From assembly GCF_017433805.1 (NCBI RefSeq), contig NZ_JAFRGN010000007.1, positions 124,001 through 188,000 of the forward strand: a stretch of 64,000 bases of DNA. Reading direction: 5' to 3'. This document shows, piece after piece, positions 1 through 64,000 of the stretch (position 1 is its first letter; each line of letters begins with the position of its first letter). This DNA comes from Butyrivibrio sp. (GTDB taxonomy: Bacteria > Bacillota > Clostridia > Lachnospirales > Lachnospiraceae). The notes under the pieces are model-generated. The model ran no database searches, was not told the origin of the DNA, and saw nothing but the letters and a program-made list of their open reading frames with translations. The position numbers and the translations under genes are program-made.

Positions 1-779
1 AAGTCTATCTCATCGCCCCACAGCTCGCTCATTCCATTCAAAAGAGATATATGATGGCTGAACTTCTCAAGTCGGGAGTATCTGGAATTGTAGTTCATCT
101 TCTCAATATCTGCATCAACTACCCTGTGAGCATCTGCCACAAAGTCCATGATATAAACAGGGCCTTTTCTAAGAAGCAGAACTTCATCCACAGCATCGTC
201 CACAAACTCGCTGATCTTCTTGGCCTGAGCAAAGTACTCTCTGCCTTCCTCAGTCAGGAAGTAGTTCCTAAGGAACATTCCCAAAAGTCCCAGTGGCTTA
301 CACTGCTCATAGTCCTTAATAGAATACTCACTATTAAGCTGGGAAAGATCATGCGGAAGAATGTCATAGGCATGATCCTCAAAGTTCATTCTGAGTTCAA
401 TCCTGCTAAAGCAGGCCACATACTGGGGATGTTCGTCCATGAACTTGGTCTCAACTTCAATCTTGTTCTCGTTTATCCAATAGTCATCACCAGAAAGATT
501 CGTGATATATCTTCCCCTGCACATAGTACGGGCTTTGTAGATATTCGCTGGGATTCCTTCATTCTTTTCATTGAAATTAACTCGAATAATATCAGGATAC
601 TTCTCCTGATACTCCTTGATAATCTCCCTTGTACCATCCTGTGAGCAGTCATCAGATATGATGAGCTCATAGTTGTAGTGCGTCTTCTGCGCAAGAACAC
701 TCTCAATGGCCTGTCTTATGTATTTTTCATGGTAGTAGGTGAGCATGTATACGCTCACATCAATCTGTTTCTCTGACAT
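1..779 (-). CDS. Glycosyltransferase family 2, partial (runs off left edge)
   Basis: Reading leftwards from ATG at 779 the frame stays open to the window edge, giving 259 residues. The N-terminus is a GT-A fold of family 2: a hydrophobic strand with a TYYHEKYI motif near residues 14-21, the nucleotide-binding SDDCSQDGT near 42-50, and SGDDYW near 96-101, the usual metal-binding region. Such enzymes transfer a sugar from a nucleotide-sugar to a lipid-linked glycan on the cytoplasmic face of the membrane. It is the last visible gene of the polysaccharide locus, 48 bases after the DUF6056-like membrane gene. The sugar transferred cannot be read from sequence. The C-terminal end lies outside the window. 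Confidence 0.88.
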   Translation of the reverse strand, partial: MSEKQIDVSVYMLTYYHEKYIRQAIESVLAQKTHYNYELIISDDCSQDGTREIIKEYQEKYPDIIRVNFNEKNEGIPANIYKARTMCRGRYITNLSGDDYWINENKIEVETKFMDEHPQYVACFSRIELRMNFEDHAYDILPHDLSQLNSEYSIKDYEQCKPLGLLGMFLRNYFLTEEGREYFAQAKKISEFVDDAVDEVLLLRKGPVYIMDFVADAHRVVDADIEKMNYNSRYSRLEKFSHHISLLNGMSELWGDEID

Positions 780-827
780 AATCTCTCTATTTCTTCCTGG
801 TATCAACTACCTTATTTCACTCTGCCG

Positions 828-2456
828 TCACTGGCTTACTCCGTACGTTTCACCGTATTGCTCTATCCATTCATCTCTTGGAATCGCCCAAACCTTCTCT
901 TTGCCATAGAAGATTCTGGCCATATAGTTATCCACATTGTCAGGGTCGCTGACAATTGGCATCTGCATGAGTGGGCCCTGCTCGTTATTGATCTCAGGTA
1001 CAACTGCCTCAGTTCCTTCGCCGCTTAGAATACGTCTCTGGAGCTGAATCTGCTCTTTATAATCATCCGCCTGTCCTGACAGATAATACTCCATACACAC
1101 ATAGTCTGTGTACTTCTTAACTCCATGTCTAAATGTAAATGCAATGACCAGTATCAAAAGAATAAATCCAGTCCACGACAATATGCCCATTACCACATGG
1201 TTATCATGGGCGCCATCAGTATCTTCGCTGCTAACTAACTTCCTTCGCAAGCTTATCTCCGCAACCAGCATTCCCCAGCCAATCAGATATATTTCTATGC
1301 CGATAGCACATGCAAAGAATGTCCAGAAGTTGAAGTTCACATATCCACTGGATACTATTCCTCCCGCATATACTCTTGGCGCATAGACGCTGGCATTCAG
1401 GCAGAACATAACAACTACGAACAGAATCGGATGGGAAAAGACCTTCTTGATAGCTTCATAATCCCTGTCTGCCACAAAGTTATGTGAAACAGCAAGGCTC
1501 TTGTCTGAAACCAGCTTAAACATAGATGCAGTAAGAGGAACGATAAGCAGTAATGCGATAAGAATAAATCCCTTTTCACCAATAAATACTGTAACCGCCT
1601 CTTTTACTGACATGGTAAAAGAACTGACTATTGTATCAAGAATTCCATTAGCCGGATCTGCTCCGTCCTTAATATCAGATGCTGCTCTTACTGCATTTCC
1701 TGGTGCGATCATGCTGATCACAAGGCCTGCCACAAGTGCAGCAAATGGAATCAGTAGTAATATATTTCTCTTATCTCTTTTGCCACCGATGACAAAATCC
1801 GCAAGCCACAACAGAAACAGTGCTATTGGAAGAAGAAGTGCTGCTGGATATGTTGCGCCTCCCATCAGCGCGCTTACTATAAATAGGAGCACAAGGTCTT
1901 TGGCCTTATGATCCATCAGAAACCTATCGCCCCAGACGATTCCGAGGATCGCCATGAACATTGGCATTACGTAATGTACACATCCAACCCACCAAAAGAA
2001 AGCTGATTTCTGTGATGGTACAAGCTGAATCTCGAACAGTAGGTAAATAAGTCCTATTTGAAGCCAGTAGTTACCTGCAAACTGCCATCTTTCCTTCAGG
2101 AAGTGATGTGACAGGAGAAGGAATCCCACAAAATGCATCGCAAGGAAAATGTATGGCACAATCACATAGGCTGAATCTGAGAAAACCTCAGGATGCAGAC
2201 AGAACACAAAGCAGTCAAACCAGGTTCCCTGCCAGCTCTGCCATGTAGATATCACTGTTCCCCATGCAGCCTTGATAGCTGCAATAACTGACCCTGTCGC
2301 CAGAAATGCCTGATGAGCCGCTGCTCCGTAGTTGTAGTCATCCCCTGCTGCCGCGTCATATCCCGAAATTATGAATATCGGAATAAGTGACAGAGCAAGC
2401 ATCACACCTAGTACGATACATATGAAGTTTTGATGTTTAAGGATTTTTTTTACCAT
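828..2456 (-). CDS. Multi-pass membrane protein, DUF6056-like
   Basis: A 542-residue protein with roughly eleven hydrophobic segments, starting with a membrane helix at about residues 11-32. Its first extracellular loop (about 35-85) is rich in Trp, with SWQGTWFDCF and a following HPEVFS, a pattern I associate with DUF6056 membrane proteins of polysaccharide loci. The short C-terminal tail is polar. The function is not established. In context it may be a polymerase, a GT-C-like transferase or a modifying enzyme. Its ATG overlaps the stop of the upstream membrane gene by 7 bases, so the two are probably translationally coupled. Confidence 0.72.
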   Translation of the reverse strand: MVKKILKHQNFICIVLGVMLALSLIPIFIISGYDAAAGDDYNYGAAAHQAFLATGSVIAAIKAAWGTVISTWQSWQGTWFDCFVFCLHPEVFSDSAYVIVPYIFLAMHFVGFLLLSHHFLKERWQFAGNYWLQIGLIYLLFEIQLVPSQKSAFFWWVGCVHYVMPMFMAILGIVWGDRFLMDHKAKDLVLLFIVSALMGGATYPAALLLPIALFLLWLADFVIGGKRDKRNILLLIPFAALVAGLVISMIAPGNAVRAASDIKDGADPANGILDTIVSSFTMSVKEAVTVFIGEKGFILIALLLIVPLTASMFKLVSDKSLAVSHNFVADRDYEAIKKVFSHPILFVVVMFCLNASVYAPRVYAGGIVSSGYVNFNFWTFFACAIGIEIYLIGWGMLVAEISLRRKLVSSEDTDGAHDNHVVMGILSWTGFILLILVIAFTFRHGVKKYTDYVCMEYYLSGQADDYKEQIQLQRRILSGEGTEAVVPEINNEQGPLMQMPIVSDPDNVDNYMARIFYGKEKVWAIPRDEWIEQYGETYGVSQ

Positions 2457-4168
2457 AATGCATTTCTCGCATTAACAAAATCATCCATGTTCTCGAAGCC
2501 ATAAATATAAGCGCTATCGCTACCGTAGATCAGATGATCAGACAGTTTTAAGATCATAGCCGAGTTTGGATTGCCCAGATCATAATCTCTGGCACTTACA
2601 ATAACAAAGAATCTTCCCTCAGGGAATTCCTGTGTATGTCTTACTTCCTGAAGCCATGGATACTCTGAACCAAGATCGTCAATATGATCCACATCCATAA
2701 CAGTATGCATCTCAATTCTGCCATCAGTGAGAGCGTTTATAACGTTACTGGACCAGAACATTCCAAATCCCTGTTCATAGTCGCTTGCCTTAAGCCACTC
2801 TATAGCGTCAGTGATCGCATAATCCTGATAGATATCCTGTGGATTAGGATCTGCATAAACAGATACACTTGCAAGAGCTATTGCTGCAGCAATAAGTCCG
2901 CAGATAACACCTCTGTAATGATTGATATATTCGCCAACGCCTTCATGCACCACATCCACATGGCCGGCTCTGCTGGCACTGAAAAGTCCAAGCGCCATCA
3001 ACACAAGGAAATATGGAATAACAGGAAGCCAGTAATATGCATAATACTTGTTACTACAAGACAGCACTACTGTTGTTATCAGTGTCAGTACTCCCACATA
3101 TACCAAAAAGAGCTGAACCATAGGCTGGAACTTGGCAAAATTCTTGTACACGTAAACGATGCTGACAATAATCCCAACGATCAAAAGGAAATTCAGGCAG
3201 TTGATAAGTCCCTGCCAGCTCACAAAGCCAACCTCAGCATGCCATCCGAAAAGAGTAAATGCGTCCGAGAAGGTATCCAGTGTTCTGGACAATGAAAAGT
3301 TCCTCCAAGTCTCTCTGAACTGATCCTGGAAATGATATTTATTACAGAGAACCTTTCTGTTGATACCAAGTCCAATGCAGGAAAAGACAAACAGAATAAG
3401 CGCATTTACAAAAGCCAGCCTTGCAGAAGGAACAAACTCTCTTGCTCCTCTTAATTTGGCGAAATTAGCATAATGAGCACATAAGAGTATCACAATGCTC
3501 GTAGCAAATAGTGGCGCATAGCAGATCATGAGAAGTCTCACACCGCCAAGGCCTGCCACAAAGGAAACAGCTGCCATAAGAATTCCGTAAACAGCTCCAA
3601 TAACTACATTATTCCCTCTGTCCTTATCTCCGTTTCTGCCTACCTGAACTGCCCTAAAGAACAATCCCATGGAAACAAAGGCAATGATAAAGTAAGTTAC
3701 ATAGCTCTGTCCGAAGGTTACGATTCTGACATACCACTGTCCAAAAGGCCATGTGAGAATACTTGCAGCAAGAAGACCCTCATCCTTAAGACCAATTGCA
3801 TTTGTCATATAGAGGAATGAAGCCACAATAAGCACAAGGAAAATAGCTGCAGCTGCAATCCTGACCATAAGCCAGTTATCAGGCCAGATATGGAACAGAA
3901 GCTTATAAAGAAGCTGCGTATGAACCACGTGAAGCTCAGTAGAATAGAACCAGTTCTCACTGAGGATTCCGCCCTCCTGTGACAAGAGCTTACCCAGGAT
4001 CATGTCGGAAGCTATATCACTGTTCTCCATGTAGAAGTCTTTTTTCCATATGAGGAAAAGAGTGAAGATTGCTCCCACTACCATAAATCCCCACAGGAAC
4101 GTTCTAATTATTTTATTTTTGTTATCTTTCATCTTTGACATGTATGAGATCTCCATTCTCATTTTCAT
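2450..4168 (-). CDS. Large multi-pass membrane protein, GT-C-like topology, unknown function
   Basis: A 572-residue protein with a helix at about residues 23-42, a long acidic and aromatic first loop (MENSDIASDMILGKLL, then NWFYSTELHV), about ten further membrane segments, and a soluble C-terminal domain from about residue 440. The order short helix, polar loop with acidic residues, many helices, C-terminal soluble domain is the layout of GT-C glycosyltransferases, but I cannot place it in a named family. Two starts are possible: 4168, preceded by AGAGGT, and 4141, preceded by GGAG. It overlaps the next gene by 7 bases and follows the YfhO gene, so it belongs to the polysaccharide operon. Confidence 0.68.
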   Translation of the reverse strand: MKMRMEISYMSKMKDNKNKIIRTFLWGFMVVGAIFTLFLIWKKDFYMENSDIASDMILGKLLSQEGGILSENWFYSTELHVVHTQLLYKLLFHIWPDNWLMVRIAAAAIFLVLIVASFLYMTNAIGLKDEGLLAASILTWPFGQWYVRIVTFGQSYVTYFIIAFVSMGLFFRAVQVGRNGDKDRGNNVVIGAVYGILMAAVSFVAGLGGVRLLMICYAPLFATSIVILLCAHYANFAKLRGAREFVPSARLAFVNALILFVFSCIGLGINRKVLCNKYHFQDQFRETWRNFSLSRTLDTFSDAFTLFGWHAEVGFVSWQGLINCLNFLLIVGIIVSIVYVYKNFAKFQPMVQLFLVYVGVLTLITTVVLSCSNKYYAYYWLPVIPYFLVLMALGLFSASRAGHVDVVHEGVGEYINHYRGVICGLIAAAIALASVSVYADPNPQDIYQDYAITDAIEWLKASDYEQGFGMFWSSNVINALTDGRIEMHTVMDVDHIDDLGSEYPWLQEVRHTQEFPEGRFFVIVSARDYDLGNPNSAMILKLSDHLIYGSDSAYIYGFENMDDFVNARNALW

Positions 4169-4249
4169 TTATACAGACCTCTACAAATACATCCAATCTG
4201 TAATTTAATCTATTTATCTATGCCATGATAAGCTCGATTACTGCTCTTT

Positions 4250-7015
4250 TCATTTATTCTGCTTCTTCTCAAACTTTATCATTACAACCAGCAGCACAAC
4301 ACCAATAATCATCAGCACAAATCCGGCAAGAAGCCCAGGTGTGTGATATTTCAGCACAACCTCATGTGCTCCGGCAGGCATCTCTATACCCATGAACATG
4401 GTGTTAACCTTCATGATGTCACACTTCTGTCCGTCAACATAAGCCTTCCACCCCTTGCAGTAAGGAAGTGTAATGCACACGATACCTGTATCCTCAAGTG
4501 TTATGTTACCAGTGATCTTATTTGTTGTATAAGAAATTGGATTCTTATTAAGCTCAATATCAGTTAGCATGCTGCTGCGAAGCTCACCCAGCTGCTTCTG
4601 GTAATTAGCCATTGGCTGGCAGTATACTCCGATGTCGTCGAAGGTGTAGGTACCAGGCTCACTGAAGGTAATAGTGATTTCATCCTTGGCACCCTGAGCA
4701 TAGCCCATGTTGAGGAAGTAGTCGTGCCAGTCACTATAGAACTGGTTATCCTCAGTCTTGTACCAGATATCTTTTTTGGTTACTTCGTTACCCTGCGCAT
4801 ACGCATTCACGTGCATAAGCGGATAGTCTGTATAAGAATCAGATACATAAAACTCATCAAGCCACAGGTAAGTCTCGCAGTTCTCCGCGCCTGTGAACTT
4901 GATGTGCACTGACGCGCCATCTTCTTCCACAATCCACTTACCTTCACTTGCCTGAATATTTCCTTCAAAAGAAATCTCTATAGGGCAGTTTATAAACGAA
5001 TACTCTGGCTCAGCCCACTGAAGGCTGCTAGCACCATCCTCAACCACAGCGCCGTACAAAAGAGCTTCCTGTCTGTTCACAGTAGGAATTGCCTCGTACT
5101 CAGATCTTGGAATCATTGAATAATAGGTATATCCAAGAGAAAGCGGCGCCTGGTTCTCGAACACTGCAAAGTTATATCTGTCGTGAATGTGAGCATAGCC
5201 AAAAGGTACATATCTCCACTCTTCCTCCGTGTTGAAACGAAGAGAATAATAGCGAACTCCAGCAAGAGAATTAAGGATTGTTCTGTCATCCAGTGCAAAG
5301 TACGCAAAGTTCTGCTGATCGTTGTTACCCATTTCCTTGAAATAGTCGGAAACAACGCCGTTTGCAAGGGACCAGTAAAACTGAGTTGATGAAATACCCT
5401 CAATAAGAGAAGCATTCCAGATCATGTCTCTTCCTGTATATCTGTAGAAGCTGTATGGATCAGTTTCTGTTGACTCAGCACTCTCCATAACAGCCTGAAC
5501 CTCGGTACTCTCAAGGAGCACATGCATGTCGTCAGCATCAACATCTGTATAGTACTCGACGATCATATTGCCCTGGCTTGGATCATAGCCGTAGTATCCG
5601 TTGAATATGATTGCTACAAGAGTCTCTGCCATGATAGCTATCTCAGCAGCCTTCTTAACTCCGGTATTCTTAAGTAAGCTAACAACTATGCATATAGCAA
5701 GGCCGATTCCAGCGATAATAAGCTCTGTCCTGGCATTCGCATAAGAAAGGTTTCCTGTATTACGGCATCTGAGGACGAACAATGCTCCCAGAACTACTGC
5801 CAGAATAATCTCTTTAACATCCATATTGAAGAGATCATCCCACATATCCACCAACATAAATGCTGCTGCCAGTGCAAAAGCAAAGGTCCATCTGTTAATA
5901 GTATAGGCAAAGCCTGTGAGAGCATAGCCCACTGCAGGAATGCACACAAACAGGATGAGCAGCGCCATAACTATGAGCATCTGCCATCTTGATTTTCTCT
6001 GAGTTTTCTCATCTTCCGAATTAACTTTCGACCTGAAGATAAGCATGTACACTGCCTTGACTATCAGCAGTATAAATGGCAAAAGAATAATTCCATGAAG
6101 TCCGATCTGTGTATCATAGAGTCCGTGATAAACGAAACTAAAGAAGTTTCTGATAAGCTCACGGTAATATGTCTTAGTGTAAAAAAGTGGAAGTCTGATT
6201 CCGGTGCTGACTCTTGGGTTTGCAGGAAACGCCATGATTACAGGAAGAAGTGTTATCATAGCCATCATGCTACCGATGACACCTGAAATCATGAACTTAA
6301 CAACAAGCTGTCCCCACTTAGGAAGGTTAGCACCATGGATGAAGGCCACTCTCACGATCACGTACACGATAGTAAGGAGCACCATCATGTAAAAGAAAAA
6401 GAAATTGTTGCTGCCAGCAAGGAATATAGCTACAGCAAAAAGACTCGCCTTATTTTCTCTTAGTATCTTCTCAGCTCCGAGAATTACCAGTGGGAAATAG
6501 ATAAGTGGATTAGCAAAAAATGGATGCCAGATTCCAAGGAATAAAAAGAAGGTGCAAAGTGAGTAGGTGAACATTCCCGCCATTACACCAATCTTGGATG
6601 CCTTAGGTCTTAGGTAAAAGACAAGGAGTGAGAAGGTAATACCTGCAAGGTATGGCCTTAGCATCATTACAACCTGGAAATATATGTAAATATACTGATT
6701 CTTAACGAAGATGGCTGGGAGGTTCAGAAGGTCTCCGATAGCGTAATACTGAAGTGTCGGATAGATATCTGTTCCGTATCCCATACCAAGAGAATAGGTC
6801 TGAAGATTAAGTGAGTGCTCTTTAAACACCTGATAGAGCACACCTCTCATCCACTTGGAATAAAAGGCGAGCGCCTTAAGGTGCTGTCTGAAGGCATCTG
6901 CCATGTTTATGAAGGTAGCATTCGCCTCAAAGAATGCGTGAAATACAGCAAAAACCATGCCTACGAACAAGGCAGTATATATTAGATAAAAAAACGCAAA
7001 ACTTTTCTTTTTCAC
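4250..7015 (-). CDS. YfhO family membrane protein
   Basis: About 921 residues. The first half (to about 470) has a dozen or more membrane segments. A large soluble region follows (about 490-880), and one helix closes the protein before a lysine-rich tail. The C-terminal beta-domain carries GWKAYVDGQKC and then MPAGAHEVVLKYHTPG, the signature end of YfhO proteins. Characterised relatives add sugars to teichoic-acid-type polymers from a lipid-linked donor outside the cell; that role here is inference. I place the start at the GTG at 7015 because AGGGGAG lies 5-6 bases before it. The longer reading starts at TTG 7045. It is the largest gene of the polysaccharide locus. Confidence 0.82.
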   Translation of the reverse strand: MKKKSFAFFYLIYTALFVGMVFAVFHAFFEANATFINMADAFRQHLKALAFYSKWMRGVLYQVFKEHSLNLQTYSLGMGYGTDIYPTLQYYAIGDLLNLPAIFVKNQYIYIYFQVVMMLRPYLAGITFSLLVFYLRPKASKIGVMAGMFTYSLCTFFLFLGIWHPFFANPLIYFPLVILGAEKILRENKASLFAVAIFLAGSNNFFFFYMMVLLTIVYVIVRVAFIHGANLPKWGQLVVKFMISGVIGSMMAMITLLPVIMAFPANPRVSTGIRLPLFYTKTYYRELIRNFFSFVYHGLYDTQIGLHGIILLPFILLIVKAVYMLIFRSKVNSEDEKTQRKSRWQMLIVMALLILFVCIPAVGYALTGFAYTINRWTFAFALAAAFMLVDMWDDLFNMDVKEIILAVVLGALFVLRCRNTGNLSYANARTELIIAGIGLAICIVVSLLKNTGVKKAAEIAIMAETLVAIIFNGYYGYDPSQGNMIVEYYTDVDADDMHVLLESTEVQAVMESAESTETDPYSFYRYTGRDMIWNASLIEGISSTQFYWSLANGVVSDYFKEMGNNDQQNFAYFALDDRTILNSLAGVRYYSLRFNTEEEWRYVPFGYAHIHDRYNFAVFENQAPLSLGYTYYSMIPRSEYEAIPTVNRQEALLYGAVVEDGASSLQWAEPEYSFINCPIEISFEGNIQASEGKWIVEEDGASVHIKFTGAENCETYLWLDEFYVSDSYTDYPLMHVNAYAQGNEVTKKDIWYKTEDNQFYSDWHDYFLNMGYAQGAKDEITITFSEPGTYTFDDIGVYCQPMANYQKQLGELRSSMLTDIELNKNPISYTTNKITGNITLEDTGIVCITLPYCKGWKAYVDGQKCDIMKVNTMFMGIEMPAGAHEVVLKYHTPGLLAGFVLMIIGVVLLVVMIKFEKKQNK

Positions 7016-7074
7016 AAGAACTCCCCTAATTATCAAGTATTTCAAATATATGATCTACGTAAACATACGAATTA

Positions 7075-8193
7075 TCATTTGAACTCGTTAATCGCATCGA
7101 TCACATACTGTATTTCTCCATCTGTCATGCCATAAAACATTGGTATACTGAGCTCTGTAGCACTGATTTCCTCAGCAATTGGGAAATCGCCCTCTTTAAA
7201 TCCAAGATCCTTGTAGCAATCCTGAAGATGCATAGGAATTGGATAATGCTTGTTAGTAATGATTCCACGCTCATTAAGGAACTTCTCGAGCTCGTCTCTT
7301 CTCTTACAGCGGATTCCAAAGATATGCCATACAGGAACAGCATAATCTGGAACGAATGGCAGAATAACCTCAGGATTAGTAATTCCCTTCAGGTACTTAT
7401 CTGCAATCTCTCGTCTATTCACATTTACCTTATCAAGGTGAGGAAGCTTGGCTGCAAGGAATGCTGCCTGCATCTCATCAAGTCTTGAGTTGTTACCCTT
7501 ATAAATGTGATGATATTTATAATCTGAGCCGTAGTTACCAAGGGCTCTGATCTTATCTGCAAGGTCTTTACTATTTGTGACTGTTGCACCAGCATCACCA
7601 AGTGCGCCAAGGTTCTTGCCTGGATAGAAACTAAATCCAGCAGCATCGCCAAAAGAGCCGATGACCTTGCCCTTATAGGTAGCGCCATGAGCCTGTGCGC
7701 AGTCCTCTACTACAAAGAGTTCATGCTTCTTAGCAATCTCCATGATTGGATCCATATCGCAGGCCTGACCATAGAGGTGAACAGGCATGATCGCTACAGT
7801 TTTATCTGTAATCTTTTCCTCAATACGAGTTGGGTCGATATTGAAAGTCTTAATATCAGGTTCAACAAAAACAGGAGTTGCTCCAACGTAAGTAACAGCA
7901 AGTGCTGTAGCAATATATGTATTTGAAGGAACGATCACTTCGTCCCCTTCCTTTACTCCAAGTGCCTTAAGAGCCAGCATCAGGGCATCAAGACCATTGC
8001 CTACTCCAACGCAGTACTTGGAATCGCAGTACTTAGCAAAAGCCTCCTCAAACTTCTCGTCTTCTTTTCCCTCGATGTACCAGCTATTCTCGTATACTCT
8101 TTCAAAAGCCGCGCGAAGATCAGCGTCCAGCTCTTTTTCCAGAGGTTTAAAACTAACAAATGGAACTTTCATTGTATTATTACTCATACTCAT
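7075..8193 (-). CDS. DegT/DnrJ/EryC1/StrS sugar aminotransferase
   Basis: A 372-residue fold-type I PLP enzyme. Seen are [11 protein letters not shown] (about 65-75), the VEDCAQAHG cofactor strand (162-170) and [15 protein letters not shown], in which Lys193 should form the Schiff base. The [11 protein letters not shown] form is typical of FdtB/QdtB-type enzymes that aminate a 3-keto-6-deoxy dTDP-hexose using glutamate. No dTDP-glucose synthesis genes or 3,4-ketoisomerase are in the window, so the exact substrate is uncertain. It lies between YfhO and a GT4 gene, with short gaps, on the same strand. Its presence suggests that the surface glycan contains an amino-deoxy sugar in addition to FucNAc. 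Confidence 0.86.
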
Positions 8194-8245
8194 ATCTTTT
8201 CTCTACTCTTGTTTCTACTACAATATTCGTTAATTACTTTTTCTT

Positions 8246-9409
8246 TTATATATCCATTTCCCCAAGCGCCTTCACAATTGAGTCAACGCTTTGAGGAATT
8301 ACCATGCTCTTTTCTGACTTAAGTGTCTCTCTGCAGCCACCAGTATCGTAAGTGATAACCGGTGTTCCGCAGCCTTCAGCCTCCATGTTAACTGTGGGGA
8401 AGGTATCCTCGTAGGTCGGATTGACGAACACATCTGCTGCCGAGTAGGCTTCCACCATCTCTTTCTGGCTGCTTGTCCTTGGAAGTGCGAGAATTCCTGA
8501 ATTCTTTTTATCAAGGTCAGCTATCTGTTCGTCGTTAAGACCGATCAGCACAACCTTGTAATCCGCTTCGCCAGCTGTTTTCTTCTCTTCCAGTATCCTT
8601 GCCAGTTCAATGAAGTCATCAAAGCCCTTCCTCTCATTCCACATGCTGGCTACCCCAAGGATCATCTTTTTATCCTGGATTCCGTGGTCTTTCTTAAAAG
8701 AGGTTTCCACTGGCCTGAATATTTCTGTATCTATAGTGTTGTACTTAACTTCCACAGGGTACTCAGAAAGGTAACTTGTCTTCACCAGGTCTTTTAACCA
8801 GTTGGATGGAGTAACCAGTGTCATGTCGGCAACTCCGGTAAAGGCCGCTTTCTTGCGCCTGTAGTTATCTATACTGTTATCTCGGAAAGCTTCCGGATAG
8901 GTGGATAGCTGCGGACAATCGTGGCATCCATCCTTCCACTTATCGCACCTTACATAAGCAAAATGTGCGCAGTGTCCTGTAAAAGTCCAGCAGTCGTGAA
9001 GTGTCCATCTGACCTGCATCTGAGGCCTCGACTTGATCCAGTCAAAGAGCATCTCGTAGTTGATGTAGTAGCCGTGAATGTTGTGCATCCACAGAACGTC
9101 CGGATCGTACTCACTTGCCCACTCCAGGAACTTCTTTGTAGCCTTCCTTGAATAAAGGCCATGCTTACCAGTAAGCCTTGAAAGGATACCATGACAATAG
9201 ACGTCCATATCGCTTCCGATACGCACGCCAAGTCTAACGTACTCAGGAGCCTTGTTCGCATTCTTCTGGCCGCGAACCTCCCTCATACTTCTGCCATATG
9301 CAACCTTAACTTCAAAGCCCTTCTGTTCATATTCGCTGGCGATATCCATTACGATTCGGCCAGTGGAGCCAAAGCCCAGAACAGAATTGATAATCAGTAA
9401 TCTGCTCAT
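8246..9409 (-). CDS. Glycosyltransferase family 4, WcaC-like
   Basis: A 387-residue GT-B enzyme. The Gly-rich N-terminal loop is GFGSTGRIV (12-20). The region WTLHDCWTFTGHCAHF (135-150), followed by a Cys-rich CDKW...GC..CPQ stretch and YP, is diagnostic of the putative colanic-acid transferase WcaC subgroup. The C-terminal nucleotide-binding half has PTYEDTFPTVNMEA with the conserved Glu pair, then GCGTPVITYDTGG. It probably adds one sugar to the undecaprenyl-linked repeat unit in the cytoplasm. It ends 5 bases short of no gene on its right: the HAD hydrolase gene stops at 9416, so the two are tightly packed. Donor and acceptor cannot be read. Confidence 0.87.
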   Translation of the reverse strand: MSRLLIINSVLGFGSTGRIVMDIASEYEQKGFEVKVAYGRSMREVRGQKNANKAPEYVRLGVRIGSDMDVYCHGILSRLTGKHGLYSRKATKKFLEWASEYDPDVLWMHNIHGYYINYEMLFDWIKSRPQMQVRWTLHDCWTFTGHCAHFAYVRCDKWKDGCHDCPQLSTYPEAFRDNSIDNYRRKKAAFTGVADMTLVTPSNWLKDLVKTSYLSEYPVEVKYNTIDTEIFRPVETSFKKDHGIQDKKMILGVASMWNERKGFDDFIELARILEEKKTAGEADYKVVLIGLNDEQIADLDKKNSGILALPRTSSQKEMVEAYSAADVFVNPTYEDTFPTVNMEAEGCGTPVITYDTGGCRETLKSEKSMVIPQSVDSIVKALGEMDI

Positions 9410-9415
9410 ATCTAT

Positions 9416-10297
9416 TTATTTCTCAGCCTGCAAATATTCATTCTTCATCTGACGATGAATCTCGTGAAGCTTCTCATTGGCCTGAGTTCTATCAATAATT
9501 GTCTTGACCAGTACGTCAAGTTCGCTGCCGTCAGTGTAGTCCGCAGGTGCAAAATATCTGATTCTGTCTTCCTGCATCATCTTGTAAACCTTAGTCTTGT
9601 CGCCTGTCTCAGAATTGTAGACACCGATTGAGTGACCGCCATAGGCATTAACAAGTCTCATGCAAGGTACATCTGTGTCGCTATCACCGATGTAGATCAT
9701 GTTCCTGAATGGCACGCGCACATCCTCGAGAGGAATGTAGTCATTGACCATAGGATCATTTGGATTAAGCACGCCCTTCTCGATTCTGAAAAGGAACTGT
9801 GTCTTATTTGTATAATTGACAACCTGAGCTGGCCATCTGACTTCGCCCCTGTCATCATAGTAAAAGCTGTTGGCATAAATCTGCTCAAACACGCCTTTTT
9901 TAGCAATTGAAGTGCCCTCGATCATCTCTTTTAACCCTGAAGAAATGATGTAGTGCTCAACGATAACGCCGTTCTCAGCGCCGTACTGACGGATTCTGTC
10001 AAACCACTCCTCAACACCCTTGAACAGCTCAACCTTGGAGCCATAGTCCATAAGCGCCTGACGGTTAAAGACAAATCGGCCCCTTGCCTCGTCCACCATC
10101 TTGTACATGTATGCAAGGTTCTGATCCATCTCATTTGCAAAAGCGACGCTGTTAGAATCCTTCCAGAATTCATCAACATCATAACCTACAGATTGAATGT
10201 ACCCTTGAGCCTGCATATCATTAGGTGAAAGAGTTTTATCAAAATCGTAGCAGATTGCTACAACCGGCTTATCTTCCTTTGTTTTTCTTGTGAACAT
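9416..10297 (-). CDS. HAD-superfamily hydrolase in the polysaccharide locus
   Basis: A 293-residue cytosolic protein with the HAD motifs in order: DFDKTLS (18-24, nucleophile Asp18 and acid/base Asp20), ISSG (118-121) and GDSDTDV (204-210, metal-binding acids). The cap lies between motif I and motif II and is large (about 85 residues). It therefore looks like an active phosphatase or phosphotransferase, probably of a small phosphorylated metabolite. In this context a sugar phosphate or a glycan-linked phosphate is plausible, but there is no direct evidence. A clear AGGAG site precedes the ATG. It sits between the CapF and WcaC-like genes. Confidence 0.82.
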   Translation of the reverse strand: MFTRKTKEDKPVVAICYDFDKTLSPNDMQAQGYIQSVGYDVDEFWKDSNSVAFANEMDQNLAYMYKMVDEARGRFVFNRQALMDYGSKVELFKGVEEWFDRIRQYGAENGVIVEHYIISSGLKEMIEGTSIAKKGVFEQIYANSFYYDDRGEVRWPAQVVNYTNKTQFLFRIEKGVLNPNDPMVNDYIPLEDVRVPFRNMIYIGDSDTDVPCMRLVNAYGGHSIGVYNSETGDKTKVYKMMQEDRIRYFAPADYTDGSELDVLVKTIIDRTQANEKLHEIHRQMKNEYLQAEK

Positions 10298-10429
10298 AAT
10301 ACTCTCCTTTTCTGATTCCCCTTAACTATTATGTTCCCCCTGCTATTCATGCGAAACTACTTGCTTATAATTAAGCCATTTCCGCAATTCAATACCATGC
10401 AATCTTCTTACCACAGAAGTTTTCCTTTG

Positions 10430-11668
10430 TCACTCCACAACCTCGCGGTAGGTCTCAGGCTTCTTGCCGTCGAAAATCTCATTTGCCCACATAACTGTCA
10501 CGAGATTTTCCGTATCTGAAAGGTTGATGATGTTATGTGTGTATCCAGGAAGCATCTGAACTGCCTGAAGCTTGTCACCCGATACCTCGAAGTTTATAAC
10601 CGGATACTCTTTTCCCGTATCAGGATCGATTCCAAGCTTCCTCTCCTGAATCAGGGCTCTTCCTGATACAACAATGAAGATTTCCCACTTGGAGTTATGC
10701 CAGTGCTGGCCCTTGGTTACGCCTGGTTTTGATACATTTATGCTGATCTGTCCACAGTTAAGTGACTTGTAAATCTCGGTAAAAGAGCCTCTGTCATCCT
10801 CATGTGTAGGAATATCAAAGATCATCTTCTCTTTTGGCAGATATGAAAGGTATGTTGAATACAATTTCTTGGCAAAAGAGCCGTCTGGAATCTCAGGTAC
10901 AATAAGAGTCTTGGGAACTTCTTCAAAGGTATGAAGAAGATTAACTATCTCTCCAAGAGTAGCCCTGTGATAAACCGGAACACAGCAATATCTTTTACCA
11001 TCGCCGTAATCACTTGTCTCTTCGCTTGCGTTTAATAATAGATCTGTCAGGTAATGCTCTTTGCCCTCAAGAGCATCAAGCATCTCTTCTACAAGATCGT
11101 CGATATATACAAGTTCAAGTTCAGTACTCGGGTCATTAACCTGAATAGGAAGGTTATTTGCTATGTTGTTACAAAATGTTGCTACAGCAGAGTTGTAATT
11201 AGGTCTGCACCACTTTCCAAAAAGGTTAGGGAAACGGTATACAAGCACCTTCGCCCCTGTCTCTTCACCATATTTGAAAAACAGTTCCTCACCCGCAAGC
11301 TTGGATTTGCCATACTCAGAACCGGCAAATCTGCCTGTAAGTGATGCCTGAATAGATGATGAGAGCATAACAGGTGCTGTATTATTGCATTCTTTTAATG
11401 TATTTAGAAGTACACTTGAAAAGCCAAAGTTTCCATCCATGTACTCTTTTGGATCCTTGGGTCTGTTCACACCTGCAAGATGAAAAACAAAGTCTGCATT
11501 CCTGCAATAGTCCTGTAAAAGATCAGGATCTGTATCTATATCAAATTCGTATATCTCATCAATTGTCAGGTCAGGCCTAGTACGATTCTTGCCATCTCTG
11601 ATATTTTTGAGGTTTTCTACCAGGTTTCGTCCAACGAATCCCTTAGCACCAGTTACTAAGATTTTCAT
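10430..11668 (-). CDS. capF: UDP-2-acetamido-2,6-dideoxy-hexulose reductase/epimerase, CapF/FnlB type
   Basis: 412 residues in two domains. The N-terminal short-chain dehydrogenase domain has the NAD(P) loop GAKGFVG (7-13) and YGKSK with Tyr119 and Lys123. The C-terminal cupin (about 285-405) has KGQHWHNSKWEIF and LPGYTHNIIN with metal-binding His residues. This fusion is specific to CapF/FnlB. The cupin carries out a C3 epimerisation and the reductase domain reduces C4, giving UDP-2-acetamido-2,6-dideoxy-L-talose, the second step to UDP-L-FucNAc. The window also encodes the CapE and CapG partners. An AGGAG site lies upstream of the ATG. Confidence 0.92.
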   Translation of the reverse strand: MKILVTGAKGFVGRNLVENLKNIRDGKNRTRPDLTIDEIYEFDIDTDPDLLQDYCRNADFVFHLAGVNRPKDPKEYMDGNFGFSSVLLNTLKECNNTAPVMLSSSIQASLTGRFAGSEYGKSKLAGEELFFKYGEETGAKVLVYRFPNLFGKWCRPNYNSAVATFCNNIANNLPIQVNDPSTELELVYIDDLVEEMLDALEGKEHYLTDLLLNASEETSDYGDGKRYCCVPVYHRATLGEIVNLLHTFEEVPKTLIVPEIPDGSFAKKLYSTYLSYLPKEKMIFDIPTHEDDRGSFTEIYKSLNCGQISINVSKPGVTKGQHWHNSKWEIFIVVSGRALIQERKLGIDPDTGKEYPVINFEVSGDKLQAVQMLPGYTHNIINLSDTENLVTVMWANEIFDGKKPETYREVVE

Positions 11669-11788
11669 TCTGAACTCCTTGTATCATTATTATCTTTTCT
11701 CGAATCAAATTCTCACGACATCCGCTACTAGTGCGGTTTCCGTAATCAACTTCAAGATATCATCAATTCTTACATTACTCATTCAAAT
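11669..11788. other. Intergenic gap inside the polysaccharide operon
   Basis: A 120-base stretch between the WbuB-like gene and capF on the same strand. It carries the AGGAG ribosome site of capF near its left end. I see no convincing terminator hairpin or separate promoter, so transcription probably continues through it. Confidence 0.4.
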
Positions 11789-13219
11789 TCAATGTCTATC
11801 TGTCATCATATTGAGAAGTCTTTCGAGTTCCACAAAATGCTGCTCTTCCATGAAATTCTCTCTGAAATACTTGCGAGCCTTTTCGCCGCAATCAGAGTAC
11901 TTTTCTTTATAATCCGCAAAGTCCAGAAGCGCCTGTCCATAAGCCTTGTCATCTCCTGCTGCAACACACTTGCCACACTCTGCCTCTTTTATGATATCCA
12001 TGGCTGCGCCATTAGCCGCCGCCAGAATTGTCTTACCTGCTGCCATGTAGGTCTGAAGCTTACCTGGAAGTGTATCTCCGATATGAGTTGAACCATCCAG
12101 TGTCAGAACACAGGCATCAGCCTTGTTGTAATAAGCTACTGCTTCTTTAAATGGCTTAGGTCCATAGAAGGTAACGATATCCCCTATTCCAAGGTCCCGA
12201 GCCAGTTTCCGAATATTATCAAACTCAGAGCCGCCTCCTACCATGTGAAGGTGTACATCATTACGCCCCTTGAACACGGTCATTGCCTTCATCAGACAAT
12301 CAAGATTCTGAGCCTTACCAATGTTTCCTATGAAAAGAAAGTCTGTATGATTTATTCCGTCATTTCCAACTAAATCATATGCATTATCATTAGATTCAGA
12401 ACTAGTATTAGTCACATTCTGATTACTAATCTTACTCGTATCAAGCTCCAGCAGCCCCACATCCGCATACTGTGGCAGATAGCTCATCTTGTCCCTGCTA
12501 ATCCCATTCTTTTCCTCCATGTACTGGAAGAATGGCTTGGAAGAAACTGCGATGTGATCACACTGTCTGTATATTCTCTTGGTCCACCAGTGGATGAGCT
12601 TATAAGGAAGTGTTCCTTCCTTGATACTCATAGCTTTGACACACTCAGGCCAAATATCCATACAATACAGGAAAAGAGGCTTTTTGTACCTCTTTTTAAG
12701 GGCAATCGCCGGAACTGCCATAGTCACCGGAGATACCTCCCACACATATATAACGTCAAAGTCTGCATCATCTATATCACTTAATGCACTACTTCTAATC
12801 CCAGCACTACCAATTCTATCTGTATCTTTCTGATTTTCACCTTTTCCCCATACATCAGTATGTTTCCAGTCCTGGGTTCTGGCTCTCATCCATCCATTTA
12901 CAACAAATGACAGGTAACTAAGACTTCTCCATATCGGTCCATGGTGCCTTGCTATGGTCTGAACTCGGTAAACGTCAGCGCCCTTGTAGTTCTGGTGCCT
13001 GTTCTGCCCATGTCTGTACTCAGGCGGAATCTTAGTAGTGGTGTAATCCGGAAGTCCTGTTAGAACTGTTACCCTATGACCTCGCTTAACCAATTTCTCA
13101 ACTATATCATTGATTGCATATATATCCGGCCAGAAGCACTCTGTAACCACTAGGATACGCAGCGATCTATTTCCATCATTATTCACTTTATCTATCCCAA
13201 CTACGCTTGTATCCGTCAT
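11789..13219 (-). CDS. Glycosyltransferase family 4, WbuB-like (probable FucNAc transferase)
   Basis: A 476-residue GT-B enzyme with LVVTECFWPDIYAINDI near the N-terminus, VSPVTMAVPAIALKKRYKKP in the middle, a FIGNIGKAQN donor-domain start and LPGKLQTYMAAGKTILAAANG at the C-terminus. These match WbuB, the L-FucNAc transferase type, and agree with the CapE/F/G genes nearby. The protein is longer than usual (about 400). The excess is three polar low-complexity stretches: residues 1-20, about 120-155, and about 255-285, the last with Ser/Asn/Thr-rich VTNTSSESNDN. The active-site regions look intact. Its 5' side abuts the dyad array at 13,243-13,796. Donor specificity is inferred from context. 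Confidence 0.85.
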   Translation of the reverse strand: MTDTSVVGIDKVNNDGNRSLRILVVTECFWPDIYAINDIVEKLVKRGHRVTVLTGLPDYTTTKIPPEYRHGQNRHQNYKGADVYRVQTIARHHGPIWRSLSYLSFVVNGWMRARTQDWKHTDVWGKGENQKDTDRIGSAGIRSSALSDIDDADFDVIYVWEVSPVTMAVPAIALKKRYKKPLFLYCMDIWPECVKAMSIKEGTLPYKLIHWWTKRIYRQCDHIAVSSKPFFQYMEEKNGISRDKMSYLPQYADVGLLELDTSKISNQNVTNTSSESNDNAYDLVGNDGINHTDFLFIGNIGKAQNLDCLMKAMTVFKGRNDVHLHMVGGGSEFDNIRKLARDLGIGDIVTFYGPKPFKEAVAYYNKADACVLTLDGSTHIGDTLPGKLQTYMAAGKTILAAANGAAMDIIKEAECGKCVAAGDDKAYGQALLDFADYKEKYSDCGEKARKYFRENFMEEQHFVELERLLNMMTDRH

Positions 13220-13242
13220 CGTCTCTTGCTATATCCACACAG

Positions 13243-13796
13243 TTAGCCGCAAATTACTCATTTTCCTCTTGCGGCTAATCGAATTTCACTGCTACTCACT
13301 CTTTTTTTAGTCGCAATCACCTCTTATCACTACTTGCGGCTAATCGAGTTCCACTGCTACTCACTCTTTCTTTAGCCGCAATCACCTTTTATCACTACTT
13401 GCGGCTAATCGAGCTCCACTACTACTCACTCTTTCTTTAGCCGCAATCACCTCTTATCACTACTTGCGGCTAATCGAGTTCCACTGCTACTCACTCTTTC
13501 TTTAGCCGCAATCAACTTTTTTCACTTATTGCGGCTAATCGAATTTCACTGCTACTCACTCTTTCTTTAGCCGCAATCAACTTTTTCACTTATTGCGGCT
13601 AATCGGGCTCCACTGCTACTCACTCTTTCTTTAGCCGCAATCACCTCTTATCACTGCTTGCGGCTAATCGAGCTCCACTACTACTCGTTTTTCTTTAGCC
13701 GCAATCACCTCTTATCACTACTTGCGGCTAATCGAGTTCCACTGCTACTCACTCTTTCTTTAGCCGCAATCAACTTTTTTCACTTATTGCGGCTAA
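13243..13796. repeat. Array 1: nine tandem TTAGCCGC-N21-GCGGCTAA dyads
   Basis: The gap between two codirectional polysaccharide genes is filled by nine dyads. The left arm TTAGCCGC starts at 13243, 13307 (variant TTAGTCGC), 13372, 13437, 13502, 13567, 13631, 13695 and 13760. The right arm GCGGCTAA starts at 13271, 13336, 13401, 13466, 13531, 13595, 13660, 13724 and 13789. Arm-to-arm steps are 29 (28 twice) and 36 (35 once, 36 otherwise), so the period is 64-65. Inner spacers are mostly 21 bases and linkers 28 bases, and both are nearly identical between units. The array begins with a left arm and ends with a right arm, so the 37-bp dyad is the unit. It has no coding potential that I can support. 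It lies inside an apparent operon and would be transcribed as a chain of hairpins. Confidence 0.93.
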
Positions 13797-13821
13797 TCGA
13801 ATTCCACTTCGCTTGTCGTCT

Positions 13822-14862
13822 TTATTTACCCATTGCAGCAAGCTCTTCCTGAACGAAAGTTGTAGAAAGGAGCTTCTTAACTGTGCCCTCAACATCAAGT
13901 CTTGTTGTGTTATGGCTTGTGTATGCCTCTTTGGCAGCTGTCTGAACTTCGCCCTGAACATAGAACTTGTCGTAGTTAAGATCTCTAGCGTCAGCTACAA
14001 CTCTGTAGTAGTCGCCCATATCCTCTGCACGAAGTCTCTCTTCCTTGGTCAGAAGAGTCTCATAGAGCTTCTCGCCGTGTCTTGAACCGATGATCTTGGT
14101 CTCAGTCTCGCCAAAGAGCTGCTGAACAGCTGTAGCAAGATCTCCGATTGTAGAAGCGTCAGCCTTCTGAACGAAAAGATCTCCAGGATTGCCGTGTGTA
14201 AATGCAAACATAACAAGATCAACAGCCTCATCAAGGTTCATCATGAATCTTGTCATGTTAGGATCTGTGATTGTGATAGGATGTCCGTTCTTGATCTGAT
14301 TAACGAAGAGCGGAATAACTGATCCTCTTGAGCACATAACATTACCGTATCTTGTACAGTTGAGGATTGTTCCTCTCTCTGCTGCCATTCTTGCGTTAGC
14401 ATATACGATGTGCTCCATCATAGCCTTGGAGATACCCATTGAGTTTATAGGGTAAGCTGCCTTATCAGTTGAAAGGCAGATAACATGCTTAACTCCATTT
14501 TCAACAGCTGCATGGATCAGGTTGTCTGTACCCTCGATATTGGTACGAACAGCTTCCATTGGGAAGAACTCACAGCTTGGAACCTCTTTAAGAGCTGCTG
14601 CATGGAATACATAGTCAACGCCTGGCATGCAGTCACGAAGACTCTGAATATTCCTTACGTCTCCGATAAAGAACTTAACCTTGCTGTAGTGCTCAGGATG
14701 GAAAGCCTGAAGCTCATGTCTCATGTCATCCTGCTTCTTCTCATCTCTTGAGAAGATTCTGATCTCCTTGAGGTCGCTATCAAGGAAGTGGTCAAGTACG
14801 CAGTGACCAAAGCTTCCTGTACCACCTGTTATAAGAAGTGTTTTATCCTTAAATTCGCTCAT
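13822..14862 (-). CDS. capE: UDP-N-acetylglucosamine 4,6-dehydratase/5-epimerase, CapE/FnlA type
   Basis: A 346-residue soluble short-chain dehydrogenase of the FlaA1/CapE group. The NAD(P) loop is TGGTGSFG (12-19). The catalytic region reads STDKAAYPINSMGISKAMME, in which the usual Tyr is replaced by Met with Lys kept, as is normal for this group. The C-terminal GSRHGEKLYETLLT motif is also conserved. The enzyme converts UDP-GlcNAc to UDP-2-acetamido-2,6-dideoxy-L-arabino-hexos-4-ulose, the first step to UDP-L-FucNAc and also the PseB-type substrate of PseC enzymes. Lacking membrane helices, it is the soluble CapE/FnlA form. GGGAG precedes the ATG. Array 1 starts just after its stop. Confidence 0.92.
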   Translation of the reverse strand: MSEFKDKTLLITGGTGSFGHCVLDHFLDSDLKEIRIFSRDEKKQDDMRHELQAFHPEHYSKVKFFIGDVRNIQSLRDCMPGVDYVFHAAALKEVPSCEFFPMEAVRTNIEGTDNLIHAAVENGVKHVICLSTDKAAYPINSMGISKAMMEHIVYANARMAAERGTILNCTRYGNVMCSRGSVIPLFVNQIKNGHPITITDPNMTRFMMNLDEAVDLVMFAFTHGNPGDLFVQKADASTIGDLATAVQQLFGETETKIIGSRHGEKLYETLLTKEERLRAEDMGDYYRVVADARDLNYDKFYVQGEVQTAAKEAYTSHNTTRLDVEGTVKKLLSTTFVQEELAAMGK

Positions 14863-14896
14863 TTTAATATCTCCCTATTTTCTAATATCATTTCTA

Positions 14897-16306
14897 TCAT
14901 CGAGTCTTATCACTCATAGTCTCACCTGCTGCCTCGTGCATCTCCATAGCTCTTTCCTCAGAAAATCCTTCTGTGCTCTCTTTCTGAACCAGAATCTTGA
15001 CTGTCTCAAAGAGAATCTGAAGATCAAGTAGCAGTGAATAATTTGTTATGTAGTACAGATCCATCTTAAGCTTGTTAAGAGGACTGGTATTATACTTACC
15101 AAAAACCTGCGCTGGGCCTGTAAGTCCGCCCTTAACCTTGAGTCTGTATTTGAACTCAGGTATTTCCTCGCAGTACTTCTGAACATGTTCAAGTCTCTCG
15201 GGCCTTGGGCCAACGATTGACATATCACCCTTTAATATATTGAGGAGCTGTGGAAGCTCATCAATTCTGGTTGCTCTGATAAAGTTACCAACCTTGGTGA
15301 TCCTGGGGTCTTTCTCTCCCGCCGGATGAGGTCTTCCGTCCTTCTCAGCATCAACTATCATTGACCTGAACTTGAGAATACTGAATTCTCTGCCATTAAG
15401 TGTGGCCCTCTCCTGTCTGAAGAACACAGGGCCTCCGTCTTCTAACTTAATAGCAATCGCTGTAACTAGCAGTATCGGACTCGTTACGATTATTCCAATC
15501 AGTGAAAAGAAAATGTCGCAAGCTCTTTTTACGAAAGCCTGTCCGAAGGTAAGTCCTGAATTCCTGCACAGATAAAGCGGTGTATCAAAAAGGTTTATCT
15601 CCTCAGAATTCTTACCAATTATGTCTGAAATCTTGGGAGTAAAGTAAACTCTCTTATTCCTGTTAAAGCATTCCTTGAGGATGTCGTTCTTGATCTCAGA
15701 AGGAATATCGTTGATGAGAACTGCATCGTAGTCCTCCATCTCTTCAAAGATCTTATCAAGGCCTTCACTTATGTTGATGATGTTCTTGATATGGAACTTA
15801 TCAGGTCTGTCATTCATGAAGTGAAGCTTCTCATAGGAAGCATCCTGATAAATCTCCAGTATCTGGTGAGCCTTAAAAAAGTGCCTGTACAGATCAACAA
15901 AAGGTATGACCAAAAGGCACAGCACAACCGACTGTACAAGAGCCAGCAACACGTATCTCCACAGGAAATCCGGAAAGAATCTGAACTGTCCTGTAATCGC
16001 ACAGGATACCAGCACCTCAACAGCATCAACGCTAAATAGTGTCAGCACCTGACTGGCCAGTAGGTTCGCCTTTCTGTCAACGCCTATCCTGAAGGCCTTA
16101 AGCGCCTTACCGATTATGTGATACAAAAGGAAGTAAATGCCAAATGCCATGAGCAAGTTACCCTTACCCATCAAACTTCCGGTCTGGTTGTTGATCTTAA
16201 CGAATGCAACCCATACCCAGAAGAACATGCAAGTGGCGATAATCGATAAAATAATCATGCACAGCCATCTGTAAACATATTTATTTTTCAAACGATTCTG
16301 CCCCAT
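14897..16306 (-). CDS. Polyprenyl-phosphate sugar-1-phosphate transferase (initiating enzyme)
   Basis: A 469-residue protein with about five N-terminal helices (16-140), a nucleotide-binding-like middle domain (about 170-250) and a C-terminal bacterial sugar transferase domain (about 268-455) that starts with a membrane hairpin, KRACDIFFSLIGII. Conserved blocks are KLEDGGPVFFRQER, ILKFRSM, RATRIDELPQLLNI and DMSIVGPRPER. Such enzymes move a sugar-1-phosphate from UDP-sugar to undecaprenyl phosphate and so start each repeat unit. A FucNAc-, GlcNAc- or galactose-type primer cannot be distinguished. GGGGGAG lies before the ATG, and the CapG-type gene ends 12 bases upstream. Confidence 0.91.
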   Translation of the reverse strand: MGQNRLKNKYVYRWLCMIILSIIATCMFFWVWVAFVKINNQTGSLMGKGNLLMAFGIYFLLYHIIGKALKAFRIGVDRKANLLASQVLTLFSVDAVEVLVSCAITGQFRFFPDFLWRYVLLALVQSVVLCLLVIPFVDLYRHFFKAHQILEIYQDASYEKLHFMNDRPDKFHIKNIINISEGLDKIFEEMEDYDAVLINDIPSEIKNDILKECFNRNKRVYFTPKISDIIGKNSEEINLFDTPLYLCRNSGLTFGQAFVKRACDIFFSLIGIIVTSPILLVTAIAIKLEDGGPVFFRQERATLNGREFSILKFRSMIVDAEKDGRPHPAGEKDPRITKVGNFIRATRIDELPQLLNILKGDMSIVGPRPERLEHVQKYCEEIPEFKYRLKVKGGLTGPAQVFGKYNTSPLNKLKMDLYYITNYSLLLDLQILFETVKILVQKESTEGFSEERAMEMHEAAGETMSDKTR

Positions 16307-16318
16307 GAACTCCCCCGT

Positions 16319-17506
16319 TTAGTTCTTTCTCCAAACCATTTTATTAACAACTCCAGTAAAGCTCTGGATTATCTTAACAACCTTATCTGACACGTTCTCG
16401 TCAACGTAGTCAGGAACTGGGATTCCAAAGTCGCTATTCTGATTCATCTCAACTGCTGTATCAACGGCCTGAAGAAGGCTCTCCTCTGTGATACCAGCAA
16501 GGATAAAGTTGCCCTTATCCATAGCCTCAGGTCTCTCTGTGCTGGTTCTGATGCATACAGCTGGGAATGGGCTTCCAACGCTGAGGAAGAAGCTGCTCTC
16601 CTCTGGAAGTGTTCCAGAATCAGAAACCACTGCAAAAGCATTCATCTGAAGGCAGTTGTAATCATGGAATCCAAGTGGCTCATGTCTGATAACTCTCTTA
16701 TCAAGCTCAAAATCAGAAGCCTCAATTCTCTTACGGCTCCTTGGGTGGCATGAATAGAGGATTGGCATGTCATATTTTTCTGCCATCTTATTAATAGCAG
16801 TGAAAAGAGATGTGAAATTCTCTTCTGTATCGATGTTCTCTTCTCTGTGCGCAGAAAGAAGAATATACTTGTGAGGCTCGATTGTTACGCCAGTCTCTTT
16901 ACTGAGTCTTGCGTGAACATCACTAGCCTTGATCTTATCAAGGTTATCGTGAAGCACTTCAGCCATAGGTGAACCTGTAACAAAAGTTCTCTCCTTAGGA
17001 AGTCCGCAGTCTGCAAGATATCTTCTGGCATGCTCTGAATAAGCCATGTTTACGTCAGAGATGATATCAACGATTCTACGGTTAGTCTCCTCTGGAAGGC
17101 ACTCGTCCTTACAACGATTTCCTGCTTCCATATGGAAAATAGGAATATGAAGTCTCTTAGCTCCAATAACTGAGAGGCAGCTGTTGGTATCACCAAGTAC
17201 CAGGACTGCATCAGGCTTAATCTCAACCATGAGCTTGTAGCTCTTATCGATGATGTTACCCATTGTTGCACCAAGGTCATCACCAACTGCATCGAGGTAA
17301 ACTTCTGGATCATCAAGCTCTAAGTCCTTAAAGAATACACCATTTAAGTTGTAATCGTAGTTCTGTCCTGTGTGCGCCAGAACAACATCAAAATATTTCC
17401 TGCACTTCTTAATGACCGCAGCAAGCCTAATTATCTCAGGCCTCGTGCCAACAATAATCAATAATTTCAGCTTTCCATTATTCTTAAATCCTACAAAATT
17501 AGACAT
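16319..17506 (-). CDS. capG: UDP-N-acetylglucosamine 2-epimerase family, CapG/FnlC type
   Basis: About 395 residues, GT-B-like epimerase fold. Motifs: IVGTRPEIIRLA at the N-terminus, VLVLGDTNSCL, HMEAGNRCKDECLPEETNRR (the wording of CapG/FnlC rather than WecB), SAHREENID, and SDSGTLPEESSFF near the C-terminus. CapG converts UDP-2-acetamido-2,6-dideoxy-L-talose to UDP-L-FucNAc, the last step of the pathway whose other enzymes are CapE and CapF in this operon. I start it at the ATG at 17506, which has GGGAG 5 bases upstream; an in-frame ATG at 17518 lacks a ribosome site. Confidence 0.9.
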   Translation of the reverse strand: MSNFVGFKNNGKLKLLIIVGTRPEIIRLAAVIKKCRKYFDVVLAHTGQNYDYNLNGVFFKDLELDDPEVYLDAVGDDLGATMGNIIDKSYKLMVEIKPDAVLVLGDTNSCLSVIGAKRLHIPIFHMEAGNRCKDECLPEETNRRIVDIISDVNMAYSEHARRYLADCGLPKERTFVTGSPMAEVLHDNLDKIKASDVHARLSKETGVTIEPHKYILLSAHREENIDTEENFTSLFTAINKMAEKYDMPILYSCHPRSRKRIEASDFELDKRVIRHEPLGFHDYNCLQMNAFAVVSDSGTLPEESSFFLSVGSPFPAVCIRTSTERPEAMDKGNFILAGITEESLLQAVDTAVEMNQNSDFGIPVPDYVDENVSDKVVKIIQSFTGVVNKMVWRKN

Positions 17507-17559
17507 ATCGTCTCCCATTTCACTAGTTGCAATACTAACTATATATGTTGCGTCCTCAA

Positions 17560-18762
17560 TTATTTACGATACCAGTTTACAATCTTCTTCACTGCTGCGA
17601 TTGAAGACTCAACGTCCTCATCTGTAAGCATAGGATATAGAGGAATACTCATGATTCCCTTGTAGATCTTCTCAGCATTAGGGCAAAGACCTCTCTCATA
17701 GCCCATGTTCTGATAGAATGGGAACCAGTAAACAGGCACATAGTGAACCTGGCACTGAACATTCTCAGCACTCATAGCCTGGAAGAACTCAGCTCTTGTG
17801 CAGTTTAACTTATCAAGGTCAAGCTGGATAATGTACAGATGTCTTGTTGTGTCAGACTCTGGAATCTCCTTCTGTACAATGATCTCAGGCACATCAGCAA
17901 ATGCCTCATTATATTTATTAACGATCTCTTTTCTTCTATTAGAGAACTGCTCAAGCTTGTGAAGCTGGCTTGTTAAAAGAGCTGCCTGGAAATCTGTCAT
18001 ACGATAGTTAAATCCAAGTGTCTGCATCTCGTAGTACCAGATTCCCTCTGGGTTCTTCTCAACAAAATCCTCAGGATTACGAACAATACCGTGCTGGCTT
18101 GCAAGACGAAGCTTCTTGTAAAGCTCAGGATCGTTAGTTGTGATGGCACCGCCCTCACCTGCTGTAATAGTCTTAACAGGGTGGAAGCTAAAGCAGGTCA
18201 TATCAGCGATAGAGCCTTCTGGCTGTCCCTTATATTTAGTTCCAATAGCGTGAGCAGCATCGCATACATAAGTAAGATTGTGCTTCTGACAAATCTCACG
18301 GATTCTATCATGCTCAACAGCCTGACCTGTGAAATCAACTGCTACAACAGCCTTGGTCTTGTCTGTAATATGAGCCTCGATACTGTCTGGATCAATGTTA
18401 TAAGTCTCAGGATTAACATCAGCAAAAACTGGTCTTGCACCAACGTAAATAGCACAGTTAGCAGAAGCTGCAAAGGTAAGTGGTGTTGTGATAACCTCAT
18501 CTCCAGGGCCAACTCCAGCTGCGATCATTGCACAGTGAAGAGCTGCTGTTCCGTTACATACAACAACTGCATATTTAGCGCCTGTAACCTCAGCAAGCTT
18601 TTTCTCAACTGCAGCTACTCTTGGGCCGCAGGTAATAAGATCTCCTGTAAGAGCACCAGCTACCGCCTGCACATCGTCTTCGCCGATCCATTGACGACCG
18701 TAATCAATTCTCTTTTCTCTAACTGGCTTACCGCCATGTATCGCAAGTTTTTCTTTTTCCAT
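17560..18762 (-). CDS. PseC-like UDP-sugar C4 aminotransferase
   Basis: A 400-residue DegT-family enzyme. It has the N-terminal AIHGGKPVREKRIDYGRQWI block, NGTAALHCAMIAAGVGPGDE, a YVCDAAHAIG cofactor strand (165-174) and FSFHPVKTITAGEGGAI with Lys197 as the expected PLP lysine. FHPVKTITAGEGG is the PseC/ArnB form. PseC aminates the 4-keto sugar made by PseB-type dehydratases. CapE in this operon makes that same compound, so this enzyme could give UDP-4-amino-4,6-dideoxy-L-AltNAc. No PseH, PseG, PseI or PseF homologue lies in the window, so legionaminic/pseudaminic-type acid synthesis is not supported here. Confidence 0.85.
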   Translation of the reverse strand: MEKEKLAIHGGKPVREKRIDYGRQWIGEDDVQAVAGALTGDLITCGPRVAAVEKKLAEVTGAKYAVVVCNGTAALHCAMIAAGVGPGDEVITTPLTFAASANCAIYVGARPVFADVNPETYNIDPDSIEAHITDKTKAVVAVDFTGQAVEHDRIREICQKHNLTYVCDAAHAIGTKYKGQPEGSIADMTCFSFHPVKTITAGEGGAITTNDPELYKKLRLASQHGIVRNPEDFVEKNPEGIWYYEMQTLGFNYRMTDFQAALLTSQLHKLEQFSNRRKEIVNKYNEAFADVPEIIVQKEIPESDTTRHLYIIQLDLDKLNCTRAEFFQAMSAENVQCQVHYVPVYWFPFYQNMGYERGLCPNAEKIYKGIMSIPLYPMLTDEDVESSIAAVKKIVNWYRK

Positions 18763-18797
18763 GATGTTTCCTTCTTTCTATTCGTAAGTACAATTAC

Positions 18798-19955
18798 TTA
18801 TTTCTCACCCGTATAAAGCTGAAGTGTCTGCTCCACAACCTTGTCCCAGTTGTACTTGTTGCAGACATAGTCAGAAGCCTCTGCCCTATATGCCTGTACA
18901 GTATCGTAATTAGCCAGTAGACTGTGCATCTTGGCCTTGAGGTCCTGAACATCTCCCTTGTGGAAGGTGAGGGCCTTATCTCCGATAAAGTCCATACACT
19001 CTGGTATGTCTGAAACGAGGCAGCACTGTCCGTAGCTCATAGCCTCCAAAAGAGTAAGTGGCATTCCCTCGAGATCTGACGGAAGCACGTACATGTAGCA
19101 GTTACTCAGAAGCTCTGACAAAACTCTTCCCTGAACAAATCCAGTGAATACGATTCTGTCATCAGAAGCAGCCAGGTCCTTCATTCTCTCTTCAAATTCC
19201 TGAGAGTCGCTGCTGCCCCCGGCTATAATCAGCTTCTTGTTGGTGTTAAGCTCTTTGAATGCCTTGATCAGGTATTCCAGTCCCTTCTCAGGAACAAGTC
19301 TTCCAAGGAAAAGAATATATCCATCCTTATCGATTCCATATTTTTCCTTGATCATCTCAGGCTGCAGAATTACAGGCCTGTTAACACCATTAGGAATAAG
19401 TACTGTATCCCTTCCATAGGTCTCTTTAAAATACTGCTGAGCACTCTCACTAAGGACGATGATCTCATCAGCGAGCTGAACTGCACGCATCTCGCCCTTC
19501 ATGATGTAACGCTTTGCAAAATATCCCCATTTCTGGCGTTTATGGTCGAGACCATGAATGGTTGCAATACATCTTTTACCAAAGAGTTTGGGAATCCACA
19601 TGGTAGCACAAGGTCCCTCTGCGTGGAAATGAACCACATCGTATCTGCCAAAGGCCGCAAAAAGCGCGCCAAAGAAAGAGGATGTAGCTGCCGCGAAACC
19701 TTTTATGTTAATAGTAGGAACATTCTTAAGGCGAACACCTTTGTAGATATTCCCCACGTACGCGTCGTACTCTTCTCCCGCAACATGATGACCGCTTCTG
19801 TTAAGACAAGTTACCTTATGTCCCATGCTGGCCATCCTGACAGATAATTCCTCCACAACGACTTCTACGCCGCCCTCCCTGGAAGGAACTCTCTTGTGCC
19901 CCAACATTGCTATATTCAGTTTTCTATCTGTGCCAGTTGTGTTCTGTTTACTCAC
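18798..19955 (-). CDS. Glycosyltransferase family 4 (first gene of polysaccharide operon)
   Basis: About 385 residues, GT-B. The N-terminus has GHKRVPSREGGVEVVVEEL, the form seen in rhamnosyltransferase-like GT4 enzymes. The donor half starts at YILFLGRLVPEKGLEYLI and contains PSDLEGMPLTLLEAMSYG, with the two catalytic-domain Glu residues. It likely adds a sugar to the lipid-linked unit in the cytoplasm; the sugar is unknown. The longest frame begins at a TTG (19970), but GGAG sits 9 bases before the GTG at 19955, which I choose. It is the promoter-proximal gene of the polysaccharide locus. Confidence 0.86.
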   Translation of the reverse strand: MSKQNTTGTDRKLNIAMLGHKRVPSREGGVEVVVEELSVRMASMGHKVTCLNRSGHHVAGEEYDAYVGNIYKGVRLKNVPTINIKGFAAATSSFFGALFAAFGRYDVVHFHAEGPCATMWIPKLFGKRCIATIHGLDHKRQKWGYFAKRYIMKGEMRAVQLADEIIVLSESAQQYFKETYGRDTVLIPNGVNRPVILQPEMIKEKYGIDKDGYILFLGRLVPEKGLEYLIKAFKELNTNKKLIIAGGSSDSQEFEERMKDLAASDDRIVFTGFVQGRVLSELLSNCYMYVLPSDLEGMPLTLLEAMSYGQCCLVSDIPECMDFIGDKALTFHKGDVQDLKAKMHSLLANYDTVQAYRAEASDYVCNKYNWDKVVEQTLQLYTGEK

Positions 19956-20016
19956 AAACTTAAGCTCCAATGCGTAATAATTATAGTAACGCTAATTTTA
20001 CATAATTCGACATATT

Positions 20017-20025
20017 ATTATACCA
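20017..20025 (-). promoter_or_regulatory. Extended -10 promoter for the polysaccharide operon
   Basis: The minus strand reads TGGTATAAT, an extended -10 with a perfect TATAAT hexamer. No clear -35 lies 16-18 bases upstream, which is common for extended -10 promoters. The transcript would start near 20,010, about 55 bases before the GTG of the first gene. The terminator of the preceding gene lies just upstream. Confidence 0.55.
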
Positions 20026-20042
20026 TGCTCGTCAACACATAG

Positions 20043-20078
20043 AAAAGACGAGTGGAAAACATCAGTAATCCACTCGTC
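20043..20078 (-). terminator. Intrinsic terminator after the DUF6465 gene
   Basis: A perfect 10-bp stem (GACGAGTGGA with TCCACTCGTC, arms 20047-20056 and 20069-20078) and a 12-base loop, followed on the minus strand by TTTTCT. It separates the DUF6465 gene from the polysaccharide operon promoter. Confidence 0.8.
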
Positions 20079-20120
20079 TCTTTAGTCGTTATTTCAATGT
20101 TTGTGTCCCCACGCCGCATA

Positions 20121-20315
20121 TCAAAGATCGAAGCTGCCTGTGACATCATTGTTAACAACGTAGTAAGCCTTGCACTCCTCTGGCTTAACATAGATATCAA
20201 GGTTTTTAACGTCCTTTTTACCGTATGCTTTCTTAGCCATGGAAACAAGCTGCTCTTCGTTTATTGCCTTGTCACCGAACTGAAGCTCGATCTTGGCGTT
20301 AACCTTTGCTGCCAT
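20121..20315 (-). CDS. DUF6465-like small protein
   Basis: A 64-residue protein with an amphipathic N-terminal strand (KVNAKIELQFGDKAI), a short helix and a C-terminal KNLDIYVKPEECKAYYVVN block. This last block matches my recollection of DUF6465 proteins, small proteins common in Lachnospiraceae with no known function. AGGAGG precedes the ATG, and it has its own promoter and terminator, so it is a monocistronic gene and probably well expressed. A longer reading in another frame over the same bases is a shadow. Confidence 0.78.
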   Translation of the reverse strand: MAAKVNAKIELQFGDKAINEEQLVSMAKKAYGKKDVKNLDIYVKPEECKAYYVVNNDVTGSFDL

Positions 20316-20352
20316 CTCATTTCCTCCTCATGTAAAAAAATGTATTGAATAC

Positions 20353-20382
20353 ATTATAACTCTTTTTCGTTAAATGTGTGAA
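20353..20382 (-). promoter_or_regulatory. Promoter of the DUF6465 gene
   Basis: On the minus strand TTCACA (20377-20382) and TATAAT (20353-20358) are separated by 18 bases. Transcription would begin about 25 to 30 bases before the ATG region. Confidence 0.6.
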
Positions 20383-20389
20383 TATTTAT

Positions 20390-20572
20390 TTATATGTTTG
20401 CCAAAATCAGACAAATTCCCGCAAGCCCCAGCATAACAATGGATAAAATTCTCATCCACTTATTAGTCTCAGGCTCCTCAACCTCTTTATCTTTCCTAAG
20501 CTGCGCATATGTGAAAAGAACTACAGCACCTATGAAAATTATTTCCGCATAAATTAAAAGAATTGTTTTCAT
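20390..20572 (-). CDS. Small two-helix membrane protein, unknown
   Basis: A 60-residue protein with one hydrophobic segment at about residues 3-23 (LLIYAEIIFIGAVVLFTYA), a charged loop (LRKDKEVEEPETNK) and a second segment at 39-58. AGAGAGGG lies 4-5 bases before the ATG, and a TATAAT hexamer lies on the minus strand at 20603-20608, so it looks like a real gene. It diverges from the histidine kinase gene and could be its partner, but nothing in the sequence proves this. I do not recognise a family. Confidence 0.6.
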   Translation of the reverse strand: MKTILLIYAEIIFIGAVVLFTYAQLRKDKEVEEPETNKWMRILSIVMLGLAGICLILANI

Positions 20573-20598
20573 ACGCCCTCTCTTAACGATTTTTCATG

Positions 20599-20608
20599 TA
20601 TAATTATA
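20599..20608. promoter_or_regulatory. Overlapping divergent -10 hexamers (TATAATTATA)
   Basis: The palindrome TATAATTATA holds TATAAT on the plus strand (20599-20604) and TATAAT on the minus strand (20603-20608). They face the kinase gene and the small membrane-protein gene respectively. Neither has a strong -35. The shared bases mean that polymerase binding for one direction would exclude the other. Confidence 0.5.
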
Positions 20609-20610
20609 TC

Positions 20611-21861
20611 ATGAAAATCGAATTCTCTCTTTTTAATCTGAAAAATCGTTATAGATATAGTCTTAAGCAATTGGTAGAATTTGAAAACACCCAAGACGTA
20701 AAGGATCAGAAAAGCAGAACTGCTCATATCCTTCTGACTGGTTTCATTATCTACTGTATTATTGCTACTTTCCTGACTTCCGACAGCTATGATCACGGTA
20801 AAGTCACCAATATCAGTGTCGCCCTTTTTCTTTTCCATATGGGACTGCTGTTGTGGAGAGCGCATCGTCACACCATGCTGAGTATCCTTGCATCCTTCGG
20901 GGTTTGTACAATACTCTTTTTCCATTTCATCATGGAGGTTGACTGGACCATCGGAATGGACGCCTACTGGCTCTTTATCCTGATCCTGCCATTTATCACC
21001 AACTACATCGCCGGAGTCGTGTATGGATCCATCAGCGCATTGAGTGGACTTCTTCTTAGCATCGTTCTGTTTGATACACCTCTTATTGGGTATCTACAGC
21101 CCTACGGTCAGAACATGGTAGACTGGTTTCCTATAATCTATGTGGTTGTTATGATCGCCGCAGCCATTATGGAATACGAGCTTACTTCCTATCAGATTGA
21201 GAAAAAGATATCCGATGAAAAGATCGCCTATTATCAGGCGGAGCGCACCAAGCGTCTTAGAGAGCAGCTCTCCATTTATGAGAGTAATGAGCTGACCATC
21301 AGAAAATATAAGCACGACATCAGGCACTTTAACAGAGTACTATCAAGCTTTATCGATGATGGCGAATACGAAAAGGCCTCCAATTACCTGCGGGAGTTTG
21401 ATTCAATGCTTGAACAGGTTACCACTGTTTCTTTCTGTGATAACAAGGTTGTGAATGAACTTTTGACTATTTATGCAGCAAGATGTCAGAAGCTTGGTTT
21501 TAAGCTCCGTGCCAAGGCAGCTGTCCCTGAGCGCTTTGCCATGGAAGAAGTCGAGCTTACCAGTCTCCTTGCCAATGCCCTTGAAAATGCTCTTGAATCT
21601 CAGGACAAGGCTCCCAAGGAAAAGAGATTTATATCCGTTGATATTAACTACGACGGCCGTAAGCTAAGACTCCAGACCAAGAACTACTGTCCTGAGAAGA
21701 TCACCTTTAACGACGAGGGAATGCCAATCAGCACCAAGATTGTTCAGAGTGGTATCGGAACTCAGCAGATCCGTGCAATTGCCCAGAAGTACAGCGGAAT
21801 TGCAAGCTTCAAGTTAGAAGGGGATGTATTTGTAGTAAAGGCCGTTATGACCTGTCTGTGA
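20611..21861 (+). CDS. Sensor histidine kinase, AgrC-like GHKL ATPase
   Basis: About 416 residues. The N-terminal half has about six membrane helices (residues 35-190). A coiled-coil-like stretch follows, then the phosphoacceptor motif RKYKHDIRHFNR and a GHKL ATPase domain with ALENALESQD (N box), SGIGTQQIRAIAQKYSG (G box) and a short C-terminus. This is the layout of AgrC-type kinases that sense extracellular peptides. No LytTR response regulator or signal-peptide gene lies nearby, so the kinase appears to be an orphan within this window. I use the ATG at 20611. Neither it nor the in-frame ATG at 20596 has a ribosome site. Confidence 0.82.
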   Translation: MKIEFSLFNLKNRYRYSLKQLVEFENTQDVKDQKSRTAHILLTGFIIYCIIATFLTSDSYDHGKVTNISVALFLFHMGLLLWRAHRHTMLSILASFGVCTILFFHFIMEVDWTIGMDAYWLFILILPFITNYIAGVVYGSISALSGLLLSIVLFDTPLIGYLQPYGQNMVDWFPIIYVVVMIAAAIMEYELTSYQIEKKISDEKIAYYQAERTKRLREQLSIYESNELTIRKYKHDIRHFNRVLSSFIDDGEYEKASNYLREFDSMLEQVTTVSFCDNKVVNELLTIYAARCQKLGFKLRAKAAVPERFAMEEVELTSLLANALENALESQDKAPKEKRFISVDINYDGRKLRLQTKNYCPEKITFNDEGMPISTKIVQSGIGTQQIRAIAQKYSGIASFKLEGDVFVVKAVMTCL

Positions 21862-21905
21862 GAAAATGCCATACAGTACCCGTTAACTCTTATGATAACT
21901 GTCAC

Positions 21906-21936
21906 ATAGAAAAGGACACGTCTTATGACGCGTCCT
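21906..21936 (-). terminator. Terminator overlapping the 3' end of the acyltransferase gene
   Basis: The arms AGGACACGTC (21913-21922) and GACGCGTCCT (21927-21936) pair over 10 positions with one mismatch or wobble, with a 4-base loop, and TTTTCTATG follows on the minus strand. The right arm lies within the last codons of the acyltransferase gene. Confidence 0.7.
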
Positions 21937-22660
21937 TATTATTTGCAAGATGCTCTGCTATCTTAGCTTTTATTCTATTCTCTACTATCTCAGCGATCTC
22001 TTTGGTCTTGAGATTCTTGTACTCGTCGTAGAAAATCGGCTCCATATAGTAAACATAAGTTGTTGTTGGTCCGAAGTGATCGTCGCTGTTGTAAACCTTG
22101 TAGGAATCAACGAGAGCTACGGGAACGATTGGCACCTTGGACCTCTGTGCCAGCTTGAAGCTTCCTGGCTTAAATGGCTCAACGATGTTGTTATTGTTCT
22201 CCTTATATCCACCTTCTGGGAAAAGAATGAATTTCCTGCCGGCCTTAAGCTCCTCAGCCATCTCCTGGAATACTGTGATGGTCTGTCTTGGATTATCCAT
22301 CTCAAGTCTCTTGCCATCCACGAGATCTAGGAATTCTCTTACGAGAATAATGTGAGACCTCTTCTCGTCCATAATAAATGACAGTGGCTTTTCATGCGTG
22401 TTGAAGATTCCGAGAACGTCATACTTGCCCTGATGGTTAGGATAGAGCATGTATCCGCCCTCTTTTGGAAGATTCTCCTGGCCATAGGCGATGGTCTTGT
22501 AGCCTGATGATCTGTTCATCTTGGTGACCATCTCGTTAGCCAGAGCATAGCGCTCTTCCTCGCTGTGTCTGTCCTTGTGACGCATCCATATTCTTGATTT
22601 CAGGACATAATATATGATCCTGAATATGTTGATGATGATTGTGCGGTAATAGTTACGCAT
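21923..22660 (-). CDS. plsC: 1-acyl-sn-glycerol-3-phosphate acyltransferase (PlsC family)
   Basis: A 245-residue protein with a hydrophobic N-terminal anchor (about 3-20) and the acyltransferase motifs in order: NHQGKYD (about 76-82, the HX4D catalytic pair), the glycerol-phosphate-binding region and FPEGG (about 150-154), then VPIVPVALVDS. It should acylate lysophosphatidic acid to phosphatidic acid at the inner membrane face during phospholipid synthesis. AGAGGT precedes the ATG. It is separated from the exonuclease gene by 27 bases and probably lies in the same transcript. The exact acyl acceptor is inferred from family membership. Confidence 0.86.
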   Translation of the reverse strand: MRNYYRTIIINIFRIIYYVLKSRIWMRHKDRHSEEERYALANEMVTKMNRSSGYKTIAYGQENLPKEGGYMLYPNHQGKYDVLGIFNTHEKPLSFIMDEKRSHIILVREFLDLVDGKRLEMDNPRQTITVFQEMAEELKAGRKFILFPEGGYKENNNNIVEPFKPGSFKLAQRSKVPIVPVALVDSYKVYNSDDHFGPTTTYVYYMEPIFYDEYKNLKTKEIAEIVENRIKAKIAEHLANNKDAS

Positions 22661-22687
22661 TAAACCTCTTTCTTGGAACTTCTGTAA

Positions 22688-23725
22688 TTATAATTTCTCA
22701 ATAAGGGATTTGAATCCATATTCCATGAAAAGATCTTTCGCCTTCTCTTTGTCTATATTGATCCTGAAATCCTCAAGGCTCTTGCCTGTATCATAATCCC
22801 TTCTGATCTGAGCCAGTTCTTTGGACAAAAATGCCATGTCTCTGTACTCAGTAAGCGCCTTCATAGGGCTTCTGGAAATGCCGAGATCTTCTTTCCAGTG
22901 AGCGCCGAGAGCCTTGACCGCCTTGGCATCCTCTCCGCATTCGTCGATGGCAGCATAGATGCCCTCAACAGTTCCATACTCAGCAAGAAGTGGAATCGCA
23001 GCGCTGCTGACACCCTTAACGCCTGGGATGTTATCACTTGTATCGCCCTGAATACCCTTAAGGTCAGGAATCTGCTCAGGCCTTACGCCATATTCAGACA
23101 GGCACAGCGGTGGTGTAACTTCAAAGGCCTTGTCTGGAATTGCTGCAAGCTTGCTGTTCCAGCCATATTCAGCGCCATATTTATTCTGAAGTTCATCAGC
23201 TGTTTCCTGCTTGGTCTGAATGAGCCAGACTCTTGTGTAGTCACTTACAAGCTGGAGATAATCGTGATCCTTGGTAATAATATAGGAAGGAATCTCTTTT
23301 TCATACTTGGTAACAACGCTTCCTACGATGTCATCAGCCTCAAACTTGCTATCGTAGAAAACCTGGAAGCCCATTTCCTGAAGGAGGTTCTCCATATTCT
23401 CGAACTGCTCCTTAAGTGGCTGAGGTGTCTCGCCTCTGTTGCCCTTATAATCAGGAAACTTCTCTCTTCTGAAGGTATCCCTTGTCATATCAAAGGCAAA
23501 CATCATATGTGTAGGCTTCTGCTCTGCTATGATCTTGAGAATGGTACGCATCATGCCATACATTGCATTTGTGTACTGTCCTTTGTCATTATGAAGAATC
23601 TGGGAATAAAGCTTCTCTTTTTTCTCAGGATCTTTTTCAAATAAAAGAGCCTTGGGAAGATTGCCATAGTAGTTGGTCACCAGCATGGAGCTTCCGTCTA
23701 TTAAAATAAATTTCTCATTTGCCAT
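22688..23725 (-). CDS. 5'-3' exonuclease (Pol I N-domain / FEN family)
   Basis: About 345 residues. Metal-binding acids appear in FILIDGSSML, MFAFDMTRDTFRREKFPDYKGNRGE (the helical-arch clamp) and FEADDIVGSVV, followed by ITKDHDYLQLV, then DLKGIQGDTSDNIPGVKGVS, the helix-hairpin-helix DNA-binding motif of this family. It therefore looks like a full active stand-alone nuclease for RNA primers or flaps. It has short insertions around LEKDPEKKEKLYSQ and QETADELQNKYG. I start at the ATG at 23725 because AGGTGA lies just upstream; the longer reading begins at a GTG that overlaps that site. Confidence 0.88.
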   Translation of the reverse strand: MANEKFILIDGSSMLVTNYYGNLPKALLFEKDPEKKEKLYSQILHNDKGQYTNAMYGMMRTILKIIAEQKPTHMMFAFDMTRDTFRREKFPDYKGNRGETPQPLKEQFENMENLLQEMGFQVFYDSKFEADDIVGSVVTKYEKEIPSYIITKDHDYLQLVSDYTRVWLIQTKQETADELQNKYGAEYGWNSKLAAIPDKAFEVTPPLCLSEYGVRPEQIPDLKGIQGDTSDNIPGVKGVSSAAIPLLAEYGTVEGIYAAIDECGEDAKAVKALGAHWKEDLGISRSPMKALTEYRDMAFLSKELAQIRRDYDTGKSLEDFRINIDKEKAKDLFMEYGFKSLIEKL

Positions 23726-23772
23726 GATATTCACCTGTTAGTGCTATTAAATTGTGGCACACGCCAATCTTA

Positions 23773-23778
23773 ATTATA
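23773..23778 (-). promoter_or_regulatory. -10 of the exonuclease-plsC promoter
   Basis: TATAAT on the minus strand with a weak GTTACA 17 bases upstream. The transcript would begin about 40 bases before the exonuclease ATG. Confidence 0.5.
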
Positions 23779-23818
23779 TCGTAAATCTCAAATTTTGTAA
23801 CTATTTTTGAAAAAGGGC

Positions 23819-23869
23819 TTGCGCAATTTGTTAGCCTATGCTAATATGATTTTGTTAGCTAATGCTAAC
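23819..23869 (+). promoter_or_regulatory. Plus-strand promoter with two dyad operators
   Basis: TTGCGC (23819-23824) and TAATAT (23842-23847) are 17 bases apart. TTAGC-CTAT-GCTAA (23831-23844) lies between them. A second perfect dyad, GTTAGC-TAAT-GCTAAC (23854-23869), covers the expected start site. The two share TTTGTTAGC and are offset by 24 bases. This is the layout of a repressed promoter. TTAGC-N4-GCTAA resembles sites of MarR-family repressors, by analogy only. No gene starts downstream on the plus strand; a terminator follows at 23,944. Confidence 0.6.
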
Positions 23870-23943
23870 GTGTTAAAAGACGTCAAGCCAAGGCGTTATT
23901 TACATATGACATACAATAGTCATAAAAATCTCCTACCTAAAAA

Positions 23944-23968
23944 CCTCAGCATCTTGCCAATGCTGAGG
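23944..23968. terminator. Bidirectional terminator
   Basis: A perfect 9-bp stem (CCTCAGCAT with ATGCTGAGG, loop of 7) with T-runs on both sides (TTTTCTTTT on plus, TTTTTAGG on minus). It ends the kinase gene on the minus strand and would also end any transcript from the plus-strand promoter at 23.82 kb. Confidence 0.85.
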
Positions 23969-23990
23969 TTTTCTTTTGCGTTGTTATCTT

Positions 23991-24626
23991 TTAGTCGAAT
24001 ACATCTTCTCCGAATCTTACTCTGGCGTGGGCCTTGATCGCTTCCACGCATTTATCGAAGCCGAGCTTACTACTGTCAAGGCAGAGATCATAGTTCATGG
24101 CATCTGTCCATTCCTGACCTGTGTGATGCTTGTAATAATCTGCGCGGAACTTATCTTCCTTGGCACAGAACTTCTCAAGCTCTTTTCCCTTAAGAGGCTG
24201 AACCTTGGCAGCCTGTTCCATGAGGAAATCATGAGGTGCATGAACGAATACGCTAAGGACATTGTCGTAGTCCTTGAGGACGAAATCAGCGCACCTTCCC
24301 ACGATTACGCAGGGCTCTGTCTCAGCAAGTCTCTTGATACACTTTGCCTGCAGGTTAAAGAGATTATCAGGTGATGTATACTCTGGACTATCCGGTCCAA
24401 TAATCTCTGACTTATACACATTTATAGGAGTTCTGAGGAACCCTTTTTTCCAGAAACGTTCATCTGCGTCAAGGAAAAGGCTCTCGCTTATTCCGCTATC
24501 TTCTGATGCAAGCTTGGTGAGCTCCTTGTCGTAATAATGAATTCCAAGCTCATCTGCGAGCTTGATTCCTACTGTTCTACCACCACTTCCATACTGACGT
24601 GCTATTGTGATTGTGATCTTCTTCAT
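23991..24626 (-). CDS. Cytidylate kinase-like family protein
   Basis: About 211 residues. The N-terminus TITIARQYGSGGRTVGIKLADELG is the P-loop of the cytidylate-kinase-like group, in which the usual GKST is replaced by GSGGR. A YYDKELTKLA acceptor region and CVIVGRCADFVLKD follow. The family is related to CMP kinases, but many members are uncharacterised; the substrate here is not proven. The ATG at 24626 has a perfect AGGAGG 5 bases upstream, so the 38-residue longer reading is rejected. It follows livF with the duplicated intergenic element between them and ends at a bidirectional terminator. Confidence 0.84.
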   Translation of the reverse strand: MKKITITIARQYGSGGRTVGIKLADELGIHYYDKELTKLASEDSGISESLFLDADERFWKKGFLRTPINVYKSEIIGPDSPEYTSPDNLFNLQAKCIKRLAETEPCVIVGRCADFVLKDYDNVLSVFVHAPHDFLMEQAAKVQPLKGKELEKFCAKEDKFRADYYKHHTGQEWTDAMNYDLCLDSSKLGFDKCVEAIKAHARVRFGEDVFD

Positions 24627-24633
24627 ATTTCCT

Positions 24634-24720
24634 CCTCGTAAATACCTCGCTAAGTGTTCACCCAAGGTTCGCACTAGATTCGAAACTACCTCATCAAGTG
24701 CTCTACTCTCCAAGATATGC
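24634..24720. repeat. Duplicated liv intergenic element, copy A
   Basis: About 87 bases spanning the livF stop and the gap to the kinase gene, similar (about 85% by eye) to copy B after livG. On the minus strand it contains two related sub-units, starting CACTTGATGAGG and CACTTAGCGAGG, 44 bases apart. The second runs into the AGGAGG ribosome site of the kinase gene. Confidence 0.8.
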
Positions 24721-25416
24721 TTTCTTGATTGATTCGTCATTTAGAAGTTCGCTGGCCGGTCCCTCTTTTACAATAGATCCTGTCTCAAGAACATAGGCTC
24801 TGTTGGCAATTGAAAGGGCCTTCTTGGCATTCTGCTCAACGAGGAGAACTGTAACTCCGTCCTTATTGACGTCCTGAATGATCTTGAAAATCTCATTAAC
24901 AAAGATTGGTGAAAGACCCATAGATGGCTCATCCATAAGGATAATGTCAGGATGTGACATAAGAGCTCTTCCCATGGCCAGCATCTGCTGCTCACCACCA
25001 CTGAGAGTTCCGGCAAGCTGAGTTTTTCTCTCTTCAAGTCTTGGGAATCTCTTGTAGATCATCTCCAGAGTCTCGTTTATCTCTGCCTTGTCTTTTCTGG
25101 TGTAGGCGCCCATCTTGAGGTTCTGCAGAACAGTCATCTCCGCAAAAACTCGTCTTCCCTCAGGAACCTGAGCCATTCCAAGACTTACGATCTTGTGATT
25201 AGGAATCTTAGTCAGATTCTCTCCTTTATAGAGAATATCGCCCTTATCAGCATCTATAAGACCGGATAATGTATGAAGTGTTGTGGTCTTGCCAGCGCCA
25301 TTAGCTCCGATAAGCGCCACTACTTCTCCCTTATCTACGTGAAAAGAAATCCCTTTGAGGGCCTGGATCACGCCGTAATATACACTTAAATCTTTTACTT
25401 CAAGTAATGCACTCAT
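24703..25416 (-). CDS. livF: Branched-chain amino acid ABC transporter ATPase LivF
   Basis: A 237-residue ABC ATPase: Walker A GANGAGKT (about 37-44), Q-loop region MAQVPEGRRVFAEMTV (the LivF wording), signature LSGGEQQMLAMGRAL, Walker B IILMDEPSMGLSP and switch His region VLLVEQNAKKALSIA, in which the common His is Asn as usual for LivF. It ends in KAYLGE. It pairs with LivG to energise uptake through LivH and LivM at the membrane. It is the fifth gene of the liv operon, with AGAGGT before the ATG. Confidence 0.95.
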   Translation of the reverse strand: MSALLEVKDLSVYYGVIQALKGISFHVDKGEVVALIGANGAGKTTTLHTLSGLIDADKGDILYKGENLTKIPNHKIVSLGMAQVPEGRRVFAEMTVLQNLKMGAYTRKDKAEINETLEMIYKRFPRLEERKTQLAGTLSGGEQQMLAMGRALMSHPDIILMDEPSMGLSPIFVNEIFKIIQDVNKDGVTVLLVEQNAKKALSIANRAYVLETGSIVKEGPASELLNDESIKKAYLGE

Positions 25417-25449
25417 TTATTACCTCTCTATTCTGGGATTCTCACTAAG

Positions 25450-25535
25450 CTCGAAATAACCTCGCTAAGTGTTCACCCATGGTTCGCACTAGCCTCGAAA
25501 AAACCTCGGCAAGTGCTCTACTCACCAAGGTATGC
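25450..25535. repeat. Duplicated liv intergenic element, copy B
   Basis: About 86 bases spanning the livG stop and the start of the livG-livF gap. The core CTCGCTAAGTGTTCACCC is identical to copy A. On the minus strand two sub-units start CACTTGCCGAGG and CACTTAGCGAGG, 44 bases apart and about 80% alike over 35 bases, each with a loose dyad (CACT...TAGTG). Confidence 0.8.
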
Positions 25536-26276
25536 CTTGATTACCTCAGGGTCACTGAGTACTGCTTTGGTCTCGCCCTGACAGAGAACTCGTCCAAAGT
25601 TAAGAACTGTAAGCTTTTCGCAGATTCCGGAAACAAGCTTCATGTCGTGCTCAATAAGGAGAATTGTCATATCAAATTCTCTTCTTACAAGTGCTATCGT
25701 ATCCATGAGCTCTTTTGTCTCGTTAGGATTCATGCCTGCTGCCGGCTCATCAAGGAGAAGTAGCTTAGGATTTGTAGCCATAGCTCTTGCTATCTCAAGC
25801 TTACGCTGCTTACCATAAGGAAGATTTGAAGCCAGGATGTCTTTTTCCTTATCAAGATCAAAGACCTTGAGGAGCTTCTCAGCTTCTGCATCCATCTCTT
25901 TTTCCACCTTGCTGTACTTACCAAGATGAAGGATGCCCTCGAGAGTGCTGTACTTAAAGCGCTCATTAAGGCCAACCTTGACGTTATCCATAACAGACAT
26001 GTTCTTGAAAAGTCTGATGTTCTGAAAGGTTCTGGCGATTCCAGCGTGGTTGATCTCAATGGTGGACTTTCTGGTTATGTCTTGTCCCTCCAGACGGATA
26101 ATGCCCTCGTTAGGCTTGTATACGCCGGTTAGGAGGTTAAAGACTGTGGTCTTACCCGCACCATTTGGTCCGATGAGGCCGTAGAGCTCACCCTTTTCAA
26201 TACTTAAATTAAAATCATCAACGGCTCTAAGTCCGCCGAAGGATATACACAAATTGTTAACTTCGAGTAATGCCAT
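25518..26276 (-). CDS. livG: Branched-chain amino acid ABC transporter ATPase LivG
   Basis: A 252-residue ABC ATPase: Walker A GPNGAGKTT (about 36-44), AGIARTFQNIRLFKNMSVMDNV (LivG-type Q-loop region), signature LPYGKQRKLEIARAM, Walker B LLLLDEPAAGMNP and switch ILLIEHDMKLV. It has the LivG-specific insert after the Q loop and ends KAYLGE. It forms the ATPase pair with LivF. It starts 3 bases after the livM stop, so the two are translationally close. Confidence 0.95.
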   Translation of the reverse strand: MALLEVNNLCISFGGLRAVDDFNLSIEKGELYGLIGPNGAGKTTVFNLLTGVYKPNEGIIRLEGQDITRKSTIEINHAGIARTFQNIRLFKNMSVMDNVKVGLNERFKYSTLEGILHLGKYSKVEKEMDAEAEKLLKVFDLDKEKDILASNLPYGKQRKLEIARAMATNPKLLLLDEPAAGMNPNETKELMDTIALVRREFDMTILLIEHDMKLVSGICEKLTVLNFGRVLCQGETKAVLSDPEVIKAYLGE

Positions 26277-26279
26277 AGT

Positions 26280-27341
26280 TTATGCCCTCTGCTTCTTCCA
26301 TGGGAAATTGATGTTTCCAAGTGTTCTCTTTCTCCACTCCAGAACCTTGGGTGACCAGCTGTAGATCATCATCACAATGAGGACGATTGAGTAGATCAGC
26401 ATTCTGTAGGTGTTAAAGCCTCTAAGGAGCTCTGGAAGCAGGTACAGGATGCAGGCTGCGATAACGCTTCCTCTGATATTTCCGATTCCACCAAGAACTA
26501 CATATACCAGGATCATGATGGATGCGTTGTAGCCAAAGTACTGTGAGCTTGCTGTAAGTGTTGTAATGTTATGGGAAAAGAGAACCCCTGCTGCCCCTGC
26601 AATCGCTGCGGAAATAATGAAGGCCATCATCTTGTATCTAGTCACATTGATTCCTGTAGCTTCTGCTGCGATGTAGTTGTCTCTGACAGCCATGATCGCA
26701 CGGCCATCTCTGGAGTTAACCAGGTTCTGAACCACAAACAGAGCCAGTAAAAGAACTATGATTCCCACTGTAAAGCTTGAATTGTGAGGAGTTCCTGTAA
26801 TTCCCATAGCTCCGTTTACAATGAGCTGTCCGTCAGGCTCCATGCCAAGCTCCATGGCATTTTTAAGCGAGAAATGAACGCCCTTACTATCTACACCAAT
26901 GTAAAATGCATTGATTACGTTTTTGATAATTTCACCAAAGGCCAGTGTTACGATTGCAAGATAGTCGCCTTTAAGCCTCAGTACAGGGATACCAATGAGG
27001 AATCCGAAAAGAGCTGCAAATGCAATTCCGATCACAAAAGCCAGGATAAATCTTGGGGCTGTAGGAAGTGATTCCTCTGTAACCTTGGAGAAAAATGCAC
27101 TTGTGAAGGCTCCGATACACATGAATCCGCAGTGTCCGATACTGAGCTCGCCCAGGATTCCTACACAAAGGTTAAGGGCAACAGCGATAACTGCGTAATA
27201 GGTCATTGGAACAAGTAGTCCCTTCATGTGGCTTGAAAGATTACCCGTAACAGCCAGAAGCTGGAAAACAGCGAAGGCCACTACTACGATGCCATATGTT
27301 ATAAGATTGTCTTTTGTCTTCTTATTCATAGTCAATTTCAT
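26280..27341 (-). CDS. livM: Branched-chain amino acid ABC transporter permease LivM
   Basis: About 353 residues with about nine helices. LSIGHCGFMCIGAFTSA and LRLKGDYLAIVTLAFGEIIKN are hallmark LivM motifs, as is VLGGIGNIRGSV in the cytoplasmic loop that contacts the ATPases. The ATG at 27341 has GGAGAA upstream and sits 22 bases after the livH stop. The longer reading overlaps livH and is rejected. The C-terminus is basic (WRKRTLGNINFPWKKQRA). Confidence 0.93.
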   Translation of the reverse strand: MKLTMNKKTKDNLITYGIVVVAFAVFQLLAVTGNLSSHMKGLLVPMTYYAVIAVALNLCVGILGELSIGHCGFMCIGAFTSAFFSKVTEESLPTAPRFILAFVIGIAFAALFGFLIGIPVLRLKGDYLAIVTLAFGEIIKNVINAFYIGVDSKGVHFSLKNAMELGMEPDGQLIVNGAMGITGTPHNSSFTVGIIVLLLALFVVQNLVNSRDGRAIMAVRDNYIAAEATGINVTRYKMMAFIISAAIAGAAGVLFSHNITTLTASSQYFGYNASIMILVYVVLGGIGNIRGSVIAACILYLLPELLRGFNTYRMLIYSIVLIVMMIYSWSPKVLEWRKRTLGNINFPWKKQRA

Positions 27342-27363
27342 AATCTCTTTTCTCCTGCCATCA

Positions 27364-28251
27364 TCAGACTTTTTCCTGAATCTTCTTGCCCAGAATACCT
27401 GTAGGCTTAACGAGAAGTACAACGACCAGAATTCCAAATACGATTGCATCAGAAAGCTGGGATGAAATATATGTCTTACTGAGAATCTCTACTATTCCAA
27501 GTACAAGTCCGCCGATCATAGCTCCTGGAATTGATCCGATTCCTCCCAGAACCGCTGCTACGAAGGCCTTGATACCAGGCATAGCACCTGTATATGGTGA
27601 AAGAGATGGATAAGCAGAACAAAGAAGTGCGCCGGCAATGGCCGCAAGAGCTGAACCAATGGCAAAGGTCAGCATAATGGTCTTATTGACGTTGATGCCC
27701 ATAAGAGCTGCTGCTCCTTTATCCTCCGCAACAGCCAGCATAGCCTGGCCCTGACGGGTTTTCTTTATAAAGAGCTGCAAAACGATGAGCACTATGACAC
27801 TGATGGCGATGGTTACGATCGTAACGCCCTGAATACGAAGATCTCCGCCAGCAAATGTAAGGCCTTCCCACTTAATAACTGAGGTAAAAGACTTGATGTC
27901 AGCGCCAAAGATAAGAAGTGCTAAGTTCTCAAGGAAATAGCTGACGCCGATAGCTGTAATAAGAACAGCAAGTGGAGAAGCTGCGCCTCGAAGTGGTCTG
28001 TAGGCCACAAATTCAGTTGTGATTCCAAGGAGCGTACACAGAACGATAGCTACCAGAATACCCACTATGGAATTACCACTTAGTGCTCCGCTTACGGTAA
28101 AGATAATATAGCAGCCCACCATGATAAAATCGCCGTGAGCAAAATTAAGCATCTTGGCAATACCATAAACCATGGTATATCCAAGGGCTATAATCGCATA
28201 TATGCTCCCCAAGCTAAGTCCACTTATGAGATATGTAAGGAAACTACTCAT
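27364..28251 (-). CDS. livH: Branched-chain amino acid ABC transporter permease LivH
   Basis: About 295 residues with eight or so helices. Typical motifs are ALGYTMVYGIAKMLNFAHGDF, AYRPLRGAASPLAVLITAIG and AAVLGGIGSIPGAMIGG. With LivM it forms the membrane channel. AGGAGG lies 7 bases before the ATG at 28251. A terminator sits between it and livK, so it is probably expressed by read-through and less than the binding protein. Confidence 0.94.
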   Translation of the reverse strand: MSSFLTYLISGLSLGSIYAIIALGYTMVYGIAKMLNFAHGDFIMVGCYIIFTVSGALSGNSIVGILVAIVLCTLLGITTEFVAYRPLRGAASPLAVLITAIGVSYFLENLALLIFGADIKSFTSVIKWEGLTFAGGDLRIQGVTIVTIAISVIVLIVLQLFIKKTRQGQAMLAVAEDKGAAALMGINVNKTIMLTFAIGSALAAIAGALLCSAYPSLSPYTGAMPGIKAFVAAVLGGIGSIPGAMIGGLVLGIVEILSKTYISSQLSDAIVFGILVVVLLVKPTGILGKKIQEKV

Positions 28252-28271
28252 TCTATTGCCTCCTGAGAAAT

Positions 28272-28305
28272 ATAAAACGAGGGACACCTTTGACAGCGTC
28301 CCTCG
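28272..28305 (-). terminator. Terminator between livK and livH
   Basis: An 8-bp core stem (CGAGGGAC at 28278-28285 with GTCCCTCG at 28298-28305) followed on the minus strand by TTTTATATTT. It would end most transcripts after the binding-protein gene, leaving lower levels of the permease and ATPase genes. Confidence 0.8.
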
Positions 28306-28341
28306 CTGAAAGATTGATATTATTATACTATAAAACGAGTT

Positions 28342-29499
28342 TTACTGAGCAGATACATAAGCTCCGTTCTTGATAACTACAGCCTTAGGCTCCTTGTTAG
28401 GCTCACCGTTTGCTGCCCATGTCATCTTGGCAGATGTAAGACCTGAAGCCTCGATCTCTGTCATAGCGCCCTTAAGAGCTTCGCAGATATCTGAAACGCT
28501 CATGTCAGGTGTTACGTTCTTAGCTTCCATAGCCTTCTTGATGATGTAAACTGCATCGTAAGCATCTGCTGCGAACTGGTTAGGAATCTCACCGTACTTC
28601 TCCTGATACTTAGCTACGAAATTAACTGTAAGATCATCCTTGGCATCAGCTGCGAAAGGTGTTAGAAGCATAACGCCCTCTGCAAGAGATACATCAAAGT
28701 TCTCAACTGTAAGGATTCCGTCGAGACCATCTACACCAAAGAATGTAGGAGCGTATCCCATTGTGTTAGCCTGTGTAAGGATAAGTGAAGCATCCTTGTA
28801 GTAGATAGGAAGGAATACAAGGTCAGCGCCTGCATCCTTAGCCTTCTGAAGCTGTACAGAGAAATCTGTGTTGTTGTCCTGTGTGAAAGCCTCAGCAGAA
28901 ACGATCTCGAAGTTCTTGCCTGCTGCTTCCTCTGTGAACTTCTGGTAAATACCGCTTGAATATACATCTGAGCTATCGTAGATGATACCTACCTTAGTAG
29001 CCAGATTGTTATCTGAAATGTACTGAGCAGAAGCAATACCCTGGTTAGGATCTGAGAAACATACTCTGAATGCGTTGTCATACTTAACACAGTCCTCAGC
29101 TGATCCTGAAGGTGTGAGCTGGAACATGTTGTCTGCCTTAGTATTCTCAGAAACTGCGATTGAACATGCACTTGTTGTAGAACCAACAAGAACCTGCATT
29201 CCCCAGTCCTTAAGTGTATTGTATGCGTTTACTGACTTCTCTGCATTGAGCTCGTCGTCTTCCTTCTTATACTCGATCTGATATCCGTTGATACCACCAG
29301 CAGCGTTGATCTCCTCAACAGCAAGCTCTGCAGCGTTACATACTGCAAGACCATAAGCAGCTGCGCCACCTGTAAGAGGTCCGATAGCACCAATCTTGAA
29401 AGTGTTACTTCCACTTCCCTGTGCTCCACAACCAGCCAGCATTGATACTGCCATCATTGAAGCCATTGCTAAACTTACTACTTTACTGAACTTCTTCAT
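28342..29499 (-). CDS. livK: Branched-chain amino acid ABC transporter binding lipoprotein
   Basis: 385 residues. A lipoprotein signal peptide ends in the lipobox SMLAGC (Cys24 or so), followed by a Gly/Ser linker. The mature protein starts TFKIGAIGPLTGGAAAYG, the hallmark of the LivK/LivJ family (type I periplasmic fold). It should capture leucine, isoleucine or valine, or related ligands, outside the membrane and hand them to LivHMGF. First gene of the operon, with a strong promoter and a GAGGAGG ribosome site. The name livK stands for the family; ligand specificity is not proven. Confidence 0.92.
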   Translation of the reverse strand: MKKFSKVVSLAMASMMAVSMLAGCGAQGSGSNTFKIGAIGPLTGGAAAYGLAVCNAAELAVEEINAAGGINGYQIEYKKEDDELNAEKSVNAYNTLKDWGMQVLVGSTTSACSIAVSENTKADNMFQLTPSGSAEDCVKYDNAFRVCFSDPNQGIASAQYISDNNLATKVGIIYDSSDVYSSGIYQKFTEEAAGKNFEIVSAEAFTQDNNTDFSVQLQKAKDAGADLVFLPIYYKDASLILTQANTMGYAPTFFGVDGLDGILTVENFDVSLAEGVMLLTPFAADAKDDLTVNFVAKYQEKYGEIPNQFAADAYDAVYIIKKAMEAKNVTPDMSVSDICEALKGAMTEIEASGLTSAKMTWAANGEPNKEPKAVVIKNGAYVSAQ

Positions 29500-29598
29500 A
29501 ACCAGTTCCTCCTCGTTAAATTATTTTGGATAAAAAACGTAGTGAAAAAACATACGAAATTAAGAAATGTATATTTGTATACAATCTTATACTTTTAA

Positions 29599-29627
29599 AG
29601 ATTAAAGCATTGTAGTGTAAAAGTCAA
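29599..29627 (-). promoter_or_regulatory. Promoter of the liv operon
   Basis: TTGACT (29622-29627) and TAATCT (29599-29604) on the minus strand with a 17-base spacer. The leader before livK is about 90 bases. I see no T-box or other riboswitch in it. Confidence 0.65.
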
Positions 29628-29689
29628 CAGAAATATGGATATATTCAATAAACAATATATTGATTAATTATTTTCTACAATTTAGCAGA

Positions 29690-29718
29690 TTGCATTCGTA
29701 CATTAACATTGTTAGAAT
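29690..29718 (+). promoter_or_regulatory. Promoter of the 171-residue membrane-protein gene
   Basis: TTGCAT (29690-29695) and TAGAAT (29713-29718) with a 17-base spacer. The start codon follows after a short leader holding GAGGGGGA. Confidence 0.55.
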
Positions 29719-29742
29719 TAATACATAGAGGGGGAATTGAAT

Positions 29743-30255
29743 ATGCTTCAATTATCTTATTTGGGAATTGCCTTTGCGGCAGTTTTCTATTTGGTATTTG
29801 GAATTACTGTACGTCTTATGGCTATTAGTAGCAATACTCGTAATAAGCTAAGACTAGGTATTCTGATTACTTCATTTTCTTTGGTAGCTGTTTTTTCTCT
29901 TTTTGCAGGATTGCTTAACCTGAACGGCGGAAGGCTGTTTTTGGGTGTTCTCCTTTTCCTGCTTTCTTTTGGAGCGTTCTTTGTTCTTGCTGCGATCTTT
30001 GTCGAACTCCACCACATCAAAACAAAAGTTAAAATGCGCAGGTTTATGGTTTTGTTTGATATCGTGGATAAATTTATCACGGAAGGCAAGACACAGGACG
30101 AGATTCTCTCATATCTTGTAGAGATTCAGAAGCTTACATTAAAGGAAGCCAGAGATTTTCTGGAGTTTATAACAGATCCTCAGAATCATCAGTTCCTTGT
30201 TGATGTTAATGAGAAGATCCATGAAGCTCAGCTTCTGAGGGGCCTTACTAAATAA
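29743..30255 (+). CDS. Uncharacterised membrane protein with cytoplasmic helical tail
   Basis: About 170 residues. Three hydrophobic segments (about 5-27, 37-60 and 66-90) are followed by a basic stretch (HHIKTKVKMRR) and a charged helical C-terminal domain of about 75 residues. No family is recognised. The ATG at 29743 has GAGGGGGA upstream; the longer frame starts with TTG. The gene has its own promoter and a strong terminator and is divergent from liv. A membrane-anchored adaptor or regulator role is possible but unproven. Confidence 0.7.
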   Translation: MLQLSYLGIAFAAVFYLVFGITVRLMAISSNTRNKLRLGILITSFSLVAVFSLFAGLLNLNGGRLFLGVLLFLLSFGAFFVLAAIFVELHHIKTKVKMRRFMVLFDIVDKFITEGKTQDEILSYLVEIQKLTLKEARDFLEFITDPQNHQFLVDVNEKIHEAQLLRGLTK

Positions 30256-30295
30256 CGCGTATGATCCAAGTTCATACATATTTCCTTTTGCAAAA

Positions 30296-30336
30296 AGAAG
30301 CGGCACCAACCCGAAGAATCGTGTTGTGCCGCTTCT
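30296..30336. terminator. Bidirectional terminator
   Basis: An 11-bp stem (AGAAGCGGCAC with GTGCCGCTTCT) with T-runs on both strands, between two convergent genes. Confidence 0.88.
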
Positions 30337-30363
30337 TTTTCTATGTGCATTCCTACCTTTGAC

Positions 30364-30723
30364 TTAAGCAAACAGATCGAGATTTGCTCCAGATACGCCA
30401 TAGCTCATAGCATCCTGGCTCTGTGAGTATCCGACTGTCATTCCCTGGAACTTTTGAGCCACATCATTATACATGCGGTTAGCTTCCTGGGATTTTTTGA
30501 CCATATCAATTGCCATCTGCATCGGATCATCTTCATCATCCTTTGTATCTGATACGGCCTGAGCATTAGGGTATCCAACAGGTGTAACATTTGGAACTAA
30601 CCCTTTAGCTCCGTGGTTTACAAACTCGTCCGAAACCTCTGACTGATTCTTAATAGTATAATTCATGGGCTGGACAAAGCTCATACCATATGAACTTCCG
30701 ATTGCTCCTATAGAAATTCCCAT
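30364..30723 (-). CDS. Hypothetical 119-residue protein
   Basis: The protein starts MGISIGAIGSSYG and has an acidic middle (DTKDDEDDPMQ), a helical stretch (MAIDMVKKSQEANRMYNDVAQKF cut in two by Ser) and a Ser/Gly/Gln-rich tail. There is no signal peptide or membrane helix. AAAGGAG precedes the ATG and a terminator follows, so it is a real gene. I do not recognise the family. The low-complexity ends suggest a disordered or secreted-substrate-like protein, but that is speculation. Confidence 0.65.
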   Translation of the reverse strand: MGISIGAIGSSYGMSFVQPMNYTIKNQSEVSDEFVNHGAKGLVPNVTPVGYPNAQAVSDTKDDEDDPMQMAIDMVKKSQEANRMYNDVAQKFQGMTVGYSQSQDAMSYGVSGANLDLFA

Positions 30724-30908
30724 AAATCTCCTTTACAATCAACACCACATTTTCCTATCTACATACTATTCTAAGGGCCCTTTATATGCAATTATCCCCT
30801 TCGGAATTCTGCATAAAGATTTTGCGATATTTTATTAAAATTTGTTAAAATTTATGATATTATAATAAAGAGTAACTTCATTTTGCATCTAGAAAGGAGC
30901 AACGACAG

Positions 30909-31184
30909 ATGGGCAACAGCCAACTGCAGTATTCTCCGTTCAAACCAAATTTGAAGACAGCAGAAGTATTCGCGTGGGGCGATCCGGAGTACAACTTATT
31001 TGATCAGCTTAATGAGAAATATGAAAAGAGCCATCCTGAGTATCATGAGCTCTCTTCCTATGAGAAGATGGTGATCAGACAACAGATTCATCACGAGGCA
31101 ATTGGCCTCACACCTCTTAACCTTATTAAGGCTTTCGTAGAAGATCCGCAGTTCGATGAATTCCGTTCAGTGGACGCTTATTAA
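30909..31184 (+). CDS. Hypothetical 91-residue protein
   Basis: A soluble acidic protein with aromatic-rich segments (AEVFAWGDPEYNLFDQL, SHPEYHELSSYEKM) and two predicted helices. The start has AAAGGAG 10 bases upstream and a TATAAT-like element lies about 45 bases upstream. It ends before a strong terminator. No family is recognised. It is divergent from the 119-residue gene across a 185-base AT-rich gap. Confidence 0.68.
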   Translation: MGNSQLQYSPFKPNLKTAEVFAWGDPEYNLFDQLNEKYEKSHPEYHELSSYEKMVIRQQIHHEAIGLTPLNLIKAFVEDPQFDEFRSVDAY

Positions 31185-31227
31185 ATTTCATATCGAATAT
31201 AATCTATGTAAATAGTTTACGGGCTCT

Positions 31228-31263
31228 AAAAAGCCATCGGGACCACAGTCTCGATGGCTTTTT
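31228..31263. terminator. Bidirectional terminator
   Basis: A 12-bp stem (AAAAAGCCATCG with CGATGGCTTTTT), extended by an inner GGAC/GTCT pairing, between convergent genes. T-runs occur on both strands. Confidence 0.9.
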
Positions 31264-31269
31264 GCGCGC

Positions 31270-32592
31270 TTATTTAGTCTCGCGGTTGACGTATTTATTG
31301 TGGAACTTGGAGTAGGCTATCTTCTGGCTGCTGTAGAGGCTGGAGTAACCTGAGAAGGTGTAGCTGAGGGCTACTGCCAGGAGATAGTAAGGCATTCCCT
31401 TGAAGCCAAAGAGCTCAAAGCAGATGAGAAGGGATGAAATCGGGCAGTTTGTAACGCCGCAGAAAAGCGCTCCCATTCCGATAGCTGCGCAAAGAGCTGG
31501 ATCAAAGCCGAATATCTGTGAATAAAGGCATCCGAAGGTAGCTCCAATGTAAAGAGATGGAACAATCTCACCACCCTTATAGCCTGCGCCAAGAGTAAAT
31601 GCAGTGAAAATGATCTTGAGAAGGAAGGCCAGATGAGGCGCTTCTCCCTTGATTGCCATTTCAATCACGTCCATACCTGCGCCGTTGTAGTATCGAATGC
31701 CAGGTATGTAGTGGAATCCAGTGCTGTCAATTCTAACCCCCATGAGATATGTAAGGGCCACAACGATGCAACCACCGACGAATACTCTCACATAAGGATT
31801 AGGCAGGAACTTTTTGTAGTTTCTACCAGCGAACTTAAGACTCTGGCAAAAGAAAACGCTGACTACTGCGCAGAGGATTCCGAGGATTCCTGTAAACACT
31901 GCGTTGTACAGGTCAAAGGCTGGAACTACTGCTACGGTAAAAACTTCTGCTGATACGCCAAGAATTCTTGCAATTCCCTGCGCTGTAAGAGCAGAGATAA
32001 CGCAAGGCACAAGGGCTGAATAGTACATGACGCCTACATTTTCTATTTCCATTGCCATGAAAGCCGCTGTCATTGGAGTTCCGAAGAGTGCTGAAAAAGC
32101 TGCACTCATGCCACACATAGTGATGATCTTGATATTTCCCTCTTTTAACTTAAAAAGCCTTCCGAGGTTATAGCCAAGGCTTCCTCCCATCTGAAGAGCA
32201 GCACTCTCACGTCCTGTAGAACCACCAAAGAGGTGTGTTATTGCAGTTGAGATAAATATAAGCGGCGCTTTGGTGATGGGAAGGTTGTCGCCCTCCTGAA
32301 TAGACTTGATAACAAGGTTTGTTCCCTTGTCCTCATAGTCCTTGCAAAGTCTATACAAAAAGACGATGAAAAGACCTGCAAAGGGCAGCACCAAAATAAT
32401 GTAGTCATGGGCGGTTCTAAAAGCTGTAGCCCAGACAATTGCATAGTAAAAGGCTGTTCCTATAACGCCTACAATAAGTCCTGTAAGGCATCCAAAAAAC
32501 AGCCATCTTCCTAATACTCTGATTCGTCCCAGCAAATCCAGCTCTGGCATATGCTCGACGATGTACTCTATTGGGTTTTCTCTTTTTTCCAT
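31270..32592 (-). CDS. ClC-family chloride/anion channel or antiporter
   Basis: About 440 residues with many helices. Seen are FGGSTGRESAALQMGGSLG, in which Glu after Arg is the gating glutamate, then GMSAAFSALFGTPMTAAFMAMEI and GAGYKGGEIVPSLYIGATFG with the conserved Tyr-containing C-terminal helices. It therefore has the core of a ClC transporter. The filter reads GDNLP rather than the classical GSGIP. It is not clear whether the ion is chloride or fluoride. The ATG at 32592 has AGGATG upstream; the longer reading lacks support. Confidence 0.86.
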   Translation of the reverse strand: MEKRENPIEYIVEHMPELDLLGRIRVLGRWLFFGCLTGLIVGVIGTAFYYAIVWATAFRTAHDYIILVLPFAGLFIVFLYRLCKDYEDKGTNLVIKSIQEGDNLPITKAPLIFISTAITHLFGGSTGRESAALQMGGSLGYNLGRLFKLKEGNIKIITMCGMSAAFSALFGTPMTAAFMAMEIENVGVMYYSALVPCVISALTAQGIARILGVSAEVFTVAVVPAFDLYNAVFTGILGILCAVVSVFFCQSLKFAGRNYKKFLPNPYVRVFVGGCIVVALTYLMGVRIDSTGFHYIPGIRYYNGAGMDVIEMAIKGEAPHLAFLLKIIFTAFTLGAGYKGGEIVPSLYIGATFGCLYSQIFGFDPALCAAIGMGALFCGVTNCPISSLLICFELFGFKGMPYYLLAVALSYTFSGYSSLYSSQKIAYSKFHNKYVNRETK

Positions 32593-32647
32593 AATATCAT
32601 CCTCATAAACCTGACAAACTAAGATAATATTATAGTACATCCTTTAT

Positions 32648-34312
32648 TTATAACAATTCAAGAAGTCCCTTAATTCCTTTGTCCTCGTAAATTCTCTTAT
32701 AAACATCAACCTCATCCTTGATGATAAGATCAATCTGCTTCATTCCAAGAAGCTCAACTGGAGCTTTGTCATCTGTCAAAAGATGTCCTGTACTGCTATA
32801 AGGAATGATTGTCTTTTCCACATGTTCCATCATAGCCTTGAGATCTGAATTTTTCTCAAAATAAATGTCGTTGCCAAGTCTTGTAACAAGGTCATCTCCG
32901 TTTGTTGCAAAGAGTTCCTTGTTGGTTGAGCCCACAACGTCAACAATCATTACCTGATCAAATACTGAAGAAATAGTGTCAGCAAGGTAGGTATTAATGG
33001 TAGCGTCAGATGAATTCTGGCTGTCTTTTGCCATATCAAAGCCTGCATCCTCGCTGTACATGTTCATGTTTACTACCATAACGCCCTGTTCTGTCAGGTG
33101 CTCTTTTACCAAAGTAAAGAATTCCTGAGAAGACATCTGGAAAGGAATTGTGATGTCCTGATAGGCATCAACCATGATTACGTCGTACTTCTTATCTACA
33201 GCGTTAAGGAAAGCTCTGCCATCATAGGTTGTAACCTTGGTAGTTTCCGGAAGTTCAAAGTACTTGTGAGCAAGGTCGGTGATCTTGTCGTCAATCTCGA
33301 CGCCCTCAACGTTCACGTTATCAAAATATCTGTCAAGCTGCGTGGCATAGGTTCCTGAGCCCATTCCAAGGATTAGAACCTCGAGATTATCGTCCCCAAC
33401 CTGCTGCCTAATCTTGGCATTAGCCATGTAGGGAGCAGCAAGGGCGTAGTCATAATACATTCCAGTCAGTGATCCATCTTTTATAAGAATTGACTGAACT
33501 CCGAAGAGTACGTTTGTTGAGAGAATAACGCTGTTTGGAGTCTCTTTTACCTGAAGGTAGTTATAAACAGACTCACCCTCGAAAGTAAGGTCTTTTTCCC
33601 AGAAAGCGAAGCTTCCGCTGTGACCGAATACGCAGCAGAGTGCAAAGATAAGGACACTGGAAATAATTTTGGCTGTGACATTCTTCTTGGAGCCTGGGCT
33701 CACGAAATATAGGATTGAGAGAGCTAACAGGATTCCAGCGAAGATAAGGAAGGTGATTGCTGTACCAACTGCTGGAATAGTCACAAAGGTAGGCATAAAG
33801 GTTCCGATGATGCTGCCGATTGTATTGAAAGCGCCAAGGGTTCCGATGATCTTGCCGTTGTCCTCAAGGGAATCTGTGGTGTACTTGGCAAGGCTTGGTG
33901 TAACAGTTCCAAGAAGGAACAGCGGAAATACGAAAACTATCATGCATGCTGCAAAAGCTGCAATTACCAGGAAATTACTGTTAACTGCGAATATGAGCAC
34001 CGCTGAGATTCCAAGGATTATATACTTGCCCAGAACGGGAATAGCTGCAATCCACAGAGCTGCAACGATAATTCTGCCATAAAGCTTACCTGGATCAGGA
34101 TCTTTGTCGGCCTTTCTGCCACCGTAGATATTGCCAAGTGCCATGGCTATCATGATTGTTCCGATGATGATTGTCCACACGATCTGTGATGAACTGAAAT
34201 ATGGAGCTAAGAGCCTGCTTGCACCAAGCTCTACCGCCATTACAGACATTCCAGCAAAGAACTCCGTCATGTACAAAAATAACTTGTTATTAAGAATCGC
34301 TTTCTTTTCCAT
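32648..34312 (-). CDS. Fused MFS-like membrane and spermidine synthase-like protein
   Basis: A 554-residue protein. Residues about 10-225 hold eight or so helices starting FFAGMSVMAVELGASRLLAPYF, the usual start of these fusions. Residues about 245-540 form a spermidine-synthase-like methyltransferase fold with EVLILGMGSGTYATQL (cofactor loop), VNVEGVEID and VIMVDAYQD. In polyamine synthases the last motif has an Asp that binds the aminopropyl acceptor. The substrate is unknown. The two-part layout is common in bacteria. It lies 55 bases upstream of the ClC gene on the same strand. Confidence 0.87.
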   Translation of the reverse strand: MEKKAILNNKLFLYMTEFFAGMSVMAVELGASRLLAPYFSSSQIVWTIIIGTIMIAMALGNIYGGRKADKDPDPGKLYGRIIVAALWIAAIPVLGKYIILGISAVLIFAVNSNFLVIAAFAACMIVFVFPLFLLGTVTPSLAKYTTDSLEDNGKIIGTLGAFNTIGSIIGTFMPTFVTIPAVGTAITFLIFAGILLALSILYFVSPGSKKNVTAKIISSVLIFALCCVFGHSGSFAFWEKDLTFEGESVYNYLQVKETPNSVILSTNVLFGVQSILIKDGSLTGMYYDYALAAPYMANAKIRQQVGDDNLEVLILGMGSGTYATQLDRYFDNVNVEGVEIDDKITDLAHKYFELPETTKVTTYDGRAFLNAVDKKYDVIMVDAYQDITIPFQMSSQEFFTLVKEHLTEQGVMVVNMNMYSEDAGFDMAKDSQNSSDATINTYLADTISSVFDQVMIVDVVGSTNKELFATNGDDLVTRLGNDIYFEKNSDLKAMMEHVEKTIIPYSSTGHLLTDDKAPVELLGMKQIDLIIKDEVDVYKRIYEDKGIKGLLELL

Positions 34313-34360
34313 ACCTGTTATAAATTTCTCCCAGTTTTATCGAATAATACGAACATTATG

Positions 34361-34369
34361 AGTATATCA
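34361..34369 (-). promoter_or_regulatory. Extended -10 of the spermidine synthase-like gene
   Basis: TGATATACT on the minus strand is an extended -10. The leader to the ATG at 34312 is about 45 bases. Confidence 0.5.
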
Positions 34370-34540
34370 CAGCCGATATAAATTGCGCACTATCTATTAT
34401 TTTTTCACATTTAGGTCATAGCGCTTATTTACGAATATTATTATATTTATTTTCGTTTGTTTTAATAAATAAAACACCTTTAAATGCTACAATTTATCTG
34501 TGTAACTGTGTACCTTTGCGTTCTGATTTGGACTAATAAT

Positions 34541-35956
34541 ATGTGGAACAAAGCCCAGGAAAGATTTAGGACACGAAGCCTCATAGCCACCATAGTTCTC
34601 ATCATTGCAGCTGTCATAGGCTCTTTATTCTATGTCATCTACATCAGAAGCTATACAAGGCAACGAAGCTATCTGGAACTTAAGACGTCTACCGAAGAAA
34701 CCATCGAAGCCATCGAGGGTGAATTTCGTGCGAGCAGAAATATGCTCCGTCTGACTGCGCGTATTATCTCAAGTTCCAACGATTCTCTTCATTCCCTCAA
34801 GACCAATTCATATATGACCACAGGACAGGTTACATCTACTATTTCTGATATCGCGATCCTTACTCCGGAAAACAAGGTTATCCGTATTTCAGGTAGTGAC
34901 CTTGACGCCACTGGAGTTCTTGATTTTGATAGTCTAAAAGAAAAAGGTGAGCACATTTCCACTCTTCAGCGTGATCTGGATACTCCGGAAGTCAACACCC
35001 TGAGAATCTTTGCGCCTATCCGCCGAAGAGGTGAAACAATCGCGTTTATTTACGGTACTGTATTACCCACTGATATCTTAAGTTCCTGGGTTCCTAATAT
35101 CTACGATGGCAATGCTGCTGTTTCTGTCGTTGAAAGAGAAACCGGAGTCTTCATAATTGATGGAAATGGCAGAGAACTTAAAACAATTGAAGAAGCAGAT
35201 GTTCAAATAAACTCCATCAGCACCGACAGCTCTTTTACCGAGGCTATAAGAAATGGCGAAAGAGGCTATGCCATCGGAAAAGACTCTGTTACCGGCAAAG
35301 ACCGTTACTACTGCTTCCTTCCTATGAACATCGCCAAGTGGGAAATAATAGTAAGTGTTCCTGAGAGGGACGTTTACGCAGCTGTTCGACCAGTTCACAC
35401 CTACTTGTACGTGTACTTGTTCTTGACAGCGATCGGACTTGTAATCTACTTCCTGTACATTATCCACATCACAACGGGTTCTCTCGTTGGTATCGAGCGA
35501 AGAGCAAATATGGATGCTCTGACAGGTCTCCAGAACAGAAACCGATACGAATATTTCTGCTCACATCTGCAGCAGGGCACAGATGGCCTTGCCTGCATCT
35601 ATTTTGATGTCAACGGACTTCATGAGCTGAACAACACTCAGGGCCACCTGGCTGGTGACAACATGCTCAAAACTGTTGCCAAGCTGATCGTAGAAGAATT
35701 CGGCGAAAATAACACCTACAGAATCGGCGGCGATGAGTTCGTTTCTTTTAGATACGAGCGCGATGAAAGTCTCGTGCGCAAGGACCTTGCCAAGGTAGTG
35801 CAGGCTATCGAGGATAACGGCTACCACGTAGCTCACGGCCTTGCTATGGCTACTCCTGACAAAAAGCTCCTTACTGTCATTAAGACCGCTGAGGAAGAGA
35901 TGTACGAGAACAAGCGCAAATACTATGAATCTATCGGAAAGGAGATGCGAGGATGA
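34541..35956 (+). CDS. Membrane diguanylate cyclase with extracellular sensor domain
   Basis: About 471 residues. A first helix (about 13-35) leads to an extracellular domain of some 245 residues with a Cache-like fold, then a second helix (about 287-311) and a GGDEF domain with RIGGDEF (Gly396-Phe400). Upstream DALTGLQNR and FDVNGLHELN keep the substrate and metal residues, so the cyclase should be active. No RxxD inhibition site precedes GGDEF. It would make cyclic di-GMP in response to an outside ligand. I start at 34541; TGCTACAAT at 34485-34493 is an extended -10, so the longer reading probably begins before the transcript. The stop overlaps the next start by 4 bases. Confidence 0.85.
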   Translation: MWNKAQERFRTRSLIATIVLIIAAVIGSLFYVIYIRSYTRQRSYLELKTSTEETIEAIEGEFRASRNMLRLTARIISSSNDSLHSLKTNSYMTTGQVTSTISDIAILTPENKVIRISGSDLDATGVLDFDSLKEKGEHISTLQRDLDTPEVNTLRIFAPIRRRGETIAFIYGTVLPTDILSSWVPNIYDGNAAVSVVERETGVFIIDGNGRELKTIEEADVQINSISTDSSFTEAIRNGERGYAIGKDSVTGKDRYYCFLPMNIAKWEIIVSVPERDVYAAVRPVHTYLYVYLFLTAIGLVIYFLYIIHITTGSLVGIERRANMDALTGLQNRNRYEYFCSHLQQGTDGLACIYFDVNGLHELNNTQGHLAGDNMLKTVAKLIVEEFGENNTYRIGGDEFVSFRYERDESLVRKDLAKVVQAIEDNGYHVAHGLAMATPDKKLLTVIKTAEEEMYENKRKYYESIGKEMRG

Positions 35957-37746
35957 GAAAGCATAATCGCCTTATAACTGCATGCACCTTAGCTCTCCTT
36001 CTGTTTGTTTCGGGCTGTAGCTACACTTTACCTGACATTGAAAATCATAACATCGAGAGCTCTGTTGCCGAAGATGCTGTTGTATACAGAACTCTGTACT
36101 CCTCCGAGGTTGTGAATCTGAACTACCTGGTCTCTGAATCCAGCGTAGATTCTGTTATCAGCGTAAATGTTATCGATTATCTTGTTGATTACGATGACCA
36201 CGGCAATATCGTCACTGGTCTGGCATCCAGCTGGGATACCAACAATGATATGACAAAATGGACCTTCCACCTGCGTGACGGCATCAGCTGGGTAGATTAT
36301 AACGGCGATTATTACGCAGATGTTACTGCGGACGACTGGGTTTGCGCCTACGAATATGCTCAGTCTGCCATTAATAAAGAGATTTCAATAGCCAGTGTAG
36401 AAGCCAAAAACGCCAGAACCCTGATCTACACTCTCAATGAGCCATGCCCATTTTTTACCAGCCTCTTATCTTATGCATGCTTCCTTCCGGTATGTAGGAG
36501 TTATCTGGAAAAGACAGGCAGCATGTTTGCCAAGGATTACAAGCATCTTCTATATAACGGCGCTTATATCCTGAACTATTTCCAACCCTTTGAGCAGCAG
36601 ATTCTGGTCAAGAACCCATCTTACTGGGATAAAGAGCATGTCTACATCGACAGAATAGAGAATTATTTCGATTACGATGCCACTGCAATTTCTACAGAGA
36701 GATACCTGAAAGGTACCGTAGACAGAGCTATCGTTCCTTCAGACAAGCTCACTGCTTACCTTGAAGATCCTGAGATTTCCGAGCATGTACACAGAACAAG
36801 GCCCGATAATACGGCATCCTGCTTCTATGCTTTCAATTTCTATCCGCGTTTTGACCCCAAGTATGAACCTGAGAACTGGGCCAAAGCTGTGGCCAACGAA
36901 AACTTCCGTCTGGCCATCATGTACGCGATTGACAGAGTTTCTCTTTTATCAATATATGAGCCTAACTATCCGCAGATGCTGCTGTGCAACACTGTGACTC
37001 CTTCGGGCGCTCTTTATGTAAATGGTCAGAACTATGCATACCTTCCTGAGCTTGAGCAGATTTCCACCAGAGACAGCTACAATCTTGCAATGCAGAGTTA
37101 CTACCGGAAGATGGCAAGAAAAGAGCTACGAGAAGCCGGAGTTAAGTTCCCGATCAAGATTCTCATGCCTTATGATCCTTCTATCGAGGGCTGGGGAAAA
37201 GAGGCAGACAAGATTGCCGTACAGATCGAAGCTGCTCTTGGCAGAAACTTTGTGGATGTTATCGTGGAAGCCGGAACTTCAACCGGATTTGACATGTCTG
37301 TAATTCACAGCGGCAAGTATGCCCTCACAAAATGCAGCGTGAGTGGCGCCTACTACGATCCTCAGACCTTTACCAAGCCTTTTGTAGATGACAGCAATTA
37401 CATTTTCTGGGATAAGTGCGAAGATCCTGAGATTCAGGATCTTAACGAGGAATGGAATATTCTTGTGGAAAGAGCTGCTGCCATTACAACCGCTACCTCC
37501 CGCAGATATTCTGCTTTTGCCAAGGCTGAAAAGCTCCTGATCAGCCACGCCATCATCATTCCTTTCTCGATACTAAACGGTGATGGCTACGAAATGTGCA
37601 AGCTCAACGAATTTGAGGGCGAATTCTCCCACTATGGTCACGCTAACAAAAGGTACAAATATTTGCAGCTTCACGAAAAGTCCATGAATATGGATGAGTA
37701 CTATGAGGCATATATGCAATGGATGGTGGGATTCTTTGAAAACTGA
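35953..37746 (+). CDS. Oligopeptide-binding lipoprotein, OppA-like, coupled to a GGDEF gene
   Basis: 597 residues. A lipobox LLFVSGC near residue 22 is followed by a type II (cluster C) peptide-binding fold: VVYRTLYSSEVVNLNYL, LRDGISWVDYNGDYYADVTADDWV and the central LLYNGAYILNYFQPFEQQILVKNPSYWD region. There are no permease or ATPase genes beside it. Its ATG overlaps the cyclase stop (ATGA), so the two are co-translated. Together they suggest that the lipoprotein loads a peptide onto the extracellular Cache domain, a signalling rather than transport role. A convergent terminator follows. Confidence 0.88.
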   Translation: MRKHNRLITACTLALLLFVSGCSYTLPDIENHNIESSVAEDAVVYRTLYSSEVVNLNYLVSESSVDSVISVNVIDYLVDYDDHGNIVTGLASSWDTNNDMTKWTFHLRDGISWVDYNGDYYADVTADDWVCAYEYAQSAINKEISIASVEAKNARTLIYTLNEPCPFFTSLLSYACFLPVCRSYLEKTGSMFAKDYKHLLYNGAYILNYFQPFEQQILVKNPSYWDKEHVYIDRIENYFDYDATAISTERYLKGTVDRAIVPSDKLTAYLEDPEISEHVHRTRPDNTASCFYAFNFYPRFDPKYEPENWAKAVANENFRLAIMYAIDRVSLLSIYEPNYPQMLLCNTVTPSGALYVNGQNYAYLPELEQISTRDSYNLAMQSYYRKMARKELREAGVKFPIKILMPYDPSIEGWGKEADKIAVQIEAALGRNFVDVIVEAGTSTGFDMSVIHSGKYALTKCSVSGAYYDPQTFTKPFVDDSNYIFWDKCEDPEIQDLNEEWNILVERAAAITTATSRRYSAFAKAEKLLISHAIIIPFSILNGDGYEMCKLNEFEGEFSHYGHANKRYKYLQLHEKSMNMDEYYEAYMQWMVGFFEN

Positions 37747-37787
37747 TGTGAATTGGATAAATGTAACTTGAATCAGTGATATGAAAA

Positions 37788-37813
37788 GAGGTCGGTATAG
37801 CAATACCGGCCTC
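37788..37813. terminator. Convergent terminator
   Basis: An 11-bp stem (GAGGTCGGTAT with ATACCGGCCTC, one wobble) and a 4-base loop. A T-run follows on the minus strand (TTTTCAT) and AT-rich bases on the plus strand. It overlaps the apbE stop. Confidence 0.8.
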
Positions 37814-38906
37814 AATTTATTACATGAACATTCAGATTATAGTATTCGGATGCTAAAGAGAATCTGTCTGCAACTCCCTTGGTGACATAAACTTCTTCGC
37901 TGTCTGTAACAAGGATCATGTCGAAGGAGTTCTCTGAATTTGTGTCGATATTAGTGTCTTCGTTATCACTCGCCTTACCATACTCGTGATAATACTCAAC
38001 TGCCCCATCAAGGCCCTTTACAAAAAGAGCTGTAGACAGGCCATCGCAGAGAAGTCCATCTTTTCCAATTATGGTAACTGATATCAGTCCGTTCTCTGCT
38101 GGCTTTCCTGTAGCAGGATCAATGATATGCCAGTAGGTCTTACCGTCTTCCTCAAAGTATCTCTCGTATCCACCGGAGGTTACCACCGCTTCATCACTAG
38201 CCTTGATAACTCCAAGGATTCCGCTGGCGCTATCCTTAAATGGGCTCTTAACTGCCACGTTCCATGCATCGCCATTTGGCTTACTGCCTATGCACTGGAC
38301 ATTTCCCCCAAGATTGATAAGTCCGCTTGTCACACCTTTTTCTGTGAAGTATTCATACAGCATTCTCGCAGTATAGCCCTTAGCTACACTTCCAAGGTCA
38401 ACCTCAGTGCCCTTTGGGATTATGCAGGAACCGCCAAGCTCTACCTTGTGATAGTCCACATTTTCAAGAAGCTCAGTAATCTCGCCATCTGTTGGAACCC
38501 TGTACTCACTGGTGGTAAAGCCCCAGCCTTTCAGAACCGGATATATCGTTATATCCAGTGCCCCGCCTGTGCTGTCACAGATACCAAGTGCTTCATTCAT
38601 AAGGTTTGCAACGTCCTCTGATAATTCCTGCTTTCCGCTGGCATTTAGCTGCGCAATCTCGCTGTCGTCATCAGTTACCGAAAGCTCTTTTTCCAGAGTT
38701 CGGATCTTGTTCTCCCCCTCACGAAGGAGCTCCTCATCTCCCATGATCTGCAACTCCATTACAGTGTCCATGGCAAAAAGAGTGGATGTCTGCATGGTCT
38801 TAGAAACGCTGCAACCACAGAGTATTGCAGACATAAGAAGCACAGAAATACCGCCCTTTATTCTTCTATTTTTCTTTTTCCAATTCTCACTCATCATAAA
38901 AATCAT
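37812..38906 (-). CDS. apbE: FAD:protein FMN transferase (ApbE), lipoprotein
   Basis: 364 residues. A signal peptide with lipobox AILCGC (Cys about 32) anchors it outside the membrane. Family motifs are LFAMDTVMELQIMG, LDITIYPVLKGWGF, VDLGSVAKGYTARML, LINLGGNVQCIG and YWHIIDPATGKPAENG with the metal-binding acids. It covalently attaches FMN to Thr in flavoproteins such as Rnf/Nqr subunits, but no target gene is in the window. A polar insert, ASDNEDTNIDTNSENS (about 315-330), interrupts the usual spacing. It follows the MATE gene by 19 bases. Confidence 0.88.
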   Translation of the reverse strand: MIFMMSENWKKKNRRIKGGISVLLMSAILCGCSVSKTMQTSTLFAMDTVMELQIMGDEELLREGENKIRTLEKELSVTDDDSEIAQLNASGKQELSEDVANLMNEALGICDSTGGALDITIYPVLKGWGFTTSEYRVPTDGEITELLENVDYHKVELGGSCIIPKGTEVDLGSVAKGYTARMLYEYFTEKGVTSGLINLGGNVQCIGSKPNGDAWNVAVKSPFKDSASGILGVIKASDEAVVTSGGYERYFEEDGKTYWHIIDPATGKPAENGLISVTIIGKDGLLCDGLSTALFVKGLDGAVEYYHEYGKASDNEDTNIDTNSENSFDMILVTDSEEVYVTKGVADRFSLASEYYNLNVHVIN

Positions 38907-38925
38907 CTTGCTAACTATTCTAATA

Positions 38926-40281
38926 TCAGAATTTCTTTAGTTCGCTATAAGCCATAGGCACTGCCACGAACATAGCAAGTACATCTGCGCAGGCCTGAGC
39001 CATCTCAACACCTGTAATTCCCAGGAATACTGGAAGTATCAGAATCATAGGGATAAAGCATATTCCGTTTCTGGCAGAAGCAGTTATAGAAGCCTTAACG
39101 CCCTTACCAATTGACTGAAGCATCATGTTGCTGATAACAATCGCGCCGGAAAGTGGAAGGGTACAGCACTGGAATCTGAGAGCTGCAACACCAACCTGAA
39201 CTGCTGCCGGATCCTTGGAAAAAGCTGCGATGATGTTTGGTGCAAAGATAAATGCCACCGTTCCTATGCCGATAAGTACTATTGTTGAGTACTTAACGCA
39301 GAACTTGAAGCCCTCTTTTACCCTGTTTGTAAGCCCTGCTCCATAGTTAAATGAGCATACCGGCTGATAACCCTGACCAAATCCAATAAGTGCAGATGCC
39401 ATCATCATCAGGACCTTACCTGCAACACTCATGCCTGCAATCGCAGCATCAGAGCCGATACTGCCCGCTGTATAGTTGAGAACCAGCGTAGAAATTGCTG
39501 CCAGTCCCTGACGGAAAAGAGATGGTGCTCCGCCGTTAATGATCTCATAAATATAATGCCAATTCAGATGCACATTTGATACAGACATCTTGATGTTCTC
39601 GCCCTTGCTGGTACCAATCAGGAGAACGATAAAGCTTGTCATCTGTCCCATTACTGTAGCAATAGCAGCGCCTCTTACTCCCATGTGAAAGCCCATAATG
39701 AGGAGCGGATCAAGAATCATATTCATAACCGCACCGCACATGAGGCCAATCATGGCGTAGTAAGCTGCTCCCTGGAACCTGAGCTGATTATTGATAACAA
39801 ACTGAGCCATCATAAAAGGCGCACCAATGAGAATGATCCTCATGTAGCTCTTGGTAAACTCAATTGTCAGATCGGTAGCTCCCCTTCCGAGAAATGCTGC
39901 AATTGGATTCACAAAGATATTACCCACAATTGCAATTACAATTCCCAGGATAATAGCCAGCGCAAAGCCGGTTGAAGCCATCTCATTAGCTTCCTTGTGG
40001 TTATCGGCACCGAGCATTCTCGATAAGTAGTTGCCTGAGCCATGTCCACAGAAAAAACCCATAGCCTGCACAAGTGCCATAACTGTAAAAACAAGTCCTA
40101 CAGCCGCTGTAGCTGAGGTGTTGACCGCATCAATATCTGAAACTCTGGCAACAAAAAATGTATCCGCTGTATTATAAATTGCTGTGACCATCATACTGAT
40201 GATGGTTGGGACTGACAGTGTCAAGATCAGCTTGGGCACTGGAGTCTGTGTCATATATTCTTTTCTGTTATTTGTTGCCAT
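38926..40281 (-). CDS. MATE family efflux transporter
   Basis: A 451-residue membrane protein with about twelve helices in two similar halves. The start TPVPKLILTLSVPTIISMMVTAIYNTADTFFV has the MATE pattern (cut into its parts: SVPTIISMMV, YNTADTFFV), and VNPIAAFLG occurs in the first half. It probably exports cationic drugs or metabolites by Na+ or H+ exchange; the substrate is unknown. It follows the SbcC gene by 17 bases on the same strand. Confidence 0.86.
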   Translation of the reverse strand: MATNNRKEYMTQTPVPKLILTLSVPTIISMMVTAIYNTADTFFVARVSDIDAVNTSATAAVGLVFTVMALVQAMGFFCGHGSGNYLSRMLGADNHKEANEMASTGFALAIILGIVIAIVGNIFVNPIAAFLGRGATDLTIEFTKSYMRIILIGAPFMMAQFVINNQLRFQGAAYYAMIGLMCGAVMNMILDPLLIMGFHMGVRGAAIATVMGQMTSFIVLLIGTSKGENIKMSVSNVHLNWHYIYEIINGGAPSLFRQGLAAISTLVLNYTAGSIGSDAAIAGMSVAGKVLMMMASALIGFGQGYQPVCSFNYGAGLTNRVKEGFKFCVKYSTIVLIGIGTVAFIFAPNIIAAFSKDPAAVQVGVAALRFQCCTLPLSGAIVISNMMLQSIGKGVKASITASARNGICFIPMILILPVFLGITGVEMAQACADVLAMFVAVPMAYSELKKF

Positions 40282-40298
40282 TACAATTCCTCGTGTTT

Positions 40299-43085
40299 CT
40301 ATATGATTATCTGCGCCTTACTTCCGCCGCTCTTTTCCTTGGTTACGACGATCTGCTTGTCGATCTTATCCTTGAGCTCTGTCACGTGTGAGATGATTCC
40401 AACAAGGCGATTGCCCTCAGTCAGACCTGCAAGTGCGTTGTAAGCAAGCTCCAGCGAATCAGAATCCAGAGTTCCAAAGCCTTCATCCACAAACATTGTG
40501 TCAATCTGGATTCCACCAGCTGAAGACTGGATCTCGTCGGATAGTCCCAGTGCCAGTGAAAGTGCTGCCATAAAGGATTCTCCTCCTGAAAGTGTCTTGA
40601 CGCTTCGCTGGCTTCCATTGTAGTGGTCGATTACACCAAGGTCAAGTCCACTCTGACAACGGTTATTAGCCGCTTCCTCAAGGCGCTTGAGCTCATACTG
40701 GGCATCAGACATCTTCATAAATCTAAGGTTCGCTCTTGCAATAATCCTGTCAAAGTATGTGGTCTGAATGTAGGTCTCCAGCATGATCTTTTCTTTGCCT
40801 GAAAGCTTACCACTTGCTGTGTCAGAAAGAGCTGCAACCATTGTAAGGCGCTTCTCTGCTCCGGAAAGTTCGCTACACTTTGTATCTATTCCGGTTCTGG
40901 CTGATTCATTAGCTTCAATCCTGAGGTTCGCACTGTTAAATAAGCTGTTCTGCTCGGCTCTTGTAGTCTCAAGCTCTTCTTTTCTTCCAAGCTCTTTTTC
41001 CAGGTCAGCCTTTTCAGATTTATCTATAGTCTCCTGAAGTCCCTTGATCTGGCCCTTTAAAAGATTTATCTTCTCGGAATGGGCCTTTAACTCTTTATCT
41101 GCATTATCGAAGTCTCTCTGAATAGCTTCTGCCAGTTTCTTGAGCTCAGAAATCTTTTCCTCTGCCGCCTTCTTACTCTCAAACTTAAAGCTCTTTTTGA
41201 GTTCTTCGCTCTGTTTCTTAACAGCTTCAAGGGCAGACTTATCTGCTGCCAGCTTTTCTTTGAAGGAAGACTCGTTGCTCCTGGCTTCTTCCAGCTGCTT
41301 CTCAATATCTGGGAGTTCTTTTTCTATGGATTCCTTTCTATTAAGAAGCTTATCTGCCTCGTCCAGTTTGGATCTGGTGTCCATCATCAGTTCTCTGACT
41401 TTGCTGATGCAATCTGAGACAAGATTTTCCATAGATTCGATCTTTATTGAATCCGTATCCTGCACATTACTTCCGGATACCGTCACAAGCTCTCCGGCCA
41501 CATTTTTCTTGTTGGCGTCAAAAGAACTGCCTAGTTCGCCGCATTTTCTGCTGGCCTTCTCCACAGCATCCCTTGCAGTGTCTGCATCTTTCTTGGAAGT
41601 CTTAAGCTCTGCATCAGTTGGAACTTCCCCCTCCAAAGTGGCAGGACTTGGATGTGTCAAAGATCCGCACACAGGGCATGGCTTGCCCTCTTCAAGAGTT
41701 CCTGCAAGCACTCCCGCCTGTCCATCTCTATACGCCTTGAACAGATGCTCATAACAAGCACTCTTTTCCTGATACTCCTTATCAAGCTCGATGTACTGAG
41801 CCCTTGCTTTTTCAAGGCTCTTTTCATCTTCCTTGAGTGTTTTGATCTTGCCAGCAAGCTCTGCCAGACGGTTTCCTTTTTCCTGAGAAGTCTTATATTT
41901 AGCAAGTAGCTTTTCTCTGTCAGCTCCGGCATTCTGAATACCTGACAATTCCTTTTTAAGCTCCTCCTGCCTGGTTAAAAGACCTTGCGCATTAGCCGCA
42001 GCTTTCTCAGCACCAGACTGATCTGCCATGATTGCCTTGTTAAGCTCAGCTTCACTATTTATCAGCTTCTCATACTCGTTATATCTTGGAAGCTCGGCAT
42101 CTATCTGAGCCTGTGCTTTCTGATGTTTGTCCTTTTCTGGGAGCTTTTCTTCAGCCTGCTCAAACTTAGCTTTGAGTTCTTCCTGTTTTGGAAGCTCGGT
42201 TTCAAGGTCAGCTTGCGCCTTTTCCAGGTCATCCTGAGCTTTTTCAAGCTGTCTGGCTTTACCAATATTCTGGTTAACTGTCTCCAGCTCTTTATCCAAA
42301 GAAGCAATCTGCACCTGAGCATTGTCACGTATAGTCAGGTCCTGAGCTATCAATTTCTCTATCAGAACCAGTACGTCCTCTGTGAGCATTTCCCCAGCCT
42401 TAGCCTTGTCAATCTCAATAGAGAGCACGTCAGTATCCTGGCACTGAATGCCAGAGATGTACTGTTTGACGCTCTTCTTGGCATCCTCGCAGGCAACATA
42501 ACATTTCTTGCGCTCGCTCTCAAGTTTCTCCTGGAGTGTTTGGTAATACTCAGTCTTAAAAAGCTTTCTGAAGATCAGCTGACGCTCCTTGGTGTCTGCC
42601 AGAAGGAGCTTTAGGAAATCGCCCTGTGCCAGCATGGCAATCTGTGAAAACTGCGTTCTATCTATCCCAAGAAGCTCAACTACTGCATTATTTACGTCCC
42701 TTACCTTTGTAATAACACTTCCATCGGGCATACGAAGCTCCGCATTAGGAAGCTCTTTTTTCTCACCATCACCGCGCTTAGCTGGACGCATATACTCTGG
42801 GTTACGCTTAATATAAAACTCTTTTCCACCATGGGTAAAAGACATCTCAACAAAGGTTGGTGTATCGGGATCAGCATACTTGGAACGCAGCATTGTGGCT
42901 TCCCTGCTGCCTCCGCTGGCTTCACCAAAGAGTGCAAAACAAATAGCATCAAAGATTGTGGTCTTACCCGCGCCTGTATCACCAGTAATAAGGTACAATC
43001 CCTTATCCCCAAGGTCGTCCATATTCAGTTTAATCTCCCCGGCGTATGGGCCAAAGGCAGATATTGTTATATTTATCGGTCTCAT
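40299..43085 (-). CDS. sbcC: Exonuclease SbcC (Rad50-like SMC ATPase)
   Basis: 928 residues. Walker A GDTGAGKTTIFDAI (about 35-48) is followed by two long charged coiled-coil arms around the zinc hook CPVCGSLTHP (about 460-470). The C-terminal head holds the signature TLSGGESFMAALSLALGLSD and Walker B DTMFVDEGFGTLD. SbcC with SbcD forms the nuclease that trims hairpins and double-strand ends. The coil just after the hook carries a polar stretch (TVSGSNVQDTDS). The start overlaps the sbcD stop by 4 bases. Confidence 0.92.
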   Translation of the reverse strand: MRPINITISAFGPYAGEIKLNMDDLGDKGLYLITGDTGAGKTTIFDAICFALFGEASGGSREATMLRSKYADPDTPTFVEMSFTHGGKEFYIKRNPEYMRPAKRGDGEKKELPNAELRMPDGSVITKVRDVNNAVVELLGIDRTQFSQIAMLAQGDFLKLLLADTKERQLIFRKLFKTEYYQTLQEKLESERKKCYVACEDAKKSVKQYISGIQCQDTDVLSIEIDKAKAGEMLTEDVLVLIEKLIAQDLTIRDNAQVQIASLDKELETVNQNIGKARQLEKAQDDLEKAQADLETELPKQEELKAKFEQAEEKLPEKDKHQKAQAQIDAELPRYNEYEKLINSEAELNKAIMADQSGAEKAAANAQGLLTRQEELKKELSGIQNAGADREKLLAKYKTSQEKGNRLAELAGKIKTLKEDEKSLEKARAQYIELDKEYQEKSACYEHLFKAYRDGQAGVLAGTLEEGKPCPVCGSLTHPSPATLEGEVPTDAELKTSKKDADTARDAVEKASRKCGELGSSFDANKKNVAGELVTVSGSNVQDTDSIKIESMENLVSDCISKVRELMMDTRSKLDEADKLLNRKESIEKELPDIEKQLEEARSNESSFKEKLAADKSALEAVKKQSEELKKSFKFESKKAAEEKISELKKLAEAIQRDFDNADKELKAHSEKINLLKGQIKGLQETIDKSEKADLEKELGRKEELETTRAEQNSLFNSANLRIEANESARTGIDTKCSELSGAEKRLTMVAALSDTASGKLSGKEKIMLETYIQTTYFDRIIARANLRFMKMSDAQYELKRLEEAANNRCQSGLDLGVIDHYNGSQRSVKTLSGGESFMAALSLALGLSDEIQSSAGGIQIDTMFVDEGFGTLDSDSLELAYNALAGLTEGNRLVGIISHVTELKDKIDKQIVVTKEKSGGSKAQIII

Positions 43086-44290
43086 TTATTCCAAATCCCC
43101 TCTATCAGTCCCTGCACCAGTTCTTTTTGCTCATCAGACATGCCCTGATTGTTCTGCTTCTCGTAGAATTCTTCAAAGAGCTCAATCGGTGACTTCCTGT
43201 CAACATCAGCGCCGCCATCGATAATGCGATTCTCTCTGGTACGCTTATTGTCGTAGGTCAGCTTCATGAGATTTGGATAAATGATCCTGAGCTTACTGAT
43301 CGCATCTGGAACATCCTCTTCGTCAGTGAGGATTGCATGGATGTAGTCTTCTCTATTTGTACCTTCATAGCTCTTTTTATCAGAGAGTTCCTCATAGGTT
43401 CCCTTGATCTGGCGAAGGTCTCTCTTAGGAGTCAGAGGCAGCTTCTCGATCTCGATGTCACCTTTTTCTTTTACTGTAATGACAGTAACTGACTTGTGGT
43501 GGTCCTTTTCTGAAAATGAGTATTTAAGCGGTGTTCCGCTGTATCTTATGGTTTCTCTTTTCACAAACTGTGGTCCGTGAATATGGCCAAGAGCCACATA
43601 GTCGAAGTCGTCAAAAGCTGAAGCATCCACATTATCAAGGCCGCCGATGGTTATTTCCTCTGATTCGCAGCGCTCCGCACCAGTAACAAACTGATGGGCA
43701 ATGAGAATATTTCTCTTGGAATTATCTATTCCATTTCTAGCTTCATTTGTAGTTATCGTTCCATCTACGCTATCTGTAATATCTGCTGCCGGTCCCCCAA
43801 TATGTTTGAGCGCAGCCTGCACCGCAGAGGTGTAATCTGTAATCTCTTCCTCTGGATAGAAAGCGCGCACATTTGCAGGCTTAATAAACGGAAGCATATA
43901 GATATTCACGTCACCGCACTTATCTGAGAATTCGTCAGCATAAGTAAAATGGCTAAGCTTCCCGTCATATACAGGTGATAAGTGAATTCCTGCTCCGTCA
44001 ACAATTCGTGAGTGCTGCGCAAAACGCACAGCCGAATCGTGGTTGCCGCTTATGGCATAAACCTGAAGGTGTCTTGTGGCCAGCATATCCAGGAAATCAT
44101 CCCATAGACGCACTGCATCTTCACTTGGCACAGACTTATCATAGACGTCACCTGCAATAATGATGCCATCTGGCTTAACTTCGTCTATTATATTTATGAT
44201 CTGCAGCAGGATATATTTTTGATCCTCGATCATGGAAAATTCGTTAACTCTTTTACCAAGATGAAGGTCAGATAAATGAATTAGTTTCAT
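43082..44290 (-). CDS. sbcD: Exonuclease SbcD (Mre11-like nuclease)
   Basis: 402 residues. The phosphoesterase motifs are in order: HLSDLHLGKRV (5-15), GDVYDKSVPS, SGNHDSAVR, AHQFVTGAE and LGHIHGPQ. These bind the two Mn ions of the Mre11 nuclease. A polar low-complexity insert, TDSVDGTITTNEARNGID (about 163-180), lies in the loop before NILIAHQF. GGGGA precedes the ATG. It works with SbcC, whose gene overlaps it. Confidence 0.92.
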   Translation of the reverse strand: MKLIHLSDLHLGKRVNEFSMIEDQKYILLQIINIIDEVKPDGIIIAGDVYDKSVPSEDAVRLWDDFLDMLATRHLQVYAISGNHDSAVRFAQHSRIVDGAGIHLSPVYDGKLSHFTYADEFSDKCGDVNIYMLPFIKPANVRAFYPEEEITDYTSAVQAALKHIGGPAADITDSVDGTITTNEARNGIDNSKRNILIAHQFVTGAERCESEEITIGGLDNVDASAFDDFDYVALGHIHGPQFVKRETIRYSGTPLKYSFSEKDHHKSVTVITVKEKGDIEIEKLPLTPKRDLRQIKGTYEELSDKKSYEGTNREDYIHAILTDEEDVPDAISKLRIIYPNLMKLTYDNKRTRENRIIDGGADVDRKSPIELFEEFYEKQNNQGMSDEQKELVQGLIEGIWNK

Positions 44291-44452
44291 ATGATTTTCC
44301 CCAAATCTTTTTTCATATACCTTTATATTTTACACTTTCAGCGTCGCCATTCCAAATTAAAAAAAGAAGCTGAAAATTCACTTTTATTCACTTCAGCAAA
44401 GGTGATAAAATGGAAACTGATTTATTTCATATGATCAATGAGGAGAAAGCCT

Positions 44453-45625
44453 ATGCGAGATAAAAATAAACTGATACAAGACGCCATGGACAGAGCTGTT
44501 GCCAATAAAGAAGTAGCTGGCGTGAGCCTTCTGGTTATCCAGGATGGCAGAGAAGCCTACTATGCCCAGAGCGGACACGCTAATATTGAAAAAGACATCC
44601 CTATGAACAGGGACACTATCGTTCATCTCTATTCTCAGTCCAAGCCTATCACAGCCGCTGCAGCAATGCTACTGATGCAGGATGGAATCTTTGATTTGAA
44701 CGAGCCTGTTGCTAACTTTTTTGACAGTTTCAAGGATCAGAGCTGCGTCATCGATGGAGAGATTAAAAAGCTTCCTGCAGACAAGAATGTTCGCATCATC
44801 GATCTTCTGAACATGACTTCTGGTCTTGTATATCCAGGAATGAACACCCCAGCTGAAAGATCAACTACACTTCTCTTTGATGATGCCATCGATAGACTCA
44901 AAAAACCTTACGAAGAGCAGCTGACAACTCTTGAATTTGCTGAAGAAATTGGCAAACTTCCCCTTCAGTTCATCCCAGGAACCCAGTTCCAGTACGGCAC
45001 AAGTGCAGACGTACTCGGCGCAGTAATTGAGAAGGTAACCGGCCAGAAATTTGGAGACTTCCTCAAGGAAAGACTCTTTGATCCACTTGAGATGAAGGAT
45101 ACAGGTTTCTATGTACCAGAGGAAAAGAAAAACCGCCTTGCCCTTGCTTACGAAGTAGTAGACGGACAGTTCCAGGAGCTTAACGGTGACCACCTTATCA
45201 TCAGAAAGGATGGCAACAGGAATGCCTTTGAGTCCGGCGGAGCAGGCCTGTTCTCAACTCTTGATGACTACTCTCACTTTGCACAGATGCTCCTTAATGG
45301 TGGAACATATAATGGAAAAGAAATCCTTACTCCTGCCACAGTTCGCTTTATGACAGAAAGCGCTGTCATGGAAGGGCCTCAGCATGCCTTTGATAACTGG
45401 TATGGTCTTGAGGGTCACACCTACAGTAACCTTATGCGAATCCTTGTTGATCCAACTAAGGCTCTTATTATTGGTAACAAGGGTGAATATGGATGGGACG
45501 GATGGCTCGGTGCTTTCTTTATGAACGATCCAGAGTCTAGAACAACACTCCTTATGATGACTCAGATGCGCGACTACGGCACAGGACATCTTACAAGAAG
45601 ACTTAGAAACATTGTAATGTCATAA
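44453..45625 (+). CDS. Beta-lactamase-family serine hydrolase (class C-like fold)
   Basis: About 390 residues with no signal peptide. Motif 1 SQSK in YSQSKPITAAAAMLLMQDG (Ser about 66, Lys about 69), motif 2 YGTSADVLGAVIEKV (Tyr-x-Ser type) and a C-terminal GEYGWDG in place of the HxG motif show a penicillin-binding/esterase-type hydrolase (EstB group). Cytoplasmic members are esterases or peptidases of unknown substrate. AGGAG lies 7-8 bases before the ATG at 44453; the earlier in-frame ATG overlaps that site. Confidence 0.84.
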   Translation: MRDKNKLIQDAMDRAVANKEVAGVSLLVIQDGREAYYAQSGHANIEKDIPMNRDTIVHLYSQSKPITAAAAMLLMQDGIFDLNEPVANFFDSFKDQSCVIDGEIKKLPADKNVRIIDLLNMTSGLVYPGMNTPAERSTTLLFDDAIDRLKKPYEEQLTTLEFAEEIGKLPLQFIPGTQFQYGTSADVLGAVIEKVTGQKFGDFLKERLFDPLEMKDTGFYVPEEKKNRLALAYEVVDGQFQELNGDHLIIRKDGNRNAFESGGAGLFSTLDDYSHFAQMLLNGGTYNGKEILTPATVRFMTESAVMEGPQHAFDNWYGLEGHTYSNLMRILVDPTKALIIGNKGEYGWDGWLGAFFMNDPESRTTLLMMTQMRDYGTGHLTRRLRNIVMS

Positions 45626-45654
45626 GATATTCTATTTATATAGATAACAAAACA

Positions 45655-45687
45655 AGCCTACACCGGTGAACTTCGCCAGTGTAGGCT
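45655..45687. terminator. Bidirectional terminator
   Basis: A 9-bp stem (AGCCTACAC with GTGTAGGCT) followed by CTTTTCAT on plus and TTGTTTTG on minus, between convergent genes. Confidence 0.82.
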
Positions 45688-45713
45688 CTTTTCATATTAG
45701 TCTTTAGTTTCTC

Positions 45714-46625
45714 TTATTTTCTTCTTGCTGCAGCTCTTTTTTCTGCAATTTCAGCAAGTCTCTTATTGATCTGATTTCTTATAAATACCTGATCTGTCTC
45801 TTTTACCAGGAAATACATATATGAGTCTAGGACAAGACTCTGTGGAAGGCCACGGCCAACAAGCTTGAAATTCCTAAAGCCCATATCAATATAATCGTTC
45901 AGCTCCTCCTTAGAAATGAAGGCTGGCTTATTCATACAATCAGCAAAGGATTTCTTTTCCTGTCTGTTAGGACAGTTAAAAGGTCTTGCTATCTCAAACT
46001 CAAGCTGCTTTTCTGCTTCATCTCTATAGTGTTCAAGGCGCTTAGGGCACTGTGGGAAGCAGATCTCATCTACGAGAATCTCAACTCTGTCCGCTACAGG
46101 CTTAAGGCTCTCTAAAACCTCCTGGTCATGGTTCATGTCGTAGTCCAAAACTACCATGAAATAATCTTTTTCCAGTTCCTGATGAAGCTTGTCCGGGTCA
46201 GTTATTCTCTTGGTTGTGGATGAAATAAATTTGAAATTCGGATACTCTTTTCGCAAATATTCCTCAAGAACAGGTGTGTTAACAAGTACCTGATTCTCGC
46301 CGTTGTCCGCAAGTCGCATAACGAGATTGCAATAAGTATCGTTTAAATGCTTATTTTCTATAAGTGGATTGGTCCAGGTGAAACGAACTGGAACGTGCTT
46401 GGAATTAAAGAGCTTGATAGTGCGCTCGATCTCATTCTTGGGACAGAATCCCAGAACTGTTCTCCCCCCATTCCATATAGCTCCAGGGAAAGTGCCATAA
46501 ACACTACCCACGCGGTAATTCTCGTAGAAGCTGTTAGGAAATTCTCTCATGAGATCGATCAGGATACTGTTAAGATCCCTGAACACACTGAATCCTGGCA
46601 GATGCCAATAGATATAGTCCTTCAT
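45714..46625 (-). CDS. U32-like protein with four conserved-looking cysteines
   Basis: About 303 residues. The N-terminal part resembles a TIM-barrel start, with FTWTNPLIENKHLNDTY in the middle. The C-terminal half has ICFPQCPKRLEHY and FNCPNRQEKKSFADC, giving Cys-x3-Cys and a second Cys pair about 12 residues apart, and then GRGLP. This layout recalls U32 peptidases and the UbiU/UbiV group, which bind a 4Fe-4S cluster with four Cys; the assignment is inference and the function is unknown. GGGGG precedes the ATG at 46625. The C-terminus is Lys/Arg-rich (EKRAAARRK). Confidence 0.6.
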   Translation of the reverse strand: MKDYIYWHLPGFSVFRDLNSILIDLMREFPNSFYENYRVGSVYGTFPGAIWNGGRTVLGFCPKNEIERTIKLFNSKHVPVRFTWTNPLIENKHLNDTYCNLVMRLADNGENQVLVNTPVLEEYLRKEYPNFKFISSTTKRITDPDKLHQELEKDYFMVVLDYDMNHDQEVLESLKPVADRVEILVDEICFPQCPKRLEHYRDEAEKQLEFEIARPFNCPNRQEKKSFADCMNKPAFISKEELNDYIDMGFRNFKLVGRGLPQSLVLDSYMYFLVKETDQVFIRNQINKRLAEIAEKRAAARRK

Positions 46626-46647
46626 ATATATCCCCCGAAATACATAT

Positions 46648-46665
46648 TTGTAATCCCCATTACAA
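46648..46665. promoter_or_regulatory. TTGTAAT-N4-ATTACAA dyad before the U32-like gene
   Basis: A perfect 7-4-7 dyad (arms 46648-46654 and 46659-46665) sits 23 bases upstream of the ATG at 46625, inside the probable leader. A related half-site, TTGTAATAGGGAT, occurs at 46834-46846 before metY. It may be an operator shared by two divergent genes. Confidence 0.4.
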
Positions 46666-46876
46666 GTACACTTAATTATACTCAGAATCAAGCTGTTATA
46701 CTACATTTTCTTTACCAAAAATCACAGAAAAATATTGCATATTTTTCACATATCACCTACGTTTTGCCGTAAAATATATCACGTTACTTCTTTAATCCAA
46801 TAAAGTCTGTTATTAACAGTTGAAATATGGTATTGTAATAGGGATGTGCTTTATTTTTTCAAAGGAGATCTATAAT

Positions 46877-48154
46877 ATGAGCGAACAGAGAATTGGAACA
46901 AAATGCGTGCAGGCTGGATATACTCCAGGAAACGGCGAGCCTCGTCAGATTCCTATCATTCAGTCCACAACTTTCAAATATGATACAAGCGAAGACATGG
47001 GTAAGCTCTTCGACCTTGAGGCTTCTGGATATTTCTACACAAGACTTCAGAACCCTACAAATGATTATGTAGCAGCCAAGATCGCTGCTCTCGAGGGCGG
47101 ATGCGCTGCAATGTTGACATCTTCAGGTCAGGCAGCTAACTTTTTTGCCCTGTTCAATATTTGTGAATGCGGAAGCCACATCGTAGCTTCTTCATCAATC
47201 TACGGCGGAACCTTCAACCTCATCGCTGTAACAATGGCCACGATGGGCATCGCGGTGACTTTCGTTTCTCCTGATGCTTCAGAAGAGGAACTCAACGCTG
47301 CATTTAAAGAAAATACCAGAGCAGTATTTGGTGAGACAATCGCCAACCCTGCTCTTACAGTTCTTGATATCGAGAAATTTGCTAAGGCTGCTCACAGCCA
47401 CGGCGTGCCACTTGTAGTAGACAACACCTTCCCTACTCCTGTTAACTGCAGACCTATCGAGTGGGGCGCAGATATCGTAACTCATTCAACAACCAAGTAC
47501 ATGGATGGCCACGGCGCTGGCGTTGGCGGTGCAATCGTTGATTCAGGTAACTTCGATTGGATGGCTCACGCTGACAAGTTCCCAGGTCTCACACAGCCAG
47601 ATGATTCATATCACGGCATTACATACGCTGAAAAGTTCGGAAAAGAGGGTGCTTTCATCACAAAGTGTACAGCACAGCTCATGCGTGACTTTGGCTGCAT
47701 CCAGTCACCTCAGAACGCATTCATCCTCAACCTTGGTCTTGAGTCACTTCACGTTCGTATGCCAAGACACGTTGAAAATGGTCTTGCTGTTGCCAAGTTC
47801 CTTCAGGCTCAGCCTGGTGTTGTTAAGGTTAATTATCCTGGCCTTGAGGGTGATAAATACTACGAGCTTGCACAGAAGTATCTTCCTAACGGCGGATGCG
47901 GAGTTGTTTCCTTCGAACTCGAGGGTGGACGTGCTGCTGCAGAGAGCTTCATGAAGAAGCTCAAGGTATTCGCAATTGAGACTCACGTTGCTGATGCCCG
48001 CTCCTGCTGCCTGAATCCAGCTACATCAACTCATCGTCAGATGACAGATGAACAGCTTGCAGCTGCTGGAATCCCAGCTGGACTTATCCGAATCAGCTGT
48101 GGTCTTGAGGACAAAGAGGATCTCATCGCAGATCTTGCAAATGCACTTGCATGA
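46877..48154 (+). CDS. metY: O-acetylhomoserine sulfhydrylase (MetY)
   Basis: About 425 residues of the Cys/Met metabolism PLP family. RIGTKCVQAGYTPGNGEPRQ, YFYTRLQNPTND and THSTTKYMDGHG, whose Lys (about 204) binds PLP, match MetY enzymes that make homocysteine from O-acetylhomoserine and sulfide. The end GLIRISCGLEDKEDLIADL is typical. AAAGGAG lies 9 bases before the ATG at 46877; a longer reading has no ribosome site. The leader is short, and no SAM riboswitch or T-box is visible in the 250-base gap upstream. Confidence 0.92.
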   Translation: MSEQRIGTKCVQAGYTPGNGEPRQIPIIQSTTFKYDTSEDMGKLFDLEASGYFYTRLQNPTNDYVAAKIAALEGGCAAMLTSSGQAANFFALFNICECGSHIVASSSIYGGTFNLIAVTMATMGIAVTFVSPDASEEELNAAFKENTRAVFGETIANPALTVLDIEKFAKAAHSHGVPLVVDNTFPTPVNCRPIEWGADIVTHSTTKYMDGHGAGVGGAIVDSGNFDWMAHADKFPGLTQPDDSYHGITYAEKFGKEGAFITKCTAQLMRDFGCIQSPQNAFILNLGLESLHVRMPRHVENGLAVAKFLQAQPGVVKVNYPGLEGDKYYELAQKYLPNGGCGVVSFELEGGRAAAESFMKKLKVFAIETHVADARSCCLNPATSTHRQMTDEQLAAAGIPAGLIRISCGLEDKEDLIADLANALA

Positions 48155-48204
48155 ACATACGTGTCATGATTTAAGTATTCATAATTTCTATAATGAGAAC
48201 AATA

Positions 48205-48243
48205 AAGCCTGTGTATTGAACAACACTCACAATCCACAGGCTT
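48205..48243. terminator. Terminator after metY
   Basis: A 9-bp stem (AAGCCTGTG with CACAGGCTT), a 21-base loop, then ATTTTATT on the plus strand. It lies between convergent genes. Confidence 0.7.
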
Positions 48244-48320
48244 ATTTTATTGCCGAACAGTCATATCTATCTACTCTTATTTATCTATATCAACCAGCAT
48301 TTTTCACTTATCTATGTACT

Positions 48321-50216
48321 TCACTTACACTGCATCCAGACTCTCATCTCGTTTTCACCGCGATTTCCCCAGGTGTAATAAGGTACTGCTATAGCTTTAA
48401 CTGGAGTTGTCTTCTCTTCATCCGTTGTGTAGAGTCCATCAAAGTCTTCAACGCGCTCGCCAGATACCACCAGAGTTGTAGCTCCAAGCAGCTCGTTATA
48501 GCCTCCAAGCTCAATCGCTTTTGACCTGTCAACTCTGATAGCTCTGACGCATCCGTTATCCACACCTTCAAAGCAATAAACAAGTGGTCCTCTCTTAACT
48601 GCTGTCATTCCAGTAAGTGCAGGGATCTTACCTGATGCGCGCACAAATACAGGAGTGCCATCCAAAGTGAGTGTTGCGTTAATCTCACCATCTACATCGA
48701 TGTATACATAGCCATCTACAGGCTCTGCGTCAACTTTTTTACCGTCAACTACAAGCTCGTAGTTCTTGCTCCAGCCTGGAATTCTGACTGCGAGCTTGCC
48801 GTTTCCGGTCACCTTGTACTGCACATTCATTCCGTGGGGGTAATCTGTTGTGCACACAAGTTTAATACCATTGTTAAAAGAAATCTCGCCTGCTGCATAC
48901 ATATGACAGAAGGCAGTGTCCTCATTTTCGCCGTAAGCATACATTCCGAAGGAACTGATAAGCCTCGCTGCGTTTGGAGGGCAGCAAGCACATGCATACC
49001 ACTTAGGGCGCTGTGTGAGGTCATGTCTGTGAGTTGGCGCTATTCCTGAAATTCCAGGATCCACCTGAAGTGGATTAACATAGAAAAATCTTTTACCATC
49101 AAGCTGCATTCCGGCCAGAACAGTGTTGTAGAAAGCCTGCTCCATCACATCAGCGTATTCGCCCTTAACTTCATTCTCAAGCATTCTGGAAGCAAAGAAC
49201 ATAAGTCCAATTGAAGCGCAGGTCTCAGCGTAGGCTGTATCTGAAGGAAGGTCGTAGTCAACAGTGAAGGCCTCTCCATGCACAGTTGAACCGATTCCGC
49301 CAGTCAAGTACATTCTCCTACGTGTAATGCTGTTCCAGAGCCTATGACAAGCCTCCAGCAGCTCTTTATCATCAGTCTCAGAAGCAAGATCAGCCATTCC
49401 AGTATAAAGATATACGGCTCTTACAGCATGACCAACAGCGTCAGACTGCTCTCTTACTGGCTTATCAGCCTGTCTGTAATCATTGTCCATAGGATTAGAG
49501 TTCCATACAGACCAATCTCTTTTCTCAGCTTCCTTTTTGTAAAATTCAACATCAACGCCTCTTGCATCTATGAAATACTGACACAATTCAAAAGCGTGCT
49601 TATTTCCAGTTGCTCTATAGAACTTCATAAGAGCAAGCTCAATCTCAGGGTGTCCTGGGAATCCGCCGTTTTTCTTGTTGATGAAAACGTCGTAGATATG
49701 CTCTATATTTTTTTCCATAACATCAAGAAGCGTGCGCTTTCCTGTGGCCTCATAGTATGCCACAGCCGCCTCGATAAAGTGACCGGAACAGTAGAGCTCA
49801 TGGGCTTCCAAGAGGTTACTCCAACGCTTATCTCTGTCCTTGATGGTAAAGAATGTGTTGAGATACCCGTCCTCATCCTGAGCAGCAGCAATGAGATCAA
49901 TGAGGTCATCTGCTGCCTTCTCAAGCTCAGCATCCGGGTTATTTATAAGAGAAAATGCCACAGCCTCAATCCACTTGGCTGCATCGCTGTCCTGGAACAC
50001 CATTCCATAGAAGCCATCACCAACATCCTCGCCCTTCAGAGCCTTAGCAGCGTTGACAAAGTTAGCTACCACATGGCTCTTTTCCGTATCAGGAGCCTTG
50101 TCCTGAAGAACGCTGTACTGATATGGAATAACAGTATCGCTTATGAGCTTCTGATATTTACCGATAAAACCTGCTGCCTTGTAGGCTTTTTCACTAATCT
50201 GGGATTGTTTCTTCAT
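48321..50216 (-). CDS. GH127 beta-L-arabinofuranosidase-like enzyme
   Basis: About 631 residues. A large helical (alpha/alpha)6 barrel carries YAETCASIG with Glu331 and Cys333, and CACCPPN with Cys411 and Cys412. In GH127 enzymes this Glu-Cys-Cys-Cys set binds zinc and supplies the nucleophilic cysteine. C-terminal beta-domains follow. No signal peptide is present, so it acts on short arabinose-containing oligosaccharides inside the cell. AGGAG lies 8 bases before the ATG at 50216. The AraC-type gene is divergent and likely controls it. Confidence 0.92.
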   Translation of the reverse strand: MKKQSQISEKAYKAAGFIGKYQKLISDTVIPYQYSVLQDKAPDTEKSHVVANFVNAAKALKGEDVGDGFYGMVFQDSDAAKWIEAVAFSLINNPDAELEKAADDLIDLIAAAQDEDGYLNTFFTIKDRDKRWSNLLEAHELYCSGHFIEAAVAYYEATGKRTLLDVMEKNIEHIYDVFINKKNGGFPGHPEIELALMKFYRATGNKHAFELCQYFIDARGVDVEFYKKEAEKRDWSVWNSNPMDNDYRQADKPVREQSDAVGHAVRAVYLYTGMADLASETDDKELLEACHRLWNSITRRRMYLTGGIGSTVHGEAFTVDYDLPSDTAYAETCASIGLMFFASRMLENEVKGEYADVMEQAFYNTVLAGMQLDGKRFFYVNPLQVDPGISGIAPTHRHDLTQRPKWYACACCPPNAARLISSFGMYAYGENEDTAFCHMYAAGEISFNNGIKLVCTTDYPHGMNVQYKVTGNGKLAVRIPGWSKNYELVVDGKKVDAEPVDGYVYIDVDGEINATLTLDGTPVFVRASGKIPALTGMTAVKRGPLVYCFEGVDNGCVRAIRVDRSKAIELGGYNELLGATTLVVSGERVEDFDGLYTTDEEKTTPVKAIAVPYYTWGNRGENEMRVWMQCK

Positions 50217-50340
50217 GTTCGGTCTCCTATTGTTCTTTCTATTATCCATCTATCTGGATTTCTGCTTATCTCATGTATTTCTATTTATACATTTTTGTTA
50301 TCAAATAATTACTATTAAATATTAGATATTCCTGTCTTTT

Positions 50341-50370
50341 TTGAAACTAATAAAATATTCATCATACTAT
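50341..50370 (+). promoter_or_regulatory. Promoter of the AraC-type regulator
   Basis: TTGAAA (50341-50346) and TACTAT (50365-50370) with an 18-base spacer. The divergent gap to the GH127 start is 188 bases and AT-rich. Confidence 0.5.
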
Positions 50371-50404
50371 ATATGTATTATAATATTATCCAAACAATAA
50401 TAAC

Positions 50405-51250
50405 ATGGATAATAGGACTATCTATATGGACAATAATACTTTTTACGTACAAATTAATACAGTACAAAATCCCATTCTTTTGGAGTGCGCCGTGCTTGCA
50501 ACTCCCACTCCCTTTATGCATGTGGATAGAGTTGCTGATTTCAATGTCATGATCGTCGTTCTAAGCGGTGTTATCTACGTTACTGAGAGCGATACAGACT
50601 ACGCTGTACATGCAGGTGAATTACTGTTTCTCAAGAGTGGAATCCGTCACTATGGTAAGCTAGAGATTCCTGCCGGTACTCGCTGGTTCTACGCCCACTT
50701 TACTTCTGATGACGGAGGTCTCCCCGAATATCAGGAAGGCTCTTCTAACGGCGAATACAGCATCACTCTGCCCAAAGAGCTGTCTGTTCCTGAAGATTAC
50801 ATAAATCGCCTGATCCAGCTAAATAGTTCTTTTTCCAGCTCTGATCCCATGAGTAGGCTGAGCAAGAACGCCAAGTTATATGAAGCTCTTTTAACCCTTA
50901 TCAGTATTCAACAGGCTTCTGAGGAATCCCTTACTGATAAGCTTTGCCACTTCCTGGCAAGTCATTTAGACAGGTCTTTTTCCAAAGAGCTACTCAGTAA
51001 GCAGTTCTTTCTAAGCTACAGCTATTTGTCTGCAACCTTCAAGCGCGATATGGGAATGTCGCTTGGGGACTACCACAACAAGCTTCGCATGAAAAGAGCC
51101 TGCGAACTCTTAACTTCTACCGAGAAGAGTGTGGGGGAAATCGCCAAAGAACTTGGCTTTGAAGACATGCTATATTTCAGCCGCCGGTTCAATAAAACAA
51201 AGGGCATCTCTCCTACTGAATATAGGAAAAACGCCCTCTCAAGATACTAA
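50405..51250 (+). CDS. AraC-family transcription regulator
   Basis: 281 residues. The N-terminal part (about 10-125) is a cupin-type ligand domain with VMIVVLSGVIYVTE and HAGELLFLKSGIRHYG. The C-terminal part (about 180-280) has two helix-turn-helix units, FSKELLSKQFFLSYSYLSATF and VGEIAKELGFEDMLYFSRRF, then KGISPTEYRK. It likely responds to a sugar and controls the divergent GH127 gene. Two starts are possible: 50405, and 50426, which has AGGA upstream. It ends 2 bases from the convergent larE stop. Confidence 0.9.
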   Translation: MDNRTIYMDNNTFYVQINTVQNPILLECAVLATPTPFMHVDRVADFNVMIVVLSGVIYVTESDTDYAVHAGELLFLKSGIRHYGKLEIPAGTRWFYAHFTSDDGGLPEYQEGSSNGEYSITLPKELSVPEDYINRLIQLNSSFSSSDPMSRLSKNAKLYEALLTLISIQQASEESLTDKLCHFLASHLDRSFSKELLSKQFFLSYSYLSATFKRDMGMSLGDYHNKLRMKRACELLTSTEKSVGEIAKELGFEDMLYFSRRFNKTKGISPTEYRKNALSRY

Positions 51251-51252
51251 AA

Positions 51253-52071
51253 TTATAAAGCTTCATTCATGCTGCCCATTTTGTAGCCATGCATATCAAG
51301 AGATACATATAAAAATCCGATCTCTTTGAAGCGCTTGTAAACTGCCTCGCGAATGTCATCTGCAGCAAGACGGGTAATATCTTTGGCCGGAACCTCAATT
51401 CTTGCAAGATTACCGTGCATTCTGACGCGTTCCTCGTAAAAGCCGTTCTCTATAAGGAACTTTTCTGCGCTTTCGATCATGTTCAGCTTATCTCTGGTGA
51501 TTTCCTCGCCATAAGCTATACGTGTCGCAAGACATGCATAAGCCGGCTTACTCCAGGTCGGAAGCCCCATAGCCTTAGAAATCTCACGAATCTCGGATTT
51601 GTAGAGCTTAGCTTCTCGCAGCGGACTCGTAACTGCAAGCTCTTCAACCGCGCGAAGTCCAGGTCTATAATCTCCCAGATCATCCATGTTGGAGCCTTCT
51701 GCAATATACTCTATTCCATTTTCAGCCGCTACTTTCTTTATTTCTGTGAACACAGCACGCTTACAATAATAGCATTTGTCCGGTGCATTATGCCTGAACT
51801 CGTCGATCTGAAGCGGATCATATTCACATATGAAATGGCGAATTCCTTTTTCTTCGCAGAACTCTTTGGCTTCACCAATTTCACGCTCTGGAATAGCAGC
51901 ATTTACCGTTGTAACTGCAATAGCCCTGTCACCCAGAACTTCATGTGCCACAGTCAAAAGAAATGTCGAATCCACACCACCTGAAAATCCTACTGCCAGT
52001 GAACCAAGATTCTTGATGTATTCCTTAAGTGCATCAAGCTTTTCCTGCAGCTCTTTTGATAAGTTTTCCAT
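51253..52071 (-). CDS. larE: LarE-type pyridinium thiol synthesis enzyme
   Basis: About 272 residues of the PP-loop family. AVGFSGGVDSTFLL (about 26-39) binds ATP, followed by EGSNMDDLGDYRPGL and WSKPAYACLATRIAYGE. The Cys in ACLATR is at the position of the sulfur-giving Cys of LarE. A second pair, CYYC (about 99-102), is also present; three cysteines of this kind are found in LarE enzymes that carry a 4Fe-4S cluster. The protein should act in making the nickel-pincer cofactor of lactate racemase-like enzymes. LarA, LarB and LarC are not in the window. AGAGGT precedes the ATG at 52071. Confidence 0.87.
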   Translation of the reverse strand: MENLSKELQEKLDALKEYIKNLGSLAVGFSGGVDSTFLLTVAHEVLGDRAIAVTTVNAAIPEREIGEAKEFCEEKGIRHFICEYDPLQIDEFRHNAPDKCYYCKRAVFTEIKKVAAENGIEYIAEGSNMDDLGDYRPGLRAVEELAVTSPLREAKLYKSEIREISKAMGLPTWSKPAYACLATRIAYGEEITRDKLNMIESAEKFLIENGFYEERVRMHGNLARIEVPAKDITRLAADDIREAVYKRFKEIGFLYVSLDMHGYKMGSMNEAL

Positions 52072-52200
52072 ATAGCTACCTCTGTTATTGCATAAAACAA
52101 ATTGTATACTATCTAATAGTAACACGTTTTGAATTGTGTGCAAGTTACATCTGTTTATATTTATCGTTGTTTATAAACCTTAGTATGGGTATCTATATGC

Positions 52201-52935
52201 CTAATTGATCTTAGCGCATTCATACAGAGATAATTCATGTCCAAGAAGCTCAATGATCCTCAGCTCGTCCACTGCATCATAAACTGCATTATGTACTTCG
52301 CAGTAGTAATTATCACCTGTGAGCATTCTTGTAATAGGTTCAACACCATAATTGGTCTTAAGACGCCCTGTTTTGCAGCAAGCCATAGACTCAGTAATAG
52401 CGCTATTGTACTGCTTGTAGGCAGCAAGTCTCATGATGTCGTACCACTCAAAATCATCAAGTTCTCGTAGGTGCCCCAAGTCAAACTTAGCATTATAAGC
52501 AAATATCTTAATGACGCCATTATCTGTCAGATATCGTTTCATCTCCTGAAGTGCCTTGCTTCTGGAAAGAGTCACTTCCAAGCATGAAAGCCTCCTCTCT
52601 CCGTTGTCCCTATAGTGGAGAACATTGGAATATATTCCGCCAACTCTGTACTCTGGATCTATGATGTAATATCTGGTATCAGTACACTTGAAGGTCTTAC
52701 TATCTGCTAGAGCTACACCGATTGACATCACCTCATCTCGCCAGTTGGTCTCGGTGTCGATGACGGCAATTACACCTGCTGAATTTTTATCGACATCTGC
52801 TTTTGCCACATTTGTATGCTTCTTTATGCTATTGCTATCTGAAGTAGTCTTGCTGATACAACTATGTCTTACTGATACACTACTGACATCGGACTTGATC
52901 ATATTCAGAAAATCTAGTGATGGATTATAACTCAT
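52201..52935 (-). CDS. DEDDh 3'-5' exonuclease (DnaQ-like)
   Basis: 244 residues. After a polar, disordered-looking N-terminal stretch of about 50 residues (KTTSDSNSIKK and neighbours), the exonuclease domain holds AVIDTETNW (Exo I Asp and Glu), FAYNAKFDLGHL (Exo II) and HNAVYDAVDEL (Exo III His and Asp). It should remove nucleotides from 3' ends using two metals. It is not fused to a polymerase, so a repair or nucleic-acid processing role is likely. The N-terminal extension is unusual for the family. Confidence 0.84.
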   Translation of the reverse strand: MSYNPSLDFLNMIKSDVSSVSVRHSCISKTTSDSNSIKKHTNVAKADVDKNSAGVIAVIDTETNWRDEVMSIGVALADSKTFKCTDTRYYIIDPEYRVGGIYSNVLHYRDNGERRLSCLEVTLSRSKALQEMKRYLTDNGVIKIFAYNAKFDLGHLRELDDFEWYDIMRLAAYKQYNSAITESMACCKTGRLKTNYGVEPITRMLTGDNYYCEVHNAVYDAVDELRIIELLGHELSLYECAKIN

Positions 52936-53005
52936 TTCTTATCTTCCTATTCTAGAATCATGTTCTTTCAGTCACCGCATTAAATGCGATTTTTGATAAT
53001 TCAGG

Positions 53006-53773
53006 TCAAGATATCATATCTTTCACAACCTCTGATGCTATAAAGAGCCCGGCTACTGATGGCACAAAGGATACACTTCCAGGAGTACTGCGCCTACGAG
53101 TGCCATTATCAGTGGTTTCTGTTTTCGGCTCAGATGTCATATTTGAAACTCCATCTGGATTATTATGATTGTCAGATACAGCTGGCTTGATCGGCTGCTC
53201 CTCAGAATAAACAACCTTCAGCTTATATACTCCTCTTTTCTTGAGTTCTCTTCTCATAACCTTGGCAAGAGGATCCATATGAGTCTTGGAAATATCTGTA
53301 ACTGTCAGCATCGCTGGATTAAGCTTGTTTCCTGTTCCCATTGAGCTGATAACAGGCACATTTGCAGCCTTAGCTCTCATTATTATCTCTATCTTCGCTG
53401 TAACTGTATCCACAGCATCAATTACATAGTCATACTGAGAGAAGTCAAAAGAATCCGCATTTTCTGGTAAAAAGAAGCACTCGTGAACATTAACCTTCAC
53501 ATCAGGGTTGATATCAAGCATACGCTCCTTCATCACCTCAACCTTGCTCCTGCCTATGTTGCTATGAAGTGCAATTATCTGCCTGTTGAGATTTGATTCT
53601 GCAACAGTATCATTATCTATAATATCAAACTCGCCAATTCCGCATCGCACAAGCGCTTCGCAGACATATCCGCCTACACCACCTACGCCAAATATGGCAA
53701 CTCTTTTCCCTGATAATTTATCAAGCGCCTCTGAGCCCAGAAGCATCTCGGTTCTAATAAACTGTTCTCTCAT
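53006..53773 (-). CDS. tcdA: tRNA threonylcarbamoyladenosine dehydratase (TcdA)
   Basis: 255 residues of the ThiF/E1 fold. The nucleotide loop GVGGVGGYVCEALVRCGIG is followed by DNDTVAESNLNRQIIAL, IDAVDTVTAKIEII, SMGTGNKLNP and VVYSEEQPIKP. The set is that of TcdA (CsdL), which cyclises the t6A37 base of tRNA with ATP. A polar insert (NHNNPDGVSNMTSEP and flanks, about 200-228) lies just before the conserved C-terminal VPSVAGLFIA. It has its own promoter. Confidence 0.86.
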   Translation of the reverse strand: MREQFIRTEMLLGSEALDKLSGKRVAIFGVGGVGGYVCEALVRCGIGEFDIIDNDTVAESNLNRQIIALHSNIGRSKVEVMKERMLDINPDVKVNVHECFFLPENADSFDFSQYDYVIDAVDTVTAKIEIIMRAKAANVPVISSMGTGNKLNPAMLTVTDISKTHMDPLAKVMRRELKKRGVYKLKVVYSEEQPIKPAVSDNHNNPDGVSNMTSEPKTETTDNGTRRRSTPGSVSFVPSVAGLFIASEVVKDMIS

Positions 53774-53854
53774 TTTTCATACCTATTATCTTTATACACT
53801 ATCATGATTCATTTCCTTCAACATGAAATTCAGGAACTCATCCATGTCTTTATC

Positions 53855-53882
53855 ATTATACAAGAATCAATATTATAACCAA
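53855..53882 (-). promoter_or_regulatory. Promoter of tcdA
   Basis: TTGGTT (53877-53882) and TATAAT (53855-53860) on the minus strand with a 16-base spacer. Confidence 0.5.
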
Positions 53883-53939
53883 TATAATCTATGGTTAGAA
53901 CTCTGTCCACATAGGGAAAATAGTTATTTCTCACAGTTT

Positions 53940-54269
53940 TCACTTACACAATTCGCATATTGTCTTTAGATAGTCTTTTATATTGAATTGATGATCTGCA
54001 TCCTCAAAAGTCATAATTAGATTCTTTCCCTGGACTATTCCCATTTTCTCAAAATTTCTCATTTTCCAAAAGAAGCTTTCTCTATATCCTTCTGAGGCCA
54101 TTTTGCCGAAATGTTCTATATATACGCATTCTCTTTTCCTGACATTTAGCACTGTAAAATCGGGATTAAACATGGTCTTGCCCTGATAAACATAAGGAAG
54201 CTCATATTGATAAAGGATTCCAAGCCTTAGCAAAGTATCCGCGATAATTACTTCTGATTTAGACCTCAC
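53940..54269 (-). pseudogene. C-terminal PD-(D/E)XK-like part of a split protein
   Basis: 109 residues, beginning with a GTG: VRSKSEVIIADTLL, then YQGKTMFNPDFTVLN and VYIEHFGKM. The Glu of the first block, the Asp of PDFT and Glu of IEHFG fit a PD-(D/E)XK-type nuclease core. In related full-length proteins as I remember them (about 300 residues), this block follows a linker joined to a helical N-terminal half. Here it overlaps the preceding reading frame by GTGA and lacks the linker. It is probably the end of a disrupted gene; a functional two-chain version cannot be excluded. Confidence 0.6.
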
Positions 54270-54604
54270 TGCCTCGCCTCGTTATAGCTACGAAAAATGG
54301 ATGGAATGTTACTATCGTTGTATGAGTTTATGATAGCATCTATCAATTCCTCTTTTTGCTCTAGCTCATGTATTACATCCTCAGCATATCTTTTCTGCGC
54401 CAACTTCTTCGCCAGATTCATATCTTTTGCCTTAATGAAAGTCCCAGTGCGGTCAGCGGAATTCTTGCGATGGTAATAGCGTGGATTAGATTTGGATCTT
54501 GTTATCCTAAGTGTCCCTTCAGGAGATTTCTCAATGTCTTCCCTTGCTTTTGACAGTATTTCTATTATGCGCTCCTGCTCGTTTAATAATTCTTCTAAAA
54601 ACAT
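54266..54604 (-). pseudogene. N-terminal helical part of the split PD-(D/E)XK-like protein
   Basis: 112 residues. A helix (LLNEQERIIEILSKAREDIEKS) leads to PEGTLRITRSKSNPRYYHRK and then FIKAKDMNLAKKLAQKRYAED and a C-terminal FRSYNEARQ stop. The same order (helix, PEGTLRI, YYHR, AKKLAQ, EARQ) occurs in the N-terminal half of the longer family members I recall. Its end joins the next frame directly at the RSKSE motif, which suggests that the 50-80 residue linker was deleted and the frame shifted. A promoter about 220 bases upstream is intact. Confidence 0.58.
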
Positions 54605-54675
54605 GTTAATTAAGCTACTTCTCTCACTTTCTATTATTTATTATTAGCGCTAAATACATGCCACAAGCTTATATA

Positions 54676-54711
54676 GTACAGCTAGAGGTGTAGCTAGTGG
54701 TACAGCTAGGT
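54676..54711. repeat. Three tandem 12-bp repeats
   Basis: GTACAGCTAG (54676), GTGTAGCTAG (54688) and GTACAGCTAG (54700) repeat at exactly 12-base spacing. Each holds the palindrome TAGCTA or AGCT. They lie in the transcript leader of the split gene. Confidence 0.75.
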
Positions 54712-54829
54712 AAGGCTACCCCTTTGTATATAGCACATCTGTATTCCTAAGCATATGTTGGTGAAATGTGTATTCGAACGCCCGATATGGACACACACTT
54801 TTCTAAGAAACATATAGAAACTGAAAGAG

Positions 54830-54859
54830 AGTATACTTCATCTTAATCTTGGTTGTCAA
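54830..54859 (-). promoter_or_regulatory. Promoter of the split gene
   Basis: A consensus TTGACA (54854-54859) and TATACT (54830-54835) on the minus strand with an 18-base spacer. It lies right beside array 2. Confidence 0.7.
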
Positions 54860-54885
54860 TAAAATACATTGGTAATGGGTTAGCT

Positions 54886-55243
54886 TTAGCCGCATCAATT
54901 ATTTTATGATGCTTTCGGCTAATGGGATTTTGTGGATTTTCGAGCTTGATTAGCCGAATCATTGGGTTATGTGAGTTTGCGGCTAATACATTTTCTTGGC
55001 TTCTTCGATAGTATTAGCCGCATTTTGCAGAATCTCGTGTTTGCAGCTAATGCCCGATGCTCTTTAAATTTCATGTCATTAGCCGCACAAAAAGGCTCAT
55101 ATCAAATGCGGCTAATGGCCTCAAAAATCTCTTGAATTTCCATTAGCCGCACTTATATCTCATCATACATTGCGGCTAACAGTTCCCAAATACCCCATAT
55201 AATTCATTAGCCGCAAATACTCCCACATTTTATTTGTGGCTAA
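54886..55243. repeat. Array 2: six dyads with conserved arms and variable spacers
   Basis: Left arms (TTAGCCGC) start at 54886, 54950 (last base A), 55014, 55079, 55143 and 55207. Right arms (GCGGCTAA) start at 54915 (first base T), 54979, 55043 (third base A), 55108, 55172 and 55236 (second base T). Every left-to-right step is exactly 29, giving 21-base inner spacers, and every right-to-left step is 35 or 36. The spacers differ completely between units. The array starts with a left arm and ends with a right arm, as array 1 does. It sits between a consensus promoter and a terminator, outside any gene. Confidence 0.93.
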
Positions 55244-55301
55244 TATTGATACTATAATGCCTCTAATACCCTTGCGTTTCCCTAATCATAAAACATAACA
55301 A

Positions 55302-55338
55302 AACCCGGCGGGTGCCAAATTATAGCATCCGCCGGGTT
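55302..55338 (-). terminator. Terminator of the SGNH hydrolase gene
   Basis: A 14-bp stem with one mismatch (AACCCGGCGGGTGC with GCATCCGCCGGGTT) and a T-run TTTTGTTAT on the minus strand. It is about 75 bases past the stop. Confidence 0.85.
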
Positions 55339-55412
55339 ATAAAGCACCATGTTATATAGCGCCAGACAATAACTAGGCTAGTTATACGTCAACCCCTATC
55401 ACTTATCTCATC

Positions 55413-57149
55413 TTATCCAACAACACCAAATCCAAGAATTGTAAATTTCTTGTCTGCCATGCCATCTGTCATCTTGATCTCGATGACGTGGCTCTCAGCC
55501 TTCTTGTTGTTGAAGATGATGACTGAATTGCAATGAGTCCAACCAACCTTGAGTGGATCGGCGTCCATTACCTTCTTGTCATCTACATACACTTCTGCAG
55601 TTCCGTGAGTAGGACTTCCGGAATCCTTGAACAGGAGCAGAAGCTTACTGCAGGTGATCTTCATCTTGAAGCTCTCTGTACCGCTCTCATGGCACCAGTT
55701 GTATGGGAACTCTGGAACTGGCTCAATCTGAGTATCCATTTCAACCATCTGAAGCTCCTCGTCAGTCTTGTTAAAGGAACCTTCTTCAAGCATACCAATG
55801 TGATACTTCTTCTTAAGTCTGGCAAGCTCGTGTCTGTCGATGAGCTCAACATTCTCGAAATCTGCTCCGATAACAGGCTTGATCTTGGATAGATCCTTCT
55901 CCTCGACACCTGTATCGAGACTTGTAGCATTGCCATTCACTTCATCCATCAGGTTGATGAGGCAATCGCTCATGATCTGGTGGCCCAGGTTACTTGGATG
56001 GAATACATCGTAAAAGAACTGATTCTTGGAAATAACTCTTCCGTCCTCTGGAAGTAGGTTAAACTGTGGAGTTACAGCATCAAGAACGCTGACCATAGGC
56101 ACATCGTAGCGAACACCAACTGGTCCAAGTCTGTCCTGAAGATTCCAATCAAATGAGAATACTGCAAACAAAAGAACTACTGCAGGCTTCCATGGAAGTG
56201 CAAGAGCCTTACGAACAAGACTCTCATAGCATACGCCCTTGGTCTCATCACCTTCATCGTTAACAGCAAACTCGATAACGATCATGTCAGGTTTTCTGAC
56301 ACCGCCGCGAAGGATGTCTCTTTCAAATCTAACCATTCCAAGCTCTGAAGGAGTTCCGCCTACACCGGCTTTTAAAAGAGTAACCTTTCCGCCGTTAGCA
56401 TATTTCTTTTCAAAACTATCTGCAAATACCTTGGGATAGCATTTTTCATTGATAGGAATAGCACCTGCGCCCTGAGTAATTGATCCTCCGATAAAGCCAA
56501 GAGTAACATCTTCGCCCTTGCCTGCTTTCTGTAGAACTTTCTCAAGTCGTCCTATGTTACCTGCCTGCATAAGGCTTCGACTGATCATCTCTTTATAGCC
56601 CTTTGATGTGAAATCAACCATAGATTCCATAGGCTGAATTGGTGCTACAAAGCCATTATTTAGATAAAATCTGACATCTGCTGATGCCTGTATACCAGAA
56701 CTTGCAAATTCAAAGCGAATCTGTCCTGGTTCATAATCAGTTGATACCCAATCAACATCGGACATCTGGATAACCTGTTCCATACCGTCCATATCAAGCT
56801 CTTTGACAATCTCTGTTGATGGTTCACCTGGTTTTTTCGGATACATCTGAAAAACAAATTTTACTTTTTCGTCTTTTAATCTTCCTGATACACTTACCCC
56901 AATTGAGTGTACCATCTTCTTTAATCCCTCTGTGGTCTTAAGAAGTTCAAGCATATAATCATCTGTGATATTTCCGGCAATTTTCGCTGCATTTATGAGT
57001 CTGCCGCTATCCTCATAAATAAACTGGATTCCTCTTCCATCTGGCTGAGGTGCTCCAAAAATGTCTTTCCCCTGCATTATAAAAAAGAATGGTTTTTTCT
57101 TGATAGGATCCTTGGGTGCCTTGGGTCCTCTAACTTCTGTTGCGTCCAT
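55413..57149 (-). CDS. SGNH/GDSL hydrolase, likely carbohydrate esterase
   Basis: 578 residues with no signal peptide. The N-terminal region (about 1-190) is a beta-rich domain with KKPFFFIMQGKDIFGAPQPDG. The hydrolase domain holds FIGGSITQGAGA (Ser in block I, about 221), GAGVGGTPSE (block II), EFAVNDEGD (block III) and FHPSNLGH (block V with catalytic His). A C-terminal beta domain closes the protein. It resembles carbohydrate acetylesterases that act on sugars inside the cell. It lies next to a sugar uptake operon and has a terminator on both sides. GAGGGT precedes the ATG. Confidence 0.84.
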   Translation of the reverse strand: MDATEVRGPKAPKDPIKKKPFFFIMQGKDIFGAPQPDGRGIQFIYEDSGRLINAAKIAGNITDDYMLELLKTTEGLKKMVHSIGVSVSGRLKDEKVKFVFQMYPKKPGEPSTEIVKELDMDGMEQVIQMSDVDWVSTDYEPGQIRFEFASSGIQASADVRFYLNNGFVAPIQPMESMVDFTSKGYKEMISRSLMQAGNIGRLEKVLQKAGKGEDVTLGFIGGSITQGAGAIPINEKCYPKVFADSFEKKYANGGKVTLLKAGVGGTPSELGMVRFERDILRGGVRKPDMIVIEFAVNDEGDETKGVCYESLVRKALALPWKPAVVLLFAVFSFDWNLQDRLGPVGVRYDVPMVSVLDAVTPQFNLLPEDGRVISKNQFFYDVFHPSNLGHQIMSDCLINLMDEVNGNATSLDTGVEEKDLSKIKPVIGADFENVELIDRHELARLKKKYHIGMLEEGSFNKTDEELQMVEMDTQIEPVPEFPYNWCHESGTESFKMKITCSKLLLLFKDSGSPTHGTAEVYVDDKKVMDADPLKVGWTHCNSVIIFNNKKAESHVIEIKMTDGMADKKFTILGFGVVG

Positions 57150-57187
57150 TGCGTATACCCTCTAGTCTAAAATAAGTCATAAAAAAT

Positions 57188-57213
57188 GAGGCGGCGTTTT
57201 AAGACGCCGCCTC
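57188..57213 (-). terminator. Terminator after the sugar-binding protein gene
   Basis: A perfect 10-bp GC-rich stem (GAGGCGGCGT with ACGCCGCCTC), loop of 6, then ATTTTTTATG on the minus strand. Confidence 0.9.
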
Positions 57214-57249
57214 TATAAACCTTTAATTATAAAACCTCTAAAAGCTTAA

Positions 57250-58743
57250 TTATTTGTTAGCTTCGTCAACATAAGCCTTCCATGTATCACGGATAGCTTC
57301 AACCTGCTCTGAAACAACAGCGCCAGGTCCGATGTTCCATACGAAGTCTGAACCAAGGTTAAGGTTAGGAACCATTCCGTGGTAAGCAACAGTACCCTTT
57401 TCTGTCATCATCTGGATTGTCTCATCAACTGCTCTCTCATCGAACTTACCATTTCTAGCTGTTGAAAGGTATCCGTTGTAATCAACGTACTCAGCTGCTG
57501 GTGGATTTGTCCAAAGGTTCCAAGCAAATGCGATCTTCCAAGCCTTATCAGCATCGTAGCAACCAGGGATTGCTGCTGGGTTGTTAGACCAAACGTTTAC
57601 ATAATCATCCTTCTTAGGTCCCTTAGGGAACATAACGAAGCCGATCTCATCCTGCATATCCTCAAGGAAGTTACCTGGGCATGCTGCATACTCATCTTCT
57701 ACCATGAATGCTGCCTGACCGTTGATGAACTGCTCTTTGTAGTAATCCCACTCAGCGCCCTCTGGGTTAGCAACTTCTGCATCATATGTATCGAAGATCT
57801 TAACTGTCCACTCAAGAGCCTCAAGTGTCTCAGGAGACTCAAGGTTGTATACGAACTTACCGCTAGCATCCTTGTCGATGTAAGAACCGTTGTTTGAGAA
57901 TACTGCAGCTGTTGTCATGTTACCTTCGTTAAGTGTAAGACCGTAAACATCGATTGTACCATCGTTGTCCTTATCCTGCTGAACCTTGCTCATAAGCTCT
58001 TCGAACTTATCCCATGTCCATGTTCCGTCAGCCTGCATATCGTAGATTGACTCAGGATCGATACCAGCCTCTGTAAGGAGTCTCTTGTTGAAGTAAACAC
58101 CTGTACGAGCCTCTGAGTATCCAGCGAACATAGCGTAGATGCTGTCGCCCTTTGAATACTGCTTGTGAAGAAGGTTTCTCTGGAACTTAACATCGTTGAA
58201 GTCAAGGCAGTCAAGTGTTGAAAGATCATACATAAGACCGTTTGACATAGCAGATGTGATAGCTGGATCATCACGAAGGATGAATACATAGTTCTCATCT
58301 CCGCCTGTTGTAGCGTAGTCTACGAAATCTGTAGGTGTTGAACCCCAGTCAGACATAGCTGTCTGTGTAAGTGTGAAGTTGTATGTCTCCTGGATCCAAT
58401 CTCTGTAATCCTTAAGTGCCTCTTCATACTCGTTCTGTGGCTCTGCTGGGTCGCCTGACCACCAGTCACGGATAACTACTTCGATGCCACCAAGATCTAC
58501 TGGGTTGCCATCTGCATCTGTGATAATCTGATAAGGATCATACTCGTCAGATGCTGCTTCTTCTGCAGGTGCCTCTGTAGCTTCTGCAGTTGCAGTCTCA
58601 GCTGTTTCTGTTGCTGTTGTCTCAGCTGGCTGCTGTGTGTCTGTTGATGCTGGTGCTGTCTCAGCTCCGCATCCTGCCATGCTTGTGAGCATAGCTGCTG
58701 CTGCGATAGCAGCTGTTGCTTTTGTTGTTAGAGACTTTCTCAT
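57250..58743 (-). CDS. Sugar ABC transporter substrate-binding lipoprotein
   Basis: 497 residues. A signal peptide ends at the lipobox TSMAGC (Cys about 26), followed by a Thr/Ala/Glu-rich linker of some 40 residues. The rest is an extracellular solute-binding protein of family 1, with DGTWTWDKFEELMSKV, INGQAAFMVEDEYA and IAFAWNLWTNPPA patterns. It should deliver an oligosaccharide to the two permeases upstream. AAGGAGG precedes the ATG. The gene has a possible promoter and dyad of its own at 58.8 kb. Confidence 0.9.
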   Translation of the reverse strand: MRKSLTTKATAAIAAAAMLTSMAGCGAETAPASTDTQQPAETTATETAETATAEATEAPAEEAASDEYDPYQIITDADGNPVDLGGIEVVIRDWWSGDPAEPQNEYEEALKDYRDWIQETYNFTLTQTAMSDWGSTPTDFVDYATTGGDENYVFILRDDPAITSAMSNGLMYDLSTLDCLDFNDVKFQRNLLHKQYSKGDSIYAMFAGYSEARTGVYFNKRLLTEAGIDPESIYDMQADGTWTWDKFEELMSKVQQDKDNDGTIDVYGLTLNEGNMTTAAVFSNNGSYIDKDASGKFVYNLESPETLEALEWTVKIFDTYDAEVANPEGAEWDYYKEQFINGQAAFMVEDEYAACPGNFLEDMQDEIGFVMFPKGPKKDDYVNVWSNNPAAIPGCYDADKAWKIAFAWNLWTNPPAAEYVDYNGYLSTARNGKFDERAVDETIQMMTEKGTVAYHGMVPNLNLGSDFVWNIGPGAVVSEQVEAIRDTWKAYVDEANK

Positions 58744-58800
58744 ACTCTAATCCTCCTTGTTAATGTATCCCCTTAGGATATGTTTAACGAAAAAACTACT

Positions 58801-58817
58801 AACTTATATTATAAGTT
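58801..58817. promoter_or_regulatory. Perfect 8-1-8 dyad over the binding-protein gene promoter
   Basis: AACTTATA-A-TATAAGTT (minus-strand reading) contains a TATAAT hexamer and lies about 60 bases before the binding-protein ATG. It could be an operator or a promoter element; no strong -35 is seen. Confidence 0.45.
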
Positions 58818-58882
58818 TGTGCATGTTTTTCCGATAATCAACTATTGCTATAATATTCCCCAACTTCTCAAATATTGCTAAA

Positions 58883-59893
58883 TTACATTTTGATTCCCGT
58901 TGCCGCAATACTCTCTACGAATGATCTCTGAGCGAAGAGGTAAAGTGCGATGAGTGGTACGATGATCATCAGTGTTCCAGTAGCAAGAATACAGTTGGAA
59001 TAAGCTATTGAAATTGTTGTCTTAACGCCGTTAATTCTCTGAATGTATGCACCAAGGCTATCTACGATTCTTGAAAGACCTGTGCTGACAAGCTTGGTAT
59101 TACCAAGGAACATTCTGGAATAGAATCCATCTGTCCACTGCCATACGAATGCAAACAGGAAGCAAGATGTAAGAATAGGTGTAGCCTGTGGAAGCATAAT
59201 TCTAAGGAATGTCTTAAGTGTTCCACATCCGTCAACGTAAGCAGCCTCTTCAAGGTCGCCAGGAATGTTACGGAAGTACTGACGGATCATGTAGATATAC
59301 AGACCGTTCTTAAGTCCCATACAGCCGGCACTCATCAGATAGTAAGGAATCTTGGAACCACGAAGGTTGATAGTGTCACCTGTGATAAGCTTGATGATTC
59401 CAAGGATATCAAAGTATCTGAAGTGAAGGTGCAGTGAGCTGGCAATTGTCTGTGGTGGAATAAGGATTACAAGGATAACCATTGCGAACCAGAGCTTCTT
59501 GAGTGGGAACTCAAATCTGGCAAATCCATAACCAACCAGTGTACAAACTGCGATCTGAAGTGCAGCTATAGTAAATGAAATAAGAAGTGAATTAAGTACC
59601 GCTGTCTTATAGTTCATAAGCTCAGCTGCAAGTCTGTAGTTTCCTGTTGTAAAGTGCTCAGGGATGGAAACAACAATCGGGTTATAAAGGTCTTTTTCTG
59701 TCATGAAGCTGACAGAGATCTTATTGAAGATTGGCTGAAGAATCAGGAAGCACATTCCAAATAACAGAATGAATCTTACGATACTAACAGCTTTCTCCAT
59801 TATTACTTTCTGAAGAAGATAACCACCAGAGAGTTTATTTCTTTCCCAAAATGTTAACTTTTTGTATCCTGTGCTATTTTGTACATTACTCAT
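58883..59893 (-). CDS. Sugar ABC transporter permease (MalG-like)
   Basis: 336 residues with about six helices and the EAA loop LEEAAYVDGCGTLKTFLRIMLPQATP in the ABC-contact position. The N-terminus has an extra hydrophobic start and cytoplasmic stretch. It pairs with the upstream MalF-like permease. The start overlaps the stop of that gene by 8 bases, so the two are coupled. The C-terminus is KRSF... -type, close to QRSFVESIAATGIKM. Confidence 0.9.
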   Translation of the reverse strand: MSNVQNSTGYKKLTFWERNKLSGGYLLQKVIMEKAVSIVRFILLFGMCFLILQPIFNKISVSFMTEKDLYNPIVVSIPEHFTTGNYRLAAELMNYKTAVLNSLLISFTIAALQIAVCTLVGYGFARFEFPLKKLWFAMVILVILIPPQTIASSLHLHFRYFDILGIIKLITGDTINLRGSKIPYYLMSAGCMGLKNGLYIYMIRQYFRNIPGDLEEAAYVDGCGTLKTFLRIMLPQATPILTSCFLFAFVWQWTDGFYSRMFLGNTKLVSTGLSRIVDSLGAYIQRINGVKTTISIAYSNCILATGTLMIIVPLIALYLFAQRSFVESIAATGIKM

Positions 59894-60794
59894 AATAATA
59901 AACCCTCTTTGAAATCAAGAATGACGTAAGTCCTACAAACGCAAGTACCAATAAGAAGTATATCCATGACATCGCTGATGCATTTCCATACTGCTGCTGA
60001 TCGATCATAACCTTCTGGATCTTCTCGATTACTGCATTGTCAGATCTCATACAGAAATCAACAACTGTGTAGAGCCAGTTTACAAGGAACAGTGAACTGA
60101 TCATTGGGAATGTAATCTTCCAAAGGCTCTCCCACTTTGTACATCCTTCGATATCAGCTGCCTCATACATACTTGATGAGATAGTCTGAAGACCGGAAAG
60201 GAAGATGATAATCTGAATACCAGAGGAAAGTGCTACGTCATAAATGTTATCAATTACTTCAAAGACCTTCTCATAAGCTCTTACACCAATGCCCGCTGTT
60301 CTGAGGATATTCTCAAGGGCTGCTGTAACACTTATTCCTGAAGTCGTCTGCTCAATTGTCTGAGCCAACTGATCCATCAACTGGTTGTTGGACTCAAGTC
60401 CAATGATTACACCAGATGAGAGGATAACAGGAAGGAAGAAAATCGCTCTTACAAGTGCTCTTCCCTTGAACTTCTGATTCAGTATAAGTGCCACGAAGAA
60501 ACTGAATACGATAATGGCAAGTGAATAAACCATCATTCTGGAAATTTCTTCCCACAGAAGTCTGTTAAACTCTGGATCAACTCTAAATGCAAATATGTAG
60601 TTTGTAATTCCATTCAAAGTCTTTGTAACGTTACCAGCTGCAAGACTTACCTCACAGAAGCTCATGTAACAAGACTCAAAAAGTGGCTTGACCATAAAGA
60701 CCAAAAAACCAATTATGAACGGAGATATGAAAAGATATCCCGATATTGCCTTACGCTTTTGAAGCCCGGCTAATTTATTTTTCTGCTTACTCAT
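59886..60794 (-). CDS. Sugar ABC transporter permease (MalF-like)
   Basis: 302 residues with about six helices. The EAA-loop region is MYEAADIEGCTKWESLWKITFPMISS. The N-terminus is typical (KRKAISGYLFISPFIIGFLVFMV in two parts). A loop of about 50 residues (LESNNQLMDQLAQTIEQT onward) between helices is longer than usual and polar. It forms the channel with the MalG-like partner. No ATPase gene lies in the window; a shared MsmK/UgpC-type ATPase elsewhere is likely. AGAGGT precedes the ATG. Confidence 0.9.
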   Translation of the reverse strand: MSKQKNKLAGLQKRKAISGYLFISPFIIGFLVFMVKPLFESCYMSFCEVSLAAGNVTKTLNGITNYIFAFRVDPEFNRLLWEEISRMMVYSLAIIVFSFFVALILNQKFKGRALVRAIFFLPVILSSGVIIGLESNNQLMDQLAQTIEQTTSGISVTAALENILRTAGIGVRAYEKVFEVIDNIYDVALSSGIQIIIFLSGLQTISSSMYEAADIEGCTKWESLWKITFPMISSLFLVNWLYTVVDFCMRSDNAVIEKIQKVMIDQQQYGNASAMSWIYFLLVLAFVGLTSFLISKRVYYYE

Positions 60795-60808
60795 GATAAA
60801 TACCTCTT

Positions 60809-63412
60809 TTACCTTGTTACAATGTAATCTCTTGCAGGAACCTTAACACTACCAGCTGTGTAATCTGTATAGCCATAGTTGACATATACCTTAGTACCAT
60901 CAGCGTATTCTGTGCAGGAAACATCAGTTGTAAGGTTCTCGTGACCTGTCATTTCCTGATTGAAGGTGTGTCCAAGTTCATTGTTGTATCTGGTATATAT
61001 CTCTAGGACGTTGTCCTTGATAGAATCGAAATATGCACCGTAGTACTCGGTGTAAAGAGTCTTCTGAGTTGCAAAAGAGCTCTCTTTCATAAGTTCAAAG
61101 CAAAGGCCTGCGCCATACTCTGCTGAGTAAAGAACTTCGTTCTCCATGTTTCCACAGGTGTTGATTGCTCTTCCTGTGTAATCAACTCTGCCGTGTACAG
61201 CCAACTGGAAGAAAGGAATACACTCATCAAGGATTGTGTACTCACTTCCTCTAAGATCCATGTTTGTAACCATCTGGCAGAAAGGAACTGCGTAGTCGTT
61301 ACCCATGTTGATCATAAGAGGTGTACCACCGTCATTGTAAGCCTCAAGCTTAGCTACCTGCTCGTTGAGAACCGCTTCGCGGCTGTAGGTCTTCTTTCTG
61401 TAGAAGTCAGATGAAAGATCCATTCCAAGATCCTGGAAAGAAGCTCCCGCGCTGTACTTCTGTGCTGCCTTTACAAGGTTGTCAGCATATTTGTTAGCAA
61501 TATCTGTATGTAAGAGGAAATAGCTGTTATCCGCATTTTCTCTCTGTGCATATGTTACATTACTGTACTGATAGAGCTCTGCTCTTTCCTTACTGATGAG
61601 CTTAGCTGCATCTCTGTAAGAGAAGAATCCATCAAAGATATTGCTGTCATATGCATACTGTGTAACACCGTTGAGGTATACAGTATTGCCATTTGCTTCT
61701 GCTGTGTTAATGAGGTTCTGAAGGTCTTTCTTGCTACCAAGAGCATTTACTGTCTTAGCCTTAGACAGAACCTTCTGGTTAACACCACCGTTACACCATC
61801 CCTGGAGTTTAACGTGCATATTGGAAAGTCCCATAGCTGTGAGCTCGTTGAGGATTTCTGTTGTTTCGTTGTAGCTTGTGAGCTTAAGAGGTCTTGATAC
61901 AGGAACACCAACAATCTGTTTAACCTTATCAATTGCTCCAACAATCTCGATAGCTACTGGTGTGCTTGTGTCGCTTACAAGATCAAGATATCCTGCATAT
62001 TCGTTCTGGAGATACTCACCGTAAGTCTTGGCCATATCTACATAGCTTCCGGAATTAACGAATTTGTATCTCTGTGTGAGAGTCTCGTCTGGGAGTTTTG
62101 TTGCATACTCATAAATCTCACTGTTTGCGATATCACCTACGTCGTACTGCTCTCTCTGGCATACGCTGTACTTGGCATTTACAAAGTTGTAGCTATGATT
62201 CTTACCAGCGATATCTGCCTGAATTGATGCATAGCTTCTGCCCTCTTCGAGGATACATACGAAGGAGTCATTTCCTTCTGAAATGCCATAAACTCCGTAG
62301 TAAGCTCTAGTGTTATGTACTACAGCATCTCTTGAAAGGCACATGTCCCAACCATAAACGTTTGTGTAGTAACTGCTCTGTGATGTCTTACCGTTGTTGA
62401 AGTTTATAAGTGCTCCGCCGCCCTCAGGAACTACCATGAATCCTGTATCATCAGGACCGCCTGCTCCAAAATATGGAAGAGGAGTAATTGTATAAATAGG
62501 TGTTTCAGGATCGAAATCAAGATCTTTGAATGGTACTTCTACAACCAGGTCTTTTCCATCAAGCTTGTAAACAATACTTGCGTTGAAGATAGGTGTATCT
62601 GATGAAGATGTTGAAAGATCCAGTTCCTTGTCAGCAAGGTAATCATCATATGTGTATCCTGCTGCTTCGAATTTATCCTGAATTGTCTTACGTACGTTGT
62701 CCTTAGTTGCAGTTCTGAGTACGTAGATAACCTCTGTCTCCATGATAGGATAATTTGCAAGAAGTGCATCCTTGTCGTCCTTGGGAGTCAGCTTGTTGAT
62801 ATCGTACTTCTTGTAGTACTGCTTGATCAGATCAACTTCTTTTTTCTCCAGGTTAGCCATAAACTTATCGAAGTTTGTCTGTGTGATTACTGGAGGAATT
62901 GTGAATTCCTTCTGTACACTACCAAGTGAGTAATTAACTCTGATCTCATTCTCGCCAGGAACAATCTCATAGATTCCGTTCTGAGCACTGAATGCAAAAG
63001 AGTTATAGGTTGTCTCAAGTCCCTGTGTGATTGAGTAGGACATAACAAGTGGAGACTGAAGGTAATTCTTCTGATCATCAAGTGCTCCTGCATCTTCTGC
63101 AGCGCCCTGTGGGTTTGAGTACCAAACTTTTCCACTGTCCTTAACTTCAATTGAGAACTCTGTTGTCTTAGGATCCATTGTGAGCTTGAGCTGTCCGTTA
63201 TCCACAACTACCGGCTCATCTCCACCTTCATAAGCATATGGTGGAATGGGTTCCTTTGTTTCTGTAGGAGCTTTGGTATTGATAACGTAAAGAGCAGCTC
63301 CAACAATTATCAAAAGAACTATGATTGAAGGAAGCAGGTTTAAAAAGCCCTTCAATATTTTTTGCTGTAATTCATTCTGCTTTTTATTCTTATCTTTTTT
63401 CAACTTGGTCAC
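60809..63412 (-). CDS. DUF5696 domain protein, membrane-anchored
   Basis: 867 residues. A basic N-terminus (KKDKNKKQNELQQK) is followed by one membrane helix (about 27-46) and a large extracellular region. It holds DUF5696-like blocks, such as YFGAGGPDDTGFMVVPEGGGALINF, then a barrel-like half with LSNMHVKLQGWCNGGVN and LNGVTQYAYDS. These proteins accompany Yip1 and sugar permeases, and may act as extracellular glycoside-binding or hydrolysing proteins, which remains unproven. The start is at a GTG; a TTG four codons downstream with AGAGGTGA is an alternative. Confidence 0.82.
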   Translation of the reverse strand: MTKLKKDKNKKQNELQQKILKGFLNLLPSIIVLLIIVGAALYVINTKAPTETKEPIPPYAYEGGDEPVVVDNGQLKLTMDPKTTEFSIEVKDSGKVWYSNPQGAAEDAGALDDQKNYLQSPLVMSYSITQGLETTYNSFAFSAQNGIYEIVPGENEIRVNYSLGSVQKEFTIPPVITQTNFDKFMANLEKKEVDLIKQYYKKYDINKLTPKDDKDALLANYPIMETEVIYVLRTATKDNVRKTIQDKFEAAGYTYDDYLADKELDLSTSSSDTPIFNASIVYKLDGKDLVVEVPFKDLDFDPETPIYTITPLPYFGAGGPDDTGFMVVPEGGGALINFNNGKTSQSSYYTNVYGWDMCLSRDAVVHNTRAYYGVYGISEGNDSFVCILEEGRSYASIQADIAGKNHSYNFVNAKYSVCQREQYDVGDIANSEIYEYATKLPDETLTQRYKFVNSGSYVDMAKTYGEYLQNEYAGYLDLVSDTSTPVAIEIVGAIDKVKQIVGVPVSRPLKLTSYNETTEILNELTAMGLSNMHVKLQGWCNGGVNQKVLSKAKTVNALGSKKDLQNLINTAEANGNTVYLNGVTQYAYDSNIFDGFFSYRDAAKLISKERAELYQYSNVTYAQRENADNSYFLLHTDIANKYADNLVKAAQKYSAGASFQDLGMDLSSDFYRKKTYSREAVLNEQVAKLEAYNDGGTPLMINMGNDYAVPFCQMVTNMDLRGSEYTILDECIPFFQLAVHGRVDYTGRAINTCGNMENEVLYSAEYGAGLCFELMKESSFATQKTLYTEYYGAYFDSIKDNVLEIYTRYNNELGHTFNQEMTGHENLTTDVSCTEYADGTKVYVNYGYTDYTAGSVKVPARDYIVTR

Positions 63413-63422
63413 CTCTTCATTC

Positions 63423-64000
63423 CTACATTCGGAACATCAATTCTCTTGCCAGAGAGATGAAATATGCAACTCCCTGTGAAATCATGCTAAAGAAGATCAT
63501 CAGGATGAAGATCATGACTAGCATTGCGAACAAAGTTGCTACTGTAAACAAAAGATTCTTACCAGCTGAGTACTCATGTATCTGTCCCATGGCTGCTATG
63601 ACTAGCAGTGCTGCCCATACGAGAGACAAGGCACTGACTACGCTGTAGAACTCAGCTTCATCTACTGTTACAAAGTTACTGAAAATCATCAGTGGGAACT
63701 GGATAAGTGGATAAGGTGTAAGTGCATAGCATGTTGCCATGTAAACCTGTCCAAGTCGTCCCTTACCATCAAACAGTGTGGTAAGTCCCCAGTTTCCTAC
63801 AACCCAAAGGGCAAGTGGGAAAAGAATACTAGCAAGGTATAAAAAGATATTAAGATCTTCCCAGTAAACCTTCAGGAAAATAAAGCTTGTAAATCTCAGC
63901 TTGAGAATACGAATCAGAAGTGTAAGGAAAAGAATCGTATTTGCAGCTGCATAAGTACCTCTTTTTTCATGAGTCAGATCCCAGAAACCATCGAGCGGAT
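63423..64000 (-). CDS. Yip1 family membrane protein, partial (runs off right edge)
   Basis: The frame is open from the right edge to a stop at 63423, giving about 190 residues; the start lies outside. It reads WDLTHEKRGTYAAANTILFLTLLIR near the left edge of the visible part, then LYLASILFPLALWVVGNWGL and TLFDGKGRLGQVYMATCYAL, a pattern typical of Yip1-like proteins next to DUF5696 genes. About five helices are visible. It stops 10 bases before DUF5696 starts. The function is unknown; membrane organisation of the sugar uptake system is a guess. Confidence 0.8.
   Translation of the reverse strand, partial: PLDGFWDLTHEKRGTYAAANTILFLTLLIRILKLRFTSFIFLKVYWEDLNIFLYLASILFPLALWVVGNWGLTTLFDGKGRLGQVYMATCYALTPYPLIQFPLMIFSNFVTVDEAEFYSVVSALSLVWAALLVIAAMGQIHEYSAGKNLLFTVATLFAMLVMIFILMIFFSMISQGVAYFISLARELMFRM

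Follow-up and report, generated by a model that had tools for sequence, protein, structure and literature searches.

Inverted dyad arrays spaced by whole DNA turns beside a PD-(D/E)XK-type nuclease family in Butyrivibrio and related bacteria

Introduction

What keeps short inverted arms and the distances between them constant when the sequence between them does not stay the same? The question is raised by an intergenic array in a 64,000-nucleotide stretch of a Butyrivibrio sp. genome, here called the window. The original prediction for this locus described six dyads with constant steps and a second array of the same geometry, proposed selection on arms and spacing, and offered two explanations, cooperative binding of a dimeric protein or an RNA structure. 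Here we follow the arrays through related genomes and describe the nuclease family that they accompany.

Results

The two arrays of the window

The arrays and their neighbours lie at the following positions.

54886..55243, no strand: array 2, six F-R dyads with 12 arms; unit of 64-65 bp, equal to 6 helical turns
54886-54922, 54950-54986, 55014-55050: dyads 1-3 of array 2
55079-55115, 55143-55179, 55207-55243: dyads 4-6 of array 2
55413..57149, minus strand: GDSL-type lipase/esterase gene, flanking array 2
13243..13797, no strand: array 1, nine dyads with 18 arms; arms and unit as in array 2
11789..13219, minus strand: glycosyltransferase gene whose start lies 24 bp to the left of array 1
13822..14862, minus strand: polysaccharide biosynthesis epimerase gene whose stop lies 25 bp to the right of array 1

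Array 2 is composed of six dyads, TTAGCCGCA / TGCGGCTAA, with one step fixed and the other nearly fixed. With the arms defined as the 7-mers TTAGCCG (F) and CGGCTAA (R), F and R alternate through 12 arms, two of which carry one mismatch, in the layout F30R34F30R34F30R35F30R34F30R34F30R from 54886 to 55243. The F-to-R starts are 30 apart in 6/6 cases and the R-to-F starts 34, 34, 35, 34 and 34. Arms of eight bases convert these steps to 29 and 35-36, which confirms the six dyads, steps and coordinates originally described. The geometry of array 1, claimed to be identical, agrees in arms and steps except that 2/9 F-to-R steps are one base shorter. The spacers of array 1 are near-identical tandem copies, and the array is common to the window genome (G000) and a sister genome (G045). 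The G045 orthologue of the lipase/esterase gene has an array at its 3' side too. A G+C-rich inverted repeat of 14 bp (55302-55338), located between the lipase stop and array 2, is probably the lipase gene's own terminator. A CAGCTGC chain of seven arms with irregular steps, located within an ORF (58514-58700), is taken as chance.

Genome-wide occurrence of the dyads

Simulated sequence gave no equal pattern. The window has 32 exact arms, whereas 60 Markov-simulated windows averaged 3.8 and never exceeded 10; its neighbouring arm pairs at most 60 bp apart number 23, versus a maximum of 0 in the simulations. In the whole genome, CGGCTAA-N12..42-TTAGCCG occurs 31 times per strand, with total lengths of 31-32 and 41-42 only, and the control pattern read backwards 0 times. 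A dyad profile was built from 45 dyads of three genomes. In the window genome it gave 95 matches (E up to 10; best 150 of 944 candidates scored), all falling in ten arrays on six contigs with no lone dyads among them, so the dyad is confined to arrays here as far as searched. Both of the arrays originally reported are thus real, as two of ten.

Among the best candidates scored (at most 81 per genome) in 79 genomes of the genus, matches to the profile came from G000, G045, G070, G043 and G001, with one marginal single match in G051. The TTAGCC-arm profile was also run on 397 genomes of the family, to look for these arms in other genera (at most 16 candidates per genome); the matches listed came from G000, from G043 and from four genomes that had a single marginal place apiece, about the chance level. 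A pattern scan of genome contigs returned 13 stretches, of which L025 alone was accepted as a true array. Lachnospira UBA2821 (L023) and Lachnospiraceae TWA4 (L027) were rejected as two-copy 54-bp duplications for which chance could suffice.

Anatomy of the dyad

In 99 non-redundant arms from G000, G045 and G070, the information is concentrated in the arms, and the spacers contain almost none. The spacers had been described as dissimilar from unit to unit, which holds except for the A/T-rich centre of the F-R spacer. Exact neighbouring arms in these three genomes show F-to-R steps of 29-31 and R-to-F steps of 24-25 or 34-35. In the sister pair G043/G001, surveyed with F-to-R steps of 27-33 and R-to-F steps of 12-80 permitted, the F-to-R step is 29-30 in 55/57 cases and 32 in 2/57. 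The R-to-F step in this pair is 44-46 in 34/52 and 53-56 in 14/52, and the remaining four are 24, 24, 27 and 38. The second gap differs between arrays by whole helical turns, its step in the TTAGCC family being near 24, 34, 45 or 56 bp, in steps of one DNA turn. The fixed spacer in this family measures 19 bp between 9-bp arms, and the longer linkers at least 25 bp. The centre of the fixed gap has a mean A/T content of 73% versus 56% for the variable gap (23 rows, 22 distinct arrays), with the contrast reversed in L205, L213, L218 and L256.

A broken nuclease gene beside array 2

Array 2 sits 282 bp upstream of a broken gene, whose halves are as follows.

54266..54604, minus strand: N-terminal half of the presumed cognate nuclease (tblastn; residues 1-112 of the intact G045 protein)
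53940..54269, minus strand: C-terminal PD-(D/E)XK half of the same gene, in another frame (residues 161-272 of the G045 protein)

The two ORFs lack about 48 residues between the halves. Intact relatives have 268-274 aa, and three sister genomes carry an intact gene with adjoining arrays. The suspicion of a co-occurring enzyme was right in kind: the enzyme is a PD-(D/E)XK-like nuclease rather than the RAYT-like transposase that had been suggested. A PF01797 search of 12 genomes found a long RAYT-like protein (220-282 aa) in G000, G043, G001, G014 and G044 and none in the array-bearing G045, and none of 12 inspected Y1 loci has an F-R arm pair at array spacing; RAYT was rejected as the array enzyme on these two grounds. 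RAYT-like Y1 transposases of 264-265 aa at L154 (G000:C34), L152 (G043) and L153 (G001) have no surrounding arm pairs.

Structure modelling indicates a PD-(D/E)XK core fold for the family, and catalytic activity is predicted. E163, E180, D194, E209 and H210 are invariant. In a fold search, the model of the C-terminal domain aligns with I-Bth0305I, Bax1, TnsA and Vsr; the same search of the helical N-terminal part gave no named fold, and its helical matches were unspecific. A PADLOC PD-DEXK model matches 36/45 members. Sequence searches with the nuclease against Pfam, NCBIfam, PHROG and PDB gave weak matches only, with no Pfam or NCBIfam model at cut-off; the best PHROG match is a Holliday junction resolvase family (E 2e-4). 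In a class-wide census in which the best six candidates at most were scored per genome, the family matches at least 37/391 sampled genomes and at least 19/222 genera, partial matches included.

Association of arrays with the nuclease

Nuclease loci (best matches plus rows picked from match lists) were searched free of motif for 7-mers that alternate with their reverse complements at up to one mismatch, where one of the two distances had to stay constant to within 1 bp and the other could take any value from 12 to 90. A chain was defined by at least 7 arms, and the search spanned each locus with about 1.5-2 kb on either side (longer for L244). Chains were found at 62/88 distinct loci, namely 39/50 in the genus and 23/38 outside it, with various arm sequences. 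(The table holds 64/90, since L186 = L158 and L214 = L191; a second nuclease at L205, with 6 arms, stands outside it.) Nuclease-free control windows had chains in 17/97 cases, 15 of them the TTAGCC arrays for which those loci were fetched, which leaves a control rate of 2/82 (an AGATGCA array and an irregular chain). The longest chain in 30 shuffles had at most 6 arms. Chains were absent from loci that match only part of the nuclease profile (0/6), from viral loci with the nuclease domain (0/9) and from a phage record with a relative 29% identical over 94% of its length (0/1). The longest chain lies 5' of the gene in 49/64 loci, 3' in 10/64 and overlapping its open frame in 5/64, at a median distance of 116 bp.

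Arm similarity exceeded 4 in 16/16 pairs of nucleases with more than 80% protein identity, in 6/29 pairs at 60-80%, in 15/119 at 45-60% and in 47/1712 below 45%. Arm sharing is a feature of close nucleases, and most distant pairs have different arms; a correlation over the whole range of identity was rejected (Spearman 0.03, p 0.18). AGATGCA-like arms occur near the L189 nuclease (5 arms) and also as a 9-arm array in L021. A regular chain with ATCGATG-like arms and steps of 25-26 and 36-37 was observed at L018:17397-17700.

The helical lattice

The commonest unit length was taken from each of 42 nuclease clusters below 60% identity. These lengths are 42, 51-55, 61-64, 73-75, 83-86 and 94, corresponding to n x 10.5 bp with n = 4-9. 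The best common period is 10.55 bp, with a resultant of 0.85 and a bootstrap interval of 10.36-10.86. Regression on the rounded turn number, in which the rounding is partly circular, gave 10.50 per turn, an intercept of 0.23 and a residual of 0.95 bp. Random integer sets were as regular in 0/5000 trials (maximum resultant 0.48), a probability that overstates independence because the clusters share ancestry. With all length classes included (53 values), the period is 10.55 and the resultant 0.80, the outliers being 48.0 (L227) and 76.5 (L161). Different turn numbers recur inside single arrays, and mixed unit lengths within one array differ mostly by about 10 or its multiples.

The lattice is what would be predicted for B-DNA with proteins stacked on one face, and it points to selection on spacing, as had been proposed. 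A-form RNA has about 11 or more per turn. This period falls outside the bootstrap interval and the lattice is that of B-DNA, so that the RNA structure offered as an alternative is unsupported.

Evolution and placement of the arrays

In seven arrays shared by G043 and G001, 5/350 arm sites, assigned by position in the chain, have changed versus 111/1322 spacer sites (p 3e-7), in line with the suggested selection on the arms. Free variation of spacer lengths, which would have refuted the original proposal, was not seen in the orthologous arrays compared, where lengths change by 0-1 bp or by about one turn; however, indels are not significantly rarer than in the flanks (3/118 indels per spacer substitution in arrays versus 57/801, p 0.10). 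An array in front of flgM occupies the same place in G000, G045, G043 and G001; its spacers are unalignable between G000 and G045, and the adjoining DNA is 78-92% identical. At the flgM place of the close relative G050, inspection by eye found no array and a short inverted repeat only. Of 30 flgN loci scanned free of motif, only those of the same four genomes have regular arrays; one additional chain consists of six irregular arms. The array on contig C54 of the window genome and its G070 counterpart differ by exactly three units (193 bp, F arm to F arm). Collectively, arms and register are preserved, spacers drift, and whole units are gained or lost.

Placement was classified for 24 arrays using rough ORFs: 15 are tandem, 5 convergent and 4 divergent, and 20/24 lie downstream of at least one neighbouring ORF. 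The TTAGCC arrays are clearly dispersed in the window genome, and clear dispersal was found for these arms only. A search for TTACCGC gave 6 per strand versus 2 per strand in the control; the exact dyads comprise three near the cognate nuclease, two at C57:205859-205956 and a single isolated one that may be chance.

Several further observations concern individual loci. Contig C54 (L019) and L025 (Butyrivibrio sp. RGIG3377, the genome G070) are 99.6% identical over 1.5 kb, although identity between the FlgN proteins of these genomes is only 80%; the near-identity would reflect either recent transfer or a misbinned contig. The segment directly after the L025 array (2830-2900) looks like the beginning of an RNase P RNA. 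At L022, two arrays that lie 5 kb from each other (L022:8246-8499 and 13257-13481) are very similar; each stands 3' of a nucleoside hydrolase-like gene, and the pair looks like a segment duplication. A 33-bp palindrome, CGGCTAAAATATGATT..., is conserved across seven genomes of the genus, once or twice each in L040, L041, L042, L048, L052, L055 and L056, and looks like an ordinary terminator, not an array.

Discussion

Proposed function of the arrays

From these sequence comparisons, we consider it probable that the arrays are DNA binding platforms of the PD-(D/E)XK-type nucleases, with an arm sequence specific to each group and phased on one face of the helix. Each dyad, a facing pair of 7-10 bp arms separated by a fixed gap with a usually A/T-rich middle, would be the site of one nuclease dimer. 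Neighbouring dyads lie 4 to 9 turns of 10.5 bp apart, which would place the dimers on one face; they would stack side by side because the units span a whole number of turns. The cooperative binding of a dimeric protein foreseen in the original prediction draws support from the arm conservation and the lattice, and that the nuclease itself binds the arms is what we infer.

The array near the gene, the longest usually about 100 bp in front of it, may be the home site, and those between other genes its spread copies. The nuclease may further cut or nick at the arms, and repair of the break from another array may copy and spread units, by analogy with what is thought for RAYT and REPINs. Cutting and repair would explain the conserved arms, the drifting and replaced spacers, the unit-wise gain and loss, and the dispersal. 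What is observed of unit mobility within the genome is whole-unit differences between arrays. As the presumed cognate nuclease is broken in the window, its arrays would now be orphans in this genome. The fuller reading, a new bacterial genetic element in which a nuclease stacks on its own dyad arrays, cuts and spreads them, and in which recognition turns over fast between paralogues, is offered tentatively, at somewhat below even chances.

Alternative explanations

The main rival is an operator or decoy role without mobility, in which a host-owned, perhaps defensive nuclease controls its own gene and the dispersed arrays serve as decoys or roadblocks. The prevailing 5' position of the longest chain at its short median distance would suit it, as would the resemblance of the nuclease domain to that of PADLOC defence candidates. 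Whole-turn spacing, moreover, is typical of cooperative repressors. However, ten arrays of one arm type stand at unrelated genes, and arrays remain in genomes with a broken nuclease or with none found. With 20/24 arrays downstream of an ORF and 4/24 divergent, most are not placed like promoter operators. We regard this role as unlikely.

Less probable still is that the arrays belong to some other DNA-binding protein, such as a nucleoid protein, with the nuclease as a passenger. G000 and, as far as found, G070 do keep their arrays while lacking an intact cognate nuclease, and nuclease binding to the arms is our own deduction. Against this, arms are common to close nucleases and mostly not to distant ones, and the site of a general DNA-binding protein would not change nuclease by nuclease. 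Chains also lie beside full-length members, and not beside the six partial matches or the nine viral domain relatives.

We give very little credence to arrays of RNA guides, in which spacers direct the nuclease in the manner of CRISPR or TIGR-Tas. The short, conserved repeats with their variable spacers and an adjoining nuclease gene do recall such systems, but the unit lengths track the B-DNA turn and can vary inside one array, the spacers drift by substitution between sister genomes, and the arms are inverted copies of each other; Rfam at gathering thresholds gave 0 matches within the window. Chance or a neutrally decaying tandem repeat can be practically dismissed: tandem duplication is visible in array 1 and in a tract near C29:8470, unit-wise deletion preserves register by itself and the indel deficit is not significant, but the arms are kept while spacers diverge, the reversed pattern is never matched, and one lattice is common to 42 nuclease clusters.

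The binding-platform reading ties a so far unnamed nuclease family to repeats built in units that mirror the DNA helical repeat, and directly predicts a protein stacking on one DNA face. It also provides some 40 enzyme-site pairs for the evolution of nuclease specificity, and a possible way for intergenic repeat families to originate without RAYT.

Comparison with known systems

None of the papers found in searches of the open-licence PMC literature deals with this nuclease-array system. The CIRCE operator of HrcA, TTAGCACTC-N9-GAGTGCTAA, occurs as single operators. Its arms are likewise of the form TTAGC...GCTAA, with a spacer shorter by ten; the elements described here differ in their inner arm bases and form arrays. 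The C-terminal domain resembles in its modelled fold the Vsr-like homing endonuclease I-Bth0305I and TnsA, from which the family differs in being free-standing, with a helical N-terminal part and repeat arrays; no intron, intein or Tn7 setting was noticed. The nuclease domain is homologous to that of the PADLOC candidate defence proteins PDC-S68 and HEAT_CxxC_PD-DEXK, whose models have a different architecture (the match to member 1 covers positions 1090-1217 of a model 1221 positions long).

Unlike CRISPR-Cas, with its conserved direct repeats of 25-36 nt, similarly sized spacers and cas genes, the arrays have inverted arms of 7-10 bp and R-to-F steps of 24-56 bp, and a Pfam scan of the flanking proteins found no Cas family. 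TIGR-Tas, as described in PMC12045711, has two distinct alternating repeats of 8-12 nt, spacers of 9 nt (up to 12) and a Tas protein with a Nop domain. Both systems have two alternating short elements, variable spacers and an adjoining gene, which in TIGR-Tas may carry a nuclease domain; the elements here, however, are reverse complements, one spacer is fixed at 19 bp and the other varies in steps of the DNA turn. A Pfam scan of the nuclease family recognised no Nop domain. Identity with CRISPR or TIGR was rejected on geometry and spacer drift.

REPIN/RAYT systems, as described in PMC3116915, have short intergenic inverted sites, both paired and clustered, that are specific to the paralogue, with the enzyme gene adjoining and further copies dispersed elsewhere. 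On that description, the arrays share with REPIN/RAYT and BIMEs their paired, clustered and intergenic inverted sites, their specificity to the enzyme and, for the TTAGCC arms, their dispersal. They differ in that the enzyme is a PD-(D/E)XK-type nuclease and not a Y1 transposase, the single arms are not palindromic REPs, the spacers are unconserved and the units are whole helical turns. In conclusion, we rate the array-nuclease system as categorically new, with REPIN/RAYT as its nearest functional analogue.
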